Below are positions 1-64,000 of a stretch of DNA of 64,000 nt, piece after piece; the stretch's first letter is position 1, and the number at the start of each line of letters is the position of its first letter. Where the stretch lies: assembly GCF_028368935.1 (NCBI RefSeq), contig NZ_JAQNDK010000005.1:1366501-1430500 (forward strand). Direction: 5' to 3'. This stretch comes from Sorangium aterium (lineage in GTDB: Bacteria > Myxococcota_A > Polyangia > Polyangiales > Polyangiaceae). The notes under the pieces are model-generated. The model made no database searches. It was given only the letters and a program-made list of their open reading frames with translations, and was not told the origin of the DNA. Made by a program: the position numbers and the translations under genes.

Positions 1-2
1 AT

Positions 3-1238
3 CGGCTCGAGATGACGCTGCAGGGGGGGTATGCCCCTGCGCGGGCGCTGCCGAACGACCTGAGCGCCGCGCTGTGGAAGGGCGCGGAGGACATCCGTCC
101 CTACCCGCACGGCGCGATCGCGAGCTGCGACGGCAAGACCGTCCTCATTGAGGGGTCGTTCATGAACCCGGCGCGACTGACGTTCTCCGTGCTGGAGGCC
201 GCCGGCGGGGGGCGATCGAGCTTCATCGTCCTTGCGGGCGACGGCGCGTTCGACGCGGAGGCCGCCGCAGCGCGGGTGGGCGCCCCGATGGGCCAGCTCG
301 GAGACGTGGCGATCTCGCGGAACCTGACCGGGCGCGCGTCCGCCGGTCCGACCGCCCTCGTCGGCTCCACGAACGGCTTTCTCTATGCGGTCGACGCGTG
401 CTCCGGGCGCCTCGTGTGGTCTTATGCTTTCGGCAGCCCCGTCGGCTCACCGAGCCTCGCAGACACCGACGGTGACGGCCACGACGACATCCTCGTGAGC
501 GTGGCAGATGGCTACCTCTACGACATGCGCCACGAGATCCTGCCGGCGCCCGAGCTCGTCTGGGATGTCGATCCGAGCAGGGGCGATCAGGGCGAGGACA
601 TCGACGAGATCGAGACCAGAGACACGCTCCACATGAGATGGTCGAAGGTCGATGGCGCGGCGTCGTATCAGGTGACGGTCGTGGGTGGGCAAGGCGATTA
701 CGTGAGCTCGCCTGCGTGGCAGGACGTCGGCGACGTCGCCGAGGCCTCGATCGGCGGGCTGCCGCTCCTCGACGGGGCGAAGTACTACGTCGGCGTGCGC
801 GCGGTCTCTGCCGCCGGGCTCTCGCCGGACCGGGGGTCGGACGGCGTGATCGTGAGGGTGCCGCAGGGCCAGGGGGGAGGCGGCGGAGCCGGAGGCGCTG
901 ACGGCGGTGGCGGGGCAGGGGGCGCCGGCGGCGGTGGCGGGGCAGGGGGCGCCGGCGGCGATGGCGGGGCAGGGGGCGCCGGCGGCGCAGGTCCCGGCGG
1001 AGCCGGCACGGCTGGATGGGACGACACGCTGCTCTACGGCCGTGGCTGCGTCTGCACCGAGGTGCCAGGGCAGCGCCCGGCCTCGATGGCGGCCGGCCTC
1101 GGCGGTGCCGCCTTGGCGCTCGTTGCCCTCGTCCGGGCCCGCGGGGCGGCGAGCGCGCCGCCGAGCCGCCGGACGACGCGCCGCCGGACCAAGGCACCTC
1201 GCGGGCGCTGGCCGCACGACGCTCGGCCGGCGCGTTAG
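3..1238 (+). CDS. MYXO-CTERM-type surface protein with FG-GAP-like and fibronectin III-like regions (5' partial)
   Basis: The frame is open to the left edge, so the true start lies outside the window. An FG-GAP/VCBS-like calcium motif (DTDGDGHDD, around base 470) sits beside a PQQ/propeller-like stretch. A fibronectin type III-like module follows at about bases 620-860. A glycine-alanine spacer built from a 27-base repeat comes next. The C-terminus has a GCVC motif, a hydrophobic segment and an arginine-rich tail, which is the layout of the MYXO-CTERM sorting signal. Inference: an exported protein anchored at the cell surface. The function of the missing N-terminal part cannot be read. The gene ends convergently with the flippase gene, overlapping it by 4 bases. 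Confidence 0.75.
   Translation, partial: RLEMTLQGGYAPARALPNDLSAALWKGAEDIRPYPHGAIASCDGKTVLIEGSFMNPARLTFSVLEAAGGGRSSFIVLAGDGAFDAEAAAARVGAPMGQLGDVAISRNLTGRASAGPTALVGSTNGFLYAVDACSGRLVWSYAFGSPVGSPSLADTDGDGHDDILVSVADGYLYDMRHEILPAPELVWDVDPSRGDQGEDIDEIETRDTLHMRWSKVDGAASYQVTVVGGQGDYVSSPAWQDVGDVAEASIGGLPLLDGAKYYVGVRAVSAAGLSPDRGSDGVIVRVPQGQGGGGGAGGADGGGGAGGAGGGGGAGGAGGDGGAGGAGGAGPGGAGTAGWDDTLLYGRGCVCTEVPGQRPASMAAGLGGAALALVALVRARGAASAPPSRRTTRRRTKAPRGRWPHDARPAR
905..986 (+). repeat. 27-bp tandem repeat, about 3 copies, coding for a Gly/Ala spacer
   Basis: The 15-base core ggggcagggggcgcc recurs at 912, 939 and 966, a strict 27-base period, or nine codons. It encodes the flexible linker just before the MYXO-CTERM tail. 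Copy number could vary between strains. Confidence 0.85.
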
Positions 1239-2497
1239 AAGCTCACGCCTCCACCGAGCGCCAGCGTGAGCGCGAAGGCTGCTGTCAGCAGGAGTATCGC
1301 GGCGAGCGTGTACCGTCGCACCGGCGCATCGATCACGAAGGCGAGGCGCGCCACGCCGACCAGCACCGAGGGGCCGAACACACCGAAATGGCGGACCAGG
1401 AGCGTCGGCGCCAGCAGGAGCCATCCGGCCACACATGCGCTGCTCAGCAAGCTGCCTGCCGCGAGCATGCGGCGCGAACCCGGGCCAGAGAAGTAGATGC
1501 ACATGGCGTCCGTGATGAGCGGAGCCATCCCCGAGACCAGCATCGTCATCGTCATGGCGTCGCGCGCGGCGCCCGAGTACGGCAGCGCGGGGAGCCGGAC
1601 CGTGAAGATCACGTAGATGGTCGCGCCGACGATCGAGAGCAGGGCGGCCGGCGGCAGCCAGGCGCGCAGGGCGCGTGCCTGCCAGGCCGCCTCGTCTCCC
1701 GACCTGCTCGCGCCTGCGATGGCGCGCGCGGCGAACGCCTGCGAAGCCTGGGAGAGCACCACGGCGAACGACCAGTAGAGCACCTGCTGCCCGACGCGAT
1801 GGTCGCCGATGAGCTTCAGGTTGGCGCTGAGCGAGATCGGGTAAACGAGGACCGTCGAGAAGTTCGCAATGGAGTACGGAAATGCGCGCCGGACGACGAG
1901 CACCGCGTAACGTGCGGCGCGCCGGAGCCGGGTCGGGCGCAGGAGGAGCAGCGCTGGCGAGGCGCCGGCGATCCCGATCGCGACGGCGACGGCATCGGGG
2001 CGCCCCGCCAGCGCGGCCAGCATGGAAGCGCCGGGGGAGAAGACGAGGAGCACCGCGAGCGCGTGCAAATACCGCCCCCGGAGCTGCCAGATCGGCCAGA
2101 TGCTCGGCGAGGCGGCGGCGAGCAGCGAGCACGCGCTGAAGACCGCGGTGACCACCCCCGCCGTCCCGCCCAGCCCCGAGGTCAGCTCGTGGGTGAGCGT
2201 GCAGCTGAAGGCGAACGCGGCGATGAGGGCGATGGCGCCGCCCACGAGCGCGCGGCCGCCCCTGGTCGCGAAGGCGCGCGCCCGGCGCGCCAGGATCGGC
2301 GCGAGGCCAGCGGAGACCAGCGCGACGACGACCATCCCTCGCGACGTGTAGTTGGCGAGCGCGGCGAGCGCCGCGGGCGTGGCTGACAGCGCGAGCACCC
2401 ACTGGGCGGCGAGCGAGGCGGCGCGGGGCAGGATGACGGCGAAAGCGACCCCGGCGCCGCCGTGCATTCCAGCGCGCAGCAACGACGACAGCTTCAC
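1235..2497 (-). CDS. Wzx/MATE-like polysaccharide flippase (polytopic membrane protein)
   Basis: A 420-residue protein made almost entirely of hydrophobic segments of about 20 residues separated by short basic loops. It has no soluble domain. This matches oligosaccharide flippases of the Wzx/MurJ/MATE class, which move lipid-linked glycan units across the inner membrane. No diagnostic short motif is visible, so the family call rests on topology, length and context. The next gene upstream on the same strand is an O-antigen-ligase/polymerase-like protein, the usual partner of a Wzx. The start is a GTG at 2497, 58 bases from the end of that gene. No clear ribosome site is visible. Confidence 0.6.
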   Translation of the reverse strand: MKLSSLLRAGMHGGAGVAFAVILPRAASLAAQWVLALSATPAALAALANYTSRGMVVVALVSAGLAPILARRARAFATRGGRALVGGAIALIAAFAFSCTLTHELTSGLGGTAGVVTAVFSACSLLAAASPSIWPIWQLRGRYLHALAVLLVFSPGASMLAALAGRPDAVAVAIGIAGASPALLLLRPTRLRRAARYAVLVVRRAFPYSIANFSTVLVYPISLSANLKLIGDHRVGQQVLYWSFAVVLSQASQAFAARAIAGASRSGDEAAWQARALRAWLPPAALLSIVGATIYVIFTVRLPALPYSGAARDAMTMTMLVSGMAPLITDAMCIYFSGPGSRRMLAAGSLLSSACVAGWLLLAPTLLVRHFGVFGPSVLVGVARLAFVIDAPVRRYTLAAILLLTAAFALTLALGGGVSF

Positions 2498-2555
2498 AGG
2501 GCGATTCGCGGGAGATTGAGGAAGGCGAGCATGGCCACGATCGCGCGCAATCTAC

Positions 2556-5234
2556 CTACGGGCTGAGCGACGGCGCCAGCGCCTTCGCCTTCTCCTCGAG
2601 GATCCGCTTGCGCAGCGCGGGGTCCTGGCCCCCGCGCCGCTGCAGCAGGCGCTCCAGCGCCTTCGACGCCTCGATGTGCGCGCCCGCGCGGCCGGCGGCG
2701 TCGGCCAGCTTGAGGAGGCGCTCCTCCGTCGGCTCGTCCTGCGCTGCCCGCGCGTAGTGGGTCACGGCCGACGGATAGTCCCCCCGCGCCGCGAGCAGAT
2801 CGCCGGCCCAGGTCGACGTCGCCGCGCACGCCGCGAGCGAGGTGCAGGACGCGGAGAGCAGCTCGCGGAGCGCGGGGAGGAGCCTCTCGGACGAGGCCAT
2901 CTGCGCCGCCGCGACGACCCGCAGGCGAAGACAGCCGGCCCGGTTGTCCAGCCGCTCGCAGCTCCCCGCGAGCAGCTGCTCCGCCTCCGCGCTCTTCTTG
3001 CCCAGGAGGAGGAGCCGCGCCCTCAGCTGGACCGCGAAGAACGAGCGGTCGTCGAGCCCCTGCACCGCCGCAGCGTGCGCCTCGATCTCCCGCTCGCAGG
3101 CGGCCCTCCGCCCGTCGTCACCGCCGCAGCGGGCGGAGCCCGGGGCCTCCAGCATCGCGAGCAACGCATCGCCGGCGGCCCAGTGCGCGCCGATCCGCGC
3201 GCGGTCGCGCTCGATCGCCTCCTCCGCGCAGCGCAGGCGCAGGTCGACCTCGTCCCGGCGGTCGCCCGTGGTGGCCATGCGCTCGAGCACCGCGACCCCG
3301 GCCTTGCCTTCCGGCACGGCCCGCAGCAGCTCCTCCCACGTGTGGGTCCACTGCCGGGCGAGCCCTGCGGCCGTGTCGGTCACGCCGGGGTCGTCCTCCA
3401 CGGCGAGCCGCAGGCTCAGGAGCGCTTGCTCCTTGGCGCCGCGCGACGCGAGCACCTCCGCGAGCAGGAGGTGAGCGCGCCCGTGGCGGCGTGAGCGCTC
3501 GAGCGTGCGCTGGAGCCATGGGATGGGGCTCTCGCCGCCGCCGCGCAGCGCGGCGACCGCGCCGAGCAACGGGAAGTACGGCTCCGCGGGGTGGCGGAGG
3601 ATCGCCGCGCGGAGCTCCTCGCGGAAGCGTGGCCAGCCGGCGCCGCTCGCCGCGCCGGCGTCGCTCTGCGCGCGCAGCGATCGGCGGTCGTGGTCGACGT
3701 CGCGCCAGCCGAAGCGCACCATCAGGGAGACGAGCACGAGCGCGGAGAGCGCGGCGCAACCCGCCGCCAGCCACGGCCGCCACCGCTCCGGGCCGGGCTC
3801 GCCTGCAGGAGCCTCCTGCCGCGGCCGCTCGCCGTGGGCCTCACCCCAGAGCGAGCCCAGGGTCGCCGCGAGCGCGATGCTGACGCCTGGCACCTCGAGC
3901 CCGAGATCGAACAGGTTCTGGAGGAGGAGCACCGCGCAGCCGACCCAGGCGCCCAGCGCCGCCGTGCTGGCGCGCAGGGCGATCTTCCCCGGGCGAAACG
4001 CGACGCCGAGCGCGACGAGCGAGGCCGCCGCGACCGGAGCGCCCCACTCGGCCGCCCACTGGATCACGACGTTCTCGGCGTGCGTGAACACGATGTTCCC
4101 CGGCGACTGTCGGTACGCGGGGAACACCGTCTCGAATGCGCCGCGCCCGATGCCGAGGAGCCAGTGATCCGCGAGCAGCGGGAGCGTCGAGCGAAAGAGC
4201 GACAGCTTGTCGAGGTTGTCGTCCGCCATCTCCGAGAGCGTGCGGTTCGTCGTGGCGAGCGCGGCCAGCAGCGCGCCGCCGCCGATGGCCACGCTCAGCA
4301 GCCAGGCCGCCGCGCCCCGGCCGCGGGCGGCGGCGCGGTGCCTGCCGCGCCGCCGCCGCGAGAGCAACGCGAAGAGGGCGAGGCCGAGCGGCAGCGCCAG
4401 CAGCCCTCCGCGAGACGACGCGATGATGCCGACACCGACGATCGTGGTGAGCCCGACGCCAATGACCCAGGCCGGCAGGTGGGGCCTGCTCGTGAGCAGC
4501 AGCCCGACCCCCGAGAGGATGCCGAGGTTCAGGTAACCGGCGAGGTTGTTCGGGTTGAGCAGCGGTCCGACGTGCCATGACGCCACCGAGAACCGCGGTT
4601 GATACAGGCCGAAGACGGTCGTCGCGCCGAGCAGCCCGTGGGCGATCGTCGTGAGCGCGGCGAGGAACGCGCTGCCGAAGACCAGGGTGATCCCGAGCTT
4701 CGCGCCGCGCCGCGCGCCGACGAACGCGGCCGTGATGAAGACACCGGTATAGGTCAACCATTTCACGGCCTCGACCAGCGTGGCCCCGGGGTCGAGCGAG
4801 ACGCTGGCGTACCGCGGCGCCGCCTCGCCGAGCGGCATCAGGGAGCGCGACCAGATGTCGGCGCTCGCCGGCGAGAGCCGATCGAGCCACGCGAGCGGCA
4901 TCGGCACGGCCTGCAGCAGGGTATACGCGGTCAAGCCGAGCAGCGTGAGCGCCGGCAGCGTCTTCACGTGAGACGCCTCGCCCCCGAGCGCGCTGGCGCG
5001 GAGCGAGAGCGCGGCGGCGATCGCCACGACCGCGGACACCAGGGCCAGCGTCGGCGTATGGACAGCGCCGATGGAGAGCACGGACCCGGCGACGGTGGCC
5101 CCGAGCAGCCACGGGATCACGCGCTCGGCGACCGGCGGTGCGGCGCCTCCTGGGCGGCCCCGCGCCGCGGCGCCCATCGAGCGCCGGAGCTCGGCGGGCG
5201 ACCTCAGCTTCGGGCGTGTGGAGTCCGTCGTCAC
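2556..5234 (-). CDS. O-antigen ligase / Wzy-like membrane protein with C-terminal TPR region
   Basis: An 892-residue protein. The N-terminal half (about residues 35-470) holds around a dozen membrane segments. A loop with NPNNLAGYL and the segment SSRGG are typical of the O-antigen ligase family (PF04932: WaaL, Wzy, TPR-associated polymerases). The C-terminal half (about 520-880) is alanine/leucine-rich helical sequence with TPR-like spacing. Family role: ligation or polymerisation of lipid-linked polysaccharide at the periplasmic face. It starts with GTG at 5234, eight bases downstream of TACCCT, a candidate -10 box that would give a near-leaderless mRNA. It lies upstream of a flippase gene, so both probably serve the same exopolysaccharide. 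Confidence 0.75.
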   Translation of the reverse strand: MTTDSTRPKLRSPAELRRSMGAAARGRPGGAAPPVAERVIPWLLGATVAGSVLSIGAVHTPTLALVSAVVAIAAALSLRASALGGEASHVKTLPALTLLGLTAYTLLQAVPMPLAWLDRLSPASADIWSRSLMPLGEAAPRYASVSLDPGATLVEAVKWLTYTGVFITAAFVGARRGAKLGITLVFGSAFLAALTTIAHGLLGATTVFGLYQPRFSVASWHVGPLLNPNNLAGYLNLGILSGVGLLLTSRPHLPAWVIGVGLTTIVGVGIIASSRGGLLALPLGLALFALLSRRRRGRHRAAARGRGAAAWLLSVAIGGGALLAALATTNRTLSEMADDNLDKLSLFRSTLPLLADHWLLGIGRGAFETVFPAYRQSPGNIVFTHAENVVIQWAAEWGAPVAAASLVALGVAFRPGKIALRASTAALGAWVGCAVLLLQNLFDLGLEVPGVSIALAATLGSLWGEAHGERPRQEAPAGEPGPERWRPWLAAGCAALSALVLVSLMVRFGWRDVDHDRRSLRAQSDAGAASGAGWPRFREELRAAILRHPAEPYFPLLGAVAALRGGGESPIPWLQRTLERSRRHGRAHLLLAEVLASRGAKEQALLSLRLAVEDDPGVTDTAAGLARQWTHTWEELLRAVPEGKAGVAVLERMATTGDRRDEVDLRLRCAEEAIERDRARIGAHWAAGDALLAMLEAPGSARCGGDDGRRAACEREIEAHAAAVQGLDDRSFFAVQLRARLLLLGKKSAEAEQLLAGSCERLDNRAGCLRLRVVAAAQMASSERLLPALRELLSASCTSLAACAATSTWAGDLLAARGDYPSAVTHYARAAQDEPTEERLLKLADAAGRAGAHIEASKALERLLQRRGGQDPALRKRILEEKAKALAPSLSP

Positions 5235-5242
5235 GGCCGGAC

Positions 5243-5248
5243 AGGGTA
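5243..5248 (-). promoter_or_regulatory. candidate -10 box TACCCT, near-leaderless promoter
   Basis: TACCCT on the minus strand ends 8 bases before the GTG at 5234. It fits the TANNNT-N6-8-start pattern seen at several genes in this window. Confidence 0.45.
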
Positions 5249-5543
5249 GTCGATCTGCGCCGCAGAGGGACGGGATCGCTCAGGGTACCATCGAGTCGAC
5301 CGAGTCGACCTGCGCACTCCCGGGATTGACCGAGAGAGTGTGAGATGACGAGCATCCATCCAGGAGCGCTGTCGCGCCCCGCCGCGCATCAACGGGCCTT
5401 CTTTCGCGTTCACCGCCGTGCGGTCGATCCCGAAGCGGTCGCTCGAGGCGCTCCTCTCGCGCGCGCCCAACCACGCCTCTGGCGAGCAGCTCGCCGTCAC
5501 GACCCGCTCCGAGGATGGCGCTCGCGCAGCCTCGCCGCTGGTG

Positions 5544-5549
5544 TAGAGT
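5544..5549 (+). promoter_or_regulatory. candidate -10 box TAGAGT, leaderless promoter
   Basis: TAGAGT ends exactly 7 bases before the GTG at 5557, which places the expected transcription start at or next to the start codon. No Shine-Dalgarno is visible. Confidence 0.5.
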
Positions 5550-5556
5550 GCGCCGC

Positions 5557-6192
5557 GTGCTCACGCTCCCGGCACATCCTCTGCTCGAAGTCGCCGCCTT
5601 CGTCACGACGTTCCCCGCGCCGCTCGGCGAGCTGCAGGGGAGCGACGCGCTCCGCGGCCTCCTGTCCGACAAGGCCTCGGCCCTGTTCCGCTCGGACGAC
5701 GCCGTGCGGTCGGCGGTCCGCGATCTGCTCCGGCACGGCGGCTACAAGCCGACCGGAAGGGGCAAGCCGGCCTCCGAGTACCTCATCCGCGCCGCCGAGG
5801 GGGGATCGCTCGCGGCCATCAACGCGGCCGTGGACGCGTGCAACGCCGTGTCGCTGCACACCGGCCTGCCCATCAGCGTGATCGATCTCGACCGCGCCCG
5901 CCCGCCGCTCCGCATCGAGGTCGCGCCGGCCGGCTCCCGCTACGTGTTCAACGCCTCGGGGCAGGAGATCGACCTCGAGGGGCTCCTCTGCGTCTTCGAC
6001 GCGGAAGGCCCGTGCGCGAACGCGGTGAAGGACGCGCAGCGGACGAAGACGCACGCGGGGACGACCCGCACGCTCTCGGTCCTCTGGGGCAGCCGCGCGC
6101 TGCCGGGCCGCGCGGCGGGGGCGGCCGCCTGGTACAAGGAGCTGCTCGCCGGCGTCGGCGCGGCGACCTCGGACGCGCCGCTCGTGGCCTGA
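5557..6192 (+). CDS. B3/B4 tRNA-binding-domain protein
   Basis: A 211-residue protein resembling the stand-alone B3/B4 domain proteins. That domain is also found inside the phenylalanyl-tRNA synthetase beta subunit, where it helps discriminate or edit amino acids. The matching features are an N-terminal HPLLEVAAFVTTFP stretch, a central ASEYLIRAA segment, the phrase INAAVDACNAVSLHTGLPISVIDLD, and a late segment with AKDAQRTKT-like residues (here VKDAQRTKT). Stand-alone members are suspected to edit or deacylate aminoacyl-tRNA, but most are uncharacterised. I chose the GTG at 5557 over the ATG at 5515 because a TAGAGT box lies 7 bases upstream and the extra 14 residues look non-coding. The upstream 300 bases (5249-5543) contain nothing else I can identify. 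Confidence 0.7.
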   Translation: MLTLPAHPLLEVAAFVTTFPAPLGELQGSDALRGLLSDKASALFRSDDAVRSAVRDLLRHGGYKPTGRGKPASEYLIRAAEGGSLAAINAAVDACNAVSLHTGLPISVIDLDRARPPLRIEVAPAGSRYVFNASGQEIDLEGLLCVFDAEGPCANAVKDAQRTKTHAGTTRTLSVLWGSRALPGRAAGAAAWYKELLAGVGAATSDAPLVA

Positions 6193-6268
6193 TCTCCCCG
6201 GCGCGCGGGCGCGCTGGCCGGCGCCTCCCACGCACGCCGGTGTGCGCGCCGCCGCTGCTGCGCGCGCC

Positions 6269-7570
6269 CTACGGCTTCGCCGCAGGGGCGTCAGGGAGCG
6301 TGATCACGTTCTCGTCCTTGTCGGTGAGCCACCGCCAGTTGTCGACGAGCCCTGTCGAATCGAGCTGATGGTCTCCGGCGTCGTACGCCCCCCATCGGAT
6401 CTTGATCTCCGTGTTCGGCTCCACGGGCGCCGAGGTGACCAGCCAGCTCGTCCCAGCGCGGCTCTCGAACCCCGTCCCGAGCAGCTCCCGGGTCCCGCGG
6501 GTGCATGCGTAGACCCTGCCGTCGAGATCGCAGGGCGGGCCGCCCGCGCAGCCGCAGACGTCGATGAAGGTGCTGTTGACGCTCATCGCGTTCCTCTCGC
6601 TGTCGAACAGGATGTGGCCATCGATGAGGTTGGCCGGCCGCGGCGAGAGGAACGCGACGAAGTAATCGTTGAAATTGTCGCAGACGACTGGCCAGTCGAA
6701 CGTGACGTAATTGACGTTGAACGCGAAGCCGTGGACGTTCGACGGGACCCGGAGGGTGATCTCGACGGCGGTCGGGTCGGACGGCTTCGCTTGCACGAGA
6801 TCTTCACAGTTGCGAGGGACCTTCGGAAAGCCCTGCGGGAAATCACCCTCGTACTTCTTGTCGAAGCCTTCCGGGCTCTCGAACCCCTCGTCGTTCTGCG
6901 TCCGCGCCGTGCCGCTCGAGAGGGCGAGCAGCCGCTTGCCCGCCCTCGGCGGGACGTTGGGCCCGAACGCGGGGAGGACGCCGTGCCCGAGGTGGAAGTT
7001 GGCGAGCAGCTCGGGCTCCTGCGGCGGCGGCGCGCCGTCGACCATGACCCAGGCCGCGGAGACCACGCCCCAGTCGTCGGGCCCGGACGACATCTTGCAC
7101 AGCTCGACCGCCCTCGCGGCGCTGAGCGGATCCAGGTCGTCGAGCGGGATCCCGTCGTCGCACGGCTCGGGCACGTTGTCGGCGATGCCGTCGCAGTCGT
7201 CGTCCACGGGCTCCGGCGAGGCTCCCCCTTCTCCACCGACCGTCGGGAGCTCGAGCGCTCGCGGGTTGACCAGCGCGTTGCAATCGTCGCAGTCCCCGTC
7301 GAGCTCCGTGAAGCCGTCGCCGTCGTCGTCGACATCCGGCGAGCCGCTGCAGCCCGCGCTCCCCGTGCCCACACCCGCGGACGTGGCGACGGTCGACGTG
7401 TCGACCGTCGTTTCGGCTGTCGTGTGCGGTATCCCGCCGGTGCTGGAGGCGCTCGCGGCGCCGCCCTCCCCGACATCGAGGCCGCCTACCGGTCCGATGT
7501 TCCCGGTGCAGGCCGCGCCCACACACCCTGCTGCAGTGATGAGGCTCAAGAAATTCAACCAAGGTTTCAT
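6269..7570 (-). CDS. choice-of-anchor L lipoprotein with MopE-like metal-binding repeats
   Basis: A 433-residue exported protein. The first 22 residues form a lipoprotein signal with a lipobox at VGAAC. An Asp/Cys-rich stretch (DVDDDGDGF, DGDCDDCN, DDDCDGIADN) is the putative metal-binding motif seen in MopE-type proteins and in many myxobacterial lipoproteins. The C-terminal two thirds resembles the choice-of-anchor L domain. Within that part a short cysteine cluster (CGCAGGPPC) interrupts the beta-rich sequence. The ATG at 7570 is chosen over the in-frame ATG at 7591 because GAGGAG lies 6-7 bases before it and the signal peptide then starts with MKPW. It probably sits in the outer membrane. 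Function unknown. Confidence 0.7.
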   Translation of the reverse strand: MKPWLNFLSLITAAGCVGAACTGNIGPVGGLDVGEGGAASASSTGGIPHTTAETTVDTSTVATSAGVGTGSAGCSGSPDVDDDGDGFTELDGDCDDCNALVNPRALELPTVGGEGGASPEPVDDDCDGIADNVPEPCDDGIPLDDLDPLSAARAVELCKMSSGPDDWGVVSAAWVMVDGAPPPQEPELLANFHLGHGVLPAFGPNVPPRAGKRLLALSSGTARTQNDEGFESPEGFDKKYEGDFPQGFPKVPRNCEDLVQAKPSDPTAVEITLRVPSNVHGFAFNVNYVTFDWPVVCDNFNDYFVAFLSPRPANLIDGHILFDSERNAMSVNSTFIDVCGCAGGPPCDLDGRVYACTRGTRELLGTGFESRAGTSWLVTSAPVEPNTEIKIRWGAYDAGDHQLDSTGLVDNWRWLTDKDENVITLPDAPAAKP

Positions 7571-7796
7571 CGGTGCTCCTCGAGGTCGCATGGAACCAGG
7601 GAGGTTCGGTCGATCCGGCGATACGGGAGTCGTCGATGATTTTATCAGCAGAAGCGGCCGCAGCAGTCAGCCCATCCCGGCAAAGGGCGGTGCTTTTTTG
7701 TGAGGTGGGTGCCCACATCGTGGCACCTGCATCCGACCCAGGCGCCATGTTCATGCGCGCTCCGGGAGAGGCGGGCTGCGTCGACAAAACGCAGAA

Positions 7797-7821
7797 CGCC
7801 GGCGCTTCGACAGCGCCGGCG
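7797..7821 (-). terminator. rho-independent-like terminator of metK
   Basis: A perfect 10-base inverted repeat (cgccggcgct / agcgccggcg) with a 5-base loop lies about 70 bases past the metK stop. On the minus strand it is followed by a short T-rich run (TTCTGCGTTTTG). It separates metK from the lipoprotein gene downstream. The rest of 7571-7891 shows no gene. Confidence 0.65.
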
Positions 7822-7891
7822 CTCTCGGCCCCTCCGAGGGGCCGTCACGGTTCGCCCTGCTCACACGCAGCGGGCGGAGCGTTCCGAACGA

Positions 7892-9142
7892 TCAGGCCTG
7901 GGCGCCCACTTCCTTCTTGCCCTTGCGCTTCGGCTCCTTCTTGCTCCCGGAGCCGTTCGTGGCCGCGGGGACCGCGGCGAGCGTCGGGCGCAGCAGGTCC
8001 TCGGCCAGCTTGGCCGCGCGGTCCGTCTTCTCCCAGGTGAACTCGTCGCGCCCGAAGTGGCCGTACGCGGCCGTCTTTCGGTAGATGGGCTTCAGCAGAT
8101 CGAGCTGCTCGATGATCGCCTTCGGCCGCATGTCGAAGTTCTGCATGATGTACTTCTCGAGCACGTCCTCACCTACGCGGCCCGTGCCGAAGGTGTTCAC
8201 GTGGACGCCGACCGGCTGGGCGACGCCGATGGCGTAGGCGATCTGCACCTCGCAGCGCGCCGCGAGCTTGGAGGCGACGACGTTCTTCGCGACGTAACGC
8301 GCGTAGTAGCAGGCGGAGCGGTCGACCTTCGTCGGGTCCTTGCCGCTGAAGGCGCCGCCGCCGTGCCGGCCCATGCCGCCGTAGGTGTCGACGATGATCT
8401 TGCGGCCGGTGAGGCCGGCGTCGCCGAAGGGGCCGCCGACCACGAAGCGGCCGGTGGGGTTCACGTAGATCTTCGTGCTCCGATCCATCAGCTTGGCCGG
8501 GATGCTCTTCTCGATGATCAGGCTCCGCACCGCGTCGACGATCGTCTTGTGCTTGACCTCGGGGCTGTGCTGCGTCGAGACGACGACGGCGCTCACGCGC
8601 ACGGGCGTCTGATCTTCGTACTCGATCGTGACCTGGGTCTTGCCGTCGGGGCGCAGCCAGTCGAGCTTCTTGGATTTGCGGAGATCCGCGAGCTTCCGGG
8701 CGAGGCGATGGGCGTAGCTGATGGGAGAGGGCATCAGCTCCGACGTCTCGTCCGTCGCATAGCCGAACATGAGCCCCTGGTCGCCTGCCCCCTGCTCCTT
8801 GAAGAGGCCCTCGCCCTCGGTGACGCCGCGGGAGATGTCGGGCGACTGCTTCTCGATCGCCGTGAGCACCGCGCACGTCTCGTAGTCGAAGCCCATCGCG
8901 GCGTCGGTGTAGCCGATGTCCTTGATGGTGTTGCGCACGACGACCGGCATGTCGACCCACGCCGAGGTGGTGATCTCGCCGGCCACGACGGCCATCCCCG
9001 TCTTCACCAGGGTCTCGCACGCGACGCGGGCCGTCGGATCCTTCTCGAGGATCCCGTCCAGAATGGCGTCGGAGATCTGGTCGCACACCTTGTCGGGGTG
9101 TCCTTCGGTGACGGACTCGGATGTGAACTGGTAACGGCGCAT
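7892..9142 (-). CDS. metK: S-adenosylmethionine synthetase
   Basis: A 416-residue methionine adenosyltransferase that makes S-adenosylmethionine from methionine and ATP in the cytoplasm. The N-terminus has [22 protein letters not shown], with the catalytic GHPDK loop. The ATP-site signature [12 protein letters not shown] and the P-loop-like [16 protein letters not shown] are also intact. The length is normal apart from a short lysine-rich tail (about 20 residues) after the conserved end. The start at 9142 is fixed by an AAGGAG ribosome site 8 bases upstream and by family alignment. Longer in-frame starts up to 9361 would add only low-quality sequence. The gene appears monocistronic, with its own promoter and terminator. 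Confidence 0.97.
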
Positions 9143-9179
9143 GAATCGCTCCTTCGGCGGACTCGAAATCGGACCTCTA

Positions 9180-9208
9180 CGCATAGTTCGAGCGCGGGGC
9201 ACCGTCAA
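9180..9208 (-). promoter_or_regulatory. candidate sigma70-type promoter of metK
   Basis: On the minus strand, TTGACG (9203-9208) is separated by 17 bases from TATGCG (9180-9185). This predicts a leader of about 30 nt before the metK ATG and its Shine-Dalgarno. I saw no SAM-riboswitch-like structure in this short leader. The remaining divergent region up to 9530 holds no gene I can support. Confidence 0.4.
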
Positions 9209-9530
9209 CGCGAGCCGCGGCCTTCCGCGGACAAAAGCGCCGGCCGGACGAGCTGCCTCCGGGCTGTCGGTCATCAGTGTGGACCGCCGTGTGGACGGCG
9301 CTGGCGGCTGTCGCTGTCGAGCCGCACCGACGTCTCGCGGCGGCTGCTGCCTGGGCAGCACTCTGACTCGGCTAGCTTCCTTGCTTCCCGGTGCGTCGCG
9401 CTCCCTGCTCCAGGCGAAGGAGCTGCGCTGCCCGCGGGGAGCTCGCCGGTGGGATCCGCCGTGAGACCGGACGAGCGGGGGGCGTCGGGCCGCCGATCCG
9501 GTGCGCTCCCGGAGGCGCGCCGCCAGAGGC

Positions 9531-9536
9531 TATGAT
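9531..9536 (+). promoter_or_regulatory. candidate -10 box TATGAT, leaderless promoter
   Basis: TATGAT ends 7 bases before the ATG at 9544. If it is the -10 box, the two upstream ATGs at 9532 and 9535 lie inside the promoter and cannot be used. Confidence 0.55.
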
Positions 9537-9543
9537 GCCGCGC

Positions 9544-9939
9544 ATGACGTTCGACGAGATCAAGGCGTGCCTCGAGCGCGAGGGCTGGGCTGTAGAGGTC
9601 GTATCCAACGACACCATGCGCAGCGACTTCCAGGGGGCCGAGCGGCACTTCCCGCTGTTCGTGCGGCTCTCGCCCCCCTTCGTCGTCTTCGCGGTGATCC
9701 CGTTCGTGCGGCTCCCGCTGGAGCTCGAGGAGGGCGACGTGATCGTGCGGCGCCTGCTCCAGCTGAACCGTGAGATCAACATGGCCAAGCTCTCGGCCGA
9801 CGAGGAGGGCGACGTGATTCTCAGCGTCGAGTACCGCCTCCAGGACCTCGATCCGAGCGAGGTGCGCGACGCCGTCGATGTCCTCTCCTTCTACGCGAAC
9901 AAGCACTATGCCGAGCTCGTGGCGCTCGCCGCGCCATGA
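9544..9939 (+). CDS. YbjN-domain protein (type III secretion chaperone-like fold)
   Basis: A 131-residue acidic protein with the alternating alpha/beta pattern of YbjN-domain proteins (PF10722 family). It opens with MTFDEIKACLEREGW, has a beta-hairpin core (FPLFVRLSPPFVVFAVIPF) and ends with a helical region. The family fold resembles type III secretion chaperones. Its members are generally implicated in protein-protein contacts or stress responses without a fixed role. I chose the ATG at 9544 because TATGAT lies exactly 7 bases upstream. Alternatives at 9532 and 9535 add only MMPR. It is divergent from metK and converges with the PDZ lipoprotein gene, 18 bases away. Confidence 0.7.
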   Translation: MTFDEIKACLEREGWAVEVVSNDTMRSDFQGAERHFPLFVRLSPPFVVFAVIPFVRLPLELEEGDVIVRRLLQLNREINMAKLSADEEGDVILSVEYRLQDLDPSEVRDAVDVLSFYANKHYAELVALAAP

Positions 9940-9957
9940 GCGGTCACCGGCCCCGCT

Positions 9958-10326
9958 TCAAGGCGGGATCTGCTCCTCTCTTGGCTTGAGCCCCTCGTGC
10001 GCCCTGAGCTCCGTGCGCACGACCCGGACGCGCCGCACGTCGCCCCCGCGGACGACGGTGAGCTCGACGGGGCTCCCGACGGCGCCGCGGAGCCGATCGC
10101 GCACCTCTGCCGACGAGAGATCACGGACATACACGCCATCAATCATCATGATCTCGTCGCCCGGGATCAGCCCCGCTCGCTCGGCGGCGAGGCCCGGCGG
10201 CACGTCGCGCACGTAGAGCGCCAGCGACTCGTTATCTCGCCCAAGGACAGCCCCGATGGATCCCACGCTCGCGGTGCACCCCGCGGCCACGAGCAGGAGC
10301 GCCGCGCTCCAGGACCTGCTTGCCAC
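9958..10326 (-). CDS. PDZ-domain lipoprotein
   Basis: A 122-residue protein. Residues 1-17 form a lipoprotein signal peptide ending in the lipobox VAAGC. The remainder is a single PDZ domain: a carboxylate-binding loop region, then LYVRDVPPGLAAERAGLIPGD and IMMIDGVYV, as in HtrA/RseP-type PDZ modules. There is no protease domain. Inference: an envelope-attached adaptor that binds C-terminal peptides. It starts with GTG. The second of two adjacent GTG codons (10326) is preferred because TATGGT ends 6 bases before it. The divergent gap of about 400 bases to 10734 contains an AT-rich patch near 10477-10490 and a TAGAGT at 10711-10716, and no gene I can support. Confidence 0.65.
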   Translation of the reverse strand: MASRSWSAALLLVAAGCTASVGSIGAVLGRDNESLALYVRDVPPGLAAERAGLIPGDEIMMIDGVYVRDLSSAEVRDRLRGAVGSPVELTVVRGGDVRRVRVVRTELRAHEGLKPREEQIPP

Positions 10327-10332
10327 CACGGC

Positions 10333-10338
10333 ACCATA
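10333..10338 (-). promoter_or_regulatory. candidate -10 box TATGGT, leaderless promoter
   Basis: TATGGT on the minus strand ends 6 bases before the GTG at 10326 of the PDZ lipoprotein gene. Confidence 0.45.
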
Positions 10339-10733
10339 GCGCCGAGGAGCCCCGGCGCGCTGCCATTCTCGCAGGGCGCCCCCCCGGAGCGCGCGGCGTG
10401 GCGCGACAGCCACGTCGGACCGGCTCCAGCGGACGCGCGCGCTCGTCCAACGTCGCAACGTCGCAGGCCAGAGAATGTGATTTTACAGGACAAGGAGCGC
10501 TCGAGTGTGCCTGTCGCGTACGCACGCGAGGTGCGAAGCACGGTTCTCGGTGGGGCCTCGGGAGCGCAAGCGACTACGCAGCCGGTCGTCGGCGGCGCGA
10601 GATACGCCCTGGAAAGCGCGGCGTGGCGCCAGGGCGCCGGCCCGCCGCGATCTGTCACGCCATGTCCATCGAGCGGTCGCAATCCAGTTGGTCCCCAGGG
10701 GCGGCTGCCCTAGAGTCCGGGCCGGGGTCACCG

Positions 10734-11687
10734 ATGCCTGAACCGCGCGCTGCTGCCGAGAGCTCCACACTTGCCGCTCAGTCCGGCGGTGTGCCCGGCG
10801 GCTGGAAGATGCGCATGGAGGACCCGCTCAATCGCTACTACCGGTACCCGATCGCGCGCTGGATCGTGCGGGCGCTGATGAGGACGCCGGTCACGCCGAA
10901 CCAGGTGACGCTGGTTCAGCCGCTCTTCGCTGCGCTGGCCGGTTACCTGGTGACGTTCGATGATCCGAGGCACCTCATCGCGGGGGCGCTCGTGTTCGAG
11001 CTCCGCTCCATCCTCGATTGCGTGGACGGCGCGCTGGCGCGGGCGAAGCGGATGGTGAGCCCCGCGGGGCACGCCATTGACGGCCTGGCCGACTGGCTGG
11101 GCGTCGTCTTTCTTTATGTCGGCATCTTCTGGCACGTTCGCCTTCACCCGCCGGCAGAGGGCCTGTGGAGCGCGACCGTGTCCACGAACGCTCTCCTGCT
11201 GATCGCGCTGCTCCAGGGGGCGCTCCGCTCTTTCTCCGCGGACTACTTCAAGCTCAAGTACTGCTCGATCTTCGAGACGGGTACGGACGAGACGGCGGAC
11301 GTGCTGCGCCGGAAGATCCAGGCGCTCGGCCCCTCGTCCTCGTTCTTTGCCCATTTCGATGTCTTCATCGGGCGCATGGGGCACCTCGCGTTCGAGCACG
11401 AGTGGTTCGACCCGCGGCGGAGCCAGTCCTCGACCAGCGCGGATCAGGTAAAGCAGCTGATCCGGGAGGAGGCGTCGCCGCTCACGCGCTTCATCGGCGC
11501 GCTCTGGGCGATATCGAACGGCGACGCGTTCCTGTCGATGGTGGTGCTGACGCTCCTCGTGGACCAGCTCTGGCTGGGTCAGGTCTTCTTCGCGACGGGC
11601 GGGGTCGTCTGGATCGTCGCGGTCATCTGGCTGAACGGCTGGTTCCTCCGCGGCGCATCCCGGCGCGCGAAGCTGGCCGTGGCCTGA
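10734..11687 (+). CDS. CDP-alcohol phosphatidyltransferase family protein
   Basis: A 317-residue integral membrane enzyme. It carries the complete CDP-alcohol phosphatidyltransferase signature D95-x2-DG-x2-AR-x8-G-x3-D116-x3-D120, with every position present. Several membrane helices surround it (about residues 55-75, 125-145, 165-185 and the last 60 residues). The family swaps the CMP of a CDP-activated alcohol, or of a CMP-phosphonate, for an acceptor hydroxyl, making phospholipids. It converges with the phosphonate genes, so a phosphonolipid synthase is an attractive guess. Inositol- or glycerol-phospholipid synthesis is the ordinary alternative. The start is uncertain: ATG 10734 is used, and ATG 10662 is also in frame. 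TAGAGT at 10711 could be its -10 box with a short leader. Confidence 0.8.
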   Translation: MPEPRAAAESSTLAAQSGGVPGGWKMRMEDPLNRYYRYPIARWIVRALMRTPVTPNQVTLVQPLFAALAGYLVTFDDPRHLIAGALVFELRSILDCVDGALARAKRMVSPAGHAIDGLADWLGVVFLYVGIFWHVRLHPPAEGLWSATVSTNALLLIALLQGALRSFSADYFKLKYCSIFETGTDETADVLRRKIQALGPSSSFFAHFDVFIGRMGHLAFEHEWFDPRRSQSSTSADQVKQLIREEASPLTRFIGALWAISNGDAFLSMVVLTLLVDQLWLGQVFFATGGVVWIVAVIWLNGWFLRGASRRAKLAVA

Positions 11688-11727
11688 GCTCGGCGACTGG
11701 GCTGCGCCGCGCCGAGCTCGGGCCGCT

Positions 11728-12435
11728 CTAGAGGGAGCTCGCCAGGCGGCGGGCCTTCTCCACGTCCTCTTCGAAGTCGATCTCGGTCCAGGGAAGGTCG
11801 TCGACGCGCTCGATACCGAACGGTATCTCCTGGAAAGCGCGGTCCATCGCGGCCTCGTACTCCTGATCGAGGCGGCCTGCGGAGACCTCCTCCTCAAGGA
11901 GCCGCTGCATCGCGCGGCCGCCCTGCGGACCGACCTTGGCGAAGCCGACGGTCTCGCCGGCGATGTCCCAGTCCTTGCCTACGCGGCGCGCGATCTTGAG
12001 GACGCGGCCGGCGCGGACGCCGACCATCATCTCTTCGCCGCTCTCCTCCGAGCTCGCGTCGACAAGCAGGCAGTTCTCCTGCGGCGAGCTCACCAGGCGC
12101 CGCAGCAGCGCGGCGGGGTACAGCACGTCGGCGTCCATCCACAGCCCGCCGCCCGACAGCCGATCGGCCGCGACGTGGAGCGAGACGATGCTGCCGTGGG
12201 TGAACCGCGGGTTCTTGACGAGCTCGACCTTCAGCGAAGGGCGGAGCGAGGCGAGCGCCTCCTCGATCATCTCGTGCCGGAAGCCGACGACGATCGTCAG
12301 ATCGGTGACGCCGCTCTCGGTGAGGTTCACGAGGTGGCGCTCGAGCAGCGTCTTGCCCTCGATCGAGATGAGGCACTTCGGCGCGTCCCGGCCGATGCGC
12401 CGGCCGCGGCCGGCGGCGAGCAGGATCGCCCTCAT
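11728..12435 (-). CDS. MobA/LicC-like nucleotidyltransferase, probably a cytidylyltransferase
   Basis: A 235-residue single-domain nucleotidyltransferase. The N-terminal signature LLAAGRGRRIGRDAPKCL matches the nucleotide-binding loop of sugar-phosphate and phosphocholine cytidylyltransferases (LicC, IspD-like, MobA-like superfamily). WMDADVLYP is the metal-binding aspartate motif, and the C-terminal WTEIDFEEDVEKA is typical of LicC-like enzymes. The ATG overlaps the TGA of the decarboxylase beta gene by 4 bases, so translation is coupled and the gene belongs to the phosphonate operon. Inference: it activates a phosphonate or a polar head group with CTP. It is the second such domain here, because the PepM protein carries another. 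Confidence 0.78.
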   Translation of the reverse strand: MRAILLAAGRGRRIGRDAPKCLISIEGKTLLERHLVNLTESGVTDLTIVVGFRHEMIEEALASLRPSLKVELVKNPRFTHGSIVSLHVAADRLSGGGLWMDADVLYPAALLRRLVSSPQENCLLVDASSEESGEEMMVGVRAGRVLKIARRVGKDWDIAGETVGFAKVGPQGGRAMQRLLEEEVSAGRLDQEYEAAMDRAFQEIPFGIERVDDLPWTEIDFEEDVEKARRLASSL

Positions 12436-12995
12436 CGGCGCGCCTCGGCCGCGAAGCGGGAGGCGAGCTCCTGCGGGGTCTCCGCGACGCGGCCGATGCC
12501 CTTCACGGTGCCGCCGTCGACGAGGGCGAGGACCATCACCGGGCCCGGCTGCACGAGCGCGACGCGCAGCGACGCCTCGAAGGACTCGACGGAGTCGGCG
12601 CGGTGCGTGGCGCGGTAGCCGACGGCGCTGGCGACCGACTCGAGCTTCACGTCGCCCGAGATCGTCCGCTGCCCGCCCGTCGAGGCGTGGGAGCGGTTGT
12701 CGAGGACGACGTGCACGAGGTTCGCCGGCCGCTCGCTGCCGACGCTGGCGAGGGCGTTCATGCCCATGAGGACGTTGCCGTCGCCGTCGAGCACGAAGAT
12801 CCGCTTGCGCGGCTGCGCGAGCGCGAGCCCCAGGCCGATCGACAGGCCGAGCCCCATCGAGCCGATCATGTAGAAGTTCGAGGGCCGGTCCTGCGTCGTG
12901 TAGAGCTCGCGGCCGATCATGCCGTTGCAGCAGACCACGAGGTCGTCCTTGCCGACCGCCGCCGTGAACACCTTCAGCGCTTCGAGCTTGTTCAT
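12432..12995 (-). CDS. phosphonopyruvate decarboxylase, C-terminal (TPP-binding) subunit
   Basis: A 187-residue protein equivalent to the C-terminal half of thiamine-diphosphate enzymes. The TPP/Mg motif is LDGDGNVLMGMNALASVG with a downstream DN (D70-G-D-G-N and N100). The phrase NRSHASTGGQ is typical of phosphonopyruvate and sulfopyruvate decarboxylase beta chains. With the alpha chain it would convert phosphonopyruvate to phosphonoacetaldehyde and CO2, the step that makes phosphonate synthesis thermodynamically favourable. Its ATG overlaps the alpha stop by 4 bases (ATGA). Sulfopyruvate decarboxylase is the closest alternative, but the PepM next door favours phosphonopyruvate. Confidence 0.85.
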   Translation of the reverse strand: MNKLEALKVFTAAVGKDDLVVCCNGMIGRELYTTQDRPSNFYMIGSMGLGLSIGLGLALAQPRKRIFVLDGDGNVLMGMNALASVGSERPANLVHVVLDNRSHASTGGQRTISGDVKLESVASAVGYRATHRADSVESFEASLRVALVQPGPVMVLALVDGGTVKGIGRVAETPQELASRFAAEARR

Positions 12996-13513
12996 TCGAG
13001 CACCCCCGCGGGCACGATGAGCGCCGCCGGCTGCCTGGTGGAGAGCATGACGTCCTTCGCCCACTGCACCTGGGGCCCCATCGGCTCGGCGGCCCGGAGG
13101 ACGCGGTGCTGGATCTTCATCAGATCGAGGATGGGGAGCATGATCTCGCCCATCATGATGTGCTCCGGGGCGTCGTTGCCGCCCTCGCCGCGCCACGAGA
13201 TGACGAGCAGCGCGGGCACCTCATACATCGTGCTGAGCGAGGCCAGCGCGTTCACGGAGACGCCGAGCCCGGAGTTCTGCATCAGCACCATCGGCAGCCT
13301 GCCGCCGAGCCAGGCGCCGAACGCCATCCCGATGGCGCTGTCCTCGCGGGTCGCCGAGATGTAACGAGCGCTCGGGTCAGCGTCGAGCAGCGAGACCAGG
13401 CCCTTCAGCAGCGAGCAGGGCACGCCCGCGAAGAAGTCGAACCCCGCCTCCTTGAGCGCGGCGACGAACTCGGGCGCATACGATTTTCCTGAACCGTGGG
13501 AACCGTGGGACAT
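12992..13513 (-). CDS. phosphonopyruvate decarboxylase, N-terminal (TPP-activating) subunit
   Basis: A 173-residue protein equivalent to the N-terminal PYR domain of thiamine-diphosphate decarboxylases. It contains GVPCSLLKGL and ATREDSAIGMAFGAWLGG, where the glutamate of the REDSA motif activates TPP. MQNSGLGVSVNALASL is also characteristic of phosphonopyruvate and sulfopyruvate decarboxylases. In many phosphonate pathways this enzyme is one polypeptide; here it is split into two coupled genes. The gene lies 4 bases downstream of the PepM fusion gene, so the order is pepM-cytidylyltransferase, alpha, beta, nucleotidyltransferase. Confidence 0.85.
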   Translation of the reverse strand: MSHGSHGSGKSYAPEFVAALKEAGFDFFAGVPCSLLKGLVSLLDADPSARYISATREDSAIGMAFGAWLGGRLPMVLMQNSGLGVSVNALASLSTMYEVPALLVISWRGEGGNDAPEHIMMGEIMLPILDLMKIQHRVLRAAEPMGPQVQWAKDVMLSTRQPAALIVPAGVLE

Positions 13514-13517
13514 CGCC

Positions 13518-15182
13518 TCACTCCTTGATGAGCGCCCAGGCGCGACGGTAGTCCTCGAACGTGTCGATCTCGAGCCACCCCTTGTAGACGTCGATCGCCT
13601 GCACGTCCGCGCCGCGGTCGATGAGCTCCTGGAGCAGGTCGGTGAAGCTCGCGCTGCGGAGCGACTCGGCCTCGTGGAAGCCGCCCTTCGCGCGGGTCTC
13701 CTGGAGCTGGTGGTAGCAGTCGGTGAGCAGGCGCGCGCCCTTCGCGGTGAACATGGCCATGCCCACGAACTCGCCGTGCGCCTCGCCCGCAGGGATCGCG
13801 CGTCCGACGCGGGCCACCCGGTGCGGCGCCTCGGCGCCGACGAAGCGGTAGCCGGCCTCCTGCGCGTCCTTCAGGGCCACGAGGTCGGGCACGCCGCGCG
13901 CGTCCTTGGGCCGCTGGCCCTCGGCGTACGCGCGGTCGATGACGATCGAGATGTCCGCCGGGCTCTTGAGGAGCTTCTCGAGGTGGCCGCGCTCGAACAC
14001 GATGTCGCCGTAGAGGAACAGGAACGGCCCGCTCAGCTCCTTGGAGGCGCGGAAGAGCGAGAAGACCTCGTTCGTCGTCGCGTACTCGTCGTTGTCGTAG
14101 AAGCGGGCGTTCGGGACCTTGATCGCCTCCTTCTTGTACCCGCGCACGACGGCGACGTCCTTGACGCCGCACGCGTTGAGCACGTCGATCTGCCGCTCGA
14201 GGATGCTCTTGCCCTTCAGGTCGAGCATCGGCTTCGGCAGCTCCTCCGTGAGCGGCAGGAGCCCCTGGCTCTGGCCGGCGGCGAGGATGACGGCGGTGAC
14301 GCCCGGGCTGCCGGAGGGCAGGAAGCTCGACTCCTCCTGCTTCATCTTGTCGACGCCCACGAGCTGGTAGACGCGCTCGAGCGGCACGACCTTGTCGTCG
14401 ACGCTGCCGGTGTACATCTCGCGCTTCAGCGTCTGGAGCGTCTCCGTCATCGCCTTGATCGACGAGCGGATCGCGTGGTTCGCGAAGATGATCAGCTTGA
14501 AGCCCGCCTTGTGCAGGGTGTCGACGCTCGTCGTGCGGTAGATGGTCGGCACGCAGACGAGCGGCGTGTTCGGGCGGTCCCACGCGCGGGCGAAGGAGAG
14601 CACCTCGTCCGGGTCCTTGCTCTTCGAGTGGATGAGGACCATGTCGGCGCCCGCGTCCGCGTAGGCGCGGCCGCGGCGGAGCGCCTCCTCCATCCCCCAG
14701 CCGGCGATGAGCGCCTCGGTCCGCGCGATGACCACGAAGTCGCGATCCTTCTGCGTCGCCTTCGCCGCGCGGACCTTGAGCGCGTGCTCCTCGACGTCCG
14801 CGAGCTCGCGCTTCACGCCGGCGTAGAAGCTGCAGCGCTTCGGGAAGATGTTGTCTTCCATGCAGATCGCCGCGATGCCCGCCGCCTCGTACTCCTCGAC
14901 GCAGCGGACGACGTTGACGGCGTTGCCGTAGCCGTTGTCGCAGTCGGCGACGACCGGGAGCGACGTGTTGTTCATCATCTTGGCGGCCTGGAGGTTCTCC
15001 GCCATCGTGAGGATGTTCGCGTCCGGCACGGCGTAGCTCGCGGATATCTCGAAGCCGGAAGCCCAGAGCCCGTCGAACCCTGCCTCTTCACCGATCTTCG
15101 CGGAGAGCCCGTTGTGCGCGCCGATGATGACGATCGGCCCGGGGCGGGCCATGAGTTCGCGCAGCTTCCTGGCTTTGGTCAC
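13518..15182 (-). CDS. pepM: phosphoenolpyruvate mutase fused to a cytidylyltransferase domain (PepM-PntC type)
   Basis: A 554-residue fusion. Residues 1-285 are a PEP mutase/isocitrate lyase-superfamily barrel with GLWASGFEISASY, the metal ligands D80 and D82 in ADCDNGYGN, R154 in ARTEALIAG and the HSKSKDP motif typical of PEP mutases. Residues 295-554 are a nucleotidyltransferase (VILAAGQSQGLLPLTEELPKPM, LYGDIVFE), as in PepM-PntC fusions that make CMP-activated phosphonates. The loop normally reading EDK-x5-NS is E109-D110-N111-x5-C117-S118 here, so two hallmark residues differ. I chose the GTG at 15182 because GGAGGAG lies about 5 bases upstream; an ATG at 15218 would add 12 residues. It is the first gene of the operon. 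The 333 bases upstream hold no gene and probably the promoter. Confidence 0.85.
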   Translation of the reverse strand: MTKARKLRELMARPGPIVIIGAHNGLSAKIGEEAGFDGLWASGFEISASYAVPDANILTMAENLQAAKMMNNTSLPVVADCDNGYGNAVNVVRCVEEYEAAGIAAICMEDNIFPKRCSFYAGVKRELADVEEHALKVRAAKATQKDRDFVVIARTEALIAGWGMEEALRRGRAYADAGADMVLIHSKSKDPDEVLSFARAWDRPNTPLVCVPTIYRTTSVDTLHKAGFKLIIFANHAIRSSIKAMTETLQTLKREMYTGSVDDKVVPLERVYQLVGVDKMKQEESSFLPSGSPGVTAVILAAGQSQGLLPLTEELPKPMLDLKGKSILERQIDVLNACGVKDVAVVRGYKKEAIKVPNARFYDNDEYATTNEVFSLFRASKELSGPFLFLYGDIVFERGHLEKLLKSPADISIVIDRAYAEGQRPKDARGVPDLVALKDAQEAGYRFVGAEAPHRVARVGRAIPAGEAHGEFVGMAMFTAKGARLLTDCYHQLQETRAKGGFHEAESLRSASFTDLLQELIDRGADVQAIDVYKGWLEIDTFEDYRRAWALIKE

Positions 15183-15515
15183 GTCTCCTCCACTCCTCCG
15201 CGCGGCGTTGCCATCCACGCCCGGCGGGCGACCGCGTCCGCATGCGTTGCGGTGCGCGTCCCCGGCGAGCGGCGCCCCGTCGTCACCGCGCGCGGGCAGC
15301 TCCGGGGGGCGCCTGATCTCGCTCTCCTCCCCGAGGAGCCGGGCCTCAGAACGGGGCCTGCCTTAACACCGTTCGCCAGTGCCGCCAATGGCAGGGCACG
15401 ACCGGAGCAGACGATCGCGAAGGCGGCGGAGCGCGCTCCGCCACGCGGGGACGTGCGCGCTGCGGCGGTGCCTGATGGCGGGCGCGCGCGATGCTCGCCG
15501 CGCGCCCCCTTCGGC

Positions 15516-15827
15516 TCAGCCCTCGCGGCCGACGACCCCGCGCAAGCGGACCAGCCCGGGGCCCGCGCGGAGCACCGCCTGGCACGCGAGCCGGAGCCGC
15601 GGCGGGGCGCCGAGGCGCTCGAGCAGATCGAGCTCGCCGCGCGCGGGCGGATCGAGGAGCTGCTCCCCTTCGACGACCTCGACGCGGCATGTGGCGCAGC
15701 GCGCGTCGCGGCACGAGAAAACGACCGGAGCGCGCGCGTCGTCGCAGACATCGATGAGCCTGCCGGCTCCCACCTCCGCGGTGACGGCGCGGCCGAGCGC
15801 GCCGTCCTCGAACACGACCGTGGGCAC
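15516..15827 (-). CDS. [2Fe-2S] ferredoxin-like protein
   Basis: A 103-residue small electron-transfer protein. The cluster ligands follow the plant/adrenodoxin pattern: C-x4-C-x2-C in SCRDARCATCRV, then a fourth cysteine about 35 residues later in LACQAVL. The preceding beta-grasp sequence with DVCDDARAPVVF fits the family. A GTG start at 15827 is favoured by a GGAGGAGGG ribosome site about 9 bases upstream. It lies in the same direction as the phosphonate operon but 333 bases before it, and is divergent from the FAD oxidoreductase at 16001. Inference: it could feed electrons to that flavoprotein or to an unlinked oxygenase. Confidence 0.8.
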   Translation of the reverse strand: MPTVVFEDGALGRAVTAEVGAGRLIDVCDDARAPVVFSCRDARCATCRVEVVEGEQLLDPPARGELDLLERLGAPPRLRLACQAVLRAGPGLVRLRGVVGREG

Positions 15828-15987
15828 CGCCGATCCCTCCTCCCTGCGTGGCGCGCGAAGCCCTGGCACGTGGGTGCGCGAGGACCCGCGGCGCCTGGAG
15901 CGCGAGGGCCCCGGCCCGGACGGCGGAGGCGTGTCGGCTCCCTTTCACCGACGCCGAGAGCGCATTTTCTCGGGCGTCAGCACGCAT

Positions 15988-15993
15988 TATACG
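15988..15993 (+). promoter_or_regulatory. candidate -10 box TATACG, leaderless promoter
   Basis: TATACG ends 7 bases before the ATG at 16001, in a locally AT-rich stretch. It departs from TANNNT at the last base but keeps the spacing. Confidence 0.35.
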
Positions 15994-16000
15994 ACGAGCG

Positions 16001-17290
16001 ATGACGGATCGCTGGGACGCAATCATCCTCGGCGGAGGGCCGGGTGGGTCGACGCTCGCCGCGTCGCTTGCCCGCCTCGGTCGCCGGGCCCTCGTGCTCG
16101 AGCGGGAGAGGTTCCCTCGCTTTCACATCGGCGAGTCGCTGCTGCCGCGATCCCGCGAGGTCTTCGAGCGGCTCGGGCTGGACGAGAAGCTGGACGCGCG
16201 CTTCCTCCGCAAATACGGCGCCCGGTTCCTGTGCTCGTCGACGGGGCGGACGCGGACGTACAGCTTCACCGACGCGTTCGATCCGAGGTTCGAGTTCGCC
16301 TACCAGGTGGAGCGCGACGCGTTCGACCAGCTGCTGCTGCGCCACGCCGCGGAGCTCGGGGCGGAGGTGCGCGAGTCGTGGGAGGCCGTCGAGGTGGTGT
16401 TCGAGGGCCCCCGCGCCGTCGGGGTGCGCGCGCGGCCTCGCGCGCGATCCGACGGCGCCGCGCCGGAGGAGGCCGCGGCCGCGCGCGCCGACGCGGGCGA
16501 CGTCGTCGAGCTCCGGGCGCCGGTGATCGTGGACGCGACGGGGCGGGACACGCTGCTCGCGTCGAGGATGCGGCGGAAGGCGCAGCTGGCCGAGCTCGAC
16601 AAGACCGCGCTGTTCACCCATTACGAGGGCGTGCCCCGCGAGGAGGGGATCCACCAGGGCAACATCCAGGTGGTCATCTTCGAGCATGGATGGTTCTGGT
16701 TCATCCCGTTCCGCGGCGAGGTGACGAGCGTCGGCGCGGTGGTGTCGTCGCGCTGGATCCGGAGCCGGGCGAAGGGGGAGCGGCTCGACGAGCTCTTCGA
16801 TCGCACCGTCGCGGAGAGCGGCTGGGCGCGGGAGTTCCTCGCGAGCGCGCGGCGCGTCAGGCCGGTGGGGGCGCTCGCCGATTTCTCGTACCGGATCGAC
16901 CAGCTCGCCGGCGACGGATGGCTCTTCGTCGGCGACGCGGGCGGGTTCCTCGACCCGCTCTTCTCGACGGGCGCACACCTCGCCATCAAGGGCGCCGATC
17001 TGGCCGCCACGGCCATCCACCGCGCGCTCGACGCGGGGGACACCTCCCGCGCCGCGTTCGCCGCCTACGAGGCGGAGATCCGCTACGCCGTCGACCTCTT
17101 CCTTGGGGTCGTTCAGGGTTTTTACAAAGGTCAGTTCCGGGAGACCCTGTTCGAGCCGAACCAGCGGCCCACGATGCGCAAGCTCATCACCAGCATGCTC
17201 GCGGGCGACGTGTTCCACGCCGAGCGGCGGCCGCAGTGGGCGTCGTTCCTCCGGCAGCACTATCCGGCGGAGGTGCCCGCCTTCGCGTGA
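16001..17290 (+). CDS. FAD-dependent oxidoreductase of the tryptophan-halogenase/geranylgeranyl-reductase superfamily
   Basis: A 429-residue flavoprotein. Residues 9-16 are the dinucleotide-binding LGGGPGGS. HIGESLLPRS and VERDAFDQLLL are typical of the halogenase/reductase group, and DAGGFLDPLFSTGAHLA is the second FAD motif. W231-F-W233-F-I235-P236 fits the WxWxIP signature used to recognise flavin-dependent halogenases, which blocks monooxygenase chemistry. I cannot confidently place the catalytic lysine of true halogenases, so a reductase or hydroxylase remains possible. The ATG at 16001 follows TATACG by 7 bases. No biosynthetic megasynthase is adjacent. It is divergent from a ferredoxin gene. 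Confidence 0.78.
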   Translation: MTDRWDAIILGGGPGGSTLAASLARLGRRALVLERERFPRFHIGESLLPRSREVFERLGLDEKLDARFLRKYGARFLCSSTGRTRTYSFTDAFDPRFEFAYQVERDAFDQLLLRHAAELGAEVRESWEAVEVVFEGPRAVGVRARPRARSDGAAPEEAAAARADAGDVVELRAPVIVDATGRDTLLASRMRRKAQLAELDKTALFTHYEGVPREEGIHQGNIQVVIFEHGWFWFIPFRGEVTSVGAVVSSRWIRSRAKGERLDELFDRTVAESGWAREFLASARRVRPVGALADFSYRIDQLAGDGWLFVGDAGGFLDPLFSTGAHLAIKGADLAATAIHRALDAGDTSRAAFAAYEAEIRYAVDLFLGVVQGFYKGQFRETLFEPNQRPTMRKLITSMLAGDVFHAERRPQWASFLRQHYPAEVPAFA

Positions 17291-17358
17291 AGCGCGGCGG
17301 GCGGCCGCGCGCGCGCCTCGCCGCGTGCGCGCTCGCCCGCGCTGGGCCGCCCGGCGCT
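17291..17358. terminator. long GC-rich inverted repeat between convergent genes
   Basis: agcgcggcgggcggcc (17291-17306) pairs with ggccgcccggcgct (17345-17358), apart from a two-base bulge. It lies between the oxidoreductase stop and the end of the lipoprotein gene. It could act as a bidirectional terminator, although no T-run follows. Confidence 0.35.
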
Positions 17359-17699
17359 CAGCGGCCGCACGCTTCGCGGTCCAGGACCGCGTCGCTCATC
17401 TGCTTGCAGGCGGCCGCGAGCGCGACGCGCGCCTCCGCCCTCGCGTCACCCTTCAGCGCCTCGTCGTCGGCCTCCGCCTTGGCCTCGAGCACGTCGCGCG
17501 CGATCCGGATCGCGGCCTCGTGGCTCTTCCTGGTCTCCGCGGGCAGCTTGCTGGCGCAGGTGGTCATCGTGGCCAGGTAGCTGTCGCAGGCGTCGACCCC
17601 CGTGCTGTCGAGGTCGACCTTCCCCGCATCGCCGCCTGCCTTGCCGCAGCCGAGGGCGAGGGTGCCCCAGAGAAGAAGTGCCAGGTGAGCTCTCGCCAT
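17358..17699 (-). CDS. small lipoprotein of unknown function
   Basis: A 113-residue protein. Residues 1-19 are a signal peptide with the lipobox ALGC. The mature part starts GKAGGDAGK and has a short cysteine pair (VDACDSYLATMTTC), an alanine/lysine/glutamate-rich helical middle, and two more cysteines near the end (AACKQM, REACGR). Similar small four-cysteine lipoproteins are frequent in myxobacteria and have no assigned role. An ATG start at 17699 gives the signal peptide directly; a longer frame to 17804 is open but looks non-coding. Confidence 0.6.
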   Translation of the reverse strand: MARAHLALLLWGTLALGCGKAGGDAGKVDLDSTGVDACDSYLATMTTCASKLPAETRKSHEAAIRIARDVLEAKAEADDEALKGDARAEARVALAAACKQMSDAVLDREACGR

Positions 17700-17871
17700 C
17701 GTCGCGCGCGCCGGAGCGCCGCGCGCCGCAGGAGGCCGGTGCTGGCCGCCTCGCGCGCTGCCCGAAGCCGTCGCACCCTGACACGAGCCCGCGCCGCAGG
17801 GCAATTTTCGGTGGCTCAGGCGCGGCGGCGCGCGCGGCCGTGAGCGCGCGCCGCGGGGCGAGCTCGGCGGG

Positions 17872-19173
17872 TCAGGCGCGGATCAGCAGGATGGCGTGCT
17901 CGTGGCGCGGGCGGCGCTGGAAGGCGCGCGCCGTGGGGCGGTGGAAGTGGGGGCGCGGCTGCGACGCGACCGCGCGGACCGTGAGGCGCGCGCCGGACGC
18001 GGCGGCCCTGACGACGTCGACCGCGTAGACCGGCGCGCCGGCGACCACGCTGTCGGCGATCAGCAGCACGAGCGGCGCGCCGCTCCGGAGGACGCGCGCA
18101 AGCGCGGTGAGCACGCCGCCGAGCTCATCGCGCCAGCGCGCGCGGCCGGCCTCGGGGCCGAGCGGGTCGAGGTGCCGGCGGGCCCCGATCTCGTCCTGCT
18201 CGAAGCGGGCGCTGCGGAGCCGGAGCCAGCGCAGCCTCGCCTCGTGGTGGGCGAGGTAGTCGTACACGCCCGGGTAGGGCGGCGACGTGATCGCGAGGTG
18301 GACCGAGCCGGTCTCGACGCCGCGGAGCACGCGCGCGTCTCCCTCCTCGACGAGCGCGGGCGGGCTCGCTTCGAGCTGAGTGGCGACCTCGGCGAGGCGC
18401 TGGGCGAGCTCCTCCGCCTTGCGGAGGAAGAGCCGCGCCGGATAGCCGGCGGCGATCCGCCGCGGCAGCTCGTGCTCCGACGTGTCGGACGTGCGGCGGC
18501 TGAGCTTCGTCAGGATGGCGGAGAGGACGAGCTCGAGATCGGCGCGGAGCGCGTCGGCGCCGTGGCCCGCGATGCGGTCGAGGCCGACGCGGAGCCCGTC
18601 GAGCTCGAGGAGCACGTGCGGCTCGAACAGGGCGACGTCCTCGGGGCCGTACCGGCGGCTCGGACCGGCGCGCGCCTTGCGGCGCTCATCGGCCGCGGCC
18701 GCGACCTCGCGGGCGGCGGCGACGAGCCGGTCGCGCTCGCCGGGGGTGCTGCCCTGCACCTTCAGGCGGGCGAGGCGCACGGCCAGCGGGTTGGCGTCGA
18801 CGCCGATCGCCGCCCGACCCGCGAGCCGGGCCTCGACGAGGACGGTGCCGCTGCCGCAGAAGGGGTCGAGCACCCGCTCGCCCGGCCTCGAGAGGCCCTC
18901 GATCAGCCGGCGGGCCGTGTCCGGGTGCATCCGGGCCGGGTAGCTGTGGAACCCGTGCACGTGCGCGCGCGCCGCTTCCTCCGCGGTGCTCGAGCTGGCC
19001 ACGTCGAGCGCGTGGGCGAGCTTCGCGGCGCCCTCGGGGTCGCCCTCGAGCAGCGTCGCGCCGCCGATGTGGGTCAGGGCGCGGCGCTCCTGGGGCGCGG
19101 GCCGGCCCGCGCGGGCCTTCTGCTGCGGCGGACCTGGCTTCGGCTTGGGATCAGCGCTTCGCGGGGTCGACAT
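17872..19173 (-). CDS. DNA methyltransferase (TSPPY type), no restriction partner seen
   Basis: A 433-residue SAM-dependent methyltransferase. After a proline/lysine-rich N-terminus (about 30 residues) it has GFHSYPARMHP, then the SAM-binding D103-PFCGSGT with VLVEA. The catalytic motif T296-S-P-P-Y comes after it, with about 190 residues of variable sequence between. This motif order (SAM site before the PPY site) and the HSYPA element match DNA N4-cytosine/N6-adenine methylases of the PF01555 kind. An RNA guanine methylase of the Trm11/COG1041 kind is less likely. The start overlaps the zinc-ribbon gene by 23 bases. No endonuclease is next to it, so it is an orphan or a housekeeping modifier. 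Confidence 0.75.
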   Translation of the reverse strand: MSTPRSADPKPKPGPPQQKARAGRPAPQERRALTHIGGATLLEGDPEGAAKLAHALDVASSSTAEEAARAHVHGFHSYPARMHPDTARRLIEGLSRPGERVLDPFCGSGTVLVEARLAGRAAIGVDANPLAVRLARLKVQGSTPGERDRLVAAAREVAAAADERRKARAGPSRRYGPEDVALFEPHVLLELDGLRVGLDRIAGHGADALRADLELVLSAILTKLSRRTSDTSEHELPRRIAAGYPARLFLRKAEELAQRLAEVATQLEASPPALVEEGDARVLRGVETGSVHLAITSPPYPGVYDYLAHHEARLRWLRLRSARFEQDEIGARRHLDPLGPEAGRARWRDELGGVLTALARVLRSGAPLVLLIADSVVAGAPVYAVDVVRAAASGARLTVRAVASQPRPHFHRPTARAFQRRPRHEHAILLIRA

Positions 19174-19957
19174 GGGCGGTCCGTTGCGTGAGGGGCTCGG
19201 CAGCGAAGGCTTCCTCTTCGGCGGCGAGGGCGCGCGCCACGCTCTCGGCCCCCGCCTCGCCCCGGTCTTCGCCGCGCGCCGCGCCGACGCGCAGCTTCGG
19301 CGCATAGCCGAACTCGCCCGCGGGGCTCACCGCGCCGCGCACGACGTCGTTGACCTCCAGCAGGGCGAGGAGCTCCTCGGCCTGGGACTCGGCGATGCGG
19401 AGGGTCGAGGCGAGCCCGCCGGCGGTCAGCGGGCCCTCGGCCTGGCGGGCGACGTCGGAGGCGACGGAGACCCAGGCGGCGTCGAGCGCGGGCGCGATGT
19501 CCCGGCTCCGCGACTTCGCCCGCCGGAGCGCCCAGACGGCGAAGGCGCCGACGGGCGCCATGGTGAGGAGGCCGGCGGTGAAGAGTCCGACGCTCGCGTC
19601 GAGGACGAGCAGCAGCACGGCGAACAGGAGCAGCTCGAAGCCGAACAGCGCGCCGGCCGCGATGCCTGCGGCGCGCCAGACCGAGCGCGCCGAGGCCGCC
19701 GCGCGCGCCTTCTGGAGCAGCGGCGCCTCGCGGCCGGATCGCTCGATGCGGTCGTCGGCGACGGGGACGCGCGGGCCGCCGCAGGCGTCGCACACGAAGC
19801 GCAGCTCGGGGTGCGCCGAGACGCCGGTCACGCCGCCGCAGTGCAGGCAGGCCTCGGCGCGCGCGGCCGCGCCGCACTGCGGGCAGCGGTCGCTCTCCGG
19901 CGCGAGCGCCGCGGCGCACACGCGGCAGCGGGCGGCGCCGGGCGACGCGTCGCTCAC
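19151..19957 (-). CDS. zinc-ribbon membrane protein
   Basis: A 268-residue protein. The first 62 residues hold three CxxC pairs (CRVC, CPQC, CLHC) plus CDAC, arranged as one or two zinc ribbons. Two hydrophobic segments (about residues 92-118 and 122-142) follow, then a soluble helical C-terminus of about 110 residues. That part may contain a winged-helix-like stretch ([28 protein letters not shown]). It starts with GTG overlapping the purQ stop (GTGA) and overlaps the methyltransferase start, so all three genes are translationally coupled. Function unknown. Confidence 0.65.
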
Positions 19958-20388
19958 GGCGCGCTCGCGGATGGGGCCGAGCGGGCGCCGCCCACGCTGC
20001 GCAGCACGGCGTCGAACAGGGCGCGCCCGTCGGCGCTGCCGTGGCCCTGGAAGGGCTCGCTCATCCGTTCGGGGTGGGGCATCAGCCCCAGCACGTTCCG
20101 CCGGGGCCCCCCGTAGATGCCGGCGATGTCCATCGCCGATCCGTTGGGGTTCGCGTCGCCGCCGACCAGCCCCTCCCGGTCGCAGTACTGCAGCGCGATG
20201 GCGCGCTTCTCGACGAGCTTGCGGAGCGTCTCCGGATCAGCCTGGTACCGCCCTTCGGCGTGGGCGATCGGCAGGCGGAGCACCCGTGGCAGGCCGGTCG
20301 ACGTGCGGACCTGGAGCACGTCGCGGAGCGTATGGATCATTTCGGCATCCGCGTTGGAGCCCGGGAAGATGACCACGGTCGCGTGCAT
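19954..20388 (-). pseudogene. purQ: PurQ (FGAM synthase glutaminase subunit) with a large internal in-frame deletion
   Basis: A 144-residue frame. Residues 1-25 ([21 protein letters not shown]) match the N-terminus of PurQ. Residues from about 36 on ([34 protein letters not shown]) match its C-terminus, including the catalytic His and Glu. The middle of about 100-110 residues, with the oxyanion GGFSYGDYLR segment and the nucleophilic cysteine of GxCNGFQ, is absent. Full PurQ proteins are about 210-290 residues. Without the cysteine it cannot hydrolyse glutamine for purine synthesis. The reading frame is kept through the junction near 20313. It could be a real deletion, a non-catalytic relic, or an assembly collapse. 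No PurS or PurL is beside it. Confidence 0.75.
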
Positions 20389-20481
20389 GGGCGTCGACGT
20401 ACTCCGGTTGCCGGCGCTCGGCCAGGGGTCCTGACGGCGCGCGCGGCTTCACCGGCTTCTTTGGGCGTGTCATGATGGGAC

Positions 20482-21090
20482 ATGGCGTCGCGATGGGCGC
20501 GGACCGGTCGAACCGACGCGACGGTGCGGGCGGCGTCCGGCTATCTCGTCCTCGCGGCGCTGGCGACCTCGCTGGGCCTGGTGCTGCGGGATGGATGGCC
20601 GTGGATCCACCCGAGCCCGTGGCTCACGCTGCCGCCGTTGGCCGCGCTGCTGATGAGCGCCGCGCTCGGCCTCACGCTGGCGGCCGGGGTCGTCGTGACG
20701 ACGCGCGTCGCCGTGGCGCGGTTCAGCTGGGCGCGGCGCCTGCACGCCGAGCTCCGCCCGGTCGCGCGCGACTTCTCGCTCGGCCAGATCCTGCTCCTCG
20801 CGGGCCTCTCGAGCCTCGGAGAGGAGCTGCTCTTCCGCGGGCTGCTGACGCCGCTGCTCGGTGTGCCGCTGAGCGCGATCCTCTTCGGTCTGATGCACCA
20901 GATGCGCGGTCCGAGCCGCTGGGTGTGGATCGGCTGGGCCGTCGGCGTGGGCGCGGGGCTCGGCGCCATCTTCGCGGCGACGGGGTCGCTCGTCGGGCCG
21001 GTCCTGGCGCACGCCGTCGTGAACGCGGTCAACCTGAGCTACCTGCGCGATCACGATCCGGACGAGGTGGAGCCGCGGATGACGCTCTAG
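20482..21090 (+). CDS. CPBP-family intramembrane metalloprotease
   Basis: A 202-residue membrane protein with five to six hydrophobic segments. It has the CPBP/CAAX-protease motifs: EELLFRG (EExxxR), FGLMHQ (FxxxH) and HAVVNAVN (HxxxN) near the end, all intact. Family members cleave within the membrane, or in some lineages confer bacteriocin immunity. No bacteriocin gene is adjacent. It is divergent from purQ with 93 bases between. A CATGAT lies 5 bases before the ATG, so the promoter may be very close. No clear Shine-Dalgarno is visible. Confidence 0.8.
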   Translation: MASRWARTGRTDATVRAASGYLVLAALATSLGLVLRDGWPWIHPSPWLTLPPLAALLMSAALGLTLAAGVVVTTRVAVARFSWARRLHAELRPVARDFSLGQILLLAGLSSLGEELLFRGLLTPLLGVPLSAILFGLMHQMRGPSRWVWIGWAVGVGAGLGAIFAATGSLVGPVLAHAVVNAVNLSYLRDHDPDEVEPRMTL

Positions 21091-21129
21091 ATCGGCGCTT
21101 CCGCTTCCTCGCTGTCCCCATTCCCGCCG

Positions 21130-22422
21130 TCAGCGCTTCTTCGAGTCGGGGCGGGGAGGCCTGGGCGGCGCCGGTCTCGGGGGGATCGGGGTCGCGCGCG
21201 GCGGGCCTTCGTGGCTTGCCGGCTGGGTCTCCGGGGGAGCGAGGGTCCCGCGCGAGAGCTCGCCTGTCTCCACGGCGCTCTGCCTCTCACGGCCTGGCGA
21301 GGACGGTCGCGAGGGCGGCGGTCGGCTCCCGGCTCGCGGGAGCGTCGGAGGCTCGCTCTCCTCCACGCGCACGCCGCGCTGGCTCGACGGCTTCGCTGTC
21401 CTGCGGGCCAGCGAGGGCAGCGTCGGCGGCGCCGCCGGGGTCGCCAGCTCGAACTCGAAGTTCAGCTCGAGCGACGGCGGCCCATCGGAGATCGCCACGG
21501 CGGGGTCGGAGCCCCTCTGTGGCGCAGGGGTGGGCCCGCGGCGCAGGCGCTCTTCGGACACGACGCGCGACGACGGCGGCGCGACGTCGTCCAGAATGGA
21601 CGATGGCCCGCCGAGCGCCGTCGTCGCGCTCCGGGGCTCCGGACGGCGTCGCGACGGCGGGAACGGCAGCTCGACGCGGGCGCTCTCGTCCTCGAGCCGG
21701 GTCGCCTCGAGCAGGTACGCAGCGATGGATGTCCGCTCCGCCGGCAGGGGGCGGATGCCTGGCACGAACGCGAACCGTCCGACCTTCCAGCTGAGCATGG
21801 TGCGGAGCGCGGCGAGCGCCGAGGCGCGCGTGCCTCCGACGGTCCCCTCGACGATGCACCCTTCGGCGATGTCCAGCTGAGCCCGACGTTTCTTGCTGCT
21901 CACCTCGAACACACCCGACCGCCGCTCCATCTCGAGGACCGTGAGGACGGTCGCGATCGACATCTGGCTGAGATCGCCCTCGATCGCGGTCTGATCGACG
22001 GACGCCGGGATGGACATGAGGCTGTCCCGCCGCAGGCGCAGGCGCGACGCCATCTGCACGAGCGCCCCGATCTGCGCGACGACCTCGCCGACCCGGAACG
22101 GCTTGGTCATGTAGACGTCGGCGCCCACGTGGAACCCTTCGAGGCGGGCCTCCTGGTCGTCGAGCGCGGAGAGGAACAGGAACGGGGTGACCGATACCCG
22201 GGACGGCTGGGTGCGCACGTTGCGCGCGACCCAGTAGCCGTCGTGGTCGGGCAGGCCGATGTCGCAGACGATGCACTCGGGCTCCAGGGTGCAGGCGGTG
22301 GAGAGCCCGGCCTCCGCGGTGGCGCAGAAGATGACCTCGTAACCTGCCTCCCGGATCGCGGTGGCGAGCAGGTCCGCGATGTACTCCTCGTCCTCGATCA
22401 CGAGCACGACCCCGCTCGGCAT
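21130..22422 (-). CDS. response regulator with receiver domain, DUF4388 domain and Pro/Ser-rich tail
   Basis: A 430-residue protein. Residues 4-122 are a CheY-like receiver with the acidic pair E10/D11, the phospho-acceptor D54 in CDIGLPDHDG and K107 in MTKPF. Residues about 145-245 match DUF4388, the PatA N-terminal-like domain common in myxobacteria (GDLSQMSIATVLTVLEMERRSG). The last 180 residues are disordered Pro/Arg/Ser sequence ending in a lysine/arginine tail. No DNA-binding output and no adjacent histidine kinase are seen, so signalling is probably by protein contact. The ATG at 22422 follows TACCGT by 7 bases. Confidence 0.82.
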   Translation of the reverse strand: MPSGVVLVIEDEEYIADLLATAIREAGYEVIFCATAEAGLSTACTLEPECIVCDIGLPDHDGYWVARNVRTQPSRVSVTPFLFLSALDDQEARLEGFHVGADVYMTKPFRVGEVVAQIGALVQMASRLRLRRDSLMSIPASVDQTAIEGDLSQMSIATVLTVLEMERRSGVFEVSSKKRRAQLDIAEGCIVEGTVGGTRASALAALRTMLSWKVGRFAFVPGIRPLPAERTSIAAYLLEATRLEDESARVELPFPPSRRRPEPRSATTALGGPSSILDDVAPPSSRVVSEERLRRGPTPAPQRGSDPAVAISDGPPSLELNFEFELATPAAPPTLPSLARRTAKPSSQRGVRVEESEPPTLPRAGSRPPPSRPSSPGRERQSAVETGELSRGTLAPPETQPASHEGPPRATPIPPRPAPPRPPRPDSKKR

Positions 22423-22429
22423 CTGGCAG

Positions 22430-22435
22430 ACGGTA
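22430..22435 (-). promoter_or_regulatory. candidate -10 box TACCGT, leaderless promoter
   Basis: TACCGT on the minus strand ends 7 bases before the ATG at 22422. No Shine-Dalgarno lies between. Confidence 0.5.
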
Positions 22436-22614
22436 CACGCGCCCTGCGGGCGTGGCCAAGGGTGAATGGCGGAGAGCCAGCCTGATCATTCATTCGCCGG
22501 CGCGCCGCCGCCCGGCTCCTCGTGCCAGCCCTCGCCGCAGCATCCCGCGCGAGCTCGCCGCGGCGTCCCGTCCGGGTTCGCCCTCGGCGTCCGGCCGCGG
22601 CGAGGAATCCACGC

Positions 22615-22620
22615 TATAAG
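22615..22620 (+). promoter_or_regulatory. candidate -10 box TATAAG, leaderless promoter of mnmA
   Basis: TATAAG ends 7 bases before the mnmA ATG. AACGGAA fills the gap and is too close to serve as a good ribosome site if transcription starts at the ATG. Confidence 0.45.
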
Positions 22621-22627
22621 AACGGAA

Positions 22628-23785
22628 ATGGCAACTCTGGTCCGAGAGGCCGACGGTACGGCGCGGCCCGGCGAGCGGGCCTCCTCGGGGGCTCGCGTCT
22701 TCATCGCGATGAGCGGCGGAGTCGACTCGTCCGTCGCTGCGGCGCGCCTCTGCGACGCTGGATACGAGGTCGTCGGCGTGACGCTGCACCTCTGGGACTA
22801 CCCCGACGACGGCAGCGTCAAGAGCCGCTGCTGCGCGCCCGAGGATCAGCACGACGCCCGCCGGGTCGCCGACCACCTCGGGATCCCGCACTACACGTTC
22901 GACCGGCGCGCCCTGTTCCGGGAGCACGTCGTCGACCCCTTCGTCGAGGCTTACCTCGCGGGTGAGACGCCGAGCCCGTGCGTGGCCTGCAACCGCTCGG
23001 TCAAGCTCCGGGAGCTGTTCCCGCTGGCGGAGCGGCTGGGGGTCTCGTGGGTCGCGACGGGCCACTATGCGCGGGTCGTCCTGGAGGAGGGCGGCGCTCG
23101 GCTCTACCGCGGCCGCGATCGGCACAAGGATCAGAGCTATTTCCTGCACATGCTCCGGTCGGACGAGCTGTCGCGGCTCCTCTTCCCCCTCGGCGACTCG
23201 ACCAAGGAGGAGGTGCGTGCCGAGGCGATCGCCCGCGGGCTCCCGGGCGCCGAGAAGGGGGAGAGCCAGGAGCTCTGCTTCATCCCCTCCGGCCGTTACG
23301 CGCCGTTCGTGGCCGAGCGCGCCGCGGACAGGCTCCGGCCCGGCCCCATCGTCGATCGGGACGGCCGCGTGGTCGGGGCGCACGGCGGGGTGCACGGCTT
23401 CACCGTGGGCCAGCGCAAGGGCATCGGCGTCTCGCTCGGCCGGCCCGCGTTCGTCGTGGGCCTCGACGCCGCGTCCGGCGCGGTGCACCTCGGCGACGAG
23501 GGCGATCTGTACGCCGCGGGCGCCGAGATCGCCGACGCGGTGTGGTGCGACGACGCGGTCTTCCCCCTGGAGGCCGAGGTGCGGGTGCGCGCGCGGCACG
23601 AGGCGGCGCCTGGCATCATCGAGCGGCGCCGCGACCCCGCGACGGGCGCGGAGAGCTTCGTTGCGCGGTTCGCGAGCCCGGTGCGGTCCGTCTCTCCGGG
23701 GCAGATGGCCGTGGTCTACCGGGGCGATCGCGTCCTCGGGGGAGGCCGCATCAAGGCGGCCCTTCGCTCGCAGGCGGCGTCATGA
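22628..23785 (+). CDS. mnmA: tRNA-specific 2-thiouridylase MnmA
   Basis: A 385-residue enzyme that thiolates U34 of Lys, Glu and Gln tRNAs, using ATP to adenylate the base and sulfur from a relay protein. The PP-loop S29-GGVDSS35 is intact. Both catalytic cysteines are present, in PCVACNRSVK and ELCFIP. The tRNA-recognition stretch GHYAR, the KDQSYFLH motif and the C-terminal beta-barrel (HGFTVGQRKGIGV) are all seen. A short N-terminal extension of about 20 residues precedes the fold. The start at 22628 is set by the family and by the TATAAG box 7 bases upstream. It is translationally coupled (ATGA) to the lipoprotein gene that follows. Confidence 0.95.
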   Translation: MATLVREADGTARPGERASSGARVFIAMSGGVDSSVAAARLCDAGYEVVGVTLHLWDYPDDGSVKSRCCAPEDQHDARRVADHLGIPHYTFDRRALFREHVVDPFVEAYLAGETPSPCVACNRSVKLRELFPLAERLGVSWVATGHYARVVLEEGGARLYRGRDRHKDQSYFLHMLRSDELSRLLFPLGDSTKEEVRAEAIARGLPGAEKGESQELCFIPSGRYAPFVAERAADRLRPGPIVDRDGRVVGAHGGVHGFTVGQRKGIGVSLGRPAFVVGLDAASGAVHLGDEGDLYAAGAEIADAVWCDDAVFPLEAEVRVRARHEAAPGIIERRRDPATGAESFVARFASPVRSVSPGQMAVVYRGDRVLGGGRIKAALRSQAAS

Positions 23786-24435
23786 GGGCCCGTGCGCTCG
23801 TGCCCCTCGCCTGCGCGTTCTCGCTCGGGTGCTCGCTCGGGCAGGGGGAAGGCGAGGTCATCAGCGAACGGCTGCGCGCGGCCGGCTGCTGGGACGACAG
23901 CTACGACATGAGCCCGGACTTCTTCGCCGCGGTCCCCTACCGCTCCACATTGCAGGTCCGGGTGCAGCGCGGGAGCGATCTGCAGGAGATCTCGGACGGG
24001 CTCGCGGTCCTGATCGATGACGTCGACCTCATCCGCGGGGACGGGACCGTGAACAAGCTCGACGTCGACCTGAGCGTGGGGCTCCCGCCCGGCGTCCAGC
24101 TGCCTGGCTCGCCTCCACCGACGCCGAAGCCGGAGGGGCTCGCGCCGCTCGTGCACATGGCGCTTTACCTCCAGCGGTCCTGCCACAACCAGAACATCGT
24201 GCTCTACGCCGTCGACGGGACCATCAAGTTCCAGGCGCTGTTCAGCGGCGATCCCAACGAGACGGATGCGGTCGACAAGTACACCGATGCGACGTTCGAC
24301 GTCTGGGTCGGCGATCCGCGCGACGCAGGGCTCGGTCACCCAGCAGACGCCATCCCTCGGGAGCTCCTCTCGCGGGTCACCGGGGGGTTCCGCTTCTACT
24401 TCGAGCGAGGTCAACCTGGGCAACCGTTCCCCTGA
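23782..24435 (+). CDS. lipoprotein of unknown function
   Basis: A 217-residue protein with a signal peptide of about 17 residues and the lipobox SLGC. The mature part is soluble and mixed alpha/beta, with a cysteine at AAGCWDDSYDMSP and another in LQRSCHNQN. It has an acidic segment (LIDDVDLIRGDG) and a proline-rich loop (PGSPPPTPKPEG). I recognise no domain. The ATG overlaps the mnmA stop by 4 bases, so it is co-expressed with a tRNA-modification gene, although no link in function is evident. The 157 bases after it carry only a short CCTGTC palindrome near 24476. Confidence 0.6.
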   Translation: MRARALVPLACAFSLGCSLGQGEGEVISERLRAAGCWDDSYDMSPDFFAAVPYRSTLQVRVQRGSDLQEISDGLAVLIDDVDLIRGDGTVNKLDVDLSVGLPPGVQLPGSPPPTPKPEGLAPLVHMALYLQRSCHNQNIVLYAVDGTIKFQALFSGDPNETDAVDKYTDATFDVWVGDPRDAGLGHPADAIPRELLSRVTGGFRFYFERGQPGQPFP

Positions 24436-24592
24436 GCCCGTCACGACTCCGTCCTCGGTCTCAGGCGGTGTCCTACCTGTCGGGACAGGAGCTTTCAGCG
24501 CCCCGGTGGATTGAAGCTGACCATCTGGAAGGTGTCCTGGCCGAGACGACATGGCAAAGCGCCGCGAACTCGCGGTAAAGTAGTGACCGCTC

Positions 24593-26902
24593 ATGCCCCA
24601 ACCCCCGCCTCGACCCGCATCGCGAATGGGCGGACCTCCAAGCCCCGGGTCGACCAATGCATCGCCTGAAGCGCGCGCGAAGGAGTCCGAGAAGCAGCAG
24701 GGGACCTACTTCCTGGGCCGTTACCGTGTGGTCGACGAGATCGGGGTGGGCGGAATGGCGAGCGTTCACCTGGCTCGCATGGATGGCCCGGGCGGCTTCC
24801 AAAAGTGGGTCGCGATCAAGCGGATCCACCCTCATCTGGTCGAGGACGATCAGTTCGTCGACATGTTCCTCGATGAGGCGCGCATCGCGGCTGGCATCAA
24901 CCACGCCAATGTCGCGCAGGTCTTCGACCTCGGGAAGGACGACAACACCTACTGGATCGCCATGGAGTACCTCCACGGCGAGCCGCTCCGGGAGGTGATG
25001 CGCCGCGCGGAGGAGCGCCGGCTGCGCATCTCGCCCGAGCTCGCTGCGCGCATCTGCTCCGATGCCGCAGAGGGGCTTCACGCCGCTCACGAGCTGCGCG
25101 GAAAGAACGGCCAGCTGCTCGGCCTTGTGCACCGCGACGTCACGCCGCACAACCTGTTCCTCACCTACGACGGCTACACCAAGGTCGTGGATTTCGGGAT
25201 CGCCAAGGTGGCCGACCGGCTGTCGTCCACCCGCGCGGGAACGCTGAAAGGCAAGTTGGCCTACATGTCTCCCGAGCAGGTGCGCGGCAACGAGATCGAT
25301 CGCACGACCGACGTGTTCGCGCTCGGGGTCGTCCTCTGGGAGCTCACGACGAACCAGCGCCTCTTCCGGATGGATACGGATCTCGACACGCTCGAGAAGG
25401 TGCAGGCCTGCGTGGTCCCGCCGCCGTCCACGATCGTGCCCGACTATCCGATCGAGCTGGAGAGCGTGGTCATGAAAGCGCTCGCCAAGCACAAGCAAGA
25501 TCGCTTCCAGACAGCGCGTGAGTTCTCGCGAGCCCTGCAGAATTTCCTGATGAGGAGCGGGGTCTTCGTTGGCTCCGAAGAGGTCGCGCAGTTCGTGCAG
25601 CAGGTGTTCGTCGATCGCATCCAGAAGCGCGAGGCGCACCTCGCGTGGGCTGCCGAGGTGACGTCCACCATCAACGTCGAGCAGGTGCGCTCGCGCAGCT
25701 CGACGACGGCCACGGACAGCGTCGGGCTGCGCAGCCGCGGTCGGGAGCCTGAGCCGCAGCAGCGCCTCACGCCGCCGCAGATCCTGCGGCAGAACGCTCC
25801 GCCGGCGAGCGGGATCGCGCCGGTCGGGCGCCCGCCGTCGAGGGACGCGGACGACAGGCAGATGTCCGCCTCATCGCTGATGGACGACGATGAGGATGTC
25901 CCGACGACGGTCGCGACGCGCGAGCAAGCCGAGCCGGTGCGATCCCTTCCTCATGGGGAGCGCCCGATGATGCGCCCGGCGGCCGGCACGGTGCCCGAGC
26001 CGATGCCAGCGCAGCCTCGCCAGGCCGGCGTCCAGTCCGGCATTCCCACGGTGCGTCCTGGCATGCCGACGGCGCGCCCCGGCTTTTCGCCCGCCTACCC
26101 GAGCCCACCGCGCGTGCCTGGCGGCCACGACCCTGCTCCGCCTTCGCTCTCCTCGAGCCCGTACCCGCCGCGCGACTTCGACACCGGCGAGCTCGCGCGC
26201 CTCCCCAAGGGCGGCCTCCTGGACAGCGATCTGGGCAATCCGCTCGCGTCCACGCTCGCGCTCCCGTCGCAGGATCCACCGCCGGTTCTTCAGGGCGCGA
26301 GCGAGCCTGCGCGTCACGCGCGGGTGACCAGGACCCCCGCCGTCGCTGTGCCGTCGCCGGGGCACGCTGCCGTCCCGTATGCGCTCCCGTTCAATGGCCA
26401 GGGTCATGCCCCGGCCCATGCGCCCGCTGTCAGCGCGCCGGTGCAGGCGGCACCGGCGCCGATGACCGTGGGGCAGGCCCAGCTGTTCGCGTCCGCGGCG
26501 ACAGCGCAGCCTCCGCAGTCGCAGATCGAGACCGCGCTCTCCCTGCCGCGCCCGGATCCGGCGGCCATCTGGGCCGCTACGCAGGACGCGGCGTCCAAGG
26601 GCAACGGCAGGAACACGCTCGTGCTCGTGGCCGTCATCACCCTCACCGTGCTGTGCGTGCTCGGTATCGGCGCGTTGATCTACATGAAGACGAGCGCCGT
26701 GCAGTCCTCGCCCTCCATGGGCGTGGACGCTGTCCCTGCGTCGCCCGCCTCGACGGACGCGACCACCACGGGCCAGTCGAGCTCCTGCGTGCAGGGGCGC
26801 CCCGCGGGGGCCTTTCGCGCGCGCGGTCTCGCCCTCCACGACCGAGCGTCCATCGTTCACCCCGGCCCGAACAGCCCGCAGCGCCTTACGATGAAGGGAT
26901 GA
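24593..26902 (+). CDS. membrane-anchored Ser/Thr protein kinase
   Basis: A 769-residue protein. A Hanks-type kinase domain spans about 43-315: glycine loop GVGGMAS (51-57), VAIK lysine K76, catalytic HRD at 180-182 followed by TPHN, DFG in VVDFGIAK, and APE-like SPEQ. All catalytic residues are present. About 300 residues of proline/alanine-rich disordered sequence follow, then one membrane helix (about 675-699) and a short extracytoplasmic tail without a recognisable sensor domain. The architecture is common in myxobacteria. A TAAAGT lies 11 bases before the ATG and may be the -10 box. The stop overlaps the start of the RNA methyltransferase gene (ATGA). Confidence 0.9.
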   Translation: MPQPPPRPASRMGGPPSPGSTNASPEARAKESEKQQGTYFLGRYRVVDEIGVGGMASVHLARMDGPGGFQKWVAIKRIHPHLVEDDQFVDMFLDEARIAAGINHANVAQVFDLGKDDNTYWIAMEYLHGEPLREVMRRAEERRLRISPELAARICSDAAEGLHAAHELRGKNGQLLGLVHRDVTPHNLFLTYDGYTKVVDFGIAKVADRLSSTRAGTLKGKLAYMSPEQVRGNEIDRTTDVFALGVVLWELTTNQRLFRMDTDLDTLEKVQACVVPPPSTIVPDYPIELESVVMKALAKHKQDRFQTAREFSRALQNFLMRSGVFVGSEEVAQFVQQVFVDRIQKREAHLAWAAEVTSTINVEQVRSRSSTTATDSVGLRSRGREPEPQQRLTPPQILRQNAPPASGIAPVGRPPSRDADDRQMSASSLMDDDEDVPTTVATREQAEPVRSLPHGERPMMRPAAGTVPEPMPAQPRQAGVQSGIPTVRPGMPTARPGFSPAYPSPPRVPGGHDPAPPSLSSSPYPPRDFDTGELARLPKGGLLDSDLGNPLASTLALPSQDPPPVLQGASEPARHARVTRTPAVAVPSPGHAAVPYALPFNGQGHAPAHAPAVSAPVQAAPAPMTVGQAQLFASAATAQPPQSQIETALSLPRPDPAAIWAATQDAASKGNGRNTLVLVAVITLTVLCVLGIGALIYMKTSAVQSSPSMGVDAVPASPASTDATTTGQSSSCVQGRPAGAFRARGLALHDRASIVHPGPNSPQRLTMKG

Positions 26903-28296
26903 AGTCTGTCCACCGCCGCTCGAACGGTGCCAGGGCGCGGCACCGCCCCGGCGAGCGAACCCAGCTGCGTATCGAGGCGCTGGCCGCCGGGGGCGCGGGG
27001 GTCGGTCGGCTCGCGGGCGAGGTCGTCTTCGTCCCTGCGACCGCGCCGGGGGATCTCGTCGAGGTCGAGCTCGACCGGAGCGCACGCCCGGCGAGGGGCA
27101 GGCTCCTCGGTGTCGTCGAGCCGAGCGCCGATCGCGTCGCTCCGCCGTGCCGCTTCGCGGACGCCTGCGGCGGCTGCGACTGGATGCACCTCCGTATCGA
27201 GGCGCAGCAGGTCGCGCATGAGCACATCGTCCGACAAGCCATCGCGCGGGCGACGTCGCTCGCCGAGGCCGAGCTGCCGCCGATCCGCGTCCATCCGGCC
27301 CCCCTGCCGCTCGGCTACCGGTCGCGGGCGAGGTTGTTCGCGCGCGCGGAGCGCGGCGAGGTGCGCGTGGGCTATCGCGCGCCGAGGACGCACGCCGTGG
27401 CGGCGGTCGATCGCTGCGTGGTGCTTGTCGACGCGATCGCGCCGCTCGCCGGCGAGCTGCCCGGCGTCCTCCGTGGAGCCGTGGGGGAGGGCGATGTCCT
27501 GATCTCGCTGGGCGCCTCGAGCCGCCCGGTGGTCGAGATCCTGTGGCGTGGTCAGCTGCCGCCGGCCGTGTGGCAGCGGCTGGACGAGCGCACGGCGCGC
27601 GGCGAGTGGGCCGGCGCTCGCGTCACGCTCGACGGCGCGCGCGAGGCCGCGTCGTTCGGCGATCCGCGGCCCGCGATCCTGGGAGCGGACGGCCTGCCGC
27701 TGTTCCTCGCGCCGGGCGGCTTCGGGCAGCCGTCCGAGGAGGGGGCGGCCGTCCTCGCCCGCCGCGCCGCCGAGCTCGCCCACCTCGACTCCACCCGGCC
27801 GCCGCACGTCCTTGAGCTGTTCGCCGGCAGCGGGACGCTCTCCGTGCTGCTCGCGCGCGGCGCGCAGCGACCCTCCCCGGCCGCGGAGCCCGCCGGGGCC
27901 GCGGCCTCCGGCCACGCGGGGCTCGCGTCCTTCACGGCCGTCGAGCTCTCGTCCGAAGCGGTCGCTTGCCTGCGGCAGAACCTCGCCGCTCGAGGCCTCG
28001 CCGGCAAGGCGATCGAGGCGGACGCCGATCAGCACCCGATCCCGGCGCGCACCGACGTCGTGGTGCTGGATCCGCCGCGCAGCGGGGCCCCAAGCGCGGC
28101 GCGCGCGATCGCCGCCTCGAGCGCGCGTGTGGTCGTCTACGTCTCGTGCGACCCGGCCACGCTCGCGCGCGATCTCGGCGGGATCCTCCGCGGCGGCTTC
28201 GAGATCACGGACATCGAGGCGGTCGAGCTCTTTCCTCAGACGAGCCATATCGAGTCGATCGTCCGGCTCTCCCGCGCCCGCAGATCCGCTCGCTGA
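26899..28296 (+). CDS. TrmA/RlmD-family RNA 5-methyluridine methyltransferase
   Basis: A 465-residue SAM-dependent RNA methyltransferase. Residues about 17-75 are a TRAM RNA-binding domain (GEVVFVPATAPGDLVEVEL). C84, C90 and C93 in CRFADACGGC, with C173 as a likely fourth ligand, form the 4Fe-4S site. The SAM motif is ELFAGSGTLSVLLA. The catalytic nucleophile is C417 in VSCDPATLARDL, after LDPPRSG. Family enzymes make m5U in tRNA (TrmA) or 23S rRNA (RlmC/RlmD). The TRAM domain and iron-sulfur site favour an RlmD-like enzyme, but the exact target is not readable. An AAGGG precedes the ATG by two bases, and the gene is coupled to the kinase upstream. Confidence 0.85.
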   Translation: MKSVHRRSNGARARHRPGERTQLRIEALAAGGAGVGRLAGEVVFVPATAPGDLVEVELDRSARPARGRLLGVVEPSADRVAPPCRFADACGGCDWMHLRIEAQQVAHEHIVRQAIARATSLAEAELPPIRVHPAPLPLGYRSRARLFARAERGEVRVGYRAPRTHAVAAVDRCVVLVDAIAPLAGELPGVLRGAVGEGDVLISLGASSRPVVEILWRGQLPPAVWQRLDERTARGEWAGARVTLDGAREAASFGDPRPAILGADGLPLFLAPGGFGQPSEEGAAVLARRAAELAHLDSTRPPHVLELFAGSGTLSVLLARGAQRPSPAAEPAGAAASGHAGLASFTAVELSSEAVACLRQNLAARGLAGKAIEADADQHPIPARTDVVVLDPPRSGAPSAARAIAASSARVVVYVSCDPATLARDLGGILRGGFEITDIEAVELFPQTSHIESIVRLSRARRSAR

Positions 28297-28401
28297 GCCG
28301 CGCGGGTATGCCGGCCTGCTCGCCGCGCCGAGCGCTGCTCCGACGAGCTCGGCCGGAGGGCTGCGCGCGGGCGCGTGGCGCCGTCGCCCGGCGGCTTGCG
28401 C

Positions 28402-28407
28402 TACGCT
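28402..28407 (+). promoter_or_regulatory. candidate -10 box TACGCT, leaderless promoter
   Basis: TACGCT ends 7 bases before the ATG at 28415, inside the 118-base gap after the methyltransferase gene. It suggests that the small CxxC gene and tilS have their own promoter. Confidence 0.5.
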
Positions 28408-28414
28408 GCCGGGG

Positions 28415-28651
28415 ATGATTCACCACCTCGACGATCGACTCCGCGAAGAGGCGCGGCGCTATCGTCTCGTGTTCGCCTGCCCCGATTGCGCCTCGTTCGA
28501 TCCGGTGGCCCCCGACCCCGATGAGGCGGGCGCCGGGCCGCCTGGCTGCGGGCCTCGTTGCTCGCTTGGCTACCCGGTCGCGCCGCACCTGAGCACCTCG
28601 CTCGAGGGGCGCGACGAGATCATCTTCTGCAAAGCGTTCGAGCTGCGATGA
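28415..28651 (+). CDS. small cysteine-rich (CxxC) protein
   Basis: A 78-residue protein. It opens with a charged helix (MIHHLDDRLREEARRY), then FACPDCASFDP, a GPPGCGPRCSLGYP segment, and a last cysteine in IIFCKAFELR. Five cysteines in this order could bind one zinc ion or an iron-sulfur cluster. I do not recognise the family. The gene is supported by a TANNNT box 7 bases upstream and by a 4-base ATGA overlap with tilS. It is too short and too specific in composition to be a shadow of another frame. Co-expression with tilS hints at a role in RNA modification or metal handling (inference). Confidence 0.65.
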   Translation: MIHHLDDRLREEARRYRLVFACPDCASFDPVAPDPDEAGAGPPGCGPRCSLGYPVAPHLSTSLEGRDEIIFCKAFELR

Positions 28652-29649
28652 GCCCTCCTGCCGGACCTCCCCCGCCGCCCAGGCGGGGCCGGTCGCACCC
28701 CCCGTCGCTGATCCGCCTCGCCGAGCGGCTGATCCGGGACGAGAGGCTGCTCGCTCGAGGCGAGGTCGTGCTCTGCGCCTGCTCCGGAGGCCCCGACTCG
28801 ACCGCGCTGCTGCACGTCCTGGCGCTGCTCCGGCGGCGGATCGGCCACGAGGTGGTCGCGCATGGCGTGGACCACGGCCTCCGCGCCGCGGCCGCGGCCG
28901 AGCTCGCGATCGCGCGCGACCTGTCCGAGCAGCTCGGGGTTCCTTACGCCGAGACCCGCGTGGACGTGGCTCCCGGCGCGAACCTCCAGGCCAGGGCGCG
29001 CGCCGCCCGGTTGGCCGCGCTGGCGGCTGCAGCGGCGGCGTGCGGCGCCCGCGCGATCGCGACAGGCCACACCGCGGACGACCGGGCAGAGACGGTGCTC
29101 TTGCGCCTGCTACGGGGCGCGGGGCCCCGTGGGCTCGCCGTCCTGCCGCCGCGCGCCCGGCTCCCGTCCGACGCCGCTGGCGCGGCGTGCCAGGACCAGG
29201 AGCCGGGGTCGGCGGCGAGCATCGAGCTCATCCGCCCCTTGCTCCAGGCCCGCCGCGCCGACGTCCTCGCCCACCTCGGCCGACATCGACTGGCGTTCGC
29301 CGAGGATCCCAGCAACAGGGATCCTCGTTTCACGCGCGTCCGCGTCCGCCGCGAGCTCCTCCCGCTCCTCGAGGACCTGTCGCCGGCCATCGTCGAGCAC
29401 CTCTGCGCGCTCTCGGACATGCTCGTCGCCGGGCGAGATCGGCCGCATGGCGGCGATCCAGACGTCCTCGACGGCAGCGAGCCGCTGTCGATTCCGCTCG
29501 GTCGGGCGCAGCGATTCGCGATCGAGCGGGCTCGCAAGCTGGGGCGGCCGCTGCGCGTCCGCGTTCGCGGCGGCAAAGACATCGCCGTGGGCTTTCCAGA
29601 GGAGTCCAGCGTGCTTATCGAGGACGGGTCTGCACGTCGCGGGACCTGA
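28648..29649 (+). CDS. tilS: tRNA(Ile)-lysidine synthase
   Basis: A 333-residue enzyme that adds lysine to C34 of the AUA-reading tRNA-Ile using ATP. The PP-loop S46-GGPDST52, HGVDHGLR, the ATGHTADDRAETVLLRLLRG motif and the EDPSNRDPRFTRVRVR motif are all present. The protein is shorter than the E. coli enzyme: it has the catalytic N-terminal domain and a short C-terminal segment. An N-terminal proline/arginine stretch precedes the fold. The start is fixed by the ATGA overlap with the small CxxC gene. tilS next to ftsH is a widely conserved arrangement. Confidence 0.93.
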   Translation: MSPPAGPPPPPRRGRSHPPSLIRLAERLIRDERLLARGEVVLCACSGGPDSTALLHVLALLRRRIGHEVVAHGVDHGLRAAAAAELAIARDLSEQLGVPYAETRVDVAPGANLQARARAARLAALAAAAAACGARAIATGHTADDRAETVLLRLLRGAGPRGLAVLPPRARLPSDAAGAACQDQEPGSAASIELIRPLLQARRADVLAHLGRHRLAFAEDPSNRDPRFTRVRVRRELLPLLEDLSPAIVEHLCALSDMLVAGRDRPHGGDPDVLDGSEPLSIPLGRAQRFAIERARKLGRPLRVRVRGGKDIAVGFPEESSVLIEDGSARRGT

Positions 29650-29764
29650 CCGCATGCACCCCACCCGCGGCCCCTGTCGAGTCCCCTTTTTTCGCTGCGT
29701 CACCACGGTGGAGACCTGCGGTCGACGACCGAGCCGACGGGTGGCATGCTGACTGGAACACGCG

Positions 29765-29770
29765 TACAAT
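29765..29770 (+). promoter_or_regulatory. candidate -10 box TACAAT of ftsH
   Basis: TACAAT lies 43 bases before the ftsH GTG, in an AT-richer stretch of the 164-base gap after tilS. I see no good -35 element at the usual distance. Confidence 0.3.
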
Positions 29771-29813
29771 TTCAGTACACGCCGGCTCGCCGCCGCGAGC
29801 TTAGAGGGTCCTC

Positions 29814-31760
<1,947 letters not shown>

Positions 31761-31772
31761 TCCCGGAGCGCA

Positions 31773-31804
31773 GGGGTGGCGCCCGACGCCTCGGGCGGCA
31801 CCCC
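31773..31804 (+). terminator. strong hairpin after ftsH
   Basis: ggggtggcgcccga pairs with tcgggcggcacccc through a 4-base loop (cgcc), with one mismatch in 14 pairs. It begins 13 bases after the ftsH stop. There is no T-run, so it may be a processing or pause structure, or an atypical terminator. Confidence 0.5.
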
Positions 31805-31816
31805 CAACGCGCTTGC

Positions 31817-31842
31817 GGCGCCGCGCGGGATGGCGCGGCGCC
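31817..31842. terminator. second perfect hairpin between ftsH and the convergent porin gene
   Basis: A perfect 10-base stem (ggcgccgcgc / gcgcggcgcc) with a 6-base loop. It lies between two convergent genes, so it could serve either strand. Confidence 0.45.
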
Positions 31843-31911
31843 CCGAGTCCCCTCGATTCCCTGCCCCATCAGAAGAGCGCCGCGCGCGGCCGGCGCGCTC
31901 CCCGGATCGCC

Positions 31912-33381
31912 TCAGGGGGCGGTCAGCGTTGCCTGCAGGAACGCCCACTGCTGCAGATCGGCCGGGCGGCCGTCGTCGTGCGCGCGGTTCGCGCTCGTGA
32001 AGATCGCCTTGGCGCCGTCACCGAAGATGAACAGGCCGTAGCCGAGCGCGAGCCGCAGCGGCTCCCATGGCTGCAAGGCGAGCGAGAGATCGATCTCGTG
32101 GCCCAGCGTCCGGCTCTCGTTGTCGCTGGCGGCGCCGACGGGGAGGAGGCGCGCCGTCACCCACCTGCCTGTTGGAGAGGCGAGGCCGACGAACGTGTAT
32201 CCGGCGGAGACCGTCAGCGGCTCGAAGGGCGAGGCGCGGACGCTTCCGCCCCCCTCGATCACGTTGGACCACGCGTAGAGCCCCATGGGGCCGTGGTTGT
32301 CCTGCGCGTCGGGCAGGATCGGATCGAAGCGGCGCTGCGCCTCGCCCACCTCGAGCGCGCCATCGTCGCCCGTCGCGTAGGCGCCGCGGGCGCTGAAGGT
32401 GAGGTGCGCGGGGAGCGCCGTCTCGAGCTCTGCCCGCGCTGCGGCCGCGAACGCGCCGAGAGCGCGGTCGGCCGCGAACGTGGCCACGCGGCCGAGCTCG
32501 TACGCCCCCTCGAGCGCGTAGCGAAAGCCCCGGCGGTCGCCGGAGACGCGCGCGTCGAGGACGACGGTGTCGCCGGGCGTCAGCCAGGTCGGGCGCGGCT
32601 CCCGGGTGATGCGCGCGAGCGCCGTGGCCTCGAGGTGGAGCAGGGGAGCGACCCGCCAGATCGCGTTCAGGCCGTAGAGCTGGGCCCCTGTCCCGGCGGC
32701 GATGGGCTTGCGCGTCCCTGCCACCTCGGGCGGAGCGCCTCCCGGCGCAGCGAGGAGCACGGCCATCGCCTCGATGTCGACGTTGCCGAGCTGCAGCCCT
32801 GCGCGCACCGCATCGAGCGATCGCCCGGTGAGCGTCTCGTCGTCCGCTCCGACCAGGCGGCCATCGCCCCACGCGATCCGCTGCCGGCCCAGCCGGACGA
32901 AGGCGCGGCGTCCCGAGCGTGTGTGCAGATCGATGTACGCCTCGTAGGGCGCCGTCTCCGGGAGGGCCGGCTCGCCCGGCCCGACGAAGATCGCGTCGTC
33001 GTTCCCCCAGAGCCGCGCGTCCTGCAGCGTGACGACGCCCGTGACGGGGCCGCGCTCGACGGTCAGCCCGAGGCGGGCGCGCTGGGCGAAGAACCACTGC
33101 GTCTTGACGACGTTGCCGGTGTCGCTGAGCGGCGGCAGCGCGCCTCCGAAGCCCTCGGCGAGCACCGCGTTCGAGCTGTAGACGTCGCCGCCCGTGTCGA
33201 CCGGGTACCGGCGGAACTCTCCGCGGAGCCGGAGCTCCACCGAGGGGCGGAACGTGAACCCGCCGACGGCCAGGCCCTCCGACTGCGGCGACGCCTGCGC
33301 CGCCGCCCTTCTGGGCGCGAACGTGAGCGCGAGGAGCGCCGATCCCAGAGCGATGGAGGCGAACGGCAGGGATCGGATCAT
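31912..33381 (-). CDS. alginate-export-like outer-membrane beta-barrel protein
   Basis: A 489-residue exported protein. Residues 1-28 are a Sec signal peptide (MIRSLPFASIALGSALL...AAAQ). The mature part is built of alternating amphipathic strands with frequent RLGRQRIAWGDGR-like and RARLGLTVERG-like segments, as in alginate-export-domain porins (PF13372 family). A final aromatic-containing strand closes the barrel. Family role: passage of polysaccharide or small molecules through the outer membrane. The ATG at 33381 gives the signal peptide. A longer frame to 33591 is open but would bury the signal. The upstream 234 bases to 33615 show nothing else. Confidence 0.65.
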   Translation of the reverse strand: MIRSLPFASIALGSALLALTFAPRRAAAQASPQSEGLAVGGFTFRPSVELRLRGEFRRYPVDTGGDVYSSNAVLAEGFGGALPPLSDTGNVVKTQWFFAQRARLGLTVERGPVTGVVTLQDARLWGNDDAIFVGPGEPALPETAPYEAYIDLHTRSGRRAFVRLGRQRIAWGDGRLVGADDETLTGRSLDAVRAGLQLGNVDIEAMAVLLAAPGGAPPEVAGTRKPIAAGTGAQLYGLNAIWRVAPLLHLEATALARITREPRPTWLTPGDTVVLDARVSGDRRGFRYALEGAYELGRVATFAADRALGAFAAAARAELETALPAHLTFSARGAYATGDDGALEVGEAQRRFDPILPDAQDNHGPMGLYAWSNVIEGGGSVRASPFEPLTVSAGYTFVGLASPTGRWVTARLLPVGAASDNESRTLGHEIDLSLALQPWEPLRLALGYGLFIFGDGAKAIFTSANRAHDDGRPADLQQWAFLQATLTAP

Positions 33382-33615
33382 CAGCGAAGAGGGCCGGTGC
33401 GCGGGGTCGTCGGACTGCAGATGTGCGGCCAGGACCGCGGCGTTCGGGCGGGCGGCGCTCCTGGATCGCTCGCGGAGGATAGGCGTCCCGATGCGCGTCG
33501 GACAAGTGGGGAAGCGGCTCCGCTCCTTCCCGACGGCCCCGGCGTCCGGCGGGGACAGCTGGCGTGCCGCGCGCCATGCGGCGTGCACCAAGCGCCATGC
33601 GCCTGGCCGCCGACG

Positions 33616-34464
33616 TCAGGGATCGAAATCGTCCTCGCCGCGCGACACCGGCGGCTTGGGTGGCTTCGGGGCGGCCCCTGCGCTGCTCCCGCGCCGCGGC
33701 GGCGACTTCACGCTCGCGGCGGGCTGCCTCGGAGGCGGTCGGCTCGCCGCGCCCCGCCGCGCCGGAGCGTCGCCCGAATCGACGGCGAGCACCAGATCGA
33801 GCGCGAGCTTGGACGCCCTGCCGGCGTGTCGATCCGCGGCCGCGCCCGCCTCCGCGATCACGCGCTCGGCCGCCTCGAGCTCGTGCTTCACCTCGCGGCG
33901 CTGCGGATCGTCCGCGAGCGCCTCGGCCCATGCGGCCGCCAGCGACGCCCGCTTCTTCTCGAGCTCCGCGGCGCGGTTCGAGAGCTCGCCGAGCTGCTTC
34001 GACGTCGCGAGGGAGCTCTTCAAGGACGCCTCGAACGCAGCGATGGTGTCCCTGTCCTCCGCGTCCAGCGCGCGCCCGCCTCGGGCGCTCACGATCCGCG
34101 CTTCTGGCACGAGCTCGACCTGGAGCAGCACGCCCGCCGCGCGGAGCTCCGCGGCGCGCGCGCGCGCCGCTTCGAGCGCCGCCTTGCGGTCCGATCTCGG
34201 ATCGAGCCCCAGCGCGCGCGAGAGCTCGGCCGGCGCCGCGTTCGAGAGCTCCTCGGTCTTCAGCGACTCGTCGCGGAGCGCCCGGGCGGCCTCGAAGAAC
34301 TCGTCGTAGGGCTGCTTGCCCGTGCGCAGGGCCCGCCCCTGATCGAGCAGCGAGACCTGCGCGGTGCACGCGGCGAGCAAGGGCGCGGGCGGCGCGACCA
34401 GCAGCAGCGCGAGCGCCGCCGCGCGGAGCCGGCTCGCGCGCTCCGGCGGCCTTGTCATCCACAT
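33616..34464 (-). CDS. helical lipoprotein, coupled to the GYF_2-domain protein
   Basis: A 282-residue protein with a signal peptide and the lipobox LLAAC near residue 33. The mature part is strongly helical and rich in alanine, glutamate and arginine (likely coiled coil, about residues 70-215). It ends in a proline/arginine-rich tail with an acidic EDDFDP terminus. No enzyme motif is seen. Its ATG (34464, or 34458 in frame) overlaps the end of the upstream gene, so the two are translationally coupled and probably act together in the envelope. The role is unknown. Confidence 0.6.
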   Translation of the reverse strand: MWMTRPPERASRLRAAALALLLVAPPAPLLAACTAQVSLLDQGRALRTGKQPYDEFFEAARALRDESLKTEELSNAAPAELSRALGLDPRSDRKAALEAARARAAELRAAGVLLQVELVPEARIVSARGGRALDAEDRDTIAAFEASLKSSLATSKQLGELSNRAAELEKKRASLAAAWAEALADDPQRREVKHELEAAERVIAEAGAAADRHAGRASKLALDLVLAVDSGDAPARRGAASRPPPRQPAASVKSPPRRGSSAGAAPKPPKPPVSRGEDDFDP

Positions 34465-37400
34465 TGGAGGATGACCCCCCAGAGCTCGTAGCTCGCGGCA
34501 GGCTTCGAGAGGAACACCACGCCCACGTAACCGGAGCGCGACGACACGCCGAGCACGCCTTGCCCGAAGTTGCCGGCCGGCGGCGAGAGCGCAATCGGAT
34601 CCCCGATCGGGGAGAAGTCGGCGGCCAGGGTCTGCGCGCGCATGGCGCGGCTCCCCGGAGGGCCTTCGGTCCACACGAGGAGCCAGCGTCCATCGCCGAG
34701 CCCCGCGATATCCGGCGCGAAGGCGTCTCCCCCGGGGCCGCCGGAGGGGAGCGGGATCACCTGGGTCGACCCGGGGATGGTACCGGGAGCGGCCTGCCCG
34801 GCGCGGATCTCCCATCGCCCATCCGCTGGCCGATCGGCAAAGACGACGGCGAGCGCGCGCTCGTTCCATCCGAGCGATGGCTTGCCGATCGAGCCTCCCG
34901 AGCCGGTCACCCGGGTGAGCTCGCCGACGGGCTTGCGCTCGGCGTCGAGCCAGCCTGCCCACACGGCCTTCTCGCGGCGGAACGCGACGGCGTAGCCGCC
35001 GGAGCCGGCCGCGAGCGCGCGCGGCGCCTCGAGCGGCTCATCACCTTGCACCGGCCAGAGCGGGGAGGGGGCGGCGTCGGGGGCATCGGCCGCCACCAGA
35101 GCGCCGTTCGCCAGACCGACGACGAACGATCTCGGCCCCGGCACGCTGACGGGGGAGCGGATGGCCTGCTGCGCGGCCGTGAGGACGGTGAAGCGCTCCT
35201 CGACCGGCGAGATGCTCACGATGTCGGCGGCCTCCCGGTTCGAGAACCGCTCGCTCCGCTCCCCGGTCGCGGGATCGATCTCGAGGCCGACGGCCTCCAT
35301 GGGGCTCTTCGCGTACCCCACCACGAGCTTGCCGCCCTTCGTTGCCGTGACCTCGAAGGGGATGCTCTTCGCAACGAGCGGCGCCCATGGCTGGGGCTGA
35401 CGCGCCACCCAGCAGGGCTTCGGCGGGACGGGGATCGCCGAGCGCGCGGCGTCCTGCGCTGCGCCGAGCGCCGTGCGCGCCGTCCCGACCGGCTGCCGCG
35501 CGGTCATGACGGAGCGGCGGCCCGCGAAGAAGGCGACGACGCTCATGAGCAGCGCCGCCCCGCAGAGGCCGATGAGCGACGAGACCGGCACGGTCACGGC
35601 TGCAGAGAGCCCCTTGCCGTCGCCGCGTCGCGCCGCGAGCGCGCGCGGGTTGAGCGCTGGCGGGCCGTTGCCCGATCCAGGGACGGAGCCGCGATCCGAG
35701 CGCTGGCCCGAGGTCTGGAGCGCGTCGGCAGCCGCCGGGCTGCGCTGCGGGTTCGGCAGCCCTGGCAGCCCTGGCCACGAGCGCATCGCCGGGTGCCCCT
35801 GCGACGCGCTCGATCCGACGCCGACCGACGGGATCGTCGCGTACTCGCGGCGCCCCATCGGCGCCTCGGCGGCCAGAGGAGAGCGCTTCGTCTCGCTGGG
35901 CACGGGCGGCCCGGGGAGCTCCGGGGTCTCGCGGTGCAGCACCGTGGTGGAGGGCTCCGGGGCGTCGCCGCGATCGCGGCTCGCCGCGGGCTCGCGGCCG
36001 TCGCCAGCCGGCGCGTCCTCGGCGCTGCGGGGCGAGGGACCGTCGGTGGAGGTCGCTGGGCTCGCAGGGCGCGATCCTGGTGACGCCATCGCCGTGGGGA
36101 CGGCGCCCGTGACAGGCGCAGCGTCGGCCGGCGGGGCCGGCGCGGCGATGGGCAAGGTCGGAGCTGCCAGCGAGGCCGACGGCGAGGGGGGCGCTGCTGC
36201 CAAGGGCGTGGCGCGGGGCGCGTCCGCGGGGGGGCGCGGCGGCGGCGCGGGGAGCGCTCCGAGACGGACGAGGGCCTTTGCGCCGGCCGCCGTCTGATCC
36301 GATGCGTCAGGCGCCCGCGGGCCCGCAGGCCGCTTCGCGGCGACCGCGGGGAACCGGACCGGAACTGGAGGTGGCGGCACGGAGCGCTTCCCCGTAGGCG
36401 CAGGGCGCTTCGTGGCGCGGCCGGGGCTCGAGGGCGCCGGCGGCGTCGCCGAGAGGGGCTTGCCGGCGCCTTGATCGGCGCCGGTCGTCGCTCCGCCGCG
36501 CCCATCGTTCTGCGGCGCAGCGCCCGTCAGCGCCGCGTCGCGATCGAGGGGGAGAGGCGGGGGCCGGGGCGGTCTCGCCTCCGCGCGCGACGTCGTACCG
36601 CCCGCGGCCCTCGGCGCTGCACCCGGCCTGCTGGGCGCAGCTGCCCCCGGCCTGCTGGGCGCAGCCGCGCCCGCCGCGCGCCTCGGCGGCGCCGGTGGAT
36701 CGCCGTCCGCCGTCGCGCCGGCATCGCCCGCGGCGCTGCCTGCGTCTGCGGCAGGGCGCTGACCCGCCGAGGTCTCCTCGGGTTCCTCCGCCCCCGAGGG
36801 GAGCTTGGGCGCGCGCGGGATCTCGGTCGTTCCCTGGTCTCCGGGCGAGGGACCGTCGTAACGGGGCAGCTGGGTGATCGCGCGGGCGACCCCCGCATCG
36901 AACGTTCCGCCCGCGGCTGGCACGACGATCGGCGCGTTCTGTCCGCTGGCCGGCGCGTCTGCCGGCGCCTCGACGCCCGTGAGCGTCCGCATGGACTCGC
37001 GCTTGCGCGGCGGCGGGGGAGGCGGCTGCGGTCGCGTGGTCGCCCGGGTCGCCTGCTGCGCCGCCGGCTTCCGCCCGTTCGCGGACCTCTCCGCGGGCGC
37101 CGGACCGATGGGCTGGCCGCTGCGCGCGGGCGCCGGACCCAGATCCTCGATGAGCTCGATCTCCAGCGCCGCCCCGTCCTCGCGAGCGGCCTCTTCGGCC
37201 CCGGCGGCTGGCCTCTCGGGCGCGACGGTGCGCGCCTCGGGCTTGCGCCGGAGCTGGGCGGCATCGGCGAGCTCAGGCTGCCTGGACGCGGGCGCCCAGG
37301 CGTCCATGCCCTTGCGCCAGACGAGCGTGGAGCCTGGAATGATCCCCGCAGACAGCGCGCTGCGCAGCTCGGCGGTGCTCAGGCTCCGCTGGACGCCGCG

Positions 37401-37553
37401 CTCATCCGTCCATCTCCACGCGCTCAACGGGGGCCCCTCCGCCAGCTGGTAGAGCGCCGGAATTTCAGGACGTGAACCACGACGATCGCGATCGTACCGC
37501 GCGTCGTTTGCAAAGAGATCTTCTTTCGTGCGCCCACGCAACCGCACGTCCAC
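34455..37553 (-). CDS. large GYF_2 (DUF4339)-domain membrane protein with C-terminal propeller-like domain
   Basis: A 1032-residue protein. Residues about 40-100 match the GYF_2/DUF4339 module (WRWTDERGVQRSLSTAELR, then WRKGMDAWAPA). About 500 residues of Pro/Ala/Ser-rich disordered sequence follow. One membrane helix (around 660-685, LIGLCGAALLMSVVAFFAG) leads into an extracytoplasmic domain of about 350 residues with repeated GYAVAF / WLLVWTEG-like strands, suggesting a beta-propeller. It probably links a cytoplasmic proline-peptide reader to an envelope sensor (inference). It starts with GTG only 27 bases from the divergent comF start. No ribosome site or TANNNT box is clear, so the start could be further in. 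Confidence 0.6.
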   Translation of the reverse strand: MDVRLRGRTKEDLFANDARYDRDRRGSRPEIPALYQLAEGPPLSAWRWTDERGVQRSLSTAELRSALSAGIIPGSTLVWRKGMDAWAPASRQPELADAAQLRRKPEARTVAPERPAAGAEEAAREDGAALEIELIEDLGPAPARSGQPIGPAPAERSANGRKPAAQQATRATTRPQPPPPPPRKRESMRTLTGVEAPADAPASGQNAPIVVPAAGGTFDAGVARAITQLPRYDGPSPGDQGTTEIPRAPKLPSGAEEPEETSAGQRPAADAGSAAGDAGATADGDPPAPPRRAAGAAAPSRPGAAAPSRPGAAPRAAGGTTSRAEARPPRPPPLPLDRDAALTGAAPQNDGRGGATTGADQGAGKPLSATPPAPSSPGRATKRPAPTGKRSVPPPPVPVRFPAVAAKRPAGPRAPDASDQTAAGAKALVRLGALPAPPPRPPADAPRATPLAAAPPSPSASLAAPTLPIAAPAPPADAAPVTGAVPTAMASPGSRPASPATSTDGPSPRSAEDAPAGDGREPAASRDRGDAPEPSTTVLHRETPELPGPPVPSETKRSPLAAEAPMGRREYATIPSVGVGSSASQGHPAMRSWPGLPGLPNPQRSPAAADALQTSGQRSDRGSVPGSGNGPPALNPRALAARRGDGKGLSAAVTVPVSSLIGLCGAALLMSVVAFFAGRRSVMTARQPVGTARTALGAAQDAARSAIPVPPKPCWVARQPQPWAPLVAKSIPFEVTATKGGKLVVGYAKSPMEAVGLEIDPATGERSERFSNREAADIVSISPVEERFTVLTAAQQAIRSPVSVPGPRSFVVGLANGALVAADAPDAAPSPLWPVQGDEPLEAPRALAAGSGGYAVAFRREKAVWAGWLDAERKPVGELTRVTGSGGSIGKPSLGWNERALAVVFADRPADGRWEIRAGQAAPGTIPGSTQVIPLPSGGPGGDAFAPDIAGLGDGRWLLVWTEGPPGSRAMRAQTLAADFSPIGDPIALSPPAGNFGQGVLGVSSRSGYVGVVFLSKPAASYELWGVILQCG

Positions 37554-37580
37554 TCACGACGAAGATCGCGCTGGTCGCTC

Positions 37581-38321
37581 ATGAGCCCTTCCCGCGCCCT
37601 CGTCGCCGCAGTCCGCTCCGTGCTCGCCGCCGCTGCGCGCACGCTCAGCCCGCCGGCCTGTGCGGGCTGTGACACCCCGATCGACGATGCCTCGGTATTC
37701 TGCGCCGGTTGCGCGCAGACCTCCCTGCCCTACGCAGGTGGGGCCCCGCGAGGGGGGGCGGGCACGCGCGCCGCGGCGGGGACGCCTCTCGTCGCGTTCG
37801 CTCCGTTTGGAGGGGCGGTCGCGGAGGGGATCCGGCGCTTCAAGTATGGAGATCGCCCCGATCTCGCGCGCCCACTCGGCCGGTTGATGCTCTGCGCGGC
37901 GCGCGACGCGGAGGTGCGCGTCGATCTGGTTGTCCCGGTGCCGCTGCATCCGCGCCGTCTCGCCGAGCGCGGGTACAACCAGGCGGCCCTGCTGGCCGCG
38001 CACGTCGCTGACGGACTCGCGGTGTCCTTCGCCCCGCGGGCCCTCTGCCGTGTCCGTCCCACCGCGCAGCAGGCGCAGCTCCCGCGCGACGTCCGCCTGC
38101 AGAACGTGGCGGGTGCGTTTCGCGTGCGCGCGCCAGAGCGCGTCCAGCGCCGGAGGGTCGCGCTCATCGATGACGTGGCCACCACGGGGGCCACGCTCGC
38201 CGCGTGTCGAGATGCGCTCCTTGGCGCGGGCGCAGCTTCGGTGATCTACCTCGTCCTCGCGACGGCCGAGAGCGGGGCGGGCGAGCTCAGAAGCTCACCT
38301 CCGTCAGCTCACCGCACTTGA
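37581..38321 (+). CDS. ComF-family phosphoribosyltransferase-like protein
   Basis: A 246-residue protein. The N-terminus has two CxxC pairs (CAGC, CAGC) forming a zinc site. RFKYGDRPDLARPLG and VVPVPLHPRRLAERGYNQA are ComF signatures, and VALIDDVATTGATLAACRDALL is the PRPP-binding loop. ComF proteins act in DNA uptake during natural transformation in some bacteria. Many stand-alone members have no proven role. No other competence gene is near. The 3' end overlaps the convergent repeat-protein gene by 35 bases. Confidence 0.85.
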   Translation: MSPSRALVAAVRSVLAAAARTLSPPACAGCDTPIDDASVFCAGCAQTSLPYAGGAPRGGAGTRAAAGTPLVAFAPFGGAVAEGIRRFKYGDRPDLARPLGRLMLCAARDAEVRVDLVVPVPLHPRRLAERGYNQAALLAAHVADGLAVSFAPRALCRVRPTAQQAQLPRDVRLQNVAGAFRVRAPERVQRRRVALIDDVATTGATLAACRDALLGAGAASVIYLVLATAESGAGELRSSPPSAHRT

Positions 38322-39303
38322 CGCGGACGGTCCTGCCTTCGGTGAGCCACCGCGTGCCGTCGCGCGTCGGCTCGCCCAGTCGAACGAAAAAGCGCCCGCA
38401 GCGTACCTCGACGGGTCGATCGCTGGGCCCTACCGGCACGCCCGTCACGTAGACGGTCGCGTTCCGGGAGGAGCTGATCTTGAGCAGGCCGTGGCCCTTT
38501 CGCGGGGTTGGCAGAGTCGTCGCTGCAGCGTCGACGGATGTCTGCTGTTGAAGGGTTGCCGTTTCGATAGCGGGTAGTGCTGGAGGTGCCGCGGCCTCGG
38601 AGGCTGGCAATGCTGGAGGCGCCGCGGCCTCAGCACGTGGCGTCGGGGATGCGGTCGGCGTCGGCTGCGCGGTGGCGTCGGTCGCGCTCGCCGGGGGCGC
38701 GGCTGCCAGCTGCACGGGGACGGCCGCTTGCTTTGAAGCCACAGCGGTGATGCTTACAGGACTGCCGGTGACCACGGTCGCCGGTCGAGACGCTCGGCCG
38801 TGTGCCGCCAATTGGGGCAGGCTCGTCTCGACGGTGTAGACCCCCAGCGCAAACAGGATGGTTGCAGTCGCGAGCGCAACCGCGGCGGTGCCGAGCGGCG
38901 AGAGCGGCTTCGACAGAGGGGCCTCGGCTGAACCGGCTTGGGGCGAGACCGAACCAGGTTGAGGCGAGGGCGGCTTCGACGGGGGGCCCTCGTCCGACCC
39001 AGGTTGAGGCACGCCCACGCCTGACCCAGGTTGAGGCACGCCCGACCCAGGTTGAGGTTGAGGTACGTCCACGCCGGCCGACCCAGGTTGAGGCACGCCC
39101 GACTCAGGTTGAGGTTGAGGTACGTCCACGCTGGCCGGCCCAGGTTGAGGCATGCCCGATCCAGGTTGAGGTTGATGAGGTACGTCCACGCTGGCCGACC
39201 CGGGTTGAGGCACCTTCACGCTGGCCGACCCAGGTTGAGGCACATCCGCAGGTTGAGGCACGTCCGACCCAGGTTGGGATACCTCCTTGTCCGTCAAGAA
39301 CAT
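38287..39303 (-). CDS. repeat-rich single-pass membrane protein with PEGA-like C-terminal domain
   Basis: A 338-residue protein. The first 125 residues are a tandem repeat of Val-Pro-Gln-Pro-Gly-Ser units, a 19-residue module (VDVPQPQPGSGVPQPGSAS type). One membrane helix follows (about 142-162), then a Thr/Ala/Pro linker. The C-terminal domain of about 75 residues (GLLKISSSRNATVYVTGVPVGPSDRPVEVRCG) looks like a PEGA-type beta domain with two cysteines. The ATG at 39303 is preferred because TAAAGT lies 8 bases upstream; ATGs at 39438 and 39462 are in frame but unsupported. The topology suggests a repeat-rich cytoplasmic arm and an envelope domain. Confidence 0.6.
   Translation of the reverse strand: MFLTDKEVSQPGSDVPQPADVPQPGSASVKVPQPGSASVDVPHQPQPGSGMPQPGPASVDVPQPQPESGVPQPGSAGVDVPQPQPGSGVPQPGSGVGVPQPGSDEGPPSKPPSPQPGSVSPQAGSAEAPLSKPLSPLGTAAVALATATILFALGVYTVETSLPQLAAHGRASRPATVVTGSPVSITAVASKQAAVPVQLAAAPPASATDATAQPTPTASPTPRAEAAAPPALPASEAAAPPALPAIETATLQQQTSVDAAATTLPTPRKGHGLLKISSSRNATVYVTGVPVGPSDRPVEVRCGRFFVRLGEPTRDGTRWLTEGRTVRVKCGELTEVSF
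38960..39290 (-). repeat. 57-bp tandem repeat region in the membrane-protein gene
   Basis: The element caggttgagg recurs more than ten times. Larger units start with tacgtccacg at 39064, 39121 and 39181 (57- then 60-base spacing, the extra 3 bases adding one codon). All length changes are multiples of three, so the reading frame survives repeat gain or loss. Confidence 0.85.
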
Positions 39304-39311
39304 CGGGCGCC

Positions 39312-39317
39312 ACTTTA
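39312..39317 (-). promoter_or_regulatory. candidate -10 box TAAAGT, near-leaderless promoter
   Basis: TAAAGT on the minus strand ends 8 bases before the ATG at 39303. Confidence 0.45.
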
Positions 39318-39422
39318 GCGGGATCGCTGCCGCACCGGATTCCCCGGTCGGCGGCCCGCCCGCCGGACGCGCAGGAGCTTCGCCGTCGGAGCCCACCGCG
39401 AGAGCAAGCACGAACGCTGATT

Positions 39423-40520
39423 GTGTGCTGGAATACATGCGTGTACGTCGTCGCACATCCACTGACGTGGATTCGCAGGAGGTTGCCGCGCGGTCGTCGT
39501 GTGCTGGCCGCCGGGGTGCTCGACACCCTCGGGCTCCTGGATCGCTTCCTCTGGCTGCGCGCGAAGCTCCGGCTGCCCGTGCTCTCCGTGTTCACCTACC
39601 ACCGCATCGCGGACGTCTCGGAGGTGGACGAGCTCGATCCAGGGGTCGCCGAGGTGAGCGCGCGCGAGTTCGAGGAGCAGCTCGCGGTCATCAAGACGCA
39701 CGGCACCGTGGTGTCCCTCCGGGATGTGCGGCTCCTCGCGAAGGGCCGGAAGCTCCCGCCGAACCCCGTCATGGTCGCGTTCGACGACGGCTACCGTGAC
39801 AACCACGACGTCGCGTTGCCCCTCCTCGAGCGCGCGGGGGTCCCGGCCACGTTCTTCATCGCCACCGAGTTCCCCGACAGGGGCCGCCTCTTCTGGTGGG
39901 ATCGCGTCGCGCTCCTCATGCACCGGTGCCGCCGGGCGCGCGTCGAGATCGCCTACCCAGCGACGCTCGTGCTCGAGCCGCTGCGCGACCCGATCGCCGC
40001 GGCGATGCTCGTCTGCCAGACCATCAAGCACACCTCCGGGGTCGACATCGGGCGCCTCTGGGACGAGATCGAGCGCGCCACGGGGGTGTCGATCGACCTC
40101 GGCGAGGAGCGCGCGCTCGCGACCAGGACGATCATGGACTGGAACCACATCGGGGCGCTGCGGCGGGCGGGCATGGACGTGCAGTCGCACTCGCACAGCC
40201 ATCGTGTCCTCCAGACGCTCTCGCCCGAAGAGGCCACTCGCGATCTTGCGCGCTCCCGCCGCGTGCTCTCCGACGCCCTGAACGAGGCCGTGTATGCGGT
40301 CGCGTACCCCGTCGGATACAGCCTGTGCGGCGCCTTCCCTCGCGCCGTGAAGGACGCCGGCTTCGAGATCGGCTTCACCAACAACTCCGGCCTTTGCATG
40401 CTCTCGTCCTTCGACCCCCTGAACTTCCCGCGCATCGCCATGGACCGCGGGCAGATCGGCGCGCTCTTCAAGCTCAAGCTGCTCATCGGCCAGCGGCCCG
40501 GCTCTCGGGCCAGCCGCTGA
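39423..40520 (+). CDS. polysaccharide deacetylase (NodB-homology) protein
   Basis: A protein of about 365 residues. TYHRIAD, VMVAFDDGYRDNHDVALPLLERAGVPATFFIAT (aspartate pair of the metal and catalytic site) and SHSHSH (metal histidines) form the carbohydrate-esterase-4 signature. The late PVGYSLCGAFP segment fits the substrate-binding wall. Family role: N- or O-deacetylation of cell-wall or exopolysaccharide sugars. The start is uncertain. GTG codons at 39423, 39441 and 39498 are possible and no ATG precedes the domain. The open frame upstream to 38802 runs antisense through the repeat gene and is not coding. Confidence 0.8.
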   Translation: MCWNTCVYVVAHPLTWIRRRLPRGRRVLAAGVLDTLGLLDRFLWLRAKLRLPVLSVFTYHRIADVSEVDELDPGVAEVSAREFEEQLAVIKTHGTVVSLRDVRLLAKGRKLPPNPVMVAFDDGYRDNHDVALPLLERAGVPATFFIATEFPDRGRLFWWDRVALLMHRCRRARVEIAYPATLVLEPLRDPIAAAMLVCQTIKHTSGVDIGRLWDEIERATGVSIDLGEERALATRTIMDWNHIGALRRAGMDVQSHSHSHRVLQTLSPEEATRDLARSRRVLSDALNEAVYAVAYPVGYSLCGAFPRAVKDAGFEIGFTNNSGLCMLSSFDPLNFPRIAMDRGQIGALFKLKLLIGQRPGSRASR

Positions 40521-40709
40521 TCGAGCAAAGACCGCGCGCCGATCCGCCGCCGCGCACCCCGAGCGCCTCCGCTCGCTCGACGCCGCCTCGGCCGGCGCGC
40601 GTGTGGCCTGGGCTGTGCACGTGCACGTCGCTGGTCCGGTTCTGCACGCGCATGGCCTCGATGGGCCACGAAAGCTGCTGCGCAGCCTGTTCGACGAAGG
40701 GGGGCTCCC

Positions 40710-41423
40710 GTGAAAGGCACAATCCATGAACGCAGCTTCCGCGCCGCCGCCTCGATGCTCGGCGCGGCCTCGCTGATCTCTGTGGCCCTCGCGTCGGGAT
40801 GCGGCGGCGCGTCGACGCCCGCCGCCTCCGTGAAGGCGCCCGCGCGGCCCGCGCAGGCATCGTCCGATGGGCAGGGCGCGCGGGGGGCGAGCGTCGAGCA
40901 GCGCGAGCAGCGCGAGGCCCAGCGCGCCTGGTGCGTGTACCTCGAGGAGCTCTACCAGCGGGCCACCGATCAGGCGAAGGGCTGGCCGAAGTTCGACCAG
41001 TGCACGCAGATGACGACGATGGCCTCGCCGAAGATGCTCCGCGCGACCTCGGAGTGCTCGCTGGCGGCGCTGCGGCGCTTCGATGGCGATCCCTTCACCG
41101 CCGCCTATGCGGAGGAGGTGAGCCGCTGCGGCTCCGAGGCCATGACGGCCACCACGCTCCCGCGCGCCGATCTGGCGCCGTACATGGCCGTCCTCTGCGG
41201 CCGCCTCGCCGGGTGCGGAGACCTCGACTACGACACCTGCCGGCAGAGCCTTGAGGAAGGCCTCGGCCCGCAGCTCGAGCGGGCGATCGGCGCGATGAAC
41301 AGCCGCGGTCGGCACGCGGTCCGCGCCTGCTTCGGCAAGCTCGCGTGCGGCGGTGATCTCGGCCCCCAGATCTCCGCGTGCCTCGAGCCCATCATGGACG
41401 ACCTGCTCTGGCTGCCGGGGTGA
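40710..41423 (+). CDS. cysteine-containing lipoprotein of unknown function
   Basis: A 237-residue protein with a signal peptide (residues 1-31) and the lipobox ASGC. An alanine/serine linker precedes a helical domain with eight regularly spaced cysteines (AWCVYLEE, DQCTQM, SECSLA, SRCGSEA, VLCGRLAGCGDLDYDTC, RACFGKLACG, SACLEP). These are probably paired as disulphides in the periplasm. It starts with GTG at 40710. No domain name is recognised. It follows the deacetylase gene after 189 bases in which I see nothing coding. Confidence 0.6.
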   Translation: MKGTIHERSFRAAASMLGAASLISVALASGCGGASTPAASVKAPARPAQASSDGQGARGASVEQREQREAQRAWCVYLEELYQRATDQAKGWPKFDQCTQMTTMASPKMLRATSECSLAALRRFDGDPFTAAYAEEVSRCGSEAMTATTLPRADLAPYMAVLCGRLAGCGDLDYDTCRQSLEEGLGPQLERAIGAMNSRGRHAVRACFGKLACGGDLGPQISACLEPIMDDLLWLPG

Positions 41424-41466
41424 GCGGCCGGCGCGCCGCGCCCGGGGCTCCTGCGCGGCGCGGCGG

Positions 41467-42531
41467 TCAGCCGGCGGCGCCCGGCAGGCGGCAGCGCGCG
41501 ATCAGGGGGACGTGATCGGACAGCCCTGCGAACGCGCCCTTGTGCCCGAACGGGTGCGTGCCCGTGAAGTCCAGCCACTCGAGGCGCTCGGACGAGTAGA
41601 CGTGGTCGAGGTGCATGCGGAGGTTCATGAAGCCGGCCGTCGGGAAGGCGCGCGCCTCCGTCTCGGAGAGGCATCGTACCTTGGCGAACGCGTCAACGAA
41701 GCCGATCTCCTCGCGCAGGAAGCGATCGACCGGCGAGCCTGGCAGCGAGTTGAAGTCGCCGACCACCACGAAATTGTCGCTCCGGCGCTCGCGGCGGACG
41801 AAATCGGCGAGCACCCTCGCCTCCTCGATCTGATTCGGCCCGAACCCCATCCGCGCCTCGCCGGTCCAGAACTCCCGCGAGAACACGCTCGGCAGGCTGA
41901 GGTGGGTGTTGAACACATCGAAGCTCAGCCCGCTCTCGTGCTCGAACGACACGTGCGCGCAGATGCGCGTCTGCTTCAGGCTCTTGACCCCCCGCCGATG
42001 GGTGATGTCGTGCGGGCGCTCCGCGTTGTGGTGTCCGATGTGGAATGTGTCGCGCGCGAGCACCGCGAGCCCGGTCGTGTAGATGTTCGTCCGCGAGGTA
42101 AGCCTGTAGGCGTGCGCGGGGAAGTAGTAGGCGACGTAGCGCTCGCGCCGCTCTGCCTGCGCCAGCGCCGCGTGCAGCTCGGTCATCAGGCGATCGAGCT
42201 GGGTCTCCTCCGGGTGCCACCGCGGGTTCATCGTCGAGGACCTCAGCGACTGGGTCTCGACCTCCTGGAGGCACACGAGATCGGGCAGCGGGGACATCCG
42301 CGCGAGCGTCGTCGCGATCCGGGTGATGGCGGCGCTCGTCGAGGCGATGCCCCGCGTGCCGTGCCCGAAGTAGCGGACGTTATAGGTGACGATCCTGAGC
42401 GGCGTACCGCCGTCGCCCGGTGTCCCGGGGCCGCGGAGAGCGCCGGGCGCCGCGCGCGCCGAGGTCGGGTCCGGCGCCTGCTCCGCCGGTGTTGGGCCGC
42501 TCGAACGAGGTGGGAGGCGTCGCTCGGTCAT
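41467..42531 (-). CDS. endonuclease/exonuclease/phosphatase-family protein
   Basis: A 354-residue protein. RIVTYNVRYF (metal-binding Asn), CLQEVE (catalytic Glu), FDVFNTHLSLP, VVVGDFNSLPGSP (Asp and Asn) and LSDHVPLIA (Asp-His) are the ordered motifs of the EEP superfamily. That family hydrolyses DNA, RNA, phospholipids or phosphoinositides. The substrate cannot be deduced. There is no signal peptide, although an N-terminal proline/alanine stretch of 40 residues is present. GAGAGGA lies 3-4 bases before the ATG. The start is divergent from, and only 14 bases away from, the next gene's ATG. Confidence 0.85.
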   Translation of the reverse strand: MTERRLPPRSSGPTPAEQAPDPTSARAAPGALRGPGTPGDGGTPLRIVTYNVRYFGHGTRGIASTSAAITRIATTLARMSPLPDLVCLQEVETQSLRSSTMNPRWHPEETQLDRLMTELHAALAQAERRERYVAYYFPAHAYRLTSRTNIYTTGLAVLARDTFHIGHHNAERPHDITHRRGVKSLKQTRICAHVSFEHESGLSFDVFNTHLSLPSVFSREFWTGEARMGFGPNQIEEARVLADFVRRERRSDNFVVVGDFNSLPGSPVDRFLREEIGFVDAFAKVRCLSETEARAFPTAGFMNLRMHLDHVYSSERLEWLDFTGTHPFGHKGAFAGLSDHVPLIARCRLPGAAG

Positions 42532-42532
42532 G

Positions 42533-42538
42533 TATCCT
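42533..42538 (+). promoter_or_regulatory. candidate -10 box TATCCT, leaderless promoter
   Basis: TATCCT ends 7 bases before the ATG at 42546. Its minus-strand complement holds the ribosome-site-like GAGAGGA of the divergent gene. Confidence 0.5.
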
Positions 42539-42545
42539 CTCGCCC

Positions 42546-43004
42546 ATGGGCAAGAACATCATCGTTTCCGAGGATACCATTCGTGACCTGCTGGAAGCGC
42601 ATGCCTCCCTCTCCGCCTGGTATTATGAGCTCTGGTCGGCGCTGCGGGTCGCGAAGGCCTCGGCGAGCGCCCCCGATGATGCGGCCCGTGCGGCGTTTGT
42701 CGAGCGGATGGCCACGAGCTTCCCGGAGGTCGCGTCGATCGCCCGCTCCATCCAGGTGCCGAGGATGTTCGTCCCGCCGCCGCCCGCCGTGAGCGTGCCC
42801 CCCACAGCGGAGGTCGAGGCGGGAGGAGAAGAGGCCCCGACAGCGATCGAGCCCGCGCCCGCCCGGCTGCGGGAGCTCCACGGCCAGCCACCGAAGAGCC
42901 AGCCAGGCTCGGGTCCTACCGATGAGTCCGCCCCGGCGCCGTCGCAACCTGCGATCGCCCCTCCACCGATGGTGGTCCCGTCGACAGTGAAATACGACAC
43001 CTGA
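42546..43004 (+). CDS. hypothetical protein with helical N-terminus and proline-rich tail
   Basis: A 152-residue protein. Residues 1-80 are helical with a conserved-looking start (MGKNIIVSEDTIRDLLEAHASLSAWYYELW). The last 70 residues are proline/glutamate/alanine-rich and probably disordered. There is no signal peptide, membrane segment or known motif. Support for the gene is the TATCCT box 7 bases before the ATG and good codon bias. It is divergent from the EEP-family gene. The next 425 bases (43005-43429) are GC-rich sequence in which I find no gene or clear signal. Confidence 0.5.
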   Translation: MGKNIIVSEDTIRDLLEAHASLSAWYYELWSALRVAKASASAPDDAARAAFVERMATSFPEVASIARSIQVPRMFVPPPPAVSVPPTAEVEAGGEEAPTAIEPAPARLRELHGQPPKSQPGSGPTDESAPAPSQPAIAPPPMVVPSTVKYDT

Positions 43005-43429
43005 CATCGAGTCGCCGCTCGGCCGGACTCGCGAGCTCTCACCACAAGGCACGCCTCGCGTGCTCGCCCCCAGCGCGCCTCGCGCGCCGCTCCTCGCACG
43101 AACCGTCAGCGCGCCGGGCCGCTCGTCGACCATCCGCTGCGCCGCTTGGGCCGCGACCTGGAAGGCGCCGAGATCGAGGGCGGCGTCGCTGAGCGCCCCG
43201 AGCGCGAGCGCGTCGTCCTCGTCCCGCGAGCCGCTCGTCGCAGCATCGGAGCGCTGACCTCGCCTCGCGCTGGCGCTCCGCCCTGGGCGCGCCGCGGCTC
43301 TCTCGGGGGCGTCACAGGCTCGATCCGATCGCGAAAGAGCTTGCCTCGCCGGTCTGCGCCGGCAAGCTCGCCGCTCCAGCGCATCGTTCGATCGATCGAC
43401 CAGCAGCGCGCAGCGCGGAGGAGATCGCA

Positions 43430-44455
43430 TTGCCTGTCCAGACGGATGGCGACCGCCTGCAGCGGCTCTGCGCCGCGACGCTGATCCTGCACCTCTGCGC
43501 CGCGTGTGCTCGCCGCACCTCGCCGGAGGCGGATGCGACCGCGGCGTCCTCACCGGATGCGGGCGCGACCGCGGCGCCCTCGCCGGAGGCGGACGCGGCC
43601 GCGGCGCCCTCGCCGACGTGGCCTGCGGATAACCCGCCGGGCGACGAGATCACCCCCGTCTACGGGAAGGCCGAGGGCGCGCCGGAGCCGCTCGCGGCCC
43701 GGCTGTGCGACGCGCTTCACGCGTTGCCCGCGCGGCGCAAGGCGGCGTGCTGCGGCGGCGCTGCGGGCTTCCACGCCGCCGCCGAGTGTGCGCGCGCGCT
43801 GAGCCTCGCGGTGCGCACGCGCGCGGTGACGCTGTCGACCGACGAGGTGGGCCGCTGTGTCGAGGCGATGGAACGGTCGCTCGACGGGTGCGACTGGGTC
43901 TCTCCGCTCGCCGCCCCGGTCCCGCCCGCGTGCGAGGGGATCGTGCAGGGCGCGCTCGACGAGGGGGCCCGGTGCCGGTCGTCGCTCGAGTGCGCGGGCG
44001 GGCTGCGCTGCGATGGCGCCGGCCCCACCGACGCGGGCACCTGCCGCGCCCCGCGCGCCGTGGGGCCCTGCGGCCTCTCGGTCGACGCGCTGGCCTCGGT
44101 CACCCGGCAGACGCGCTACGCCGAGGCGCACCCCGAGTGCCACGGCCACTGCGCCGGCCGCGCGTGCGCGGATGACGTCCCGCTCGGCGGCCGCTGCGAG
44201 GCCCACGCGGCCTGCGGGCGGGGCCGCCGCTGCGTCGACGCGCGCTGCAGCGAGGCGGCGCTGCCCCCCGCCGGCGCTGCCTGCATCGGCGGGCTCTGCG
44301 CGGCCGGCGCGCGGTGCGTGGACGGGCGCTGCGCGGCGCCGAAGGCCGAGGGCGAGGCCTGCACGCGCGACGGCGAGTGCCGCTCCGCGTGCGTTCGACG
44401 AGGGCGCGGGGCCGCCGCAGGCGGCGCGTGCGGGATGCGATGCGCGGCGCCGTGA
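43430..44455 (+). CDS. cysteine-rich lipoprotein (TTG start)
   Basis: A 341-residue protein. The TTG at 43430 is taken as the start because a strong GGAGGAG lies about 6 bases upstream and it gives a signal peptide with the lipobox LCAAC. After a repetitive Ala/Pro/Ser linker come about 130 residues with paired cysteines. The C-terminal half then has many short CRSSLECAGGLRCDG- and CEAHAACGRGRRCVDARC-like modules, the Dickkopf-like or EB-type cysteine repeats common in myxobacterial secreted proteins. It is likely disulphide-bonded and surface-exposed. Function unknown. Confidence 0.6.
   Translation: MPVQTDGDRLQRLCAATLILHLCAACARRTSPEADATAASSPDAGATAAPSPEADAAAAPSPTWPADNPPGDEITPVYGKAEGAPEPLAARLCDALHALPARRKAACCGGAAGFHAAAECARALSLAVRTRAVTLSTDEVGRCVEAMERSLDGCDWVSPLAAPVPPACEGIVQGALDEGARCRSSLECAGGLRCDGAGPTDAGTCRAPRAVGPCGLSVDALASVTRQTRYAEAHPECHGHCAGRACADDVPLGGRCEAHAACGRGRRCVDARCSEAALPPAGAACIGGLCAAGARCVDGRCAAPKAEGEACTRDGECRSACVRRGRGAAAGGACGMRCAAP
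43520..43617 (+). repeat. 30-bp tandem repeat, about 3 copies, in the lipoprotein linker
   Basis: Three imperfect 30-base units encode ten-residue Ser-Pro-(Glu/Asp)-Ala-rich modules directly after the lipobox. Confidence 0.7.
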
Positions 44456-44491
44456 CAGGCGAGCTCCGCGCGCGGCGCCACGTCGGGCGGC

Positions 44492-45904
44492 TCAGGGCCG
44501 GAAGTGGCCCTGGGTCGCGCCCTCCCAGGCCGTCGCGAGGTAGGGGAAGGCCGGGAGGAAGCGCGCGTCGTTCGCGGCGACGCCGTCCCCCGCCGTCGTG
44601 CCGAGCGCGCCGGTCAGCATGAGCGTGAGCACCGCGTCGGTGACGTCGGTCTGCTCGTGATCCGCGCCGGGGACCAGCGCCCGGCCGTTCGGGAAGCCCG
44701 ACGGCATGCCCAGATCGATCCGGAGCACGTCGCCGAAGGTCTCCAGGTTGTGCCCTCCGAGGCTCGCGGGCTTCAGGTTGAAGGTGTCGATGAGGTCGGA
44801 CCGGCCCTGCTTCAGCGCCTCGGGATCGAAGGCCGCGAGCGGCTGGCCTGCCTGGTAGAGCCCGGCGAACTCGGCGTCGCGCACCAGGATCGGGTTCAGG
44901 AAATAGGCCCCGAAGTTGGCGAGATCGTCGCGCGGGTGCGCGCGGTTGTACTTGTCCTTGTCCTGCAGGCCGATGATCCAGGTGTTGATCAGCGGCAGGC
45001 CGACACGCGAGACCTGGACCCAGGGACCGAGGCCGTCTTCCTTGCCGTTCGCGCGCAGGATCCGCACCTTGCGGCGGCTCGCGGAGGCCCAGATGCCGAG
45101 CGTCTGCCGGTCGCTCGGCCCCGGCGTCGGCTCCGCGCCGCCGTTGACCGCGGCGAGCGGGATCTCGAGCGCGAGCGTGTGGACGTTGAAGCCGGCGAGG
45201 TTGTCGCGCGCGGTACACGACGGGTTCGGCGCCGCGAGGAGCGGGCACAGCCCCGCCAGATCGGACGCGCGGCCGAGATCCGCGTAGTACCCGTCGTCGC
45301 GCGGCCCGGCCCAGGCGCGCCCCGCGCCGCCCGCCATCTGCTTGAGGAACTTCGAGGACGTCGCGAAGGCCGGGTAACCGCCGCCCGTGATCCGGTAGGC
45401 GAGCTGGTTCGTCCTCCTCCCGATGTTCGGCGGCGCGACCGGGGCGTCCCTCAGGAGCACGGTCGACGCTCCGCCCTCGATCTTCGTCACGGTGTACGTC
45501 TGCTCCCCGCCGGCGAGCTGCGAGAAGAACTCGTTGCCGCCGCTCGGCGCCGGCGTGATCCCCGCCGGATCCGCCGCCGGGTACGGCCTCGTCGAGAACC
45601 GGAACTGATAGGTCAGCGCGTCCTCGAGGCTCGACGGCCCGCGCGCGACGTGCACCTCGTAGAGCACGTCGTCCGAGAAGCCGTGGAAGTTCGGCCCGCT
45701 GGCGGGCTCCTCGAGCGGAATGTAGCTCGCGAGGATCACGAGGTTGCCGCCTTCCACCCACGCGTACAGGTCGGTGTTGTCGGCGGCCGGATCCCTCGCG
45801 ATGGCCGGCGCCTCGCGGTGGCTCGACGCCGCGGCGAGGCCGGGCGCGCTGAGCGCGACGGTCGCCGTGAAGACGGCGACGGCGCGCGACGGTCGGTGGA
45901 TCAT
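44492..45904 (-). CDS. DUF4331-domain exported protein
   Basis: A 470-residue protein with a Sec-type signal peptide (MIHRPSRAVAVFTATVALSA...AAA). The mature N-terminus SSHREAPAIARDPAADNTDLYAW is the hallmark of DUF4331. Members are secreted or envelope proteins of unknown function, often next to TPR or propeller proteins. The rest is beta-rich with several charged loops and no catalytic motif. The ATG at 45904 has AAGGA 9 bases upstream. In-frame ATGs at 45922 and 45940 are possible, and the latter overlaps the previous stop. It forms a two-gene unit with the propeller lipoprotein upstream. Confidence 0.8.
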   Translation of the reverse strand: MIHRPSRAVAVFTATVALSAPGLAAASSHREAPAIARDPAADNTDLYAWVEGGNLVILASYIPLEEPASGPNFHGFSDDVLYEVHVARGPSSLEDALTYQFRFSTRPYPAADPAGITPAPSGGNEFFSQLAGGEQTYTVTKIEGGASTVLLRDAPVAPPNIGRRTNQLAYRITGGGYPAFATSSKFLKQMAGGAGRAWAGPRDDGYYADLGRASDLAGLCPLLAAPNPSCTARDNLAGFNVHTLALEIPLAAVNGGAEPTPGPSDRQTLGIWASASRRKVRILRANGKEDGLGPWVQVSRVGLPLINTWIIGLQDKDKYNRAHPRDDLANFGAYFLNPILVRDAEFAGLYQAGQPLAAFDPEALKQGRSDLIDTFNLKPASLGGHNLETFGDVLRIDLGMPSGFPNGRALVPGADHEQTDVTDAVLTLMLTGALGTTAGDGVAANDARFLPAFPYLATAWEGATQGHFRP

Positions 45905-45936
45905 GCGTGCGGGTCCTTCCATCGCTCCTCTGCGGC

Positions 45937-47001
45937 TCATTGCCTGAGCAGGAACACCGAGCCTTGCTCCTGGGCCCTGTGATCGACGAACGCGAAGACG
46001 TCGGCGCCCCTCGCCCGGTGCAGCCCCCCGGGCTCGTCGTGGCCAGGCGCGCCGGCGGCCGTCGCCGACCGCGCCCCGGACGCCACCTCGATCCATACGA
46101 CCTCGTCGGCGCCTCGGGTCGGGTCGCGCGTGAGCACGAGCAGCGCCGCGTCGTCGCGCGTCAGCGCGATGCCGCACGGATAACCGACGTGGAGCCCGGT
46201 CGCGAACGGGCTCACGAAGCCGTCCTCGATCCTGAAGATGGTCGCCGTCTTGTCGGGGCTCGCGAGGGTGTCGCAAACGAAGATGTCGCCCGGGCCGGCG
46301 ACCGCGATCCCGCTCGGGTCGACCAGCGGGCTCCCCTTGGCGAGCGCCGACACCTCGCCGCCGCGCGCCGGCAGCGAGAACACGCCGGGCTGGCCGTCGT
46401 CGCGATCGCGCCCCGAGAAGATGATCCGCTCCTCGTTGTCCGCGCCGCGGGCGACCTCGAGGCCGCGCGCCTGCAGCCCCTCGCCGCCGTCGATCGGGGC
46501 GACCGCGCCGTCGGGCAGGTCGATCGCGAAGAGGGCGCCCGCGTCGTCGAGCGCCGGGCCGCCCGCGCCTGGGTCGGCCACGAAGAGGCGACCGCCGTCC
46601 GCGCTCGTCGCGATCCCGAGCGGCGCGACGAGCGGCGGCCCGGCCGCGATCTCGGCGGCGCCGGCGCCGCCTTGCGCGCCGATCCTGAAGACGCCGGCCC
46701 TGCCGTCCGCGCCGAGGCCTGTGAAGTATACGTAAGCTCCGCCGGCATCCGGCGTCGCGTCGAACGCGATCGCCGGGACGAGCGGCGAGACCGCATAGGG
46801 AGCATCACCCCCCGCGCCGCCCCCGCCTCCCGTACCGCTCGCCGCAGTTGTGCCTGGCGCACCTCCGGTGGAGCTCGCGCTGGTCCGTCCGGGCGGATCC
46901 TCCGCGCGGCTGCAGCCCGGGTTGCTCGCGGCGGCCGCGAGCGACGCGACAGCGCACAGCACACCGGCGCTCCGCCGGAAGTCCCCCCTGGCTTCCGTCA
47001 T
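45937..47001 (-). CDS. NHL/SMP30-like beta-propeller lipoprotein
   Basis: A 354-residue protein with a signal peptide and a lipobox ending SNPGC at about residue 30. A Gly/Thr/Ser linker leads into about 280 residues of repeating propeller blades: LVAPLGIATSADGGRLFVAD, LVDPSGIAVAGPGDIFVCD and HVGYPCGIALTRDDAALLVLT, each the NHL-type GIA core. It may bind ligands or partners at the envelope; no catalytic residues are evident. GGGAGGAG lies 6 bases before the ATG. It precedes the DUF4331 gene by 32 bases or overlaps it, depending on the start used there. Confidence 0.7.
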   Translation of the reverse strand: MTEARGDFRRSAGVLCAVASLAAAASNPGCSRAEDPPGRTSASSTGGAPGTTAASGTGGGGGAGGDAPYAVSPLVPAIAFDATPDAGGAYVYFTGLGADGRAGVFRIGAQGGAGAAEIAAGPPLVAPLGIATSADGGRLFVADPGAGGPALDDAGALFAIDLPDGAVAPIDGGEGLQARGLEVARGADNEERIIFSGRDRDDGQPGVFSLPARGGEVSALAKGSPLVDPSGIAVAGPGDIFVCDTLASPDKTATIFRIEDGFVSPFATGLHVGYPCGIALTRDDAALLVLTRDPTRGADEVVWIEVASGARSATAAGAPGHDEPGGLHRARGADVFAFVDHRAQEQGSVFLLRQ

Positions 47002-47282
47002 GCCTGCTCCTCCCGAGGGCGCCGTTCGTGCGCTCGGCTCGCGCGGCGCGCGCTGGCGCACGCTGGCGCACGCGACGCGAGCCGCACGGCGATCGCGCGG
47101 CGCTGGACGCTGCCCGTTCTGCCATGGGGCTCCCGGATCGAGTAGGCCCCGGCCGGGCTGCGCGCGACAAAGCCGCGTGCACCCTGCCTCTCGTGTCCGG
47201 GGTCGCCTGCCGGCGCTCAGGCCCATGAGCAGCGCCGCCGCCCGGACGCCGTTCCCCCGTCGACCCGCTGACTGCCCCGTTT

Positions 47283-47288
47283 TATAAC
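47283..47288 (+). promoter_or_regulatory. candidate promoter of kbl, -10 box TATAAC
   Basis: TATAAC ends 6 bases before the kbl ATG. TCGACC at 47260-47265 is a fair -35 with a 17-base spacer. The layout predicts a leaderless mRNA. The remaining gap back to 47002 holds nothing recognisable. Confidence 0.5.
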
Positions 47289-47294
47289 GAAGTC

Positions 47295-48485
47295 ATGTTC
47301 GATGTCGCTCGGTCACTGTACGTACGGGCGTTGGAGGACATCCGTGCGGCGGGTCTCTACAAGGAAGAGCGGATCCTCGCGACGCCGCAGGGGCCGGTGA
47401 TCCGGACCGAAGGTGGCGCCGGGGTCCTCAACTTCTGCGCGAACAACTACCTTGGCCTGTCGTCGCACCCGGCGGTCATCGCGGCGGCGAAGGAGGCAAT
47501 CGACACGCACGGCTTCGGCCTCTCCAGCGTGCGCTTCATCTGCGGCACGCAGGACCTCCACCGCCGGCTGGAGTCCCGGATCGCCCGCTTCTTCGGCACC
47601 GAGGACGCCATCCTCTACTCGTCGTGCTTCGACGCGAACGGCGGCCTCTTCGAGACGCTCCTCGGCGAGGAGGACGCCGTCATCTCGGACGCGCTGAACC
47701 ACGCGTCGATCATCGACGGTATCCGCCTCTGCAAGGCCGAGCGGCACCGCTACCCGAACGGGGACATGGCCGCCCTCGAGGACATCCTCCGCGCGACGGC
47801 CGGCAAGCGGCTCCGGCTCATCGCCACCGACGGCGTGTTCTCGATGGACGGGTACCTGGCCAAGCTCGATACCATCTGCGATCTCGCCGACAAGTACCGC
47901 GCGATGGTGATGGTCGACGACTCGCACGCGACCGGGTTCATCGGGCCGACGGGCCGCGGGACCGCGGAGCTCTGCGGGGTCATGCACCGCGTCGACGTGA
48001 TCACCTCCACCCTGGGCAAGGCGCTGGGCGGGGCGAGCGGCGGCTTCACGACCGGCCGGCAGCCGATCGTCGACCTGCTCCGGCAGCGATCGCGGCCGTA
48101 CCTGTTCTCCAACACGCTCGCCCCGGCCATCGCCGGCGCCTCGATCGCCGTCTTCGACCTCATCGACGCGGAGCCCTCGCTGCGCATGCGGGTGATGGAG
48201 AACGCGCGCCGGTTCCGGCAGGGGATGACGCAGGTCGGCTTCACCATCAAGCCCGGCCCCCACCCGATCGTGCCCATCATGCTGGGCGAGGCGCAGCTCG
48301 CGAACGAGATGGCGAAGGCGCTGCTCGCCGAGGGCATCTATGTGATCGGCTTCTCGTACCCCGTCGTGCCGAAGGGCCAGGCCCGCATCCGGGTGCAGCT
48401 CTCGGCCGCGCACGAGCCCGAGCACGTCGATCAGGCGATCGACGCCTTCCGGCGGGTCGGCGGGCGCCTCGGCGTCGTCGCCTGA
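47295..48485 (+). CDS. kbl: glycine C-acetyltransferase (2-amino-3-ketobutyrate CoA ligase)
   Basis: A 396-residue PLP enzyme of the alpha-oxoamine synthase family, converting 2-amino-3-ketobutyrate and CoA to glycine and acetyl-CoA in threonine breakdown. [13 protein letters not shown], the [11 protein letters not shown] segment, [16 protein letters not shown] and the PLP lysine K242 in [13 protein letters not shown] are canonical, and the length is standard. The C-terminal [17 protein letters not shown] also fits Kbl closely. It faces a dehydrogenase that would supply its substrate, ending 6 bases from it. Confidence 0.95.
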
Positions 48486-48490
48486 GCGGC

Positions 48491-49659
48491 TCAGTACCGG
48501 AGGATCACCTTCGGGTGGCTCGAGATCGCCTCCTGGAAGGCCGCCGCGTCGTAGTCCTCGAAGTCGAACACCGTCCCCTCGCCCCGGTTCAGGATGACCT
48601 CCCAGATGAGGTCGTGGATGTTCGGATCGCGCGACTCGAGCAGGTGGCGCGTGATGTGCCACGTCTCGAAGATGCGCCGGCCGATCACGCTGTGGAGGCT
48701 GATGCCGTCCACGATGAGGCGATCGAAGTTCCGATCACCGCGTCGCCGCTCTTCAGGCCGAAGAGGATCACGTCGCCCCCGCGCCTCGCCGCGTGGATCG
48801 CGTTGTTGACGCTGCTGTTCACGCCGCTCATCTCGAGCACGACGTCGACGCCCACGCCGTCCGTGAGCTTCCGCACCCGCTCCGTCAGCTCGGGATCGCT
48901 CGCGTGGGGCCGCTCGGGGCTCGCCCGGTGCGGGCGCAGGACGGCGTCGGCGCCCAGGCGGCGGGCCATCTCGGCGTTCCGCTCCGCCGGCTCCACGCCG
49001 ATGACGTAGATCGCCCCCATCGCGCGGGCGATCGCGATCGCGAACAGGCCGATGGTGCCGCAGCCGAAGATGGCCACGCGCTTGCCGCGGAGGTTCACCT
49101 TGGTGCACGCGTGCACGGCGTTGCCGAACGGCTCCTGCACCGCGGCGACCTCGGGCCGGATCCTCGCGATGTCGGTGCGCCACAGGTTCTTCGCGGGCAG
49201 CTTGACGAGCTCGGCGAAGCAGCCATCCTCGCTGATCCCGATGATCTTGTCGTCCGCGCACACGTGGGTGTCGCCGACGCGGCACTGGTAGCAGGCGCCG
49301 CAGGCGATGTGGCTCTCGGTCGACACGATGTCGCCGACCTCCAGCCCGAAGGACCGGCGCGCGTCGGTCCCGAGATCGACCACGCGGCCGAGCAGCTCGT
49401 GGCCGATCGTGCGCGTCGCCTTCCGATCGCGCTCGAGCGACGAGAGGATCATGTCCTTGAAGGCGCTGCGGAACCAGATGCCGCGATCCGAGCCGCAGAA
49501 GCCCGTCATGATCGGCTTGACGAGGACGCTCGCGCGGTCGTGGTAGTCCCTCGCCTCATCGATCGCTGGGCGCTCGACCTGATCCTTGGACAGCCCGACG
49601 GTGGACTCCCACGGCTGCTTCTCGCGGTTGTACGTCAGCGCCCACATCGCGTCGCTCAT
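48491..49659 (-). pseudogene. zinc-dependent threonine/alcohol dehydrogenase, split by a frameshift
   Basis: About 389 residues if one base is restored. From ATG 49659 (AGGAG 9 bases upstream) the frame has FCGSDRG and GHELLGRVVDLG (catalytic zinc), the four structural zinc cysteines in CGACYQCRVGDTHVC and the NAD fold IFGCGTIGLFAIAIAR. After GDAVIG near 48731 the frame is wrong. The next frame continues with NFDRLIVDGISLHSVIGRRIFETW to the stop at 48491. GGAACTTC would have to be GGNAACTTC, one base longer. This is either a true mutation or a sequencing error. Position beside kbl suggests threonine dehydrogenase function. Confidence 0.8.
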
Positions 49660-49947
49660 GCACCTGGCTCCTGTTCGGGGTTCGAGGCGCACGCAGCTGG
49701 CGCACGGGCGCCTCGGGCACGTGAAGCGTGGCGCGTGAACGAGCGAGCGCCCACTAGAAAATTGCGCTCAGGTTGATCGCGTCTCCGGCGTCTCGCTCGG
49801 CCTCTTCGGCTCGATCTCGCGGCGCCCCGGGCGCACCGTCTGCACCGTCGCCCTGAAGCGGATGACTCGCCGCGTCGACCGCGAGGCGGCGGGACCGCAC
49901 ACGCGCGTGGGGGGGAGACCGCGCTCCCACGCGCTGCTGACGGGGCT

Positions 49948-51405
49948 TCAGCGGCGCTTGGACTGAGGGCGCGCGGGCGGGGGCGGCGGGGTCGTCTCGG
50001 AGACGGGGGGCCGCTCGCGGAGGCATTTGTCGAGGCCGTCGTGCAGGGCCGCCTCGTGGGCGCCGGGGAGCTTCGGGCGCCCCATGACGTTCACGAAGAG
50101 GCGATCCTGCGCGATGCCGCCGCCGGGGCCGAAGCTCATCCACACGAACATCGCGCGACCCTTGATGTGATCGAAGGGCACGCCCGCGCCGAGCCCGCCG
50201 CGCCAGCTGCGCGAGTCGTGGCTGTTGTTGCGGTTGTCGCCCATCACCCACGCCTCGTCGGCGGCCACCTTGAAGGGGCCCTGGAGATCGCCGCAGATGC
50301 CGCCCCGGCACGTGGAGCCCGGCGTGCAGTCATCGCTCTCCACGCACATCATGCCGTCGGGGTTCTTCTCGTAGAGCGTGAAGTACGACTTGTCTCCGAG
50401 GTACTCGACGAACAGCTCCGCTTGCCGGCCCTCGTAGTGGTAGGGGCCGACGTGACAGTGGGGGACGAGCCAGCCGTTGATGACGGGGCGGCCGTTGATC
50501 GCCTCCAGCGTGTCGCCAGGGACGGCGATCGTCCGCTTGATGAAGTCCTGCTCCTTGTTCTCCGGGAACTTGAACACCATCACGTCCCCGCGCGACGGTG
50601 GCAGGCGAGGGAAGAGGCGCTGGTCGGTCCAGGGGATGAGCGGGCCGTAGGTGAACTTGTTGACGAAGATGTGGTCGCCGACCATGAGGGTCGGGATCAT
50701 CGAGCCGCTCGGGATCTTGAACGCCTCGACGACGAAGGCGCGCAGGAGGAGCGCGACGGCCACGGCGATGCCGATCGACTCCGCGTACTCGCGCATCTCG
50801 CCCTTGCGCCAGCGGCCGAGGTGCTCGCCGACCGCGCGATCGGCGCGGCTGTGCGCGGCGTCGAACTCGTCGGCGTCGAACGTGTCGGCGCTCATCGCGC
50901 GCTCGAGGGCCGCGATCGCCTGCGTCACCTGCTCGCGCTCGCCGGTCGTCAGCTCGCGCTCGACGTCACGCTTGCGGCTGCGCAGGATCCGGTTGGCCTC
51001 CTCGAGGAGCGCCGCGGCGTCCTCGAAGCGAGCGCGCGCCTTCGGCGGGATGTCCCGGCGGCCGCCGACGCCGATCGCCGACGCGAACGGCAGCTCGTGG
51101 CGGAACCGCCAGAGGACCATCGCGAAGATCGTGAAGAGCACGATGCCGGCCGGGATCTGCTGCTCGCCGACGAAGACCCGGAGCGGCTGGGAGCTCCCTC
51201 CCGCCGGCGGGGTGAGCAGCCAGACGTTCAGGACCGCGAGCGCGAAGGGAACGATGCAGATCCACACGAGGTGGAACAGGAAGCGCAGCGGCGCCCGGCC
51301 GTCCCTGCCCCCTGGCGGAGGAGAGCTGCCAGTCGAGCGCGGGTCCGCGCCGCCGGTCGCCTTGGCCGCGCTCACGCGCGGCTCCGAGCTCGCGCTTCCC
51401 CTCAT
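49948..51405 (-). CDS. lepB: signal peptidase I with long N-terminal extension
   Basis: A 485-residue membrane protease that removes Sec/Tat signal peptides. The catalytic serine S235 is in KIPSGSMIPT, the lysine K290 in FIKRTIAVPGD, and box E is VMGDNRNNSHDSR. Two extra membrane segments (about 43-64 and 84-102) and a coiled helical stretch (about 120-200) precede the usual anchor at about 207-227. Between the catalytic boxes lies an inserted loop with four cysteines (CVESDDC...CRGGIC, about 353-371). I used the ATG at 51405. A TTG at 51489 is open but sits almost at the predicted transcription start. Confidence 0.92.
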   Translation of the reverse strand: MRGSASSEPRVSAAKATGGADPRSTGSSPPPGGRDGRAPLRFLFHLVWICIVPFALAVLNVWLLTPPAGGSSQPLRVFVGEQQIPAGIVLFTIFAMVLWRFRHELPFASAIGVGGRRDIPPKARARFEDAAALLEEANRILRSRKRDVERELTTGEREQVTQAIAALERAMSADTFDADEFDAAHSRADRAVGEHLGRWRKGEMREYAESIGIAVAVALLLRAFVVEAFKIPSGSMIPTLMVGDHIFVNKFTYGPLIPWTDQRLFPRLPPSRGDVMVFKFPENKEQDFIKRTIAVPGDTLEAINGRPVINGWLVPHCHVGPYHYEGRQAELFVEYLGDKSYFTLYEKNPDGMMCVESDDCTPGSTCRGGICGDLQGPFKVAADEAWVMGDNRNNSHDSRSWRGGLGAGVPFDHIKGRAMFVWMSFGPGGGIAQDRLFVNVMGRPKLPGAHEAALHDGLDKCLRERPPVSETTPPPPPARPQSKRR

Positions 51406-51499
51406 CGAGGGTTTGAACTCCGAGCTTGCGGACCGACTGGCCGCGACCGACGGGACGCTCTGGGGTTGATCATCGGGGCGCGGCGGCAAGAGAGAGCTT

Positions 51500-51505
51500 A
51501 TGTAT
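51500..51505 (-). promoter_or_regulatory. candidate -10 box TATACA of lepB
   Basis: TATACA on the minus strand, in a local AT-rich patch. It would start transcription around 51493, leaving a leader of about 90 bases to the ATG at 51405. Confidence 0.35.
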
Positions 51506-51582
51506 ACGCCGCCCCTCGCCGCGGCAAGTGCGCAGGCACGGCGGGCGACGCGCGGTCCGTCGGCGTCGTCGCCCGCGTGTCC

Positions 51583-51632
51583 TCGTTCGCCCTCGTCGCC
51601 CTCGTTTGCGCTCGTCTGCGCTCGTTTGCCCC
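51583..51632. repeat. short degenerate 10-12-bp tandem repeat
   Basis: Five to six imperfect copies of an element like tgcgctcgt / cgccctcgt lie just past the stop of the lipoprotein gene. It is probably simple-sequence expansion. Confidence 0.5.
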
Positions 51633-51634
51633 CG

Positions 51635-52708
51635 TCAGGGCGCGTCTCCGACCTCGACGGCGTAGCTCACGAGGGCCGCACGGTCGTCGCGGGCGTACGT
51701 CGTTGGCTGTGTCCGCCCCGCGGCGCTCGTGTTGTCGATGACCAGGTAGTACTGCCCCTTGGGCAGCGGCACCGTTCGCCGCCAGGGGGCGCCGGAGTAC
51801 ACAGGCTCGTCGAGCAGCGGCGCGGCTGTCAGGGGCGCCGGCGCGGGCTGCGTCAGGTACGCCTGGAGCCACGGCTCCCCGGTGCCTCGAGGCACGAGGA
51901 TGACGTCCACGCCGGGCGCGCCCTCGACGGCAACCGTGAGCGTCAGGGCCTCGCCGTTGCCCGCGATCTCCAGCGGACCGATGGTATCGCGCTGCTCCTG
52001 GTGCACCTCGGTGCGCTCGTTCGCCAGGAGCAGCTTGCCGTTGTCGCGGCGCTGGTACGGAGCGTCGGGCCGCTGCCCCTTCTCGATGATGCCGAGCCCG
52101 AACTGCACGGCGCCGTCGTCGTCGCGGATGACGGTGAACCCCCGGGCGATCTCGGTCTTCAGGAGCTGGGCGCCGAGCGCGTTCGCGTACGCGCTGCCCT
52201 GGGCGAGCGACACGCCGCCGAGCGAGATCGCGCTGGGCTGCTCGATGAGCTTGGTCGTGAAGGTCGCCGCCGTGGTCGAGCGCTGGCGGAAGTACACGTA
52301 CATCGTGTCGCCATCCATCAGGAAGTCGTGGTCGTACTCGACGGCCGCGCTCGCATCGAAGCTCATGCGCTTCGTCAGGTTCGTCCAGACGACGCCGCTC
52401 CCCCCGAACTGGAGGAACAGGTGCCCGTTCGCGAGCTCCTGGGCGACGCACGAGCCCGGGTAGAACCGGCCCGTCACCGGATCCTCGTCGCGGAGGCGCA
52501 GCGGCACGCTCCGCTTCCGCATCTCGCTGCAGAGCTGGCTCGTCGCGAAGGCGAGGATGGCCCTGCGGAGGGACAGGTTTCCCGGATCGTTCACGACGCC
52601 AGGCATCACGCCGAGCGCGCCTTGGCCGCACGCGCCGCACACCGTTCCGAGCAGCGAGAGGCAGAGCGCGAGGCCGAGCGCGCGCAGCGCGGCGGTGCGG
52701 AAGAGCAT
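51635..52708 (-). CDS. lipoprotein of unknown function
   Basis: A 357-residue protein with a signal peptide and lipobox VCGAC (residue about 27). The mature part is beta-rich. It has two cysteines close to its start (SQLCSEMRK, GSCVAQE), a segment VYFRQRSTTAATFTTKLIEQPS, and a C-terminal half that looks like a jelly-roll or Ig-like fold (KGQYYLVIDNTS). I recognise no family. The ATG at 52708 follows TATGCT by 6 bases, so it is probably transcribed alone and leaderless. It is divergent from gpsA. Confidence 0.6.
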   Translation of the reverse strand: MLFRTAALRALGLALCLSLLGTVCGACGQGALGVMPGVVNDPGNLSLRRAILAFATSQLCSEMRKRSVPLRLRDEDPVTGRFYPGSCVAQELANGHLFLQFGGSGVVWTNLTKRMSFDASAAVEYDHDFLMDGDTMYVYFRQRSTTAATFTTKLIEQPSAISLGGVSLAQGSAYANALGAQLLKTEIARGFTVIRDDDGAVQFGLGIIEKGQRPDAPYQRRDNGKLLLANERTEVHQEQRDTIGPLEIAGNGEALTLTVAVEGAPGVDVILVPRGTGEPWLQAYLTQPAPAPLTAAPLLDEPVYSGAPWRRTVPLPKGQYYLVIDNTSAAGRTQPTTYARDDRAALVSYAVEVGDAP

Positions 52709-52714
52709 GGGCGC

Positions 52715-52720
52715 AGCATA
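52715..52720 (-). promoter_or_regulatory. candidate -10 box TATGCT, leaderless promoter
   Basis: TATGCT on the minus strand ends 6 bases before the ATG at 52708. Confidence 0.5.
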
Positions 52721-52811
52721 GTCGAAACACCGGCGGGTCGAGCGGCGCGCCGGCGGGTCGAGCCGCGCGCCGTGAGGCGCGTCGCCTTCGGCCTCTGCGC
52801 GTGGGTGGTGA

Positions 52812-52817
52812 TAGGGT
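52812..52817 (+). promoter_or_regulatory. candidate -10 box TAGGGT, leaderless promoter of gpsA
   Basis: TAGGGT ends 7 bases before the gpsA ATG. No Shine-Dalgarno is present. Confidence 0.5.
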
Positions 52818-52824
52818 CACTGCC

Positions 52825-53823
52825 ATGGCGAACGTCGCAGTCATCGGGGCCGGCGCGTGGGGGACGGCGCTGGCGAAGTTGCTGGCGGACAAGGGCAACC
52901 CCACCGCGCTCTGGGCGCACCACGGCGAGCTCGCCGAGCGCATCGGCCGCGAGCGCCAGAACGACCGGTACCTGCCGGGCGTGGAGCTGCCCGCGAGCCT
53001 GCGGGCGACCGGCGATCTCGAGGACGCGCTCCGCGGCGCGGAGCTCGCCGTCGTGGTCGTCCCGTCGCACGCGCTGCGCGAGGTCGTCCGGGAGGCAGGG
53101 CGCCACATCCCCCGCGACGCGCTCGTGTGCAGCGCGACGAAGGGCATCGAGAACGACTCGCTGATGCTGATGAGCGAGGTGCTGGTCGACGAGCTCGGGC
53201 GCGAGGCCGAGCCGCGGCTCTCGTACCTGTCGGGCCCGAGCTTCGCGCGCGAGGTCGCGGCCGGCCAGCCGACCACGGTCGTGGTCGCCGGCAGGAGCGA
53301 GCGGGAGACGCACGCGGTGCAGCGCATGTTCGCGACCGATCGGTTCCGGGTCTACTCGTCCGATGACGTCGTGGGCGTGGAGGTCGGCGGCGCCCTCAAG
53401 AACGTCATCGCCATCGCCGCCGGCATCTGCGACGGCCTCGGCTTCGGCCACAACGCGCGCGCCGGGCTCATCACGCGCGGCCTCGCGGAGATCGGCCGCG
53501 TGGCGGCGGCGAAGGGGGCGAACCCGCTCACGCTCGCGGGGCTCTCCGGCATGGGCGACCTGGTGCTCACGTGCACGGGCGAGCTGTCGCGCAACCGCAC
53601 CGTCGGGATCGAGATGGGCAGGGGACGGAAGCTCGACGAGATCCTCGCCGGCCTCGGCCATGTCGCCGAGGGCGTGAAGACCGCAAAGAGCGCGCACGAC
53701 CTCGCGGACAAGCTGGGCGTGAGCGCGCCGATTACGATCGAGGTGTACCGGATGCTGTACGAGGGAAAGCCGCCGCAGCAGGCCGTCGTGGACCTCATGA
53801 CCCGCGCCCTCACGAGAGAGTGA
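52825..53823 (+). CDS. gpsA: NAD(P)-dependent glycerol-3-phosphate dehydrogenase
   Basis: A 332-residue cytoplasmic enzyme that makes glycerol-3-phosphate from dihydroxyacetone phosphate for phospholipid synthesis. The Rossmann motif VIGAGAWGTALA, the CSATKGIE and LSGPSFAREVA segments, the catalytic lysine in GGALKNVIAIAAGICDGLG, and the FGHNARAGLITRGLAE motif are complete. Family alignment and the TAGGGT box 7 bases before place the start at 52825; the GTG at 52801 would add eight unneeded residues. Confidence 0.96.
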   Translation: MANVAVIGAGAWGTALAKLLADKGNPTALWAHHGELAERIGRERQNDRYLPGVELPASLRATGDLEDALRGAELAVVVVPSHALREVVREAGRHIPRDALVCSATKGIENDSLMLMSEVLVDELGREAEPRLSYLSGPSFAREVAAGQPTTVVVAGRSERETHAVQRMFATDRFRVYSSDDVVGVEVGGALKNVIAIAAGICDGLGFGHNARAGLITRGLAEIGRVAAAKGANPLTLAGLSGMGDLVLTCTGELSRNRTVGIEMGRGRKLDEILAGLGHVAEGVKTAKSAHDLADKLGVSAPITIEVYRMLYEGKPPQQAVVDLMTRALTRE

Positions 53824-53905
53824 GACGCGGGGCCGGCTCGCGGGAAGGCACTTTCTCGCGCCGCAGCGCGCCTCGCCTCTCGCGAGCGTGTAAAGTGGCG
53901 GCGCG

Positions 53906-54976
53906 ATGCAAACGCGACCTCTCGTGAGTCTCCTCTCCGCGCTCCTCCTGTCGAGCGTCAGCTCGACGGCCGCTGCCCAGTACGGCACGCCGCCCTACGG
54001 TGGTCAGCAGGGCGGCGCGTACGGCGGTCAGTACGGCGGCGGGTACGGAGGCCAGTACGGCGGCGCGTACGGCGGCTACGGGTACGCGCCGCCGAAGAAG
54101 AGCGAGCCCAAATCGACGCCGCTCGAGGTCGGCTACCTCTACGCCACCTCCGTGGCCTACGGCGTGGGGACCGGCATCTGGATCGACGCGGTCGCCGGCA
54201 TCGACGATCCCGGCGTGCAGTTCATCGCCCCCGCGCTCCTCGGCGTCGCGGCGCCGGTCGGCGTCTACTTCCTCGACTCGCCGCCGATGCCGCGCGGCAT
54301 GCCGTCCGCGATCGCCACGGGCATGGTGATCGGCGCGGGCGAGGGGCTCGGCATCGCCTCCTACCAGTACGTCAGCGCGCGGAAGGGCAAGGAGTGGGGC
54401 TTCCTCGGGCTCGCGACAGCCGAGGTGGTCGGCTCCACCGTCGGCGGCGCGGCGGGCTGGGGGTTCTACTACCTCCTCCGGCCCAAGCCGCAGACCAACA
54501 TGCTCGTCGCCTCGGGCGCCGTCTGGGGCTCGCTCATCGGCAGCGCGTTCGGGGCCGCCGCCAGCAATGGTGACTGGAGCGAGTCGAACGACAGCATCTC
54601 GCTCGGCGGCCTCATCGGGTTCAACGTCGCGACCGCGGGCGCCGTCGGCCTGTCCGTCGCGTGGACGCCCTCGTGGAACCAGCTCGCGTGGATGTGGGGT
54701 GGGCTCGGCATCGGCACGGTGGTGTCGTTGCCCATCTACTTCGCGTACATCGGGAGCGATCACGACCCCCGCCGCGGCCTCATCGCCCAGGGCGCGGCGG
54801 GCACCCTCGGCCTCGTCGCGGGCGCCTTGTTCCTCGGGAGGCCGGACTCGAGCGCCTCCGTCGCCCTGGACGACCAGGAAGATCGTGGCCGCCCCCCGTT
54901 CGCGCGCGTGCTCGGCGGCAGCCTCACGCCTTACCGAGGCGGGCTCGGCGCCGTCGTCGTCGGAGAGCTCTGGTAA
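53906..54976 (+). CDS. exported/membrane protein with Gly-Tyr-rich N-terminal repeat
   Basis: A 356-residue protein. It has a signal peptide (about 1-24), then a Gly/Tyr/Gln repeat of the YGGQYGG type (about 26-62) and a lysine-rich hinge. Seven to eight hydrophobic, glycine-rich segments follow, separated by short loops (for example ALLGVAAPVGVYFLDSPP and GSTVGGAAGWGFYYLL). The glycine-rich segments could be membrane helices or strands of an outer-membrane barrel. The sequence alone does not decide. TAAAGT lies 9 bases before the ATG. The family is not recognised. Confidence 0.6.
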   Translation: MQTRPLVSLLSALLLSSVSSTAAAQYGTPPYGGQQGGAYGGQYGGGYGGQYGGAYGGYGYAPPKKSEPKSTPLEVGYLYATSVAYGVGTGIWIDAVAGIDDPGVQFIAPALLGVAAPVGVYFLDSPPMPRGMPSAIATGMVIGAGEGLGIASYQYVSARKGKEWGFLGLATAEVVGSTVGGAAGWGFYYLLRPKPQTNMLVASGAVWGSLIGSAFGAAASNGDWSESNDSISLGGLIGFNVATAGAVGLSVAWTPSWNQLAWMWGGLGIGTVVSLPIYFAYIGSDHDPRRGLIAQGAAGTLGLVAGALFLGRPDSSASVALDDQEDRGRPPFARVLGGSLTPYRGGLGAVVVGELW

Positions 54977-55025
54977 GCCGCGGTGTGCCGTCCAACACGG
55001 CTGCATGAGGCCGCGGCACGCCTGC

Positions 55026-55031
55026 TATGCT
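55026..55031 (+). promoter_or_regulatory. candidate -10 box TATGCT, leaderless promoter
   Basis: TATGCT ends 7 bases before the ATG at 55039. An ATG at 55027 lies inside this box, which argues against its use. Confidence 0.5.
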
Positions 55032-55038
55032 CCCCTCG

Positions 55039-56964
55039 ATGCCGACCCTGAAGTATTTCGCCTCCGAGGGCGCGCCACGCCTGTACAGCGTCCACAAGCC
55101 GGTCACGACGATCGGCAAGGCGCTCGGAAACGACGTCGCGGTCGCCGGGGCAGGGGTGCTGGACCATCACGCGCAGATCGTGTTCGACGGGCGCGATTTC
55201 GTGCTGGAGGAGTGCGAGCGCGACGGCGAGATCGCGATCAACGGCAAGAAGAAGCGGCGCGCCCGCCTGGTGCACGGCGACCGGCTCCAGCTCGGCACGG
55301 TCGAGGTCGGCTTCTCGATGTTCGCCGAGGCGCCGACCGTCCAGGAGCGGCTCCCGGCGGGCGACGGCGGGGCAGAGCGGTCCGCGCCGCCGCAGGGCTC
55401 GTCGGAGCTCGCCGGCGTCCGCAAGCTGTTCGCGTTCAGCGAGAAGCTCATCAACCGGCGCAGCGTCGACGAGCTCCTCGAGGCGATGCTCGACGACGTC
55501 ATCGAGCTGACGCACGCCGACAAGGGCTTCCTCCTGCTCCTCGAGGGGGCGGAGGCGGCGGCCGACACGGCGGTCTGCGGCGGCGCTCCGGCCGCGGGCG
55601 GCGAGCGCAAGCTGGCGGTGCGCGCGTCGCGCAACGTCCGCAAGGAGGCCATCACCGACGCGGCCGGGGGGATCTCGGACAGCATCGTGCGCCAGGTCAT
55701 CGTCTCGGGCCGCCCGGTGATCGTGTCCGACGCGCTCGCCGACACGCAGTTCGGCCGGAGCGACAGCGTCATCGCGATGAAGCTCTCCAGCGTGATGTGC
55801 GCGCCGCTCCTGTCGCAGGGCCAGATCATCGGCGCGCTCTACGTCGGCAACGACAAGATCAAGCACCTCTTCGACCGCGCCCAGCTCGACCTGCTCAGCA
55901 TCTTCGCGTCCCAGGCCTCGCTCATCCTCCAGAACGCGATGCTCCTGAACGCCCTCAGGGCCGACAAGGCCAAGCTCGTCGCCGAGCTGCACGACAAGAA
56001 GTTCGGCGAGATCATCGGCGCCTGCCCGTCGATGCTCGAGGTGTTCCGCAAGCTGCAGAAGGTCGCGGCGACCGACATCAGCGTGCTCATCACGGGCGAG
56101 ACGGGGACCGGGAAAGAGCTCATCGCGCGGGAGCTGCACCGGCGCAGCCCGCGCGAGGGCGGCCCCTTCGTCACCATCAACTGCGGCGCGATCCCCGAGA
56201 ACCTCATCGAGAGCGAGCTCTTCGGCCACGTGAAGGGCGCCTTCACCGGCGCCATCGCCAGCCGCCCGGGCAAGTTCCAGATCGCCGACAAGGGCACGCT
56301 GTTCCTCGACGAGATCGGCGAGCTGCCGCTGAACCTCCAGGTGAAGCTCCTCCGCGCGCTCCAGGAGCGGGTGGTCTTCCGCGTCGGCGACTCGAAGCCC
56401 GAGAAGGTCGACATCCGCATCGTCGCCGCCACGAACAGGAACCTCGAGGAGGAGATCCGCGCCGGCAATTTCCGGGAGGATCTCTACTACCGGCTCAACG
56501 TCGTGAACCTGTGGCTCCCGCCGCTCCGCGAGCGGGGTGACGACGTGCTCATCATCGCCAAGGTCCTGCTCTCGAAGTACGCCGACGAGCTCGGCAGCGC
56601 CGTGCGAGGCTTCAGCCCGGCCGCGCTCGCCGCGATCAAGAAGTACCCCTGGCCGGGCAACATCCGGCAGCTCGAGAACCGCATCAAGAAGGCGCTCGTC
56701 CTCTGCGACCAGGCGCTCCTCGCCGTGGAGGATCTCGATCTCGGCCCAGGGGCCGAGACGGCCATCATGCCGCTGGAGAAGGCCAAGGAGGAGTTCCAGC
56801 GGCGGTACGTGCTGGAGGCGCTCGAGCGCAACAACGGCAACCGCACGCAGACGGCCCGCGACCTCGGCGTCGACCCGCGCACCATCTTCCGCTACCTCGA
56901 GAAGGAGCAGAACCCGATGCCGAGCGGGGCCGGCGGCGTGGCCCGCGATCCGACCGAAGCGTGA
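55039..56964 (+). CDS. FHA-GAF sigma54-dependent transcription activator (NtrC family)
   Basis: A 641-residue regulator. Residues about 3-105 form an FHA domain that reads phosphothreonine, suggesting control by a Ser/Thr kinase. Residues about 125-310 form a GAF sensor. The AAA+ domain has Walker A G353-ETGTGKE and the sigma54-contact motif G400-AFTGA405, with ESELFGH, LFLDEIGELP and RLNVVNLWLPPLRER. The C-terminal Fis-type helix-turn-helix is about 585-625 (NGNRTQTARDLGVDPRTIFRYLEK). All motifs for open-complex formation are intact. FHA-type enhancer-binding proteins are a hallmark of myxobacteria. The ATG at 55039 follows TATGCT by 7 bases. The stop overlaps mutS2 by 4 bases. Confidence 0.92.
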   Translation: MPTLKYFASEGAPRLYSVHKPVTTIGKALGNDVAVAGAGVLDHHAQIVFDGRDFVLEECERDGEIAINGKKKRRARLVHGDRLQLGTVEVGFSMFAEAPTVQERLPAGDGGAERSAPPQGSSELAGVRKLFAFSEKLINRRSVDELLEAMLDDVIELTHADKGFLLLLEGAEAAADTAVCGGAPAAGGERKLAVRASRNVRKEAITDAAGGISDSIVRQVIVSGRPVIVSDALADTQFGRSDSVIAMKLSSVMCAPLLSQGQIIGALYVGNDKIKHLFDRAQLDLLSIFASQASLILQNAMLLNALRADKAKLVAELHDKKFGEIIGACPSMLEVFRKLQKVAATDISVLITGETGTGKELIARELHRRSPREGGPFVTINCGAIPENLIESELFGHVKGAFTGAIASRPGKFQIADKGTLFLDEIGELPLNLQVKLLRALQERVVFRVGDSKPEKVDIRIVAATNRNLEEEIRAGNFREDLYYRLNVVNLWLPPLRERGDDVLIIAKVLLSKYADELGSAVRGFSPAALAAIKKYPWPGNIRQLENRIKKALVLCDQALLAVEDLDLGPGAETAIMPLEKAKEEFQRRYVLEALERNNGNRTQTARDLGVDPRTIFRYLEKEQNPMPSGAGGVARDPTEA

Positions 56965-59423
56965 TGGACTACAACCCCGAAGGGCCCTTCGCAGATCCCT
57001 GTCCCACCAAGACCCACGCCGACCTCGAGTGGGATCGCGTCCTCGAGGCGCTCGCGGAGCGATGCGCGTCTCGGGGCGGGAAGCGGCTGGCCCGGGCGCT
57101 GCCGTTCGCGTCGACGCGCGCCGAGGCCCTCACCGCGCTCGCGGAGGTGCGCGAGGCGGTGGAGCTCGCCCGCGCCGGGGAGCCGGTGCCGTCGCGCGAC
57201 GTCGCGGAGCTCGAGGACGCGCTCGATCGGGCCCGTATCGGCGCGGCGCTCGCGAACGAGGAGCTGCGCGCCGTGCTCGGCCTCCTCGAGGCCGCGCGGA
57301 CGTCGCGGCAGTACCTGCAGAACCGGCGTCAGATCGCGCCAGCGCTCTACGCCGCGTGCGCGACCGACCCGGAGCTCGACGCCGTCGCGCGCGAGCTCGC
57401 GGCGGCCTTCGATCCGGACGGCACGCTCGCCGATCGCGCGTCGCCGCGCCTGGAGGCGCTGCGCGCGGAGCGGCGCGCGGTGCGCGAGCGGCTCGTCCGG
57501 CGCCTCGAGGACCTCATCCAGAAGCACGAGGACATCCTCCAGGACCGCTACTGGACGGAGCGCGACGGGCGCTACGTGCTGCCGGTGCGATCCGACGCGC
57601 ACGAGCGCTTCCCCGGCATCGTCCACGCGACGAGCGCGAGCGGCGCCACCGTGTTCGTGGAGCCCCGGGTGCTCGTCGAGACGGGCAACCGGATGAAGAT
57701 GGTCGACGCCGAGGTCGCGCGGGAGGAGCTCGCGATCTACGCGGCGCTCACCGCCCGCGTGGCCGAGGACGTCGAGAGCGTCGCGGCCGCCGCGCGCGCG
57801 CTGGCCCACGCCGACGTGCGGGCCGCGGCGGCGCGGCTCGCGGAGGACCTCGACCTCACCTTCCCGGACGTCCCGGGGGACGCCTTCGATGCCGGGCGGG
57901 GCGCCTCGGAGGGCGGCTCGAGGCCGACCTCCATCGAGCTCGTCGGGGGCCGCCACCCGCTCCTCGCGCTCGACGGCGTGAAGGTGGTCCCGAGCGACCT
58001 CGCGATGAGCGCGGGCCGCGCGATGATCGTCTCCGGACCGAACGCCGGCGGCAAGACCGTGGCCCTGAAGACGCTCGGGCTCGCGGCGCTGATGGTCCGC
58101 GCGGGCCTGCCGGTCGCGGCGAGGGAGGGCTCTCGCGTCGCGCTCTTCGACGTCGTGCTGACCGACGTCGGCGACGAGCAGAACCTCCACAAGAACCTGT
58201 CGACCTTCAGCGCCCACGTGAAGAACCTGGGGCGGATCCTCGGCGAGACGCGCCCCGGCGCGCTCGTCCTGCTCGACGAGCTCGCGGGCGGCACCGATCC
58301 GCGCGAGGGCGAGGCGCTCGCCGCGGCCGTGCTCGACTCGCTGTGCGCGCGGGGGGGCACCGTCGCCAGCACCACGCACTACGAGGGCCTCAAGGCGCTC
58401 GCGCTCGGTGATCAGCGCTTCGAGAACGCCTCGGTCGGCTTCGATCTCGCCACCATGAGCCCGACCTTCCGGCTCGTCGTCGGCGTGCCCGGCGCCTCGA
58501 GCGCGCTCGCCGTCGCGCGGCGGTTCGGCATCCCGGGCGCCGTGCTCGAGCGGGCCGAGCGCTTCCTCACGAAGGAGGCGGTCACCTTCGAGCAGATGGT
58601 CGAGAAGCTCTCCGCCGAGCGCCGCGCGCTCGAGCTCGCGCGCGAGGACGCCGAGCGGGAGGCGGCTGCCGCCCGCGCGAAGCGGCGGGAGCTGGAGGCG
58701 GAGATCGAGCGGGCTCGGGACAAGGAGCGCGGCGTGATCACGCGGGAGGGGGAGGCGCTGCTCGCCAGCCTGCGGCGCGCGCGCGAGGACCTCAAGGCGG
58801 CGCAGGCGCGCCTGCGCGGCAAGCCCACCGAGGAGGACGTGCGCGCGGCCGCTCGCGCCATGGACGCGGTCGGGCAGAAGACGTCGATCGGCGGCGAGCT
58901 CGAGCTGCGCCCGAAGGACGAGCCGCACGCGCGGCCGGCGATCGATCCGGCCTCGATCCGCGTCGGCGCCCGCGTCTACGTGCCTCGCTTGCGGGCCGAG
59001 GCCGAGGTGGTGGAGGTCCTGTCGGGCGGCCAGCTGCGGGTCACCGCCGGCTCGCTCAAGCTCACGACCTCGATCGCCGAGCTGCGCGGCACCGGCGCGC
59101 CGCCGGCCGCCGCGGCGCCGCCGCAGCGCCGCGTCGATCTGGACGCCGCCGCCGACCCCGACGTCCCGATCCAGACGGCGGACAACTCGGTGGATCTCCG
59201 CGGCCTCCGCGCGCACGAGGCGGTCGCCATGGCCGAGCAGTTCCTCGACCGCTCGCTCGGCGCGGGCCGCAAGGTCACGTTCTTCGTCCACGGGCACGGC
59301 ACGGGCGCCCTGCGCGATGCCGTCCGCGAGGCGCTGCGCGGGAGCCCGTACGTGGCGCGCCTCCGCCCGGGCGGACCGAGCGAGGGCGGCGACGGCGTTA
59401 CGGTCGCCTGGCTGAAGTGGTGA
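56961..59423 (+). CDS. mutS2: MutS2-family ATPase/endonuclease
   Basis: An 820-residue protein. It has the MutS core and clamp without the mismatch-reading domain, Walker A G359-PNAGGKT366, LVLLDELAGGTDPREGEAL (Walker B), and the STTHYEGLKALA segment. A basic coiled-coil linker (about 520-640) leads to a C-terminal Smr nuclease-like domain (about 740-820) with VDLRGLRAHEA and HGHGTGALRDAVRE. MutS2 proteins suppress recombination or rescue collided ribosomes in other bacteria. It starts at GTG 56961 (GTGA overlap), or at ATG 56964. Confidence 0.93.
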   Translation: MMDYNPEGPFADPCPTKTHADLEWDRVLEALAERCASRGGKRLARALPFASTRAEALTALAEVREAVELARAGEPVPSRDVAELEDALDRARIGAALANEELRAVLGLLEAARTSRQYLQNRRQIAPALYAACATDPELDAVARELAAAFDPDGTLADRASPRLEALRAERRAVRERLVRRLEDLIQKHEDILQDRYWTERDGRYVLPVRSDAHERFPGIVHATSASGATVFVEPRVLVETGNRMKMVDAEVAREELAIYAALTARVAEDVESVAAAARALAHADVRAAAARLAEDLDLTFPDVPGDAFDAGRGASEGGSRPTSIELVGGRHPLLALDGVKVVPSDLAMSAGRAMIVSGPNAGGKTVALKTLGLAALMVRAGLPVAAREGSRVALFDVVLTDVGDEQNLHKNLSTFSAHVKNLGRILGETRPGALVLLDELAGGTDPREGEALAAAVLDSLCARGGTVASTTHYEGLKALALGDQRFENASVGFDLATMSPTFRLVVGVPGASSALAVARRFGIPGAVLERAERFLTKEAVTFEQMVEKLSAERRALELAREDAEREAAAARAKRRELEAEIERARDKERGVITREGEALLASLRRAREDLKAAQARLRGKPTEEDVRAAARAMDAVGQKTSIGGELELRPKDEPHARPAIDPASIRVGARVYVPRLRAEAEVVEVLSGGQLRVTAGSLKLTTSIAELRGTGAPPAAAAPPQRRVDLDAAADPDVPIQTADNSVDLRGLRAHEAVAMAEQFLDRSLGAGRKVTFFVHGHGTGALRDAVREALRGSPYVARLRPGGPSEGGDGVTVAWLKW

Positions 59424-59459
59424 GGGATCGCGCGCCCGAGCGACAGCGCGTCGTGACGC

Positions 59460-59882
59460 TCAGCGATCCCGGTCGACGCGGCCGAGGTTCTCGGCGATCC
59501 GGTCGAGCACGCCGTTCACGAAGGCGCCGCTCTCCTCGCTGCCGTAGCGCTTGGCGAGCTCGACCGCCTCGTCGAGGATGACCGCGCGCGGCACCTCCGG
59601 GCGGTTCATGAGCTCCCACGCACCGAGCCGGAGGACGTTCCGATCCACGCGCGCCATCCGCTCGAGGCGCCAGTTCGTGCTCGCCTTCCGGATCGCCTCG
59701 TCCACGGCCGCGAGATCCTCGGCGACACCGACCACCACCTCGTCCGCGTAGGCGCGTCCCTCGGGATCGCCCGGCGTCTCGCGCCAGAAGGTCGCGACGA
59801 CGCGGGGCGCCGAGCTCCCGCCAGCTTCCACCGCGAACAGCATCTGCAAGGCCGCTTCGCGGCCGGTAGAGCGCGCACCCAT
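59460..59882 (-). CDS. nusB: transcription antitermination protein NusB
   Basis: A 140-residue helical RNA-binding protein that works with NusE in rRNA antitermination. The N-terminal GREAALQMLFAVE, the central LERMARVDRNVLRLGAWELM and the C-terminal AVILDEAVELAKRYGSEESGAFVNGVLDRIA are classical. GAAGG lies 6 bases before the ATG. It follows ribH by 16 bases, the common ribH-nusB arrangement, and converges with mutS2. Confidence 0.95.
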   Translation of the reverse strand: MGARSTGREAALQMLFAVEAGGSSAPRVVATFWRETPGDPEGRAYADEVVVGVAEDLAAVDEAIRKASTNWRLERMARVDRNVLRLGAWELMNRPEVPRAVILDEAVELAKRYGSEESGAFVNGVLDRIAENLGRVDRDR

Positions 59883-59898
59883 CTCTCAGAACCTTCGT

Positions 59899-60408
59899 TT
59901 ACAGGCCAGCAGTGTCCAGCGCGGCGCCGAGCGCGAGCATCTCGATCGCGCTGACGGCGGCCTCCCACCCCTTATTGCCATGCTTCGTGCCCGCCCGCTC
60001 GACCGCTTGCTCGATCGAGTCGGTCGTGAGCACCCCGAACGTGACCGGCACCCCGGTCTGGAGCGACACGGTCGCGATCCCCTTCGTGACCTCGGCCGCC
60101 ACGTAGTCGAAATGCGGCGTCGAGCCCCGGATCACCGCGCCCAGGGTGATGATCGCGTCGACGCTCTTCTTGTGCGCGAGCCTCCCCACGATGGTGGGCA
60201 TCTCCCACGCGCCCGGGACGCGCACGATTGACGTCCGACCGAGCGCGCCGCCGTGCCGCGCGATGGCGTCGAGCGCGCCCTCGACCAGGCGGTCGACGAT
60301 GAAGTGGTTGAAGCGGCTCGCCACGAGCGCGAAGCGCGCCCCCGGCGGGACCACCAGGTTCCCTTCGATCACCCTCGCCTGTGCTTGCCCGACCGCTTGC
60401 TCTGCCAT
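59899..60408 (-). CDS. ribH: 6,7-dimethyl-8-ribityllumazine synthase
   Basis: A 169-residue enzyme that condenses dihydroxybutanone phosphate with the ribityl-uracil to give lumazine, the penultimate riboflavin step. [41 protein letters not shown], the [13 protein letters not shown] loop and the late [13 protein letters not shown] motif (catalytic His region) are all intact. It lies between the ribB-type gene and nusB. No ribosome site is striking. Confidence 0.96.
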
Positions 60409-60487
60409 CCGCCGTTCCTCTCTCCTGCCGCGCGAGGTGCGCGATCGCCGCGATCGCGATCCTGTCCGAGCGTCCTTTTACCAGCGA

Positions 60488-60572
60488 ACGAGCGCGCCCG
60501 TCTGTCAGGCCTCGCCCTTCATCGAGACGAGCGCGCCCGTCTGTCAGGCCTCGCCCTTCATCGAGACGAGCG
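60488..60572 (-). repeat. 39-bp tandem duplication at the 3' end of the ribB-type gene
   Basis: Positions 60488-60533 and 60527-60572 are identical, a 39-base period in about 2.2 copies. The unit contains the last codons of the gene (MKGEA plus stop), so one copy lies beyond the true stop. Perfect identity suggests a recent event. Confidence 0.9.
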
Positions 60573-61731
60573 GCACCCGCTCGATCACGGTGAGCCCGTA
60601 CCCGGTGATCCCCGCGATCTTCGGCTGGCTGTTCGTGAGGAGCCGGATCTGGTGCACCCCGAGGTCCGCCAGGACCTGCGCGCCGAGGCCGAACTCCCGC
60701 AGCGTCCACGGCTGCTGCGTCTTCACGACGGGGAGCGCCTCGTCGGAGCCCGAGCCCTTCAGCAGCTCCAGCTCGCGGCCCAGGTCCCCTCGCGATGGGA
60801 TGTAGACGACCACCCCGACGCCGGCGCTCTCGATCGCGAGGAGCGCCTCGCGCAGGTTCGAGCCGCCGTCGAGGGGCGTCGAGCTGAAGAGGTCCGCGAT
60901 GGTCGACCCGGAGTGCACGCGGCACAGGATGGGGTCCGGCGTCGCCACCGCGCCCTTGGTCAGCGCGAGGAACTGCCGCTGCTCGTTGATCACCTCGTAG
61001 ACGTACACGGTCCACTCCGTGCCCGTCAGGTCGAGCCGCAGCGTCCGCTCGCCCACGCAGCGGACCAGCCGCTCGGTCTGGAGCCGGTACTGGATGAGGT
61101 CCGCCACCGTCACGATCAGCAGGCCGTGCTTCGCGGCGAACACCTCGAGATCCCGCATGCGGGCCATGCTGCCGTCGTCGTTCATGATCTCGCAGATCAC
61201 GCCCGCCGGCCGGAGCCCGGCGAGGCGCGCGAGATCCACGGATCCCTCGGTCTGCCCCGTCCGCACGAGCACGCCCCCGCGGCGCGCCTTCAGCGGAAAG
61301 ACGTGCCCCGGCGTGACGAGATCCTCGGGCGCGGCGTCGCGCGCGATCGCGACCCGGATCGTGTGCGCCCGATCGGCGGCGCTGATCCCGGTCGTCACCC
61401 CGGTGCGCGCCTCGATGCTGACGGTGAAGGCGGTGCCGAGCGGCGGTCCGCTCCGCCCTGGCGCGGACATCATCGGCAGCTCGAGGCGCGCCACCTGCTC
61501 CTCGTCGAGGGCGAGGCAGATGAGGCCGCGCCCGTGCATGGCCATGAAGTTGATCGCCTCGGGGGTGACCGCCTCCGCGGCCATGCAGAGATCCCCCTCG
61601 TTCTCGCGATCCTCGTCGTCGACGAGGATCACCATCTTGCCCGCGCGGATGTGATCGAGCGCGGTGTTCACGCGGTCGAGGACCGCTTTGTCGATGGTCA
61701 GCCGATGAGGCATCGGGCCCCCGGAGGTCAT
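60544..61731 (-). CDS. ribB: 3,4-dihydroxy-2-butanone-4-phosphate synthase fused to a degenerate GTP cyclohydrolase II domain
   Basis: A 395-residue protein. Residues about 11-215 are RibB: VDDEDRENEGDL (metal and catalytic glutamate/aspartate), HGRGLICLAL, TGISAADRAHTI and GHVFPLKARRGG, all intact. The C-terminal 180 residues align with GTP cyclohydrolase II. Where that enzyme has the zinc cysteines (SECxTGD...RCDCG), this one reads SGSTIADLFSSTPLDGGSN with no cysteine. The GTP-hydrolysing activity must be absent. Such RibB proteins with a non-catalytic RibA-like tail have been described in proteobacteria (RibBX). A true RibA is expected elsewhere. The start is ATG 61731, or 61713 in frame. 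Confidence 0.88.
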   Translation of the reverse strand: MTSGGPMPHRLTIDKAVLDRVNTALDHIRAGKMVILVDDEDRENEGDLCMAAEAVTPEAINFMAMHGRGLICLALDEEQVARLELPMMSAPGRSGPPLGTAFTVSIEARTGVTTGISAADRAHTIRVAIARDAAPEDLVTPGHVFPLKARRGGVLVRTGQTEGSVDLARLAGLRPAGVICEIMNDDGSMARMRDLEVFAAKHGLLIVTVADLIQYRLQTERLVRCVGERTLRLDLTGTEWTVYVYEVINEQRQFLALTKGAVATPDPILCRVHSGSTIADLFSSTPLDGGSNLREALLAIESAGVGVVVYIPSRGDLGRELELLKGSGSDEALPVVKTQQPWTLREFGLGAQVLADLGVHQIRLLTNSQPKIAGITGYGLTVIERVPLVSMKGEA

Positions 61732-61771
61732 GTCCTGGTCGAGCCTGCCGCTCGAGGCGGCTGACACAGCC

Positions 61772-62515
61772 TCACCAGAATCCCCCCGCGCGCAGCTTTG
61801 CGAGGAGTCGTTCGTCGTGATCCGCATGCTCTCCCGTATTTCCGCGCTCTTCGCCGCGCTCGGCGGAGGCATCGCCGCCGCGCGCGTCTTGGCTCGAGAG
61901 GCCCTTCACGCTGGCGAGCGATGCGACCTCGAGCGCCCGCGCCACGTAGCGCGCGAGCACGTCAACTTCAAGGTTGACGGCCGCGCCGGGGCGGAGCTCT
62001 CCGAGGAGAGTCCGGCCGATGGTGTGCGGCACCAGCATCACATCGAACCAGATCTCGGCGGCGCCAGGCGCGGACACGGCGTTGAGCGTGAGGCTGGCGC
62101 CGTCGACGGCGATCGAGCCCTTGGGAGCGAGGTACGGCGCGAGATCGGGCGGGGCGCTCACCCGGAGGCGGATCGCGTCGCCGGCCCGCGCGTGCTCGAC
62201 GACGCGGCCGAGCCCGTCGACGTGGCCCAGCACCACGTGCCCCCCCATCCGCGCGCCGAGCGGCGTCGCGCGCTCGAGGTGGACGCGCGCGCCGAGCGGC
62301 AGCGCGCCGAGCGTGGTGCGGCCGAGGGTCTCGGCCGACATGTCGCACTCGAACCCGCCGGGCGCGATGCGATCGACGGTGAGGCAGGCGCCGTTCACGC
62401 TCACGGACTCGCCGAGCGTCAGCGGCCCGAGGCTCGCCTCGACGAGCGCGCGGGCCACGGCGCCGCCGCTCCGGCGGCGGAGGACCCCGATCGTCTCGAC
62501 AAGCCCTGTGAACAT
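61772..62515 (-). CDS. ribE: riboflavin synthase alpha chain
   Basis: A 247-residue enzyme that turns two lumazines into riboflavin. MFTGLVETIG opens two homologous lumazine-binding repeats, with VNGACLTV and FDCDMSAETL-like (here ECDMSAETLGRTTLG) in the first and VDGASLTLNAV in the second. The MGGHVVLGHVDG linker is conserved. A basic/acidic low-complexity tail of about 40 residues extends past the usual end. It lies 17 bases after the PilZ gene, too little for an FMN riboswitch. Confidence 0.95.
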   Translation of the reverse strand: MFTGLVETIGVLRRRSGGAVARALVEASLGPLTLGESVSVNGACLTVDRIAPGGFECDMSAETLGRTTLGALPLGARVHLERATPLGARMGGHVVLGHVDGLGRVVEHARAGDAIRLRVSAPPDLAPYLAPKGSIAVDGASLTLNAVSAPGAAEIWFDVMLVPHTIGRTLLGELRPGAAVNLEVDVLARYVARALEVASLASVKGLSSQDARGGDASAERGEERGNTGEHADHDERLLAKLRAGGFW

Positions 62516-62532
62516 CGCCGACGCCCCTCTGC

Positions 62533-62895
62533 CTAGCCCTTCGAGGTGCGGTGCCCCTGGCTTGTCAGGAGCTTGTCGATGAGCCCCTGCGAGTAGCCGG
62601 ACAGCTCGGTGAAGACGACCCCCATCCCCTGCGGATCGTCGTGCACGCGCACGACCTCGCCGACGCCCTCGACCGTCTCGATGTCGTCCATGATCACGGT
62701 GAACCGTAGGTTCACCTTCGTCCCGACGGCGAGCGGCGTCTTCGAGCGCACGAACACGCCGGTCCGCGAGATGTTCGTCACGTACTCGTTGATGAACGCG
62801 TCGTAGGACTCGAACTCCTTGTTGATGGTGACGCGCTCTTCCTTGCGCCCCGTCTTCGCGTCGCTGCTCTCCGGAGAACCCTGATCGTCCACCAT
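62533..62895 (-). CDS. PilZ-domain protein
   Basis: A 120-residue protein that is almost entirely one PilZ domain. The arginine motif (GRKEERVTI) and NISRTGVFV, the D/N-x-S-x-x-G motif, are the c-di-GMP-binding elements. The following beta-barrel ends with DPQGMGVVFTELS. The RxxxR spacing is degenerate, so binding is likely but not certain. Family role: c-di-GMP receptor controlling motility or surface behaviour. It lies between rng and ribE on the same strand, 6 bases after rng. Confidence 0.85.
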   Translation of the reverse strand: MVDDQGSPESSDAKTGRKEERVTINKEFESYDAFINEYVTNISRTGVFVRSKTPLAVGTKVNLRFTVIMDDIETVEGVGEVVRVHDDPQGMGVVFTELSGYSQGLIDKLLTSQGHRTSKG

Positions 62896-62901
62896 GACGC
62901 C

Positions 62902-64000
62902 TTACCTGCCTTGCAGATCGAACTGCTCGAGGTGGTACTCCTTCCGGGGCACGAGATCGATCCGGCGCTGGAACAGCCGCTCCGCCTCTTGCACGGCGAT
63001 GCGCTCGTCGTTCTTCAGCAGATCGATCACGGCCGGGTGCGCGTTGACCACGACCGAGTAGCCGGGCAGGTTCATCCGCTCGCGCCGTATCTGCCGCAGG
63101 ATCTCGTAGGCGACCGTCTGCTTGGACTGCAGCTGGCCCGTCCCGTCGCAGTAGAAGCACGGCTCGAGGATCGTCCGCCCGAGGCTCTCGCGCGTCCGCT
63201 TCCGGGTCATCTCGATGAGGCCCAGATCGGAGATCCGGTTCAGCGTGGTCTTCGCCTTGTCCCTGGAGAGCAACTCCTCGAGGCGGCGCCGCACCTTCTC
63301 CCGGTTCTGGGCGCGCTCCATGTCGATGAGGTCGAGGATGATGAGCCCGCCGATGTTGCGGAACCGGAGCTGATAGGCGATCTCCTCGACCGCCTCCAGG
63401 TTCGTGGTCAGGATCGTCTCCTCGAGATCCTTCGACCCCTTGCCGACGAACCGCCCTGTGTTCACGTCGATCGCGGTGAGCGCCTCGGCCTGATCGATGA
63501 TCAGGTGCCCGCCCGAGGGCAGCGGGACCTTCCGCGACAGCGCGCGCTGGATCTCGTCCTCGATCCCGTACGCGTCGAAGATCGGCTCCGTCCCCTCGTA
63601 GAGCTCCACCGCGTCGGCGCGCTCGGGCATGAACATCTCGACGAAGCGCCGCAGCCGGATGTACTCCTCGCGGTCGTCGATCACGATCTTCTCGATGTCG
63701 TCGGTGAAGAGGTCGCGGGCGGTCTTCAGCACGAGGTCGAGCTCGGTGTAGAGCACCGCCGGCGCCCTCACGCCGCTCTCGCGCTTCTTCGCGACCTCGC
63801 CCCAGAGGCGAACGAGGTAGCCGACGTCGGCCTTGAGCTGCTTCTTCGTGAGGCCCTCGGCGAGCGTGCGCACGATGAGCCCGCCCTGCGGGGGCTTCAT
63901 CGCCTCGATGGCGTCCCGCAGCCGGGATCGCTCCTTCTCCGAGCCGATGCGCTTGGAGATCCCGATGTGATCGACCGTCGGCAGGTACACGACATAGCGG
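62902..64000 (-). CDS. rng: ribonuclease G/E family endoribonuclease (5' partial)
   Basis: The frame runs off the right edge (RYVVYLPTVDHIGIS at the edge), so the S1 domain and start are outside. The visible 366 residues contain the catalytic-domain motifs: GLIVRTLAEG, LIIDQAEALTAIDVNTG (catalytic aspartate), NLEAVEEIAYQLRFRNIGGLIILDLIDM (second aspartate) and the zinc-link CFYCDGTG. The C-terminus ends soon after the small domain with no long scaffold, which is RNase G-like rather than RNase E-like. Confidence 0.92.
   Translation of the reverse strand, partial: RYVVYLPTVDHIGISKRIGSEKERSRLRDAIEAMKPPQGGLIVRTLAEGLTKKQLKADVGYLVRLWGEVAKKRESGVRAPAVLYTELDLVLKTARDLFTDDIEKIVIDDREEYIRLRRFVEMFMPERADAVELYEGTEPIFDAYGIEDEIQRALSRKVPLPSGGHLIIDQAEALTAIDVNTGRFVGKGSKDLEETILTTNLEAVEEIAYQLRFRNIGGLIILDLIDMERAQNREKVRRRLEELLSRDKAKTTLNRISDLGLIEMTRKRTRESLGRTILEPCFYCDGTGQLQSKQTVAYEILRQIRRERMNLPGYSVVVNAHPAVIDLLKNDERIAVQEAERLFQRRIDLVPRKEYHLEQFDLQGR

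Follow-up and report, generated by a model that had tools for sequence, protein, structure and literature searches.

Phosphonolipid gene clusters of Burkholderia and of a lichen Nostoc, as drawn in PMC5987646 (Fig. 7, after Yu 2013), comprise pepM, ppd, AEPT, NTPT, a CDP-alcohol phosphatidyltransferase gene and hpnL. The operon of the soil myxobacterium Sorangium analysed here resembles the clusters drawn there in bringing together a PEP mutase, a decarboxylase, a nucleotidyltransferase and a CDP-alcohol transferase; it differs from them in its mutase, which carries EDNX5CS and is fused to a nucleotidyltransferase (NTP), in a phosphonopyruvate decarboxylase (Ppd) encoded by two genes, and in having AEPT and hpnL outside the operon. 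Canonical Polyangiales loci (L051-L053 and L057; pepM-NTP/ppd/aepT/CDP-OH/NTP) share with it the five functions, the fusion and the linked CDP-OH transferase, but their mutase is about 40% identical and carries EDKX5NS, their Ppd is fused and aepT is present. What is new here is the first enzyme, a member of a widespread EDN-X5-CS branch of PEP mutase-like proteins; the pathway logic is already known from Burkholderia/Nostoc-type clusters. Three surveys accept PepM only with EDKX5NS (PMC6697681, PMC8931226, PMC12723261); surveys that rely on this signature miss the first enzyme of this operon, because its branch lacks it.

The window is the whole stretch of DNA that was analysed: 64,000 nucleotides of Sorangium aterium (GCF_028368935.1, NZ_JAQNDK010000005.1, 1,366,501 to 1,430,500 of the forward strand), with position 1 as its first letter and the operon region at 10,734 to 15,182. 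The first gene (13518..15182, minus strand; GTG start at 15182, stop at 13518) encodes the PEP mutase-like protein fused to a nucleotidyltransferase. Four free bases (13514-13517) separate it from ppdA (12992..13513, minus strand), which shares an ATGA overlap (12992..12995, minus strand) with ppdB (12432..12995, minus strand); a second ATGA (12432..12435, minus strand) joins ppdB to gene 4, encoding a PntC-like cytidylyltransferase (NTP2; 11728..12435, minus strand). The CDP-alcohol phosphotransferase gene (10734..11687, plus strand; start at 10734 or 10809, the latter favoured by homologues) converges on gene 4 across a gap of 40 bases. The arrangement described by the sequence-only reading was recovered for all five genes. 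Pfam E-values are all far better than chance (PEP_mutase, 3.5e-59; NTP_transf_3 domains, 1.6e-16 and 1.7e-12; TPP halves, 5.4e-17 and 4.3e-8; CDP-OH_P_transf, 1.5e-12). The same gene order is found in two further Sorangium genomes, and the genes are found again in relatives, either linked or unlinked. Judged by its genes, the locus is very probably a phosphonate pathway operon.

From gene content, conserved residues, co-occurrence and phylogeny we infer the reactions, the head group and the acceptor. The reading favoured with reasonable confidence is that the operon directs the synthesis of a C2 phosphonate activated by CMP and the transfer of its phosphonyl group to an alcohol, for which a lipid, for instance diacylglycerol, is the likeliest candidate. 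The PEP mutase-like domain, devoid of EDKX5NS, would convert PEP to phosphonopyruvate; the split TPP enzyme PpdA/PpdB would decarboxylate this irreversibly to phosphonoacetaldehyde; an unlinked transaminase would give 2-aminoethylphosphonate (AEP), a hydroxyethyl compound being less likely; NTP2 would form the CMP-phosphonate; and the membrane CDP-alcohol phosphotransferase would exchange CMP for an alcohol. The earlier proposal of a phosphonate pathway with CMP activation is supported.

The fusion protein consists of a PEP mutase-like domain (residues 1-290; PF13714, 3.5e-59) and a nucleotidyltransferase domain (residues 295-554; PF12804, 1.7e-12). The diagnostic PEP mutase signature EDKXXXXXNS is absent from the former; its place is taken by EDNIFPKRCS (14829..14858, minus strand), an EDN-X5-CS loop of the Lys-Arg-Cys type found in C-C lyases. 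The absence of this signature, like that of the signature arginine in the fused nucleotidyltransferase domain, had been overlooked in the sequence-only reading. Relative to the canonical mutases of Mytilus (1M1B) and Streptomyces (5UNC), the fold and the catalytic residues outside the loop are common, whereas K116 is replaced by N, T121 by R, N122 by C and L48 by F. W44, S46, D58, D85, D87, E114, K120, S123, R159 and H190 (Mytilus numbering) are retained in 38/38 variants. In an AlphaFold model of the fusion protein (pLDDT 89.5) the top fold match is the PEP mutase 5unc (TM-score 0.96 over the target). By fold and sequence, PEP mutases match best, with most of the family behind them, phosphonopyruvate hydrolase close and lyases far behind. 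TIGR02320 (PEP mutase) gives 292.1 bits (curated cut-off 319.6) and TIGR02321 (phosphonopyruvate hydrolase) 283.6 bits (cut-off 374.4). The missing EDKX5NS and the TIGR02320 score below its cut-off both weigh against the favoured reading. The earlier label PepM thus holds as PEP mutase-like by Pfam and fold, but not as a canonical assignment. The variant PepM probably still makes phosphonopyruvate from PEP, in view of the genes that accompany it (below) as well as of these residues.

The EDNX5CS loop is found in 38/38 variant relatives (Myxococcota, Planctomycetota, Binatota, Acidobacteriota) versus 0/48 canonical ones, and the variants form a branch apart from canonical PEP mutases (support 100/100). 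Rooting with two lyase outgroups places the root beside or among the variants; because monophyly of the variants is not rejected (AU p 0.58), the root does not tell whether the Lys-Arg-Cys loop came first. The EDNX5CS proteins may be an old, deep-branching group of functional PEP mutases that kept the loop from the C-C lyases ancestral to the family; this is put forward tentatively, as a possibility on the doubtful side. A partial literature search, by which novelty is not proven, returned no paper describing the branch. PpdA-PpdB-AepT-NTP2 lie beside the variant PepM in 13 loci, mostly of Planctomycetota, with a CDP-OH transferase detected in 9 of the 13. Several Binatota and Myxococcota loci, considered by locus neighbourhood only, have the variant PepM by itself, which counts against the favoured reading.

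PpdA and PpdB are probably the N- and C-terminal TPP halves of a phosphonopyruvate decarboxylase. Their TIGR03297 scores (143.8 bits over profile positions 1-155; 172.4 bits over 171-357) sum to 316 versus a cut-off of 312.5, for a profile that is single-chain where Ppd is here split. Sulfopyruvate decarboxylase was rejected (TIGR03845/TIGR03846, 132.4/157.0, under cut-offs of 147.95/221.5). Ppd is present in 38/39 genomes with PepM versus 2/145 others (Fisher p 8e-36), and each of the four variant genomes in which no Ppd is linked has a single Ppd elsewhere (p 8e-7); these p values overstate the evidence, because related genomes are not independent.

The sequence-only reading had suggested that the fused domain might carry out CMP activation; the full PntC signature is instead found in NTP2. 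The best PDB match of NTP2 is 6pd1, the PntC of T. denticola (E 6.5e-14 over residues 2-228), ahead of inositol-1-phosphate cytidylyltransferase among solved structures (6.4e-5). This closest solved relative (PntC-AepT, Tde1415, 6PD1/6PD2) is fused to a transaminase, whereas NTP2 is separate and has no linked one; the CMP-AEP catalytic residues, taken from PMC6697681, are kept. R15, K25, D106, E196 and D222 are identical, K153 is R, E104 is D, and GXG(T/S)R..PK reads GRGRR..PK, with R for (T/S). These residues agree with characterised PntC in 21/21 variant operons, save gaps in one truncated copy. The fused domain (13518..14300, minus strand) has the catalytic Lys and both metal Asp, as do its counterparts in the variant clade (Lys in 37/38; both Asp in all aligned members), but the Arg of GXG(T/S)R (R15) is missing in 38/38 variants. 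In T. denticola PntC, changing this Arg to Ala leaves activity below 10% (PMC6697681). The fused domain is probably not the main cytidylyltransferase.

Neither an AEP transaminase nor a match to the phosphonoacetaldehyde reductase family was found within the 64-kb window, as had been remarked earlier. A genome search found no operon-type AepT in any of the 8 Polyangiaceae genomes with the variant PepM, which weighs against the favoured reading. The search for an unlinked AEP transaminase gave one candidate at C5:605329-606393, about 771 kb from the operon (TIGR03301, 382.8; cut-off 360.8), in the window genome only. The reductase suggested as the other option was not recovered: TIGR03405 exceeds its cut-off in 0/10 genomes, and a route to hydroxyethylphosphonate by an iron alcohol dehydrogenase of the phosphonate type was set aside for these ten genomes. 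Weak TIGR03405 matches occur also in Sorangium genomes without the operon. The pocket residues of NTP2 do not settle the head group, because they are the same in operons with and without AepT.

The CDP-alcohol phosphotransferase carries DCVDGALARAKRMVSPAGHAIDGLAD, and D-x2-DG-x2-AR-x8-G-x3-D-x3-D is intact in it and in its orthologues. Orthologues (at least 49% identity) are found in 9/39 phosphonate genomes, including 8/8 Polyangiaceae with the variant PepM, and in 1/145 mutase-less genomes of the order; the latter (G167) carries the other genes of the operon, its assembly having a deletion of pepM. Conservation of the transferase gene in relatives lacking the phosphonate operon would have refuted the sequence-only reading; the reading withstood this check, close orthologues being almost confined to phosphonate genomes, which supports a transferase dedicated to the pathway. 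Canonical loci of the order also have a linked, more distant CDP-alcohol phosphotransferase. The final acceptor is most likely a lipid; a glycan, inositol or another alcohol could take its place. A phosphonoglycan or other CMP-phosphonate product, with a transferase acting on inositol or a sugar alcohol, is unlikely. Among NCBIfam models the transferase matches inositol-phosphate synthases best (archaetidylinositol phosphate synthase, IPCT-DIPPS), NTP2 likewise matches IPCT-DIPPS best, and one acidobacterial locus has a CDP-OH domain within a longer protein with a further match to IPCT-DIPPS; all these scores are, however, far under the curated cut-offs, NTP2 is nearer PntC, and on inspection no gene for a glycosyltransferase or a LicD-like protein was seen adjoining the operon. 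Activation of two different groups by the fused domain and NTP2, giving two products, appears decidedly unlikely: the Lys and metal Asp kept by the variants would fit it, but the signature Arg is missing from all 38 of them, NTP2 alone has the full set, and in most canonical relatives the fused domain has lost the Lys and one metal Asp as well.

It is improbable that the PEP mutase-like domain cleaves C-C bonds as a lyase, or hydrolyses phosphonopyruvate, instead of acting as a mutase, at a locus that is not for phosphonate synthesis. The PKRC of the domain is that of the methylisocitrate lyase-type loop (the same genome has EDQVAPKRCGH), the Cys of which is the position changed in C123S structures, and the mutase and hydrolase profiles score the domain nearly equally. 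Enzymes of that lyase type are, however, only about 26-33% identical to it, have Gly-His after the Cys where it has SF, and lack H190; its H190 and S123 are mutase-type. The ICL/MICL pattern K-[KR]-C-G-H is absent, and tree and neighbours disagree with a lyase. Variovorax phosphonopyruvate hydrolase (2DUA) shares the fold and the Phe at position 48, but has Thr at 122 where the variant PepM has Cys, keeps EDK (loop EDKTFPKDTS) and groups with canonical mutases; signature, tree and neighbours disagree with this identity too. The variant PepM keeps close company with phosphonopyruvate decarboxylase, and among Planctomycetota with AEP transaminase too, which points to phosphonate synthesis. Decay of the locus in this lineage is very improbable. 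The assembly of G167, a Sorangium, lacks 1.63 kb of the variant pepM while ppdA, ppdB, pntC and the transferase gene remain; two Sorangium genomes are without the operon, and aepT is missing across the Polyangiaceae branch. Against this, all frames are open in the window genome and in its congeners So0157-2 and So ceGT47 (proteins 90-96% and 82-93% identical to those of the window), and every catalytic residue checked is kept in these two and the window genome. Two further observations favour the pathway reading: G050 and G053 have the five functions at separate places in the genome, and G171, which belongs to the same genus as two variant genomes, has Ppd, NTP2 and CDP-OH orthologues with a canonical EDKX5NS PepM, and the variant PepM was looked for there and not found.

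The operon, which would make a CMP-activated phosphonate for transfer to a lipid, is a simple cultured system (Sorangium, Minicystis) in which a phosphonolipid pathway of bacteria could be proved from its first step to its last. Should the off-signature branch prove active, counts of phosphonate producers are too low in several phyla, and the branch offers a natural comparison for the residues by which a C-C lyase fold comes to form C-P bonds. If it is moreover a deep lineage of working mutases, C-P bond formation would not depend on EDKX5NS, a conserved Cys would replace Asn122, and motif-based producer counts would miss lineages of Planctomycetota, Binatota, Acidobacteriota and Polyangia.

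The window comes from a 13.47 Mb genome of the genus Sorangium. The positions of the five genes, and the 4-base gap and overlaps between the operon genes, are as the sequence-only reading described them. By Pfam search, these genes encode a fusion of PEP_mutase and NTP_transf_3 domains (PepM*), two TPP-enzyme halves (PpdA and PpdB), a separate NTP_transf_3 protein (gene 4, NTP2) and a CDP-alcohol phosphotransferase. All reactions of the proposed pathway are predicted from sequence. Two genes upstream of the operon (window 15516-17290) encode a 2Fe-2S ferredoxin-like protein and a halogenase-like flavoprotein; this pair is also kept in the congeners So0157-2 and So ceGT47.

PEP mutases are recognised by the motif EDKXXXXXNS, and surveys filter on EDKX5NS (PMC6697681, PMC8931226, PMC12723261). 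The mutase domain of the window has EDNIFPKRCS at this place; the protein earlier named PepM is a relative that departs from the canonical signature. Relatives within the order form two sets: ten genomes with at least 57% identity, all with EDN.FPKRCSFY, and a set at about 40% identity with EDK.FPKTNS where read. Scanning of the GTDB genome collection added 28 variant loci (Planctomycetota, Binatota, Acidobacteriota, Myxococcota). It also gave a canonical sister set from Omnitrophota, Scalindua, Desulfobacca, archaea and other groups, in which most members read EDK.FPKVNS. All 38 aligned variants carry N or Q116, R121, C122 and F48 (Mytilus numbering) and retain W44, S46, D58, D85, D87, E114, K120, S123, R159 and H190. 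Lys-Arg-Cys is shared with methylisocitrate lyase-type enzymes; two such enzymes encoded in these genomes have EDQV.PKRCGH. The tree separates variant and canonical sets with support 100/100 (100/99 without the signature columns); phosphonopyruvate hydrolase groups with the canonical set, as do the PEP mutases of Mytilus and Streptomyces.

Judged from sequence and gene context, PepM* probably still works as a PEP mutase. Thirteen variant loci, most of them from Planctomycetota, have ppdA, ppdB, aepT (AEP transaminase; AEP, 2-aminoethylphosphonate) and a separate nucleotidyltransferase gene after the mutase gene; a CDP-alcohol transferase was additionally detected in nine, and several of the remainder stop at contig ends. 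Of 184 Polyangiales genomes, 39 have PepM, and 38 of these also encode a phosphonopyruvate decarboxylase (Ppd), against 2 of the 145 others; these genomes are related by descent, so that co-occurrence p values overstate independence. The four variant genomes without linked Ppd each encode exactly one elsewhere, as a fused chain. Three of these (G169, G116, G053) show 63-65% identity to the Ppd of G170, which scores above the curated phosphonopyruvate decarboxylase cut-off. In G050 and G053, which belong to another Polyangiales family, the five pathway functions are all present but dispersed over several loci (L049, L050, L166, L167, L210, L211, L212). G171 shares its genus with two variant genomes and has orthologues of Ppd, NTP2 and the transferase; the mutase found in it is canonical, which, at the 92% completeness of this bin, is suggestive of a natural swap. 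PepM* fusions whose locus neighbourhoods hold no recognised pathway genes occur in Binatota, some Myxococcota and some Planctomycetota (L066-L073, L075, L077, L081).

CMP activation had been tentatively assigned to the fused domain. That domain lacks R15 (PntC numbering) in 38/38 variants, with Lys and the metal Asp retained, and the closest solved structure to NTP2 is T. denticola PntC, whose product is CMP-AEP. NTP2 of all variant operons keeps R15, K25, D106, E196 and D222, with K153 replaced by Arg and E104 by Asp, the only exceptions being gaps in a single truncated copy. An Arg-to-Ala mutant of PntC had less than 10% activity (PMC6697681). From these observations together, the cytidylyltransferase is likely gene 4, not the fused domain. 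The fused domain of canonical relatives (sample L093-L139) has lost the catalytic Lys in 42/49 and the metal Asp D222 in at least 40/49; many canonical fusions may not be active nucleotidyltransferases.

The transferase motif is intact in the window. Conservation of this gene where the operon is absent, which the sequence-only reading had named as a refutation, was not observed: orthologues (at least 49% identity) are found in 8/8 Polyangiaceae with the variant enzyme, G171 and G167, and none turned up in the remaining 144 genomes of the order that have no mutase. In G110, a truncated copy adjoins the operon and a full-length copy lies elsewhere. In many Polyangiales, canonical pepM adjoins a CDP-alcohol transferase more distant from that of the window. 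G167 is a Sorangium assembly in which 1.63 kb of this locus is missing (L208:7020-7250, corresponding to window 13641-15274), and with it nearly all of pepM*; ppdA, ppdB, pntC and the transferase are kept, and this gap is either a natural deletion or an assembly artefact.

The unchanged NTP2 hints at AEP as the most likely head group. The genome check proposed earlier gave one TIGR03301 match over cut-off in the window genome, about 771 kb from the operon, and none in the other twelve genomes tested. This domain is fused to a GFO/IDH/MocA oxidoreductase within a cluster (L206:6307-11304, G000:C5:602306-607303) that also holds an ATP-grasp gene and two genes for TauD dioxygenases, and it may serve another product. 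The operon-type AEP transaminase is absent from 8/8 Polyangiaceae with the variant enzyme; G050, G053 and 26/29 canonical genomes have it. In ten genomes searched, no phosphonate-type iron alcohol dehydrogenase exceeded its cut-off. Two acidobacterial variant loci include an aldehyde dehydrogenase gene: L091:8813-10201 (related to phosphonoacetaldehyde dehydrogenase) and L125:10413-13627, the latter with an HpnL-like membrane protein and a CDP-alcohol transferase domain protein matching IPCT-DIPPS.

The pathway type is already known: clusters of the same type from Burkholderia and lichen Nostoc include pepM, ppd, AEPT, NTPT and a CDP-alcohol transferase (PMC5987646). Ppm-NTP fusions are common; Rice 2019 put aside 22 fused proteins without EDKX5NS (PMC6697681), a motif required in two other surveys (PMC8931226, PMC12723261). 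According to a partial literature search, the off-signature PepM* branch and its operon context appear to be new.
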